32,721 nt of DNA, from the NCBI GenBank assembly GCA_015486105.1, contig WFSI01000031.1, positions 1 through 32,721 on the forward strand, written 5' to 3'. A program made the translations under genes and the position numbers. The stretch is from Aquificota bacterium (lineage in GTDB: Bacteria > Thermosulfidibacterota > Thermosulfidibacteria > Thermosulfidibacterales > B14-G1). This document shows, one piece after another, positions 1 to 32,721 of the stretch. The first letter of the stretch is position 1. The number at the start of each line of letters is the position of its first letter. Below the pieces are notes generated by a model, which made no database searches, was not told where the DNA came from, and was given only the letters and a program-made list of their open reading frames with translations.

Positions 1-180
1 GGCAAGGCCCATATCGTGGATGGTAGGATTCCCCATACCATCCTTTTGGAACTCTTCACTGATAGGGGCATTGGCACAGAGATAGTACAGTTGGAGGAGG
101 GAGATCGGGGGACGTTAGGTGTAAGGTGGGAGATCGGGAAGGGCAAGATGGAAGACGGGAGGAAGACGGGAGACGGGTGA
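1..180 (+). CDS. argB: acetylglutamate kinase, C-terminal part (5' cut by window edge)
   Basis: Frame 1 reads [37 protein letters not shown]...KTGDG*, matching the ArgB C-terminal motif (K-hIiDGRvpHalLlEiFTdeGiGTeIv). Confidence 0.85.
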
Positions 181-313
181 GGCAAAAGAGAGTTAATTAG
201 TTGAAATAGGTTAAATAGTTGGAATGAGTGAAATTTCCTCCCAACTTGTCGTACGTTTTCTACTATGTTTTTGTCTTTTCGCTTTTGACCTTTGGCTCAA
301 TGGGAGGTGTTAG

Positions 314-946
314 TTGCCGGGCTTGTTTATCGTCTTTGAAGGTATTGAGGGGTCGGGCAAGACGCTTCAATTAAAACTGTTGGCTCGGTATCTCAGGAAG
401 AAGGGCATAAAGCCTCTGGTGACCCGAGAGCCTGGGGGAACCAGGCTGGGAGAGGGGATCCGTAGGCTTCTTTTGAAAGATGGGAACCCTTCTCCCCGAG
501 CCGAGCTCTTCCTTTATTTGGCCGACCGGGCCCAGCATGTGAAGGAGGTGATCCGTCCTGCCCTGAGGGGGGGCAGGATGGTTCTTTGTGATCGCTACTA
601 TTTCTCTACATTGGCCTATCAGGGCTACGCCAGGGGATTGGATCTTGCCTTTGTGGAGGAGGCTAATGATAGAGCCATTGAAGGTTTCAAACCTCATCTG
701 GTGGTTTTGTTGGATCTTCCTGTAAGAGTGGCTCTGGAGAGGATCAGGGGGAGGTCTTTGGACAGGATGGAGCAGGAGGCCTTCTCTTTTCATGAAAGGG
801 TTAGGGAGGGGTTTTGGGCCCAGGCCCGAAGGGAACCGGATCTCTTTTTGGTCATCGATGGCACCAGAATGCCCGAGGAAGTATTTCAGGAGGTTTTGAA
901 GGGTGTTGGAGTTCGCTTCCCTGAGATGGCGCCCCTCTTATTGTAA
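314..946 (+). CDS. tmk: thymidylate kinase
   Basis: FIVFEGIEGSGKTLQLKLLARYL (P-loop), TREPGGTRLGEGIR and DRYYFSTLAYQGYARG motifs. TTG start after GGGAGGTG. Confidence 0.95.
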   Translation: MPGLFIVFEGIEGSGKTLQLKLLARYLRKKGIKPLVTREPGGTRLGEGIRRLLLKDGNPSPRAELFLYLADRAQHVKEVIRPALRGGRMVLCDRYYFSTLAYQGYARGLDLAFVEEANDRAIEGFKPHLVVLLDLPVRVALERIRGRSLDRMEQEAFSFHERVREGFWAQARREPDLFLVIDGTRMPEEVFQEVLKGVGVRFPEMAPLLL

Positions 947-1418
947 GGGGAATGACCTGGGAAGGATCTTGACAGTTTTTTAAGAGTTCCTGGACGCTGT
1001 ATCCCGTGGTGGGTTCTATCAGATTAGGGGCTAAGGTGGCTAAGGGGAACAGCATAAAACGTCTTCCTTTAAGCCTGGGGTGTGGAAGGGTGAGCCTGGG
1101 GGTTTTTAGGATTACCTCGTCATAAAGGAGAATATCCAGGTCTATGATTCTGGGGCCTCCCGTGCCTTTTTCCTCTCTCCCCAGGGTTTTTTCTATCTGC
1201 TGTAGGGTTTCTAAGAGTGCCATGGGAGACAGGGTTGTTTGGATCTGGACCACGGCGTTGATGAACCAGGGTTGGGGGATGCCAAAGGGTTCGGTTAGAA
1301 ACCAGGGGGATAGGGTCTTTAGGGTGGTGCCCTTTCTTGAGAGGAGCCTTATAGCCGAGCAGCAGTTGTGGATCCTGGATCCTAAGTTTGAACCCAGCGA
1401 TAAGAAAGACTGTGCCAT
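852..1418 (-). CDS. folK: 2-amino-4-hydroxy-6-hydroxymethyldihydropteridine pyrophosphokinase (HPPK)
   Basis: FLSLGSNLGSR, TEPFGIPQPWFINAVVQIQT, and RIIDLDILLYDEV...LTLPHPRLKGRRFMLFPLATLAP motifs. Confidence 0.93.
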   Translation of the reverse strand: MAQSFLSLGSNLGSRIHNCCSAIRLLSRKGTTLKTLSPWFLTEPFGIPQPWFINAVVQIQTTLSPMALLETLQQIEKTLGREEKGTGGPRIIDLDILLYDEVILKTPRLTLPHPRLKGRRFMLFPLATLAPNLIEPTTGYSVQELLKNCQDPSQVIPLTIRGAPSQGSELQHPSKPPEILPRAFWCHR

Positions 1419-1565
1419 ATTTTAATTTTATCAAGGAATGGATGACAAAAGAATAGGGGATGAAGCAGGACTTCCCCCAGGGACTGGCCATTGCATTAGT
1501 TAACATATTCAAATTAAAGGAAGTCTATCTGAAAGCAAGTGAAAAGGTAGTGCATTCCTCTTTTA

Positions 1566-1781
1566 CCCCACAAAATCAACAGATTTTGTGGGGACCCCGT
1601 TCCTCCTCTCTTGCTCATGAATTCGCCGCATGCCCACGTGGAGTGCTGTTCCCGAGTAATTTATAACTCGTGGATTACCTCCTTGGTCGGCTCAGACATG
1701 GGATGCGATCGAAACGCACCGCCCCTTTCCTCCCAGAAAATGGGGGAAGTCCTGGGGGTAAAGACGTTGAAAGGAGCGGTG
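1566..1781 (+). other. putative structured intergenic element, copy A (possible ncRNA or small dispersed repeat)
   Basis: Contains a perfect 12-bp hairpin (1566-1577/1582-1593), a block homologous to copy B (1638-1669), stem GCATgCCCA/TGGGATGC (1628-1636/1699-1706), second homologous block GATCGAAACGCACCGCCCC (1707-1725), and a 12/13-bp stem CACCGCcCCTTTC/GAAAGGaGCGGTG (1717-1729/1769-1781). Confidence 0.6.
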
Positions 1782-1833
1782 GAATTAGATTAAAGTTACG
1801 CAATTGGTATACCGAGCCAAAAGGGGGAAGCAG

Positions 1834-2853
1834 ATGCATATAGTGGGTTTGATAGTCCGGTATCTTTTGGGATTGGGTTATTTAGCTGGGGGTTTGGGGC
1901 TGCTTTTTATCGGGGGATTGGGCCTTTGGGCCAGGAATTGGAAGATTGGAGGGGTAAGTGGTTTCATAGGGCTCTTGGGTTTGTTGGGTGCTTATGAGTC
2001 CTTCACCTTTGCCAGTCCCTTTCTTTTTTGGTTTGTCCTCCTTCTCTTCATTCTGATGTCGGTAGCAGCGGCCCTATATGTCACGGAGCCCGACTTGGGC
2101 ATTATAGACCGCTTTAAATCTCCTAAGAGGCTCCTGAAGGAAGGAAAGAAGGAGAAGGCGGCCATAAAGCTCAAGAGGGGTGGGTGTTACAGGGATGCGG
2201 CTAGGGTGTATGAGGAGCTGGAGTGGCATACCTCTGCGGCCCTTTGTTACGAGGAGGCGGGGGATTGGGATAAAGTGGCTGAACTCTATCTTTTGATTGC
2301 CGAAAAGGAGGAAGACGGGGAGTACTATTTGAGAAAGGCCCGGGAGATCTTTGAAGAAAAGCTACAGGACTTTACCAGGGCAGCTCAAGTGTTGGAGAAG
2401 CTGGCTGAGACAGAGGGTTGGTACTGGGAAGATGCCGCCAGGGACTGGGAGAAGGTGGGAAGCGACAAGGCTGTTCGCAGGTGCTGGAAGAAGGCTCTGA
2501 AGTATTACCAGGAGAGGGTAAAGGAGGATGATCCCGTGTTCTTGAGCGATGTGGCGGATATTTCCGAACGCCTTGGCTTAAAGGACGATGCTGTAGCCTC
2601 TTATAAGGAGTTCCTTAAATACTGCCAGGATATGGTGGAGAAGGAAGAGAAGGGGTGGCTGCGCCATGTGGTGGAGGTCAATTACGCCTTGGCTAGGATT
2701 ACAGGGGATGAGGGCTTCAAGGAAGAAGGGGACAAGACCTTGGAGAAATACAAGTTCTATCTGGACGAGGTGATCAAGAGTGAGGAGTATAAGCAGGAAC
2801 TCCTGGACGAAGTGAAACGGTGGCTCACAGAGAGGGTGGAGAGGAGACCCTAA
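1834..2853 (+). CDS. membrane protein with N-terminal TM helices and a TPR-like helical cytoplasmic domain
   Basis: ORF 1804-2853. ATG at 1834 follows AAGGGGGAAG. Two to three hydrophobic N-terminal segments, then repeated helical units of the type RDAARVYEELEWHTSAALCYEEAGDWDKVAELY. Confidence 0.75.
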   Translation: MHIVGLIVRYLLGLGYLAGGLGLLFIGGLGLWARNWKIGGVSGFIGLLGLLGAYESFTFASPFLFWFVLLLFILMSVAAALYVTEPDLGIIDRFKSPKRLLKEGKKEKAAIKLKRGGCYRDAARVYEELEWHTSAALCYEEAGDWDKVAELYLLIAEKEEDGEYYLRKAREIFEEKLQDFTRAAQVLEKLAETEGWYWEDAARDWEKVGSDKAVRRCWKKALKYYQERVKEDDPVFLSDVADISERLGLKDDAVASYKEFLKYCQDMVEKEEKGWLRHVVEVNYALARITGDEGFKEEGDKTLEKYKFYLDEVIKSEEYKQELLDEVKRWLTERVERRP

Positions 2854-2881
2854 GGGTCAGCTTTCGATTTCTGCTCGCCTA

Positions 2882-2910
2882 TTGACCTGAAACATGGCAT
2901 TGCCTATATA
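2882..2910 (+). promoter_or_regulatory. sigma70-type promoter of the tRNA cluster
   Basis: TTGACC (2882-2887), 17-nt spacer, TATATA (2905-2910), about 19 nt upstream of the first tRNA. Confidence 0.65.
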
Positions 2911-2928
2911 GAGGCTTGCCTATTTTGA

Positions 2929-3003
2929 CGGGGCGTAGCGCAGGCTGGTTAGCGCACCTGCCTTGGGAGCAGGGGGTCGGAGGTTCAAGTCCTCTCGCCC
3001 CGA
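2929..3003 (+). tRNA. tRNA-Pro(UGG)
   Basis: Acceptor CGGGGCG/CGCCCCG; anticodon arm CCTGC-CTTGGGA-GCAGG; T arm GGAGG-TTCAAGT-CCTCT. Confidence 0.95.
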
Positions 3004-3011
3004 TAAAAAGG

Positions 3012-3088
3012 GCGCCTGTAGCTCAGCAGGATAGAGCAGCGGACTTCTAATCCGCTGGTCGGGGGTTCGAGTCCCTCCAGGCGCGCCA
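3012..3088 (+). tRNA. tRNA-Arg(UCU), CCA encoded
   Basis: Acceptor GCGCCTG/CAGGCGC; anticodon arm GCGGA-CTTCTAA-TCCGC; 3' GCCA. Confidence 0.95.
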
Positions 3089-3113
3089 AAAGAGAAGCTT
3101 GATAAGGAAATAT

Positions 3114-3191
3114 GGTGAGTGTAGCTCAGTTGGTTAGAGCACCGGACTGTGGCTCCGGGGGTCAGGGGTTCGAATCCCCTCACTCACCCCA
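3114..3191 (+). tRNA. tRNA-His(GUG) with G-1, CCA encoded
   Basis: Acceptor GTGAGTG/CACTCAC with G-1 opposite C73; anticodon arm CCGGA-CTGTGGC-TCCGG; 3' CCCA. Confidence 0.95.
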
Positions 3192-3195
3192 AGGT

Positions 3196-3272
3196 GGCCC
3201 GCTAGCTCAATTTGGTAGAGCAACGGACTCTTAATCCGTGGGTTGTAGGTTCGAGTCCTACGCGGGTCACCA
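3196..3272 (+). tRNA. tRNA-Lys(CUU), CCA encoded
   Basis: Acceptor GGCCCGC/GCGGGTC; anticodon arm ACGGA-CTCTTAA-TCCGT; T arm GTAGG-TTCGAGT-CCTAC; 3' ACCA. Confidence 0.95.
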
Positions 3273-4430
3273 ATTTCGTATATACCTCTTTCTCAGGGTG
3301 GCTATAGTGTGTGCTGCTATTCCTTCTCCCCGGCCGGTGAAACCCAATCCCTCTGTGGTGGTGGCTTTGATGTTGATCCTCTGAGTTGGTATGCTTAAGG
3401 CCTGGGCTATACGTTGCTCCATTTCCTTTCTGTAAGGGGCTATTTTGGGCTTTTCCAGTACAAGAGTGGCATCTATGTGGACAATCTCCAAGTTCCTTGC
3501 CTGTAATAGATGGGCTACATCCCTCAGAAACTCTAAACTGGAACGGTCCTTATAGTAGGGGCTGCTGTCGGGAAAGTGGGTACCAATGTCTTTCAACCCC
3601 CCTGCTCCCAAGAGGGCGTCTACTACAGCGTGGCATAAGACATCAGCATCGGAGTGGCCCTGGAGTCCTTTTTCGTGGGGGATTTCTACACCCCCCAGTA
3701 TTAGTCTTCTTCCTTTCACCAGGGGATGGACATCGTATCCAAACCCCGCTTTTATAGGACACTCCAACATGACCCTTATCCTTTCCAAGTCTTGGGGATA
3801 GGTGACTTTAAAGTTGGTTTCTTCTCCCTCTACCCACCATACGGGATGACCCATGGCCTCTACCAGGGTTGCGTCGTCTGTGGCCTCTCGGCCTTCCTGT
3901 AAGGCCCTTTTATAAGCCTCAACGATGATTTCTCTCTGGAAAAACTGGGGGGTTTGGGCGACCCTTAGCCTTTCCCTTTGGAGGGTGCGGATTGTTTGGT
4001 CCTTCTCCACCTCTTTTACTGTGTCTCTCAGGGACAGAACAGGAATAGCTGCTCCCTTATCTTGGGCCTTTTGAATCACCCTGTGGATGAGATGGGAGGA
4101 GGTCAGGGGCCGGGCTCCATCGTGAATCCCTACCAGGGTGCATTTTTCATCCAAAAGCCTTAGGCCTTTCCAAACAGTATCTTGACGCCTTTCTCCGCCG
4201 GGATACATACTTGCTCCCTTGCCAGGAGCCCATCGAGATAAGACTTCCCTTCCCTCCCGTAGGTGATCTTTGTCTACTCCTAAGTAGATGGTTTGGACTA
4301 GGGGGTGTTCTTCAAAGGCTTGCAAGGAATAGGCCACCAAAGGTTTGGAGTCCACGGTCACCCATTGTTTCTGGATGCCTGTCCTTTTTCCTCGACCTGC
4401 TGCCACTATTATGACGGATACTGAGCCCAT
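3267..4430 (-). CDS. ispDF: bifunctional IspD/IspF (MEP cytidylyltransferase / MECDP synthase)
   Basis: IspD N-terminal half (SVIIVAAGRGKRTGIQKQWV, HDGARPL) fused to IspF (GFGYDVHPLVKGRRLILGGVEIPHEKGLQGHSDADVLCHAVVDALLGA). ORF is open to 4514; start placed at MGSVSVIIVAAG by homology. Confidence 0.92.
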   Translation of the reverse strand: MGSVSVIIVAAGRGKRTGIQKQWVTVDSKPLVAYSLQAFEEHPLVQTIYLGVDKDHLREGREVLSRWAPGKGASMYPGGERRQDTVWKGLRLLDEKCTLVGIHDGARPLTSSHLIHRVIQKAQDKGAAIPVLSLRDTVKEVEKDQTIRTLQRERLRVAQTPQFFQREIIVEAYKRALQEGREATDDATLVEAMGHPVWWVEGEETNFKVTYPQDLERIRVMLECPIKAGFGYDVHPLVKGRRLILGGVEIPHEKGLQGHSDADVLCHAVVDALLGAGGLKDIGTHFPDSSPYYKDRSSLEFLRDVAHLLQARNLEIVHIDATLVLEKPKIAPYRKEMEQRIAQALSIPTQRINIKATTTEGLGFTGRGEGIAAHTIATLRKRYIRNW

Positions 4431-4476
4431 TTGGTTTATCGGCTGATAGCGGACGGGATAACTAAAGTTTAGGAGG

Positions 4477-5520
4477 CTATCTTCCCCGTTCCTTAGGGAG
4501 GCCTTCCCTCTCACTCTTTTCCCTTGCTTCTTCCCTTATCCTGCCAAAGATCATGCGACCCGATGGGGTTTGAAGGAGACTGGTTACATCTATCTTTACC
4601 TTTTTGCCGATGTATCCCTTGCCGTTCTCCACAACGATCATAGTGCCGTCGTCTAAGTATCCTACTCCCTGCTGAGGTTCCTTGCCCTGGCGGAGGATAA
4701 AGACCTCCATTTCTTCTCCGGGGAGGACCACTGGCCTTAAGGCCCCTGAGAGTTCGTTGACGTTGAGCACTTCTATATCCTGAAGTTGGGCTATCTGATT
4801 GAGATTGTAGTCGGTGGTGATGATCTTGGCCTTCATCCGTTTGGCCAGCGCGATGAGTTTTTCGTCCACTTCCTGGATTTTGGGGAAGTCTTGGGAAGAT
4901 ACCTTTACCCTAACCGTGTTGTTTTCCTGGAGCCTTTTGAGCACGTCCAGACCCCGTCTTCCTCGGCTTCTTCTCATGGGATCATGGGAGTCAGCTATGT
5001 GTTGAAGCTCTTTGAGGACGAATTGGGGTATGATGAGGGAGCCTTCTAAGAAGCCCGTATCCACTATATCGGCGATGCGCCCGTCAATGATAGCACTGGT
5101 GTCCAGGATTTTGTTGTGCCCCCCCCATCCCAAGGGGAGTTTGTCCCGACCAACCCGGGGGAACTCCACGGATTCGGCTACCCTTACCCCCAGTATGCCT
5201 CCTAAATACCCAAAACAGAGTCCCACAAAGATGTTGAAAAGGGTTCTGGCCCCTGCCAAAGGGAAGCGGATTTCGGCAATATCGATTATGAGGTAGGAGA
5301 GGACGAGTCCCATGGTGAGACCTGTTAGTGCCCCTACAAGGGTTTTTAGGTTAAATTCCAGGACCTTCTGTACCGTGTAAATGAATAGAAGGCCTGCTAC
5401 ACATCCTATGCCCGTTCCCAGGACGGCTCCTTCCACGGAAGGGAGGTAACCCTTTCCCATGAAAAATCCCAAGAGCGCTCCCGAGAGCACTATGGAAAAT
5501 CTGAAGATTAACATTAGCAT
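4477..5520 (-). CDS. PIN/TRAM domain protein with N-terminal membrane segments
   Basis: Hydrophobic N-terminus, then PIN (KILDTSAIIDGRIADIVDTGFLEGSLIIPQFVLKELQHIADS...IITTDYNLNQIAQLQ) and TRAM (GVGYLDDGTMIVVENGKGYIGKKVKIDVTSLLQT). Confidence 0.9.
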   Translation of the reverse strand: MLMLIFRFSIVLSGALLGFFMGKGYLPSVEGAVLGTGIGCVAGLLFIYTVQKVLEFNLKTLVGALTGLTMGLVLSYLIIDIAEIRFPLAGARTLFNIFVGLCFGYLGGILGVRVAESVEFPRVGRDKLPLGWGGHNKILDTSAIIDGRIADIVDTGFLEGSLIIPQFVLKELQHIADSHDPMRRSRGRRGLDVLKRLQENNTVRVKVSSQDFPKIQEVDEKLIALAKRMKAKIITTDYNLNQIAQLQDIEVLNVNELSGALRPVVLPGEEMEVFILRQGKEPQQGVGYLDDGTMIVVENGKGYIGKKVKIDVTSLLQTPSGRMIFGRIREEAREKSEREGLPKERGR

Positions 5521-5521
5521 T

Positions 5522-6040
5522 TTAGTTTTCTCCTTCTCTTTGGAAGAGGCCTTTGAGGAGTTCTTCTGCCTCTTCAGGTGCAATGTGTTTGGCCTCAGAG
5601 ATCTCTCCGATGAGGAACTGCTGAGCGCTTTCCAGTATTTTCCTTTCTCCGAAAGAAAGCTCCTTGTCTTTTCTTAGTTGCATGAGATCTCTGTATACCT
5701 CTGCTACTTCCTCAATGGATCCACTTTTTATTTTATCAGCGTATTCCCTGTGCCTTACAGTCCAGCTCACCTTTTCTTCACCCTGGGGAGTGGGGGGACT
5801 GGTGAGGATGTCTACAATATCCTTAACAGAGCTATCGGTGATAATCTTTCTTAGTCCCACCTTTTCTACCTTCTTTACAGGAACCCGTATCACAACCTCC
5901 TTTTCCAAGATACGAATGGAGAAGAAGGACAGGCTTTCACCTTCTACGGAGATGTCTTCTATTCCCTCTATTATGCCTACACCATGAGCAGGATAAACTA
6001 TTTTGTCTCCTATCTTAAATGTTGCTTCTTCCTTTTTCAT
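5522..6040 (-). CDS. carD: CarD family transcriptional regulator
   Basis: FKIGDKIVYPAHGVGIIEGIEDI...RIPVKKVEKVGLRKIITD-type N-terminus; helical C-terminus SFGERKILESAQQFLIGEIS. Confidence 0.88.
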   Translation of the reverse strand: MKKEEATFKIGDKIVYPAHGVGIIEGIEDISVEGESLSFFSIRILEKEVVIRVPVKKVEKVGLRKIITDSSVKDIVDILTSPPTPQGEEKVSWTVRHREYADKIKSGSIEEVAEVYRDLMQLRKDKELSFGERKILESAQQFLIGEISEAKHIAPEEAEELLKGLFQREGEN

Positions 6041-6053
6041 GGTTACAATCATC

Positions 6054-7397
6054 TCACAAATGCTCCGAAATTTCAAGGGCTTCTTGGACACTGCTAACCC
6101 CTAAGGGTTTTATTTTGGTTTCTTTGGTTATCTTTTCTGCATCAGTAATGGGAAGCATGATCTGAGAAAAACCATGTTTTTCTGCCTCCTTGGCCCTGTA
6201 AAGAGCGCCTTTGGCTCGGCGGATTTCCCCTCCCAACCCCACCTCTCCAAAGACAGCTAAATCCTGGCTTAAGGGTCTTTCATGGAAGCTGGAGACCAAA
6301 GCCAAAAGCACGGCCAGATCCCCTCCTGGCTCAGTGATCCGCATGCCTCCAGGTATGTTGATGAAGATATCCAGGTTCTGAAGCTGAATATCTAAGTGTT
6401 TTTCTGCTACGGCTAGAATAAAAGATATCCTGGTTGGATCTACGCCGGCCATAACCCTTCTGGGCATGCCTATTGAGGAGGGAGATACCAGGGCCTGAAC
6501 CTCTAAGAGGAGAGGTTTGCTGCCTTGGAGGCTGGCTACCACTATGGATCCTGGGGTCCCAATCAGTCTTTCCTGGAGGAAGAGGGCTGAAGGGTCTTTT
6601 ACTTCTTCCAGTCCCCTCTCTGTCATTTCCAGGATAGCCATCTCCATGGTAGGCCCATATCGATTTTTGAGGACCCTGAGGATCCGGTAGGGTTGTCCTT
6701 TTTCCCCCTCCATTTGGAGGACGGTGTCCACCATGTGTTCTAAGGTTTTGGGCCCGGCTAAGCTACCGTCCTTGGTCACATGCCCCACTAAGATCATTGT
6801 GGTGTTGGTGGATTTGGCTACCTCCATGATTTTAGAAGTGGCTTCCCTCACCTGGACCACCGTCCCTGGGGAGGAAGGGAGATCTTCTAAGACCACTGTC
6901 TGTATGGAATCCATAATCATCACCTCAGGCGAGAAGAGTTCCCTTTGGAGGAGTATCTCCTCTATTTGGGTTTCTTGCAGTAGGCAAAGGTTGTGGTTGG
7001 TTCTCCCCAGTCTTTCCGCCCGGAGCTTCACCTGTTGGGGGTTTTCTTCGGCACATACATAAAGGACCTTTTCGCCTTGAGATGCCATAGCCATGGCTAT
7101 TTGAAGGAGGAGGGTGGATTTGCCCACCCCTGGTTCTCCACCCAGGAGGATCAGGCTTCCTCTCACTAGTCCGCCTCCCAATATTCTGCTGCACTCTTGG
7201 AAAGGTAGCTCTCGTCTCTCTTCCCCTTTTATGGGAACCTGATCTAGGGAGAGGTAGTGGGGATGGTGACCCTTTCTCTTTTTGGGGGCGGAAGGAACCA
7301 CCGTGTTCCACTCTCCACAGGATGGGCATTTCCCCATCCATTTGGGCAGTAAAGCACCGCAACTGCTGCAAACATAGCTCTCTTTCTCTTTAGCCAT
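6054..7397 (-). CDS. radA: DNA repair protein RadA/Sms
   Basis: N-terminal zinc finger CSSCGALLPKWMGKCPSCGEWNT, Walker A GGEPGVGKSTLLLQ, KNRYGPTMEMAILEMTERGLEEV, C-terminal Lon-like domain. ORF is open to 7418. Confidence 0.95.
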   Translation of the reverse strand: MAKEKESYVCSSCGALLPKWMGKCPSCGEWNTVVPSAPKKRKGHHPHYLSLDQVPIKGEERRELPFQECSRILGGGLVRGSLILLGGEPGVGKSTLLLQIAMAMASQGEKVLYVCAEENPQQVKLRAERLGRTNHNLCLLQETQIEEILLQRELFSPEVMIMDSIQTVVLEDLPSSPGTVVQVREATSKIMEVAKSTNTTMILVGHVTKDGSLAGPKTLEHMVDTVLQMEGEKGQPYRILRVLKNRYGPTMEMAILEMTERGLEEVKDPSALFLQERLIGTPGSIVVASLQGSKPLLLEVQALVSPSSIGMPRRVMAGVDPTRISFILAVAEKHLDIQLQNLDIFINIPGGMRITEPGGDLAVLLALVSSFHERPLSQDLAVFGEVGLGGEIRRAKGALYRAKEAEKHGFSQIMLPITDAEKITKETKIKPLGVSSVQEALEISEHL

Positions 7398-7572
7398 TAT
7401 CCTCTTTGGGAGAGACAAGCTTTCAATGGGAAGTACTCTCCAGTTTTCATCATTGTTATTTTTAATTATACTCCCCTGTCTTCTTCTTACAAGTTGGGGA
7501 AGAAGGTCTGTTATTGCAAATCTCCGATTACTGGGTTAGGAGAGGTTTTGGCATGGCCCCTTGAATAAAAAA

Positions 7573-7587
7573 TGATAAACATTATCA
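7573..7587. promoter_or_regulatory. Fur-box-like palindrome upstream of resB
   Basis: TGATAA-ACA-TTATCA with exact 6-bp inverted arms, inside AATGATAAACATTATC, which resembles the classical Fur core AATGATAATCATTATC. Confidence 0.5.
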
Positions 7588-7623
7588 ATTGATGAGGCTT
7601 TTGGATAAGGAGGGCTTGATCTG

Positions 7624-9030
7624 TTGAAGAAGGAGAGGAGCGTCTTAGGGAGGGTATGGGGGTTATTCTCTTCGTTGAAGCTCACCATATTTCTCCTCAT
7701 CATTCTTGCTGTTACTTCTATTTCAGGGACCCTTATCCTTCAGAGGGGGGATCCTCAAAGGTACGTTAAAGCTTATGGCGAGGTGGGTTATAAGATTATC
7801 AAGGCCCTGGAGCTTTATGATGTATACCATTCTTGGTGGTTTCTCGTTTTCATAGCTGTTCTGGCTGCTAATATCATAGTTTGCTCCATAGACCGGTTCC
7901 CCCGGGCCTGGAAGTTCATCAAGGAGCCCTTGCGCTGGCCATCCTTGGCTATATTGAGAGAGATGAAGCCCCAGGAGAGACTTAAGACGGGCTATTCTCT
8001 GGAAGAGTCAACGGATAAGATTTGGGATGTGCTTCACTCCAAGGGGTGCAAAGCGGAAAAACGGGTTGGTGAGGGAGAAGGAAGGGTTTTCGCTCAGCGA
8101 GGGGTGATCAACCGCATGGGTGTTTATCTAACCCATCTTTCTGTCCTCACTATCCTCATTGGCGGCCTTATAGGTGGTATATGGGGTTTTACTGGAGGCA
8201 TGACCATTGTAGAGGGGGAATCCAGCAGGAACGTATCCATTTTTGGAGCCCATAAGGTTATCACCCTCCCCTTCGATGTGAGATGCGATGCTTTCCAGGT
8301 CACTTACTATCCAGGAACCATGACCCCCAAGGATTACAGGAGTACCGTTACCATCTTGGAAGACGGCAATGCGGTGCTCACCAAGGACATCCGGGTGAAC
8401 CATCCCCTTACTTATAGGGGCATAAAGTTTTACCAGGCCAATTATGGAACCATATCCAACCGGGATGGTACCCTGGCCTTAGAAGTGATGCCAAGGGTAG
8501 GGGAGAGTTTTCGGGTCCGTGTAAGGGTAGGGGGTAGTGTGCCATTAAAGGGGGGATACACCCTGAAGCTGGTGGCTTTTTATCCCGACTTGGTTATCGG
8601 CCGGGACAATCAGCCCGTGAACCGTTCTGATGAGCTTAGAAATCCTGCTGCCCTTTTGGAGGTGGATGAAGAAGGTAAGCCTCAGTTCAGGAGCTGGGTA
8701 TTCGCCTTTTTCCCTGAGGTGCACAGTGTGAAACATACGCCTTTTAAGTTTAAGTACGTCTCTTTTAAGGGTCTCCAATACACGGGACTTCAGGTTTCAA
8801 GGGACCCGGGGGTCTGGATTGTCTGGTTGGGGTGTACTTTGATGGTGTTGGGACTTACTGTTTCATTCTTCCTCTCCCACAGGCGGATTTGGGTTTACAT
8901 AGAGGATAAGGGCAAGAAGAGGGAGGTGTTGGTGGTGGGCAATGCCAACAGGAGCCAAGGGGCCTTCTCCCAGTATTTTGAGGAGTTGGTGGATGCCTTC
9001 AAGAAGGCCCTTGGGGCAAGGACAGATTAA
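7624..9030 (+). CDS. resB: ResB family cytochrome c biogenesis protein
   Basis: [58 protein letters not shown]-type motif ([18 protein letters not shown]). TTG start; ccsA follows. Confidence 0.9.
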
Positions 9031-9038
9031 GAGGAGGA

Positions 9039-9902
9039 TTGGGCATGCACAGTGCGGTAGTAAGCCATACCTTGGACACCAGATTGGTGGGGATTGCCAT
9101 ATTTGTGTATCTCTTGGCCACGGTTTTATATTTCGTTTACCTGCCTTTTAGGAAACAAAGTGTGGGTATAGGAGCCAGCCTTGTGGCTTTGATAGGATGG
9201 GGTCTCGTCACTGCATCCATGGTGGCTCGGGTGGTTATCTCTTACAGAATGGGTTGGGGCCATGCCCCCTTTACCAATCTTTACGAGTCTATGGTTTTTT
9301 TCGCATGGGCCATCGTGCTCATTTATCTCATTATAGAGTGGCGGTATAAGAATAAGACTATGGGGGCCTTTGTTATGCCTTTTGCCTTTGTAGCCCTGGC
9401 CTATACCACCATAGGACCTGGCATCAGGACCCAGATAGAGCCCCTTATTCCTGCCCTTCAGAGCAACTGGCTTATTGCCCATGTCATCACCTGCTTTCTG
9501 GGCTATGCTGCCTTTGCCGTTTCTTGTGGGGTGAGTATCATGTATCTCATAAAAGCCCGGTCTCGGGATAGGGGAAAGGATGTAGCCTTTCTGCCTGACC
9601 TGGGGGCCCTGGATGAGATCAACTATAAGTCGGTTGTGGTGGGTTTTCCCCTCCTTACCTTGGGCATTATTACGGGGGCGGCTTGGGCCAATTACGCGTG
9701 GGGTTCTTACTGGAGTTGGGACCCCAAGGAGACTTGGTCCCTGATCACTTGGCTCATTTACGCTGCCTTTCTCCATGCCCGTTTCGCTCGGGGATGGAGG
9801 GGTAAAAAAACGGCTGTTTTATCCATTATAGGTTTTGCCGCTGTCCTTTTCACTTACTTGGGGGTGAATCTTCTTATTTCGGGGCTCCACAGTTATGCGT
9901 GA
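9039..9902 (+). CDS. ccsA: cytochrome c biogenesis protein CcsA/CcsB (CcmF/CcsA superfamily)
   Basis: WWD-like motif [28 protein letters not shown]...[15 protein letters not shown]; many TM segments. Confidence 0.92.
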
Positions 9903-9913
9903 GGGGGTGAGAG

Positions 9914-11098
9914 ATGGAAGCATCTCTGTGGATTGATCTGTCTCAGCGATATCTTATGACTACCTATCGCCGTTATCCTGTGGTCTTGGTTAGAGGAAGG
10001 GGCATTCGGGTATGGGATGCAGATGGGAAGGAGTATATGGATTTTGGGGCGGGTATCGCTGTATGTAGCCTGGGTCATTGTCACCCTCGGGTTGTGAAGG
10101 CCATTCAGGAGCAGGCCGCCACCCTCCTTCATGTATCTAACCTCTATCATATAGTGCCTCAGATAGAGCTTTCCAAATTGCTGGTGGAGCATACCTTTGC
10201 TCAGCGCGTGTTCTTTTGCAATTCGGGGGCCGAGGCCAATGAGGCGGCCATAAAATTGGCCAGACTCTATGCCCGGCGATTCATGGGCGATGATCGCTTT
10301 GAGATCATCGCTATGAAGGGTTCCTTCCACGGTAGAACCATGATGACCATGGCTGCTACGGGACAGGAGAAGGTGAGAAAAGGTTTCGATCCCTTGCCTC
10401 CTGGCTTCGTTCATGTGCCATTTGGAGATCTGGAAGCTTTGGAGAAGGCCCTCACACCTAAAACCTGTGGGATCATGCTGGAAGTGGTCCAGGGAGAGGG
10501 GGGGGTGGTGGTACCCCCCGGTGATTATGTTCAGAGGGTGGCCCGCATTTGTGACCGGGAGGGTCTATTGCTTATGGTGGATGAGGTTCAAACAGGTATG
10601 GGGCGTTTGGGTACCCTCTTGGGTCATGAGAGGTTTGGGGTGACCCCCCATATAGCCACCCTGGCAAAGGGATTGGGGGGGGGAGTGGCCATAGGAGCCC
10701 TTCTGGCTGTGGAAGAGGTGGCGAGAGCCTTTGAGCCTGGTACTCATGCCTCCACTTTTGGGGGTAACCCTCTGGCCTGTGCTGCCGGCAAGGCAGTTGT
10801 GGAGGTGATGATCCAACCCGGTTTCATGGAGGCAGTACGGGAAAAGGGGAGATATTTTTTGGAGGGGTTGAAGGCCTTGGCGATTTCCAAGGCATGGGTA
10901 AGGGAGGTCCGAGGCATGGGACTCATGCTGGCCGTGGAGTTGGATCGCCCCAGTGCCCCTGTAATAAGGGCCCTCATGGATAGAGGTTTCCTAACCATCC
11001 CTTCTGGAGATAGGGTGGTCCGTTTCTTGCCCCCCCTTGTGGTGGAGAAGGATGAGATAGATTGTTTTCTGAAAGCCTTGGATGAGGTGTTGGAGTAA
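9914..11098 (+). CDS. argD: acetylornithine aminotransferase (class III aminotransferase)
   Basis: RGRGIRVWDADGKEYMDFGAGIAVCSLGHCHP, FFCNSGAEANEAAIKLAR, LLMVDEVQTGMGRLGTLLGHE, GTHASTFGGNPLACAAG. Confidence 0.9.
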   Translation: MEASLWIDLSQRYLMTTYRRYPVVLVRGRGIRVWDADGKEYMDFGAGIAVCSLGHCHPRVVKAIQEQAATLLHVSNLYHIVPQIELSKLLVEHTFAQRVFFCNSGAEANEAAIKLARLYARRFMGDDRFEIIAMKGSFHGRTMMTMAATGQEKVRKGFDPLPPGFVHVPFGDLEALEKALTPKTCGIMLEVVQGEGGVVVPPGDYVQRVARICDREGLLLMVDEVQTGMGRLGTLLGHERFGVTPHIATLAKGLGGGVAIGALLAVEEVARAFEPGTHASTFGGNPLACAAGKAVVEVMIQPGFMEAVREKGRYFLEGLKALAISKAWVREVRGMGLMLAVELDRPSAPVIRALMDRGFLTIPSGDRVVRFLPPLVVEKDEIDCFLKALDEVLE

Positions 11099-11107
11099 CG
11101 GAGATTC

Positions 11108-12397
11108 TTACGGTTTTTTGCTTCCTATGGGAGTTGCTTTGCCATAGAGATCTACCCCGTCGGCTTCACTGATCAAGGCCATAATGATAGGGGTCCCCGC
11201 TTTTCCCATGACCTTTACCCTGCCGTCTATCTCGGGGGCTTGCCCTGGAAAGCGGCCCCAGTCCCTCCCTTCCATAAGGATAGAAAACTCTCTCCCTACC
11301 AGCTCCAGGTTCCTGGCAAAGTGGATTTCATCCTGGAGGGTTATCATCTGATTGTGCCTGTCCTGAATCACCTCTTCCGGTAATTGATCCAGGGTGGCGG
11401 CAGGGGTGCCCTCTTCTGGGGAGTAGGGAAAGACGGCCAAGCGGAAGAAGGATCTCTCCTGAAGGAAGTCCATTAGTTCTTTGAACTCCTTTTCTCCTTC
11501 GGTGGGGAATCCTACTATGACGGTAGTCCTTAAGAATATTTCTTCTCCTGCAGCTAAGTGGTCCATGGCCTCCATGATGGCCTTTTTGCCTCCCCTTCTT
11601 CCCATGGCTCTGAGGACGTCTTCTGACACATGCTGGATAGGCATCTCTAAGTAGGGCAGGACCTTTCCCTTGCCCAGCCTTTGGGCCAATTCTTTAGTGA
11701 TGCCGTCAGGATGGGCGTATAGGAGTCTTATCCACTGAATGCCTTCTACCTCTTCCAGGGCGTCTATTAGGTGTAAGAGACCGTGGTGGTAGCCCAGATC
11801 CTCTCCGTATCGGGTGATGTCCTGGGCAATGAGATTGATTTCCATTACTCCGTCCTCTGCCAGCTTTTCCCCTTCTTTTATGATATCCTTTATGGAGCGG
11901 CTTCTGAGTGGCCCTTTGATGAAGGGGATGGTGCAGTAGGAGCATCGGTTGCTGCAGCCTTCTCCTATCTTTACATAGGCCCAGGAGGGGTGGGTAAGCC
12001 TGTGGCGGGGATGGGTGTGATTGAGGAGGAAGGTGTGAGGAGAGGGATGGGGTTTTAAGCCCTTAAGAATGTTGGGAAAGTCTTCTAAGGAGTGGAGATC
12101 TACCCATCTATCCACTTCGGGGAGGGCCTTTTCCAGTTCTCCCTGATATCTTTGGGGAAGGCAGCCTGCCACAGTTAGGATCTGGTCTCTTCCTTTTCCT
12201 TGGGCCAATGTAAGGATGGTTTCAAGGCTTTCCTCTACGGCCTCTCTGATGAAGGCGCAGGTGTTGACTATGAGGACGTCTGCCTCTGAGGGGGAAGCCA
12301 CGGCTACGAAGCCTTCCCTTTCCAAGAGACCTAAAATCACTTCGGAGTCCACCAGATTTTTGGGGCACCCTAAGGGGATCAGATAAACCCTTTTCAT
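11108..12397 (-). CDS. rimO: ribosomal protein S12 methylthiotransferase
   Basis: YLIPLGCPKNLVDSEVILG, VNTCAFIREAVEESLETI, radical SAM KIGEGCSNRCSYCTIPFIKGPLRSRS, C-terminal TRAM. Confidence 0.93.
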   Translation of the reverse strand: MKRVYLIPLGCPKNLVDSEVILGLLEREGFVAVASPSEADVLIVNTCAFIREAVEESLETILTLAQGKGRDQILTVAGCLPQRYQGELEKALPEVDRWVDLHSLEDFPNILKGLKPHPSPHTFLLNHTHPRHRLTHPSWAYVKIGEGCSNRCSYCTIPFIKGPLRSRSIKDIIKEGEKLAEDGVMEINLIAQDITRYGEDLGYHHGLLHLIDALEEVEGIQWIRLLYAHPDGITKELAQRLGKGKVLPYLEMPIQHVSEDVLRAMGRRGGKKAIMEAMDHLAAGEEIFLRTTVIVGFPTEGEKEFKELMDFLQERSFFRLAVFPYSPEEGTPAATLDQLPEEVIQDRHNQMITLQDEIHFARNLELVGREFSILMEGRDWGRFPGQAPEIDGRVKVMGKAGTPIIMALISEADGVDLYGKATPIGSKKP

Positions 12398-12428
12398 TTG
12401 CCTCTTTCTATCTTAAATTTGATAAAAA

Positions 12429-14984
12429 TTGAAAAGAAGGGAAGAGACCGTGTCCCAGTCCTTCACCCCTATGATGAAACAGTACCATGGGATAAAGGCC
12501 CAGTACAGGGATGCCCTTTTGCTTTATCGCTTGGGGGATTTCTATGAACTCTTCTATGATGACGCCCAGGAGGCTTCTCAGGTTCTCCAGATCACCCTTA
12601 CTAAGAGGAACGGGGTGCCCATGTGCGGAGTGCCTTATCATGCCCTTGATCAGTATCTTCCTCGGCTTGTTGAAGCGGGATACAAGGTGGCCATTTGTGA
12701 GCAGGTGGAGGATCCTGCCCAGGGCCGGGGGGTGGTGAAGAGGGATGTGGTGAGGGTGGTCACTCCTGGTACCCTCATGGAAGATGGAGGGGAGAGGGAG
12801 TATGTGGCAGCTCTGGTGCCTGGGAAACTGTGGGGATTGGCTTTTCTTGATTTGGGGAGTGGGGAGTTTGCCTTTTTTGAAGGTGAGGATAGTCTGGCCC
12901 GGGAGGTCTTGGAGCGGCTTTCCCCTTCTTCCCTCATCCTGGATGAGGGCTTGACTGATGATCCTTTGGTGGAGTCTTTAAAGAGGGGTTTACCTGGCCT
13001 TTTCGTTGATACCTTGGAGAGCTGGGCCTTCTCTTTGGAGACTGCCAGGGATGTTCTCCTTGACCATTTTGGCGTGGCCACCTTGGCAGGTTTCGGTTGC
13101 GATGGCAAGAGGGAAGGGGTGATAGCCGCTGGGGCCCTTCTCTATTATCTCACCCGATTGGAACAGAGGCCCCTCAGCCATGTGAGATCCCTCTCTTTTT
13201 ATTCTCCCCAGGGTTACCTCTATCTGGATCCTGTGGCCCTCCGTCATCTGGAGTTGGTTCGGAACATGGTGGATGGCGGCAAGAGGCAGACCCTCCTGGC
13301 TTTATTGGATAGGACCAAGACCCCTATGGGGGGTAGGCTCCTTGTTAAGTGGATTCTGCACCCCCTTTTGGATCCTCATGAAATGGAAAAGCGCTGGGAC
13401 GCTTTGGGAGAGCTTATGGAGAACAAGGGAGCCATGGGGGCCCTTAGGGATCTTCTGGAGGGGGTTAGGGATATGGAGAGATTGGCCAGCCGGGTGGCTT
13501 TAGGGTTGGCCACACCTCGAGATCTGGCCCTCCTTCGGGACTCCCTCTCTGTCATGGGGAGGATAGGGGAGATTGTGGCTGGATTTGTGAGTCCCCTTTG
13601 GTCCCAATTAGCTGATGGTTGGGATACCCTGGAGGATCTCTTAGGTATGCTGAGGCAGGCCTTGGTGGATCGGCCTCCCCTTTCCAGCAGGGAAGGAGGC
13701 CTTTTCAGAGAGGGATATTCCAAAGAGTTGGACGAGCTTCGTCAACTGGCCAGGGATGGGGAGGACCTCCTGGGGAAGATGGAGGCTGCAGAGAGGGCGA
13801 CCACTTCCATTCCCAGCTTAAAGGTACGGTACAATAAAGTTTTTGGATACTATATAGAGGTGACTCGGACCCACTTGGACAAGGTACCTTCCCACTATGA
13901 GAGGAAACAGACATTGGCCAACGCCGAACGTTACATTACTCCTCAGCTCAAGGAGCTGGAATACCGTCTCCTCACCTCTAAGGAGAGGAGTATTGCTTTG
14001 GAGCAAGAGCTTTTCCAGAGGCTCAGAGAAAGGGTGGGAGAAGAGGTGGGAAGGATACAAGGGGCTGCCGAAAAGTTGGCTTTAGTGGATGTTGTCCTTT
14101 CCCTTGCCCAGGTGGCTGGTTCTTTGGGATATAGGCGTCCCACCCTCTCTGAACGTCCAGGTCTCAGGATAGTGAAGGGTCGGCATCCTGTGGTGGAGGC
14201 CCAATTGAGGGAGGAGTTTGTCCCCAACTCAACCCTTCTGACATCTGAGAGGTCCATTCATATTATCACGGGGCCCAATATGAGCGGAAAGTCCACCTAT
14301 ATCCGCCAGGTGGCCTTGCTCCTTGTCATGGCCCAGATGGGTTCCTACGTTCCAGCGGAGTCTATGAGATTTTCCCCTGTGGATAGGATCCTTACCAGGA
14401 TCGGGACAGGGGACCATCTGGTGGGAGGGCGTTCCACCTTTTTGGTAGAGATGGAGGAAGTGGCCAATATTCTTCACAATGCCACCGAGAGGAGCCTCAT
14501 AATTTTGGATGAAGTGGGCAGGGGTACGAGCACCTATGATGGTCTGGCTTTGGCCTGGGCCACGGTAGAGTACATCCAAAAGAGGGTGAAGGGATACACC
14601 CTCTTTGCTACCCATTATCACGAACTCACTCGCTTGGCTTCTCTGTTGCCTCAGGTAGAGAACTACAATGTGGAGGTGAAGGAGTGGAAAGACCAGGTGG
14701 TCTTTCTCCACCGGGTGGTCCCGGGGGCTACGGACAGGAGCTATGGCATACACGTGGCCAGACTGGCGGGTTTGCCCAGGGAGGTGACAGAGAGGGCAAC
14801 GGCCATTCTTGATATGTTGGAGAGGGGAAGATTGGAGATATCCCCTTTAACCTCCCAGGGGAGCCTTTTTTCCCTTCAGGATGACCCTTTGAGGGACGAG
14901 TTGAGGCTCCTGGATACCTCCCGCCTTTCTCCTATGGAGGCCCTTTTCCTCTTGGAGAGATGGAGGAGGGAGTACGGTTCTTAA
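12429..14984 (+). CDS. mutS: DNA mismatch repair protein MutS
   Basis: [92 protein letters not shown]. Start codon uncertain (TTG 12429 or GTG 12450). Confidence 0.97.
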
Positions 14985-14999
14985 GTCTCCTAATTCCGA

Positions 15000-15488
15000 T
15001 TATCTTAGAGGTACCATGAGGACGGGGCAGGGGGCCTTGTGGAGCACCCTTTCCGCAGTGGACCCCAAGAGCATTTTACCCAGGGGGAGGGAACTGTGGC
15101 TTCCTATGATAATCATGTCCACATTAATCATGTCCACATTTTTTTCTTGGGCTGTCCTAATGATCTCTTCTGCTGCTTTTCCTTGGGTTACCAGGGTCTT
15201 CACCATGCAGCTGCATAGGTTCTCTGCTTGGATGGACATGTCTTTTAGGATAAAGGAGTCTCTCTCTTCTAAGGTGCTCAGGAGTTGCTGATACTCCCTC
15301 AGGGTTTCCCCTGACAGGGTGCTGCCCATACGGGAGGCTAAGCTTTCAACGGGCTTTTCCTCAAAGGCATAGAGGAGATAGAGGGTGGCTTTGTACCTTT
15401 TGGCAATGCTGGTAGCGTGCTTAATCACCTCTTGGGCTGATTCAGTAATGTTCACTGCACACAAGACCTTTTCATAAGTTACTGGCAT
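15000..15488 (-). CDS. universal stress protein (UspA family)
   Basis: KVLCAVNITESAQEVIKHATSIAKRYKATLYLLYAFE ... IIIGSHSSLPLGKMLLGSTAERVLHKAPCPVLMVP. Confidence 0.9.
   Translation of the reverse strand: MPVTYEKVLCAVNITESAQEVIKHATSIAKRYKATLYLLYAFEEKPVESLASRMGSTLSGETLREYQQLLSTLEERDSFILKDMSIQAENLCSCMVKTLVTQGKAAEEIIRTAQEKNVDMINVDMIIIGSHSSLPLGKMLLGSTAERVLHKAPCPVLMVPLR
15111..15140. repeat. 15-bp perfect tandem duplication AATCATGTCCACATT x2
   Basis: 15111-15125 and 15126-15140 are identical; on the minus strand this encodes the repeat NVDMI-NVDMI in the Usp ORF. Confidence 0.95.
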
Positions 15489-15490
15489 GG

Positions 15491-17203
15491 CTAACCCCCT
15501 TTTCTTTTTCTCTTGGTGAAGGCCAAAAGGTCTTTCAAGGGATAGGTATTGATCACGTCAGGAGCCTCCAGCCAACCCCTTCGAGCTATCCCTACTCCCA
15601 AGCGCATCATCCAGAGCTGACCTATGTGGTGACTGTCGGTGCCGATGGCTACCTTTACTCCCATCTCTTTGGCCTTCCGGCAATGGATGTCCATCAAGTC
15701 CAGTCGGTCTTGATGGGCATTGATCTCTAAGACCGTTCCTGTGGAGGCTGCTCCTTTAAAGACCTTCTCCAGGTCTAAGGGATAGGGTTCTCGGGAAAAG
15801 ATGATTCTCCCGGTGGGATGGCCTATACAATGGACCCAGGGGGAGTGACACGCTGACAGAATCCTCTCTGTGGCGTCTTGGGTGAAGTGGGAGTGAACAG
15901 AGGCTACCACCCAATCCAACTCTTTCAGTATATCAGGTTCTAGGTCCAGGGTGCCATCGGGGTGGATATCCATCTCTATTCCGGCCAGGAGATAGGCCCC
16001 TTTGCCCTGGGCATTGATGGTTCTGATGGTTTTTATCTGATCCTCCAACCGTTTTTCATCCAAGCCATGGGCGATTTTCATGGACTTGGAGTGGTCGGTG
16101 ACGGCTATGTACTGATAACCCAGTTTCTTACCCTCTAAGGATATCTCTTCCAGAGTGGCTGTACCGTCGGACCACTGGGAGTGGGTATGGAGGTCTCCCT
16201 GGATCTGGTGGTATTCTACCAGGGTGGGTAAAGTAAGGTCCCTGGCTGCTTCTATCTCTCCTCTGTCCTCCCGGAGTTCGGGGGAGATGTAGGCCAACCC
16301 CAGGGCCTTATACACGTCTTCCTCTTTTGCCCCTCCCAGCTTTTTTCCTCCTTCTATGGCGAAGATTCCATATTCGTTTATCTTTAGTTTTTTGTCCCGG
16401 GCGATCTCCCTTAAGTGTACATTGTGTTCCTTGGAGCCTGTGAAATACTGAAGGGCAGCTCCCCATTCTTTTTCTCTGATGACCCTAAGGTCAATCTGTG
16501 TCTCTTCTAAGAAGATGGAGGCCTTGGTTTCTCCTTTAGCCAGCACCTCTTTTGTGCCGGGGATTTGAACAAAGGCCTCCATGATTTCTTTTCCTCCCAC
16601 GCCCAAGATGTCCAGGTCCCCCACGGTTTCCTTCATCCGTCGTAAAGATCCAGCTATGGAGAGGTTGGATGCATGGGGGGCCAAGTGTCTCAGGACCCTT
16701 TCCCCTATTTGGATGGCCTCTCCCAGGAGCATCCTATCTTGGCCCTTAAGAAAGATCTCCAAGCCCTTTTCTATTTTTTTAACCTTTTTGGACCCCATGC
16801 CGGGGAGCTGGGTCAAGGTGCCTTCCTTTATCACCTTCTTCATATCGTTCAGGTTTCTCACCCCTAAGCCTTCGTAGGCCAGACGAAGGGTCTTAGGACC
16901 CAGGTTGGGCACATCCATAAGGATTATGAGTTCCTCAGGGATTTCCCTTTTAAGTTCTTCGTACTTCTTAATGGTACCTCCTTCCAAATACTGTCCAATC
17001 TTTTCTCTTAGCTTCTCCCCAATGCCATGGATGCTACCCAGTTTTCCTTTACTGTGGAGTTCTTTGATATCCTCAGGCAGGTCTTTTATAACCCTGGCTG
17101 CCTTACGATAGGCGTTTACCCGGTAGATGCTATCGCCTTTGAACTCTAGAAAGTCGGCTATGCGGCTTAAAATCCTGGCCAATTTTCTATTATTATTTTC
17201 CAT
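15491..17203 (-). CDS. polX: DNA polymerase X family protein with C-terminal PHP domain
   Basis: HhH motifs (IHGIGEKLREKI, LPGMGSKKVKKI), pol X GSLRRMKETVGDLDIL, PHP DLHTHSQWSDGTATLEE and VTDHSKSMKIAHGL, DWVVASVHSHF, IGTDSHHIGQL. Confidence 0.93.
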   Translation of the reverse strand: MENNNRKLARILSRIADFLEFKGDSIYRVNAYRKAARVIKDLPEDIKELHSKGKLGSIHGIGEKLREKIGQYLEGGTIKKYEELKREIPEELIILMDVPNLGPKTLRLAYEGLGVRNLNDMKKVIKEGTLTQLPGMGSKKVKKIEKGLEIFLKGQDRMLLGEAIQIGERVLRHLAPHASNLSIAGSLRRMKETVGDLDILGVGGKEIMEAFVQIPGTKEVLAKGETKASIFLEETQIDLRVIREKEWGAALQYFTGSKEHNVHLREIARDKKLKINEYGIFAIEGGKKLGGAKEEDVYKALGLAYISPELREDRGEIEAARDLTLPTLVEYHQIQGDLHTHSQWSDGTATLEEISLEGKKLGYQYIAVTDHSKSMKIAHGLDEKRLEDQIKTIRTINAQGKGAYLLAGIEMDIHPDGTLDLEPDILKELDWVVASVHSHFTQDATERILSACHSPWVHCIGHPTGRIIFSREPYPLDLEKVFKGAASTGTVLEINAHQDRLDLMDIHCRKAKEMGVKVAIGTDSHHIGQLWMMRLGVGIARRGWLEAPDVINTYPLKDLLAFTKRKRKGG

Positions 17204-17346
17204 AGCCCCTCCCTGTTAAAAGGTATACCTCTCCTCTCCCAGGGGCAATCTCTCATGTTTGTAAGGGTTTCAGAGTTGTGGCAGGATTCACAATCCATTG
17301 CATCTACTATCTTTAGGCCTATAGTTCCTGAGAGGAAGGAGAAATA

Positions 17347-19644
17347 ATGATACCTTATGAAGATTTAGATGGCTTCCAGAAGCAGGCCGTCAAGAAGCTC
17401 CAGGAGGGTAAAAGCCTTATAGTAGCTGCCCCTACAGGAACGGGTAAAACAGCCATTGTGGATCATATCCTTTGGGAGATGTTGAATGGAGGGGGCAAGG
17501 TGGCCTTTACTGCTCCCCTTAAGGCTTTGTGCAATCAGAAGTTTAGGGATTTTAGTCGTATCTTTGGTGAAGATAGGGTGGGACTTATCACTGGGGATGA
17601 GGTGGTGAATGACAGAGCCCCATTGGTGGTGATGACCACAGAGGTCTTGAGAAACATGCTACAGGAAGGGGCTTTGGAAGAGGCTCCTTCCATGGTGGTT
17701 TATGATGAGATTCACTATCTAGCCGATGTGGACAGGGGAGCGGCGTGGGAAGAGAGTATAGTCCTTCTCCCTTCTGACACTCAGATACTGGGGCTTTCGG
17801 CTACTGCCCCCAATGCCAGGGAAATTGCCCTTTGGCTGGAGGTGATCAGGGGGAGAAGGACGGAGGTGATTCGCCATACTAGGAGGGCTGTGCCCTTGAA
17901 GCTTATGGGCATCACTAAAGAAACGGGCTTGAAACCCCTGAACAGGGTGTTGAAGAGGGTGGAGCTCTGTCGAAGGGACAGGCGTAAGGGGCCTATCTTT
18001 AAGGCCATGAATCATTTGGAAATTGTCTCTGAGATTCAAGGCAGGGGCATGCTCCCTGCCCTTTACTTTCTCTTCAATAGGAAGAAGGTGGAGGCTTATG
18101 CTTATGAGTTGGGCAGGTATCACTCTTTCCTCACCAATCCAGAAAAGCGGGATGTGAGGGAATACCTCAACTCCTTGGACATACCGGAGGAGGCCAGGCC
18201 CTTTTTTGAGAAAGTGAGGGGACTTTTGATCAAGGGGGTGGGTTTTCACCATGCCGGTCTCATGCCCCATCTCAAGAGGGCGGTAGAGGTCCTTTTCGAA
18301 AGGCGACTCCTGAAGGTGGTCTATTGTACCTCCACCTTTGCCTTGGGGGTGAATATGCCTGCCAGGACCGTCTGTTTTGAGACGGTGATAAAGTACGATG
18401 GCCACTCTTTCAGGCCCCTAACTAATATGGAGTTTTTCCAAAAGGCAGGCAGGGCAGGGAGGAGGGGTATAGATGATGTGGGTTATGTAGTGGTGCGCTT
18501 CGATCCCAAGGACCAGGAAGAGATACCTTATTACAAGGAGGATAGGATAGAATCCATAGAGAGTTCCTTCCGCCTTTCCTATAACTCTGTGGTTAACCTT
18601 TTGGCCAGGAGGCACTTTATGAAGATAGAAGATTTTCTTTCTTCTTCCCTGTGGTCCTTCCAGCATGAGGAGGAGAAGAAGCGCTTCTCCCGTCAGATCG
18701 AGGATATCAAGAGGGAGATGGAAGTTTTGCCCACTTTCCAGTGCCAATACGATGAAACCCTTTTCCTCAAGAGACGGGAGGAATTGGAGGAGGCCTTGGA
18801 GGTGAAGAAGGAAAGGCTTTCTTATATCCAGGGTAAACTAGATGGGGGGGCTACTACCTCTGCTAAGCAACTTAAGAGGCTCAATCTCAAGAAAGGGGAT
18901 CTGGTTCAGGGGATCTTGCGTTTAGAATACCAGATCAAGGACTTGAAACTCCAGCAGTGTAACTTCTGCCCCCATCGTGCTCAGTGCAGAGCTATGGAGA
19001 GGAAACGCAAGCAGTTGAGTAAACGGCTCCAAAAGGCAGAAAACCAGCTACGCTTTCTCTCCAGCTATTTGGTGAGGGAGTTCGAGGGTAAATGTGATGT
19101 GCTTAAAGAGATGGAGTATTTGGGAGAGGATCGATCCTTTCGTATTGGGGCTGAGATCCTCCGCCGCCTTCACATAGAGGAGCTTTTGGTAGCGGAGATG
19201 ATTTTGGAGGGACTTTTTGATCGCTTGGATCCACTGGAGGTGGGGGCCCTTCTGATATGTGTGGGGAGAGACCCTGACAGAATAAGGGTACGCTCCAAGG
19301 TGTTTTCCAAAGGGCTTAGGCGGGAGGTGGAGGAGTTGGCTGAATATATAGTGGGCTTGGAGGAGCGCCATCTTGCTGAACCAAACAGTGGTAAGGTCAA
19401 CTGGAACTTTGCTGATGCTGGTTTTTTGTGGGTAAAAGGTATGAATCTCAGCACCATTGTGCAGCAGTGTGGGATCTACGAGGGAGACTTGATTTCGGCT
19501 CTTCGCCAGGCCTTGGACCTGGCCAAACAAATAAAAAGGGTTTATGTAGAAGTGCCAGGTTTTAGGGAACAAGAGGGATTCCAGGTAATTGGAGAAACTA
19601 TTGACAGATTAGAAAGGCCTGTTTTAAGGGAGTTTTCCCTTTGA
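17347..19644 (+). CDS. DEAD/DEAH superfamily 2 helicase, Ski2/HelY-like
   Basis: APTGTGKTAIV, VVYDEIHYLAD, GLSATAPNAREIALWL, GVGFHHAGLMPHLKRAVEVLFERRLLKVVYCTSTFALGVNMPARTV, FQKAGRAGRRGIDDVGY; then CNFCPHRAQC. Confidence 0.92.
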   Translation: MIPYEDLDGFQKQAVKKLQEGKSLIVAAPTGTGKTAIVDHILWEMLNGGGKVAFTAPLKALCNQKFRDFSRIFGEDRVGLITGDEVVNDRAPLVVMTTEVLRNMLQEGALEEAPSMVVYDEIHYLADVDRGAAWEESIVLLPSDTQILGLSATAPNAREIALWLEVIRGRRTEVIRHTRRAVPLKLMGITKETGLKPLNRVLKRVELCRRDRRKGPIFKAMNHLEIVSEIQGRGMLPALYFLFNRKKVEAYAYELGRYHSFLTNPEKRDVREYLNSLDIPEEARPFFEKVRGLLIKGVGFHHAGLMPHLKRAVEVLFERRLLKVVYCTSTFALGVNMPARTVCFETVIKYDGHSFRPLTNMEFFQKAGRAGRRGIDDVGYVVVRFDPKDQEEIPYYKEDRIESIESSFRLSYNSVVNLLARRHFMKIEDFLSSSLWSFQHEEEKKRFSRQIEDIKREMEVLPTFQCQYDETLFLKRREELEEALEVKKERLSYIQGKLDGGATTSAKQLKRLNLKKGDLVQGILRLEYQIKDLKLQQCNFCPHRAQCRAMERKRKQLSKRLQKAENQLRFLSSYLVREFEGKCDVLKEMEYLGEDRSFRIGAEILRRLHIEELLVAEMILEGLFDRLDPLEVGALLICVGRDPDRIRVRSKVFSKGLRREVEELAEYIVGLEERHLAEPNSGKVNWNFADAGFLWVKGMNLSTIVQQCGIYEGDLISALRQALDLAKQIKRVYVEVPGFREQEGFQVIGETIDRLERPVLREFSL

Positions 19645-19698
19645 AATATCTATTAAATGTCCTATATTTCATATAGGATAGCTGAGGAGGTGATATGG

Positions 19699-19938
19699 AT
19701 GTTGAGCAGAAAAAAGGCCAGGAGTTCTGCCACAAGAAGGGGGAGAAGGCCAAGGATAAACCCTGCTTTTAAGGTGAGGGTCTTCAGCAGCGATGGGGAT
19801 TACTGGGTAGAGGAGCGGTGTTGGCGGTGTGGAAGGGTACTCAATCGCCATAGAATGTTTCTTTCTACCCCTGCCAAAGAGGAGATAAACTGCCCTAGTT
19901 GCAAGGCTGTTAACAGAGTGGAGAGGGAAGAGGTTTAA
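19699..19938 (+). CDS. small basic zinc-ribbon protein of unknown function
   Basis: ATG at 19699 after GAGGAGGTGATATGG. MLSRKKARSSATRRGRRPRINPAFKVRVFSS...CWRCGRVLNRHRMFLSTPAKEEINCPSCKAVNR; two CxxC knuckles. Confidence 0.7.
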   Translation: MLSRKKARSSATRRGRRPRINPAFKVRVFSSDGDYWVEERCWRCGRVLNRHRMFLSTPAKEEINCPSCKAVNRVEREEV

Positions 19939-19999
19939 TCAGCCTCCTCTTTAGTGAGGGAGAGGCAAGGGAAAGGGTTTTGCCCTTTACATTATCTCT

Positions 20000-20341
20000 T
20001 TATCGGGGGAAGTAGGATCTGAGGTTTAAAAGAAAGGTTCTTCTGTTTTCGAACTCCCTTTCAGGGATCTTTTTTATATAGAGTTTCCCTGTCTGATTGT
20101 CCAAGATTACCAGTGTGATGTAGGAGGCGGTCCCTTTCTTTAGATTTCCCAGGGGATTAATGTAATAGGTAATGACGGTATATCTGTCTCCTGGAGAGAT
20201 GCAGGCAGCCACGTTGTCGCTGGCACTGCAGGAAGGGGTTACTACTGTAGTCACCTCCCTGGCCTTGATAAGGGAAGGAGTTACTCCGGATAGTATTGTA
20301 AAGACTGAAGCTACCAGAAGTACTTTCAGGCCCTTCTTCAT
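20000..20341 (-). CDS. small secreted protein of unknown function
   Basis: AAGGAGGATATAAAATG start; signal-peptide-like MKKGLKVLLVASVFTILSGVTPSLIKA; rest unrecognised. Confidence 0.7.
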   Translation of the reverse strand: MKKGLKVLLVASVFTILSGVTPSLIKAREVTTVVTPSCSASDNVAACISPGDRYTVITYYINPLGNLKKGTASYITLVILDNQTGKLYIKKIPEREFENRRTFLLNLRSYFPR

Positions 20342-20374
20342 TTTATATCCTCCTTAGTCCATAGGATTGTTATT

Positions 20375-20403
20375 AAAGTAAAGCTAAGGATGAAAGAGGT
20401 CAA
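20375..20403 (-). promoter_or_regulatory. sigma70-type promoter for the small secreted protein gene
   Basis: Minus strand: TTGACC (20403-20398), 17-nt spacer, TACTTT (20380-20375), then RBS and ATG at 20341. Confidence 0.5.
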
Positions 20404-20445
20404 CACTGTTGAGTTTATAGTACTTTTCCCATCTATGGAAGAGGG

Positions 20446-20581
20446 GGAGCGGTGCTTTTCGATCCCAGCCCAGGTCTTAAACCCCAAAAAGTTTGCGACT
20501 TTTTGGGGCCCCATAACTCTAAGCCGCTCAGGAAGATGAGCAATGAGTTATAAGGTACTTGGGAAAGTGCTCCACTGGGAT
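20446..20581 (-). other. putative structured intergenic element, copy B (related to copy A at 1566-1781)
   Basis: Minus strand: GTGGAGCACTTTCCCAAGTACCTTATAACTC (20575-20545) and GATCGAAAAGCACCGCTCC (20464-20446) match copy A. Stem ATCCCAG/CTGGGAT; perfect 11-bp hairpin CCCCAAAAAGT/ACTTTTTGGGG. Confidence 0.6.
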
Positions 20582-20605
20582 TAGTACGGGACCTTGGGTA
20601 GGGGA

Positions 20606-21445
20606 TTACTCTATTTTCATGTTGATATCAACCCAAGTGGCATGGTGAACCATGGCTCCTGATGAGATGTAATCCACCCCTGTTTGGGCGACCTGGAGGA
20701 TATTCTGGGGGGTGATGCCTCCCGAAGCCTCTGTAATAACCTTACCCTGGGTTATACTCACAGCCTCTTTCAAAAGGGAAGCATCCATATTGTCCAATAG
20801 TACGATGTCTGCCCCTGCTTGTATAGCCTCTTGGAGTTCCGTCAGGTTTTTAACCTCTACCTCTATGGAGGAGGTGAAAGGAATGGCCTGGCGTATGGCT
20901 TTCACTGCCTCTTTTATGGAACCTGCCACTTTAATGTGGTTATCTTTTATCATGGCGGCGTCGTAGAGTCCCATCCGGTGGTTGAGGGCACCTCCCACGG
21001 TAACGGCGTATTTCTCCAAAAGGCGAAGGCCTGGTGTGGTCTTTCGTGTGTCCACCAGTTTTGCCTTGGTGGAGGAGATGAGATTTACCATCTCCCTTGT
21101 AATGGTGGCAATACCCGATAGCCTTTGAAGGAGGTTTAAGGCTGTTCTTTCTCCTCTGAGGAGGGCCAAGGCTGGTCCTTTCACATGGGCCAAGGGGGTA
21201 CCCTCTTCGAAGGTTTCTCCATCTTTTGTCAGGGACTCCACCTGAACTGTGGGATCCAGCATATGGAAAAGAGGATGTAAGAGGATGAGTCCTGCCACCA
21301 CCCCCGTTGATTTGGCTTTTACAACGGCAGAGACCCACTTCTCTCTCTTGGGGAGGTGGCAGGTGGTGATATCCCCATGTCCCAAGTCCTCCGATAGGTA
21401 GATCTTTAAAACCTCTTGGAGTGCGAGGGGATCCAGGCCCTTCAC
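20606..21445 (-). CDS. nadC: nicotinate-nucleotide pyrophosphorylase (carboxylating)
   Basis: EDLGHGDITT, ERTALNLLQRLSGIATITREMV, VDTRKTTPGLRLLEKYAVTVGGALNHRMGLYDAAMIKDNHI, EVEVKNL, LLDNM, EASGGI. Confidence 0.96.
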   Translation of the reverse strand: MKGLDPLALQEVLKIYLSEDLGHGDITTCHLPKREKWVSAVVKAKSTGVVAGLILLHPLFHMLDPTVQVESLTKDGETFEEGTPLAHVKGPALALLRGERTALNLLQRLSGIATITREMVNLISSTKAKLVDTRKTTPGLRLLEKYAVTVGGALNHRMGLYDAAMIKDNHIKVAGSIKEAVKAIRQAIPFTSSIEVEVKNLTELQEAIQAGADIVLLDNMDASLLKEAVSITQGKVITEASGGITPQNILQVAQTGVDYISSGAMVHHATWVDINMKIE

Positions 21446-22347
21446 AGCTCAAACATCCTCGTGATAGCTTTTTCTGCTTTCATGGCTATTTCTTCTTCCA
21501 CCTCCACGGGGTAAATCCCTTCTTTTAAGGATCTATAGACCCGTTCTAAGGTAATCATCTTCATTTGGTCACATAGGGGTAGGGGAAAAGGGAGGAGGAA
21601 GGTTTTTCCCGGGGACTTCTTTTTCATTTGATGAAGGGTTCCATCTTCTGTGCCTACTATAAAGCTTTGGGCGGGGGAGTCTTGGACAAAACGGACCAGT
21701 TGGGAAGTGGAGCCCACGAAGTCTGCCTTCTCTGTAACCTCTGGGGGGCATTCGGGATGGACGATGATCAGGGCCTGGGGATGATCTTTTTTTACCCTTT
21801 CTATGGACTCCCAAGTGATTCTTTGGTGGACAGGGCAGTGGCCATTCCAAAGGACGACCTTTTTGTTCAAGGTTTTGGCGTGATAGGCTCCCAGGTTTTT
21901 GTCGGGGAGGAAGAGGATTTCTTCTCCCTCCATCTTTTCCATTACCTTCCGGGCATTGGCAGAGGTACAGATGGTATCTGACAGCGCTTTTACCTGGGCG
22001 TAGGTGTTCACATAGGCCACTACTTTGGCGGAGGGATGGTCCTTTTTGGTTTCCATAACCTCCCGGGGTTCTGCCATGTCTGCTAACAGGCACCCTGCCA
22101 GGGGGTAGGGTATGAGCACCTTTTTTTGGGGTGAAAGGATCTTGGCTATTTCTGCCATGAAAGTGACCCCGCAGAAGAGGATGGTTTCTTCCTCCGTTTG
22201 GGCTGCCTTGCGGCTTAGTTCTAAGGAGTCTCCCACAAAGTCGGCTATGTCCTGGACCTCGGGTCTTTGATAGTAGTGGGCCAGGATGATGACTCCCTGG
22301 TTTCTCTTCAATTTGATGATTTCTTGTTGGAGTACGGTTTTATCCAT
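21442..22347 (-). CDS. nadA: quinolinate synthase
   Basis: ILAHYYQRPEVQDIADFVGDSLELSRKA, VAYVNTYAQVKALSDTICTSANA, LPDKNLGAYHA, NGHCPVHQR, HPECPPEV. Start MDKTV placed at 22347. Confidence 0.96.
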   Translation of the reverse strand: MDKTVLQQEIIKLKRNQGVIILAHYYQRPEVQDIADFVGDSLELSRKAAQTEEETILFCGVTFMAEIAKILSPQKKVLIPYPLAGCLLADMAEPREVMETKKDHPSAKVVAYVNTYAQVKALSDTICTSANARKVMEKMEGEEILFLPDKNLGAYHAKTLNKKVVLWNGHCPVHQRITWESIERVKKDHPQALIIVHPECPPEVTEKADFVGSTSQLVRFVQDSPAQSFIVGTEDGTLHQMKKKSPGKTFLLPFPLPLCDQMKMITLERVYRSLKEGIYPVEVEEEIAMKAEKAITRMFEL

Positions 22348-22351
22348 GGTG

Positions 22352-23911
22352 TTAGTCCTTTCTGAAGTGGCAGCCCCTGCTTGTATGATTCCTCTGGGCT
22401 GCACGAGTGATGATCAATCCAGTCTGGATCCCGTTTCTCAACTCTAAGAGCTTCTGATGGAGCTTGGCGTATTTGTAAAAGTCTTCTACCTCTCTCCATA
22501 AGTGGCGGAGGTCAGTGATGGCCCGTTTCAGTCTTTTTCTGGTGCGGACCAGCCCCACGTAATTCCACATGATGTGTCGAAGGTTGATCAAGTCTTGCTT
22601 TATGAGGGCAGGGTCAGGTTCTTCCATCCCTGTATCTATCCAGTCGGTGATGGGGAAAGGGGGGATCTCCTTGATATACTCCTCCCAGTTCTGGTGGATC
22701 CATCGGGCGGCCCTGTTTCCCCAGACCAGCCCTTCCAAAAGGGATGTGCTGGCCAGACGGTTGGCGCCATGTAGGCCTGTACAGGATACTTCTCCTACGG
22801 CAAAGAGGCGATTTATAGAGGTTTTGCCCCACAGATCCACCTTTACCCCTCCACAGGAGAAGTGGACGGCAGGCACCACAGGGATAGGTTCCTTGGTCAT
22901 GTCAATACCGTACTGAAGGCAGGTTTCATAAATCATGGGAAACCTGCGCCTTACGGCTTCTGAGTCCATATAGGATGCCAGATCCAAAAGGACGTATTTA
23001 TAGCCATGTTCCACCATCTCTTCGTGAATGGCCCTGGCCACTACGTCCCTGGGGGCCAAGGAGCCTAAGGGATGGTACTTTTCCATGAAGGTCTTCCCCT
23101 TAGGGGTTTTGAGAACGGCTCCTTCCCCTCTCACCGATTCCGAGATGAGGAACCTCTTTGCGTCTTTGTGAAAAAGGGTGGTGGGGTGGAACTGAACGTA
23201 CTCCATGTTTATAAGCTTGGCTCCTGCCCGATAGGCCATGGCGAAGCCATCTCCTGTGGCTCCGTCGGGATTGGTAGTGTGGAGGAAAGCCTGTCCCAGC
23301 CCACCTGTGGCTAAAATGGTGACAGCTGCCGTGATTTTGGTGGCCTTCCTATCTCTGGCATTGAACACGTAAGCACCCAGGCAGGATGTGGGAGGGTAGA
23401 TGGCTAAGGGATCAAGCGAGTGATGTTCCGGGGTGATGAGGTCTATGGCTACATGGTTGGTAAGGATGGTGATCTGAGGGATTTTGGAGACGTGCTGTAT
23501 GAGAGAGGTTTCTATGGCTTTGCCTGTAAAATCGTCGGAATGGATTATGCGCCTCATGGAGTGGGCGGCTTCCTCTGTGAGGTCTAATTTGCCCTCTTCG
23601 TTGACGTTGAAGGGCACCTGAACTTTTTTAATGAGGATATCCTCTACCAGTTGGGGTCCTTCCTGGGCCAGGATTTGGGCTGCTGGGGACCAAGTGGCAC
23701 CGGCACCGGCCTCTTGGATGTCCTTTACCAGGAGCTCGGGGCGGTCTTTTTCTCCTTTATAGATGATGCCTCCCTGGGCATGGTAGGTATTGGATTCCTC
23801 AGGCCTGTCTCCCTTCGTCACCATGGTGATTTGGTGGCCCTTCTTGGCCAGTTCTAATGCAGCCGAACAGGCTGCTACACCGGTTCCAATGACTAGAACA
23901 TCTGTATCCAT
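22352..23911 (-). CDS. nadB: L-aspartate oxidase
   Basis: [114 protein letters not shown] at 23911 after GGAGGA. Confidence 0.95.
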
Positions 23912-24062
23912 GGCTCCTCCTTGGAAGTTGTTGGCCTTTATTACCATAAGTAAAATCCTGTGAATAGGGGGATATTTGTGCTGTTGAGGGGGGTTCCTCT
24001 AATTGGTAGATGGTATAAATGGGGAGATACTGAGGGATGAAGGGAGATTGAAGGAGGGTTTT

Positions 24063-24461
24063 ATGGTAAAGATCTTGAATGTTAAGTCCAGTAGGAGGGA
24101 GGAAATGGTAGACATCACCTCCTATGTGGACGGGGTAATTAGAGGTTGGGGGATACAGGAGGGGATATGTTATATCTATGTTCCCCACACTACGGCAGGG
24201 GTTTTCATAAATGAGCATGCCGATCCCTCTGTGGTCCAAGACATCCAGGGTACCTTGGCCCGCTTGGTACCTTACGGAAAAGGATACAAACATTTGGAGG
24301 GAAATGCCGATGCTCATATTAAGGCCACTTTGGTGGGGACATCCCAGATGGTGTTTGTTAGGGGGGGAAGACTCCAACTGGGAACGTGGCAGGGCATATT
24401 TTTTGCCGAGTTTGACGGTCCCAGGACCAGGCGGGTGTTTGTCAAGGTGTTAGAGGGGTGA
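24063..24461 (+). CDS. yjbQ: YjbQ family protein (UPF0047, secondary thiamine-phosphate synthase-like)
   Basis: YVPHTTAGVFINEHADPSVVQDI, HLEGNADAHIKATLVGTSQMVFVRGGRLQLGTWQGIFFAEFDGPRTRRVFVKV. ATG 24063 after GGAGG. Confidence 0.92.
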   Translation: MVKILNVKSSRREEMVDITSYVDGVIRGWGIQEGICYIYVPHTTAGVFINEHADPSVVQDIQGTLARLVPYGKGYKHLEGNADAHIKATLVGTSQMVFVRGGRLQLGTWQGIFFAEFDGPRTRRVFVKVLEG

Positions 24462-24464
24462 GGG

Positions 24465-25238
24465 ATGGAGGAGAAGGATCCTTTTTGGAGGGTGGTAAAA
24501 ATCATGGAGATCCTTAGGGGAGAGGGGGGTTGTCCCTGGGACAGGGAACAGACCAAGGAGTCCCTTAAGCCTTACCTTATAGAGGAGGCCTATGAGGTTT
24601 TAGAGGCCATTGATGGGAAGGATCCGGAAGCATTGAAGGAGGAGCTGGGGGATCTTCTTCTACAGATTGTCTTTCACGCCCAGATAGCCAAAGAGAGGGG
24701 GGAGTTTGATATGTCCCAGGTCCTCCAGTTTCTTGCAGAGAAGCTCATCCGTCGCCATCCCCATGTTTTTGGGGAAGCTATGGTGAGAAATGCCCAGGAG
24801 GTCTTGGAAAATTGGGAAGTTATAAAGGAGCAGGAAGAGGGTCACTCCTCAACCCTTGGAGGTGTGCCTTCTTCCCTCCCTGCTCTCCTACAGGCTAGAA
24901 GGATCCAGGATAAGGCTTCCAGGGTAGGTTTTGACTGGTCTCAGGTGGAGCCTGTGTGGGATAAGGTAGCTGAGGAATGGAAGGAGTTTAAGGAGGCCTG
25001 TACCCAGGGGGAAAGGGATGCTATGTTCAGGGAACTGGGGGATCTTCTCTTTGCCATAGTCAATTTATCCCGCTTCTTGGAGATAGATGCTGAGGATGCT
25101 TTAAAACAGTGCAATAAGCGCTTCATTAATCGTTTTTCTTATGTGGAAAAGCGCCTTAGGGAACAGGGACAAACCCCTCAAGGAACGGATTTGGAAACCA
25201 TGGATCGCTACTGGGAGGAGGCGAAGCGTCTGGAATAA
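24465..25238 (+). CDS. mazG: nucleoside triphosphate pyrophosphohydrolase MazG
   Basis: [29 protein letters not shown]...[19 protein letters not shown]...RHPHVFG; second [17 protein letters not shown]-like repeat. Confidence 0.95.
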
Positions 25239-25264
25239 AGGGTTTTTTTGAATATTACTGCAGA

Positions 25265-25642
25265 TTGCCCCAGGCCCTTCAGGCCCTGGAGATTCACGGG
25301 ATTGTTTTCAAGAGGGCAGCTATGGGCCGTTTTTTCTCTATGCTTCATGAGAACTATCCTTGCATTAGTTGGTATAGAGAGGCCCTTCAGAAATACGCCC
25401 CTGATGAATCCCCTGATCCGGCCGTTTTCATGGGTTATCTCATGGCCAGGACCTTGGGACAGATCTTGAGGCAGGTGCGCTCCATGGATTCATGGGGTAT
25501 TGTCAAAGGGGCTGAGTCCGTAAAGGGTCTGGATGTGGGGTTGCCCGAAAAGATTTCTTATTCTCCTATGGACCATGTAGGTTTGACCAAGGTTTTCCTC
25601 TACCGTTATACTAATGGTGTGCTTATTCCTGTAGGGAAGTGA
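25265..25642 (+). pseudogene. C-terminal remnant of a LivK-like (type I periplasmic binding protein) substrate-binding protein
   Basis: YREALQKYAPDESPDPAVFMGYLMARTLGQILRQV...GLDVGLPEKISYSPMDHVGLTKVFLYRYTNGVLIPV resembles the C-terminal lobe of branched-chain amino-acid-type receptors. Expected signal peptide and N-terminal lobe are absent. Confidence 0.6.
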
Positions 25643-25659
25643 GTTCTGATTTTTCTTTC

Positions 25660-26349
25660 TTAGAGGGCCCCTTTCTCACGGAGGCTCACGTACCTTTCTT
25701 CCCCCAGGATGATGTGGTCCAGGAGCTCTACTTCCATAAGTCTGCAGGCTTCCATGATCCTGTGGGTGATCTCCCTGTCCCCTGGGCTGGGGGTGGGATC
25801 CCCCGAAGGGTGGTTATGGGCTAAGATGATCCCCGCGGCGTTGCAAAGGATGGCAGGGCGTACCACCTCCCGTGGATGAAGGGGGCTGGAGTTGAGACTT
25901 CCTATGCTTATTACCTCTTCTCGGATAAGGCGGTTTTTTACATCCAGATAGAGGGCCCGGACATGTTCCTTGGCCAGGAATGTCATGTTTTTCAGGTATT
26001 CATAGACCTGGGCCGGGGTCCTGAAGTAGATCTCTTTACCCTTCTGGAACAGGCGCTTGCCTAGCTCCAAGGTGGCTATAAACTGGCAGGCGTGAACTTC
26101 TCCCAGGTCGTAGAGGGTTTTCACCTGCTCCACGGTGAGGTCTTGCTCTAAAGCGGCGGGATGATACTGGTCCATGATGCGATGGGCTGTTTCCAGGACA
26201 CCCTCTCTCCTGGTGCCTCTGGAGAGAATGATAGCCATGAGTTCATAGTTTCTCAGGCTCGATGGGCCATAGGCCATAAGCTTTTCCCGGGGCTTCTCTT
26301 CGGCTCTGAGCTCTTTGATCTTTAAGATGTAGTGGCTGTCCCTTTCCAT
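25660..26349 (-). CDS. radC: RadC family JAB-domain protein
   Basis: REKLMAYGPSSLRNYELMAIILSRGT, LFQKGKEIYFRTPAQVYEYL, VLAHNHPSGDP-type motif (ILAHNHPSGDPTPSPGDREIT), LLDHIILGEERYVSLRE. ORF is open to 26385. Confidence 0.93.
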   Translation of the reverse strand: MERDSHYILKIKELRAEEKPREKLMAYGPSSLRNYELMAIILSRGTRREGVLETAHRIMDQYHPAALEQDLTVEQVKTLYDLGEVHACQFIATLELGKRLFQKGKEIYFRTPAQVYEYLKNMTFLAKEHVRALYLDVKNRLIREEVISIGSLNSSPLHPREVVRPAILCNAAGIILAHNHPSGDPTPSPGDREITHRIMEACRLMEVELLDHIILGEERYVSLREKGAL

Positions 26350-26393
26350 AGTGTGGATTATAAACAGGAAGAAAGGGTAATCCAAGTCAGAAT

Positions 26394-27740
26394 CTACAGG
26401 ATAGTGCTTATTTTGGTCCTGTACTGGAGGAAGAACCAGTTGGCCTCCGAAGGAGATGCTTCTTTTTTAACGAACTCTCCGGGCCAAAAGTGGCCGTACC
26501 CCACCTGTAGTTCTTGGTGTTGTCCAAGTTTCCACTTGGTCACCACATCCAGCTCGTGGCCCATCTCCTTACCCACAAGTCCCGAGGGGTCCCGGTAGAA
26601 GGAGGGGTTATGGGACCAGCCGTCCCTGCTCTGGGCCAGGCGGAAGTGATGATATTCGGCCTTGATATGGAGGGCCTTTATGGGCCAAATCTCTATGCCC
26701 CCTTCTGTATCCTCCAGGTTGGACCATTTAAAGAGGTTCATGCGGCCGTAGGCCATATCCACGGAGCCAAAGGCCCCGTCGAATCGGTTATTCCTACCGT
26801 CTGTCGGGTTTTTGTCTCCCGAGGCATAGCTGTAGGCCAGGTAGAATCTGGTTTTTATGGGGATGGGAGGGAGTAGGCCAGCCTCCACGTGATAGGCATA
26901 GGCTGTTACTGGATCAGGACCCTTCTTCCCCCACATGCCAACCCAGGTATGGTTCCAGTCTATGGCCCGCCAATGACCTGTCCAGTGAAGGCCAGCGTAT
27001 ATGAGCTGGAGCTTACCTACTCCTCCCTTTTCTCCTGTGAACCTGTCGTGGCGGTCCCATTTGGTGAAGAGGAAGGGTTCTATGATGGTATTGAGGCCCT
27101 TCCGAGGGGACCAGGGGAGGTGTCCGTAAGCCGCCAGGGTGCTCTTGTCATGGCGGTGGTTAAGGGAAAAACGGCGAACCTCATGGATTATGTTCCTGCC
27201 GTAGAAGATGTCCAGGAAGGCCTTGCCCTTCTCCAGGCGTACCTTCAGAGCGTCCCAGATGTAGCGTCCCGAATTGCCCCACTGCCCCGGTCCAAAGACC
27301 CTGTGGTCCCCATAAGCGATACGCTGGCGCCCAGCCTTTACAGAGAGAGGAAGGTTTAGGGGGTGGGTGAATTCAATATAGGTTGTGTAGAGTTCAAGGT
27401 AGTCTTTTTCCGGGTTGTGGTAAGCGTCCAGGGTCTTGTTGTAAAAAGCCCTTTCCGGCATGTCCCAGTCCCATGCTCGAGAATCCTGGATCCACATGAC
27501 CAAATGGAGACGAGAAGTGGGGTACCAATCTGCCCCAAAACGGAATCTGCCCAGGAGGAACCCATCCCTGGTCTTGCCATAGGGGGGATCCTGGCCGTAG
27601 TATTTCTGATTGAACCTGTCCTGGAACTCATACCGGAAGCGCTCCTGGGTAGAGAGTATTAGTCTTCCTCCCCGGGCCGGCATGGTCCATGTCACCAGGA
27701 GTATCCAGACAGTAATGCTTATCTTCTTATTTAAATACAT
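26394..27740 (-). CDS. outer membrane porin-like protein, alginate_export-type
   Basis: Signal-like N-terminus, then aromatic-rich alternating beta segments; motifs [28 protein letters not shown] and [27 protein letters not shown]. Confidence 0.75.
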
Positions 27741-28476
27741 CCCTCAATAGCAGTACGGCCACCAAAAGCAGTACAGTGGCAAAGACGTAGCGTACCCCTT
27801 TGGGTTTCATCTTCCCTGCCATGAGCCGGGAGCCTATCTGAGAGCCTACCAAGACGGCGGCTATGGTGGCTAAGGTGAGAAGAAGGTGAAAGTGGGCTTT
27901 TGGTAGGTGGCCCATAAATCCTGATATAGCGGCACATGTGACAATAAGGGAGGAGGTGGCCGCTGCTTCTTTAGCCTCAAGGCCTGACATAAGGAGGATG
28001 GGTACCACCATGGCTCCACCACCCCTGCCGGCGAAGCCCACTACCAACCCCAAGATAGAGCCTGCAGATATCCCCATAATCAACTCTGCCTTTTTGGACT
28101 CCACCTTCTTTTTGGGTTTCCAATTGGTGTAGGCCATAATAGAGCCTGCCAGAGTGAAGAGGGCAAATACCAGGATCACCAGTTTGGTGGGTACCTGGAA
28201 GTTTATGAAGGCCCCTAAGGGGGCGCAGATGATCATAGCCAGGGCAAAGGGAACGGCCAGTCTCACTCTAATTAGCCTGTGTTGATAGTAGGTGACAGCG
28301 GCTGATCCAGAGGTAAACACGTTTAATAGGAGTCCCAGAGGGATGGCTTCGTGTTTAAAGTTCATACCCAGCCAGTAGAGGATGGGAACGTAGAGCTGAC
28401 TGCCGCCCATGCCCAGCATGGAGAAGACGAAGGATATGACAAAGAAGATGATAGGTGCCAGAATAGCTATGGACAT
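27727..28476 (-). CDS. TauE/SafE family permease
   Basis: [17 protein letters not shown] near N-terminus, multiple TMs, [41 protein letters not shown] at 28476 after GGAGG. Confidence 0.85.
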
Positions 28477-28518
28477 ATCGACCTCCAATTGGGGTGCAGG
28501 GGAGTGACGGCAGCTCCT

Positions 28519-29139
28519 TTATCCATGACACTCACAGTTTTTGTATCCTGAGCAGGGGATGCAGACCGGCTTACCTTCTTTTACCCTTAAGGCCTTTTCA
28601 AAGGTGAGTTCGCCACAGACGGTGCAGGGCACGGCCGTGAAGCATCCAGGGTTCTTCTCCCAGGGATACTCGAAGGGCCCGTTCACATCCAAAAACTGCT
28701 CTTCGGGCGCGGAAAGGGCATTATCCAGCAGGGGCTTCAAGATCTCAAAGGGCACCTCTTGAGGTGGTACACCTTTTTTTCTGAACTCTACAAATGGTGA
28801 TCGTAGAGCCTTGGCAAAGAAGGCGGGTTTCAGTGATACCCTTACAGCTTTCTGATTTCTGGTGTCTATGAGGGTGAAGGCCATTTTGTCCCAGTAGCGT
28901 TTTTCAATGTTGGCCTTTCCGTAGGTGCAGCCCGTGGCGAACATGATGCCATCCAGGAAACAGCCGGCAGCGTGACCCTTGCCTGTTTCTGATATGACGT
29001 AGAGTTCCTTGTCCTGGCTCCTTTCCACCCTCAAGACTTCCATGGCCTTCAGACCGGCCCTGAGCCCCAGGGGCATGGCGGGGCATTTGTGACCGTGGAA
29101 ATAAAAGGCCTGATTTAGCAGTTCTTCTGTGATCTTCAT
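28519..29139 (-). CDS. FmdE family protein with C-terminal Cys-rich (zinc-ribbon-like) domain
   Basis: [55 protein letters not shown], then [35 protein letters not shown]. Confidence 0.85.
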
Positions 29140-29214
29140 GTTTTTTCCTCCTTCTCCTCTTTAATCACCCAAGAAAATTACCCCTTTCTCATCTACATTT
29201 CAATATATGGTGAA

Positions 29215-32200
29215 TCAATTCTTTCCCTCCAGGCCCGGGAGGACATGCTTACCGGATAACCTTTCTCTGAAGACCTTCACCTTCTCCCGGGCATCGTGAA
29301 AGAGGCTGTAGAGGAGGGGGATGTAAAAGAGGGTGAGGAGGGTGGAAACGGCCAGTCCTCCAATGGCCACCACGGCCAGGGGAGAGAGCCTCTCCAAGCC
29401 CACGGCCCACTGGGCGGCGATGGGGATCATGCCCACAATGGTGGCTGAGGCTGTCATGAGGATGGGTCTCACCCTTACCCGGACCGCACCTTCCAGGGCT
29501 TCCCGGAGGCTGGCCCCTTTCTCCAAGGCCTTCTCGGCAAAGTCCAGGAGGAGAATGGAGTTGTTCACCACGATGCCCGCCAGGAGTATCATGCCCATGA
29601 AGGCGGGCATGCAGGAGTGGCGGCCTACTATGAGGAGTCCCCAGATAGCCCCTATTAGGGCCAGGGGTATGGCGGCCATGATGGTGAAGGGGTGAATCCA
29701 GGATTTGAAGGTGGGCACCAGGGAGAAGTAGAGGAGGATGATGGCGAAGGCCAGGGCATGGATGAGCCTGGTGAAGGACTCTTTCATCTTTTTGACTTCT
29801 CCTTCCTGGCTGATGTGGTAGCCCGGGGGCAGGGGGATGCCCTTCAAGAGCCTGTTCACCTGTTCCTGGATGTGGGAGATGGCCATGGTGGATCGGTAGC
29901 CGTAAACATCCACCGTGGGCTGGTAGTTCTGATGGGTGATGGTGGTCCTGGTTTTTACCAGCCTTATTTTGCCCAGGGACCTCAGGGGCACGGGCCCCAG
30001 GGGACTCTGAATCTGGAGGGTTTTCATTCTACTGATGGAATCCCTTTCTGAGGGGAGATACTGAACTCTGATCGCGTAGCCGTCTTCTCCCGGCACCCGG
30101 AATACCGATGCCTCTCCACCCTTCACCGACGCTGCTACCTGGCGAGAGATGTCTATGGGAGAAAGACCATAGAGAGCGGCCTGGTGCATGTTTACTATGA
30201 ACTGGGCCTCTTTCTTGTCCAGGGTCCAGGTCCGGGATACGCTGGTTAACCCCTTTACCTTTCTCAGTTGGTCTTCAATCCGGGAAGCCAGCCTGTCCAG
30301 GACCTTAGGATCAGGCCCGCTGATCATGACATCCACTGGGGCCGAAATGCTGGAGAGGGGCGTTGCTCCAAAGTCGTAGACGTTAACGTACTTGAGGCCT
30401 GGAATCATCCCGAAAGCCTTGCGCAGTCTCTCTTCGATTCCCCATATGCTCTCCTTTCTGTGAAAGCGATCTACGAAGTGGGCGGTGATGAGGCCCATCT
30501 GGGGTGTCCTACCCTTACCAAAGCTAATGACTCCCGGTTCCGAGCCCACCATGGAGTCAAAACGCACCAGTCCCTTTTGCCTTTTTATGATGGCTTCCAT
30601 TTTCTGTAGGGTCCTCTCCGTCTGAGCAAGGGAGGAGCCGGAGTCCGTTTCAAAGGAGACCTTTAGGATACCCGTGTCCATGGGGGGCATGAGATCCCTG
30701 CCCGCTAAAGGCATCACTTTTCTGCTTACCATGAGTAGCAAGATGGCCAGAAGTATGAAGGCGAAGCGGTGCCTCAGCCCCCTGTCCAGCAGCCTCACAA
30801 AGAGGCGCCTGATGCCGCCTATGACATAGCTGTCGAATAAGTCCAGCAGCCTTTCCAGCCTGTTTTTGCCCTTTTTCCCTCCCAGGAAGCGGGGAGCCAA
30901 GAGAGGGATGACGGTGACCGAGATGATGAAGGAGTTGAGCAGAGACAGGGCCAAAACCACGGATAGGGGTCTCAGGATCTTCTGGACGTATCCGCCTATG
31001 AACATAATGGGTATTAGTACGATGACCGTGGTGTAGGTGCCGGCGAAGTCGGCGAGGATGATCTCCTGGGTGCCTTCTATGGCCGCCCTGGTAATGGGTT
31101 TGCCCAGTTGGCTGTGGTGACGCTCTATGTTCTCTATCACCACGATGGCATCGTCCAGAAGGAGTCCCACGGCCAGAATCACGGCGGTGAGGGTGACGAT
31201 GTTCAGTTCGTAACTAAGGAGTTTCATCTCGGCGAAGGTCATGAAATAGACGAAAGGAATGGAGATGGCGGCCAGCACTGACATCCTCACGTTGGCCAGA
31301 AACAGGAATATGATTAGAATGGTCATGATGATGGCATCCCTCAGGGAGTCTACCATGTTGGATATGCTGGTCTCTATGATGTTTCTCTGGGTGTCAACTA
31401 CCTTGAAGGCTATGTGGGGGTATTTTCTCTCAATCTGGGGCAGGTACTTGTTTAGGGATGTCAAGGTGGTGGTGACATGGCCCCGGGGGGACCGGAGGAT
31501 GTTTATTCCAATGGCCCTCTCTCCATTGCCGTGAAAGAGGGACTGGCGCTCTTTGTAGGAGGCCTCTATCCGGGCCACGTCCCTCAGGTGGACCTCCCGG
31601 TTGTCGGGGCCTTTACCCACCACCATGGAACCCAGCTCTTCCATGACTTTCTTCTCCCCGGCCACTTTGAAGAGGTACTGGCTCTTTTTCCTTATGATGA
31701 GGCCGTTGGGTATGTTCAGGTTCTGGGCTCCTATGGCGGCCATGATTTGGGGTAAGGAGAGACGGTAGCGGTGGAGCCTGGTCTGGTCTACGGCCACCAG
31801 GTACTCGGGCTTGTACCCCCCGAAGACTTCCACGTCAGCCACGTGGGGTATACGCAAAAGGGACTCCTTGATTTCGTTGTCTGCCAGTTGTCTCACCTTG
31901 GCCAGGTCCAGCTGGCTTTCTTTCTTGGGGGTGAGGGCCAGGGTGACCACGGGACTGGTGGCGTCGCTCACCTTGAATATCTGGGGAGGAAGGATCCCCT
32001 TAGGCAGTTTCCACATGATGCGTTGCAGGGTGTTGGCCACATCGGTGGCTGCTGCGTCCAGGCTCTTCTTGTATTCGAACTCTACAGAGACAGCGGCGAT
32101 CTCGTCGTTGCTCACCGAGGTCACCTTCCTCACCAGGTCTATGGTGCCCAGCTCTTTCTCTATGGGCCTGGCCACCTTGTCCTCCATGTCTTTGGCCGAG

Positions 32201-32361
32201 GCTCCCGGCTGGTAGATGACCACGCTGATTACGGGGTAGTTGGCGTCGGGGAACAGGTTCAGGGGCATGAGCTTGAAGGAGATAACCCCCAGGGCTACAA
32301 CCAGGAGAATGATAGCAGTGAGGAGGTGGGGTCTTTTCGTGTAGGACTCCACGAAGTTCAT
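29215..32361 (-). CDS. RND family efflux transporter, inner-membrane subunit (AcrB/HAE1-like)
   Basis: 1048 aa; PDANYPVISVVIYQPGASAKDMEDKVARPIEKEL, GLLLDDAIVVIENIERH, MAAIPLALIGAIWGL...GIVVNNSILLLDFAEK, RVRPILMTASATIVGMIPIA. Confidence 0.95.
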   Translation of the reverse strand: MNFVESYTKRPHLLTAIILLVVALGVISFKLMPLNLFPDANYPVISVVIYQPGASAKDMEDKVARPIEKELGTIDLVRKVTSVSNDEIAAVSVEFEYKKSLDAAATDVANTLQRIMWKLPKGILPPQIFKVSDATSPVVTLALTPKKESQLDLAKVRQLADNEIKESLLRIPHVADVEVFGGYKPEYLVAVDQTRLHRYRLSLPQIMAAIGAQNLNIPNGLIIRKKSQYLFKVAGEKKVMEELGSMVVGKGPDNREVHLRDVARIEASYKERQSLFHGNGERAIGINILRSPRGHVTTTLTSLNKYLPQIERKYPHIAFKVVDTQRNIIETSISNMVDSLRDAIIMTILIIFLFLANVRMSVLAAISIPFVYFMTFAEMKLLSYELNIVTLTAVILAVGLLLDDAIVVIENIERHHSQLGKPITRAAIEGTQEIILADFAGTYTTVIVLIPIMFIGGYVQKILRPLSVVLALSLLNSFIISVTVIPLLAPRFLGGKKGKNRLERLLDLFDSYVIGGIRRLFVRLLDRGLRHRFAFILLAILLLMVSRKVMPLAGRDLMPPMDTGILKVSFETDSGSSLAQTERTLQKMEAIIKRQKGLVRFDSMVGSEPGVISFGKGRTPQMGLITAHFVDRFHRKESIWGIEERLRKAFGMIPGLKYVNVYDFGATPLSSISAPVDVMISGPDPKVLDRLASRIEDQLRKVKGLTSVSRTWTLDKKEAQFIVNMHQAALYGLSPIDISRQVAASVKGGEASVFRVPGEDGYAIRVQYLPSERDSISRMKTLQIQSPLGPVPLRSLGKIRLVKTRTTITHQNYQPTVDVYGYRSTMAISHIQEQVNRLLKGIPLPPGYHISQEGEVKKMKESFTRLIHALAFAIILLYFSLVPTFKSWIHPFTIMAAIPLALIGAIWGLLIVGRHSCMPAFMGMILLAGIVVNNSILLLDFAEKALEKGASLREALEGAVRVRVRPILMTASATIVGMIPIAAQWAVGLERLSPLAVVAIGGLAVSTLLTLFYIPLLYSLFHDAREKVKVFRERLSGKHVLPGLEGKN

Positions 32362-32721
32362 GGGTTTTCTCCGTATACAGGCTTTACCTTGATGCCTTCA
32401 TGGAGCCTTAAAAGGGCGCTGTCGCTGCCAGTCACCACCCTTTGATTAGGAGAGAGGGGGGCTAAGATAGCCGCTTTGGTGTCGGTCTTGCCCAGGACCT
32501 TTACTACGTGTACCACCTTTACCCTGTTGTGGCCTGTCAGGGCGAAGACTGAGTCACCCATGGTGGTATGGAGCAGGGCCCTAGTGGGCACAATGACGCC
32601 CTCCACTTTTTTGATTACCAGGGCAACATCCAAGGTAGCCCCAGAGGGCAGACCAAAGGGGGGATCTGGTACATCTACCTCTACTGTGGCCAGAGTGCCT
32701 TCAGTGACGGAGGGGTATATA
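32358..32721 (-). CDS. RND efflux membrane-fusion (HlyD/AcrA-like) protein, C-terminal part cut by window edge
   Basis: The minus frame stays open to the window edge (YPSVTEGTLATVEVDVPDPPFGLPSGATLDVALVIKKVEGVIVPTRALLHTTMGDSVFAL...). Its stop overlaps the RND start by 4 nt. Confidence 0.8.
   Translation of the reverse strand, partial: IYPSVTEGTLATVEVDVPDPPFGLPSGATLDVALVIKKVEGVIVPTRALLHTTMGDSVFALTGHNRVKVVHVVKVLGKTDTKAAILAPLSPNQRVVTGSDSALLRLHEGIKVKPVYGENP

Follow-up and report, generated by a model that had tools for sequence, protein, structure and literature searches.

Introduction

MITEAba12, a miniature inverted-repeat transposable element (MITE) of Acinetobacter, is a short, gene-less element of 113 bp with terminal inverted repeats (TIRs) and 9-bp duplications; it is dispersed, is presumed to be mobilised in trans, and has an identified parent, ISAba12 (PMC6382973). 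BrickBuilt, a MITE of Porphyromonas gingivalis, combines inverted-repeat ends with variable internal tandem repeats, which take the form of a 23-bp minisatellite (PMC4596501). The Correia/NEMIS, RUP and ERIC elements are small, mobile and repeated, and their transcripts form long stems; their TIRs measure 24, 9 and 7 bp, and their termini carry 5'-TA-3' (PMC2229807).

The element analysed here is likewise short, gene-less and dispersed, with TIRs and flanking duplications, but it differs from MITEAba12 in length, in end sequence and in that a parent is known for the latter. The inverted-repeat ends and variable internal repeats are shared with BrickBuilt, although the repeats are degenerate heptamers and the organism is unrelated. 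It resembles the Correia/NEMIS, RUP and ERIC elements in being a small mobile repeat with a long-stem fold; its CAGG ends, however, lack the TA.

The window, a 32,721-nucleotide stretch of DNA (contig WFSI01000031.1, assembly GCA_015486105.1), contains two related intergenic sequences, copies A and B. A preliminary description had suggested either an RNA structure under selection or a hairpin element in dispersed copies. The dispersed element was borne out, whereas a selected RNA structure was unsupported. Copies A and B represent, with high confidence, a family of presumably trans-mobilised MITEs from an uncultured thermodesulfobacterial lineage. The family is new, its kind (the MITE) is well known, and it is not a new regulatory RNA. 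To our knowledge, the family is previously undescribed, judging by the lack of a match in the collections searched, which did not include ISfinder.

Results

The two sequence blocks first noticed between folK and the TPR-protein gene were confirmed at 1638-1669 (block 1) and 1707-1725 (block 2), both on the plus strand, and their recurrence on the minus strand at copy B reflected homology far beyond chance (BLAST, MAFFT). The element ends were located by reading each copy outward from the conserved core. Across copies, the shared left end was CAGGACTTCCCCC, and the shared right end was the reverse complement of this sequence. Copy A is a complete MITE of 289 bp (1466-1754, plus strand) with perfect 13-bp TIRs at both ends: CAGGACTTCCCCC on the left (1466-1478, plus strand), and on the right an inverted copy (1742-1754, minus strand) that reads GGGGGAAGTCCTG on the plus strand. 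The homology within the originally proposed extent, 1566-1781, was real, but the true element reaches 100 bp further left and ends 27 bp earlier. The flanking direct repeats, GGGATGAAG (1457-1465) and GGGGTAAAG (1755-1763), form a decayed target-site duplication matching at 7/9 positions.

Within copy A, the left subterminal inverted-repeat arm GGTAGTGCATTCC (1546-1558, plus strand) is partnered by the AAACGCACCGCC arm, with compensatory changes across copies; the right subterminal arm (1710-1723, plus strand) falls inside block 2. Block 1 is the element core, common to copy B, and block 2 comprises the core end together with the right arm. The core helix is formed by GCCGC (1625-1629) and TCGGC (1687-1691), both on the plus strand. 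No ORF of at least 80 aa was found within 1466-1754, and neither terminators nor promoters of the sigma-70 type exceeded chance inside the element.

A palindromic hairpin module is inserted at 1561-1599 (plus strand). Its strong stem, 1566-1593, belongs to a separate palindromic insert with a TTCCTC duplication (1555-1560 and 1600-1605), and copies C3, C20:31.9k and C155 lack it. Hairpins of this kind, with the form CCCCAAAAAGT...ACTTTTTGGGG, also stand alone elsewhere. A second, smaller dispersed palindrome, CTTTTA-CCCCAxAAAxTC-loop-GAxTTTxTGGGG-ACCCC, was noted at 1561-1599 and 20482-20508 of the window and in L019, L035, L037, L038 and L156. It occurs inside MITE copies and also alone near genes (for instance, just upstream of gatC and close to where a thiolase-like ORF begins), and its pairing persists while the stem sequence varies. 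A third palindromic insert, CCTGCCTGTGCCGGGGACACGGCAGACAGG, occupies one fixed point in several copies (L007, L014, L015). Elsewhere in the window, degenerate short direct repeats resembling GGAGACGGG lie at 100-180, upstream of the thymidylate kinase gene.

Copy B, at about 20419-20588 on the minus strand, belongs to copy A's family but has decayed: it is diverged and truncated at its 5' end, and it has degenerate ends GTACTAATCCCA / TGGGAAAAGTACT and its own hairpin insert (20482-20508). It was homologous across the core to copy A and 11 other copies in a MAFFT alignment of 13 sequences. No target-site duplication was seen at its degenerate ends.

A BLAST search of the source genome (a 1.89-Mb assembly of 155 contigs) with window positions 1560-1800 returned 35 matches to copy A, the best non-self match having an E-value of 3e-62. 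The element is thus a dispersed repeat and more than a pair, with approximately 25-30 full or fragmentary copies in this 1.9-Mb genome. TIR matches numbered 31, compared to 9 with the reversed control. Further copies, suggested by the preliminary description as a check, were also abundant in a relative of the same family but a different genus (G002; Thermodesulfobacteriota bacterium MAG Dive96_bin4.269). G002 carries roughly 65 copies, most of them 195-259 bp long. The 13-mer end was matched there 145 times with at most one mismatch, compared to 15 times with the reversed control, and a degenerate inner pattern retrieved 53 contig stretches, every one in this MAG. The family was present in two of the 59 genomes searched, the source genome and G002, and was missing from the same-genus G001 as well as from G003 and G004. 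No similar DNA was found in the phage and plasmid collections searched, and none in the viral contigs searched. Many G002 contigs (e.g., C4, C6, C7, C11 and C14) start or end no more than a few hundred bases from an element end.

In G002, 20 of the 30 complete copies were flanked by 8-11-bp direct repeats matching at k-1 or better, mostly 9-10 bp long (examples are GATGGTCTG, GCTATCCAG, GATATAGTAA and ATTCCCTAT), while mismatched flank pairs used as the control reached this level in 0-0.4% at any one length. These target-site duplications show transposition. The same level was reached by 4 of the 14 complete copies in the source genome (8/8, 8/9, 8/9 and 9/10), and copy A and one other copy had flanking repeats at 7/9. 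From its duplications, the family looks older in the source genome; in G002, with its copy number and fresh duplications, it looks recently active.

Copy A is flanked by folK (852-1418, minus strand) and the TPR-protein gene (ATG at 1834), and the orthologous gaps of G001, G003 and G004 were without the element. Copy B has nadC (20606-21445, minus strand) on one side and a small gene without a known function on the other; the gaps downstream of nadC in G002, G003 and G004 were without it, the same two genes being ~100 bp apart. A comparison asking if insertions steer clear of genes was uninformative, as extended stretches free of stop codons abound in this DNA. A family member of the G002 subtype, in the opposite orientation, is present in G002 upstream of the orthologous TPR gene (L182, G002:C23, 1-330). 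This copy ends exactly 11 bp before a GTTGAA motif, the same distance as copy A (window 1742-1840). The matching insertion points could mark a hot spot, could stem from co-option or could be coincidental.

A search of four Pfam families across fragmentary assemblies revealed no autonomous insertion sequence that has these ends, nor did a TIR-spacing search in about 410 kb of G002 yield a partner insertion sequence. For an ISAs1-type parent, PF13808 was absent in the source genome. For an IS4/IS5-type parent, two PF01609 matches in the source genome (C58 and the edge of C20) were without CAGGACTTCCCCC ends, and none were present in G002. PF03400 (IS1) was absent in both genomes. For PF00872 (IS256), G002:C40 has a match and the source genome retains remnants, but the ends do not match. 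A candidate 2.1-kb TIR pair in L179 consisted of host genes (a UvrD-like helicase, gatC and a gyrase/topoisomerase subunit), and L116 in G003 was coding sequence with a chance TIR pair.

The stem that had been thought to bracket the blocks in both copies, changing in sequence while retaining its pairing, did not survive alignment. The A and B arms are register-shifted, and their positions are not homologous (MAFFT, 13 copies). The 3' arm of B, CTGGGAT, overlaps the block 2 GATCG and aligns to ATGCGAT of copy A, not to its TGGGATGC. In the register of copy A, 69% of the cells were paired over the 13 copies, compared to 69% in shuffles, and the covariation score was 0.122 compared to 0.134 in shuffled alignments; there was no covariation signal. 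The additional 12/13-bp stem ascribed to copy A has its 3' arm (1769-1781) in host DNA beyond the element end. As the element-free G003 and G004 have similar host sequence (GTTGAAGAGG...) at the equivalent position, this arm is host promoter-proximal sequence, with which the element pairs by chance. In Rfam, no family matched the element at the gathering score, and the window yielded four tRNAs only. Four tRNA genes are clustered at 2929-3269, downstream of the TPR gene.

Other helices did show compensatory changes. The subterminal arms keep pairing through double changes (GGTGGTGC/GCACCGCC in the source genome and GGCGGGGC/GCCCCGCC in G002), and the 5-bp core helix occurs in three paired combinations (GCCGC/GCGGC, GCCCC/GGGGC and GGCGC/GCGCC). 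The arms and core helix together gave 13 cells with both sides changed, compared to 0/500 shuffles, a comparison in which, as the counting tool warns, related sequences can exceed shuffles without selection. Folding was better than in shuffles, with z = -3.7 and -5.2 for the two strands of copy A and -3.8 for copy B. The core itself was variable: it was inverted relative to the element ends in copy L039 (1096-1334), lost in copy L022, replaced by AGCTGAT-like heptamers in many copies and interrupted in others.

Discussion

In its size, its terminal repeats and duplications, the number of its copies and its empty orthologous sites, this family fits the published description of MITEs (PMC6382973). 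Copy A, at 289 bp, lies within the expected range of about 50-600 bp and has no transposase gene. Its perfect 13-bp TIRs are the same in many copies. The duplications are of constrained length (8-11 bp in G002; 7/9 in copy A), and the copies are dispersed, with empty orthologous sites. The preliminary description had held a direct hit to an insertion sequence or MITE terminus against its own proposal; in substance, this is what was found, as the element has MITE termini.

The copies are palindromic, intergenic and multi-copy, as would be expected of a REP/REPIN-type family mobilised by a RAYT (Y1) transposase. Y1-type transposition creates no target-site duplication. The 8-11-bp duplications and classic TIRs contradict this origin, which we regard as extremely improbable. 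It is very unlikely that the sequences are instead a selected structured RNA, a cis-regulator or small RNA that is multi-copy by chance and whose fold is what evolution preserves. The better-than-shuffled folding of copy A on both strands and of copy B, as well as the compensatory changes in the subterminal arms and core helix, would fit such an RNA. However, the stem originally proposed for A and B shows no covariation, no Rfam family matches, the copies sit at unrelated loci with fresh duplications and are missing from orthologous sites, and in many copies the core has been replaced, inverted, deleted or interrupted. Compensation can, moreover, arise without an RNA function: template switching between inverted repeats is reported to be marked by homogenised arms and inversion of the spacer (PMC8604942), and one account holds that hairpins can be created and maintained by this process (PMC8794818). 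Selection for structure, in RNA or in DNA, is another possible source of the compensatory arm changes; our preferred reading is that they, and the inverted core, fit template switching between the arms, with no RNA function needed.

Copy A might alternatively have begun as a MITE and since been co-opted at its site before the TPR gene, where it would now have a regulatory or spacer role, which would accord with the G002 family member placed 11 bp before the GTTGAA motif at the orthologous gene. We consider this improbable, as the TPR gene stands without the element in G001, G003 and G004, the promoter-like spacing (counted by eye) is 12 nt at copy A compared to 17 nt in G002-G004, and the two cases, spotted after the fact, could be explained by a hot spot or coincidence. 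We also consider improbable a further proposal, in which the palindromic interior would be under selection, either because an unusual transposase uses it as a folded DNA substrate or because it acts as a regulatory RNA hairpin. The matching TPR-upstream insertion in two genera would then represent co-option or a site-specific target.

For a trans-mobilised MITE, the 13-bp ends CAGGACTTCCCCC would be recognised by a transposase encoded elsewhere, probably of the DDE type, and staggered cuts at insertion would duplicate 8-11 bp of the target, usually 9-10 bp. With the subterminal inverted repeat and hairpin-prone core that lie inside the ends, a single strand folds as a long imperfect stem. Template switching of the DNA polymerase between the arms probably keeps them matching, inverts the core on occasion and permits its deletion or replacement. 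Separate small palindromes were inserted in some element lineages and then copied along with the element. Copy A landed between folK and the TPR-protein gene, immediately before a promoter-like stretch that is also conserved among relatives, and copy B between nadC and the next gene.

These results show how an RNA that is conserved and covaries can be mimicked by a mobile palindrome: the A/B stem collapsed on alignment, yet other helices show compensatory changes of a kind that can arise from template switching in the absence of any RNA function. Assemblies are probably disrupted by the element as well: many G002 contigs end inside or near a copy, which suggests that the repeats broke the assembly of that genome. 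G002 is a good place in which to seek the transposase.
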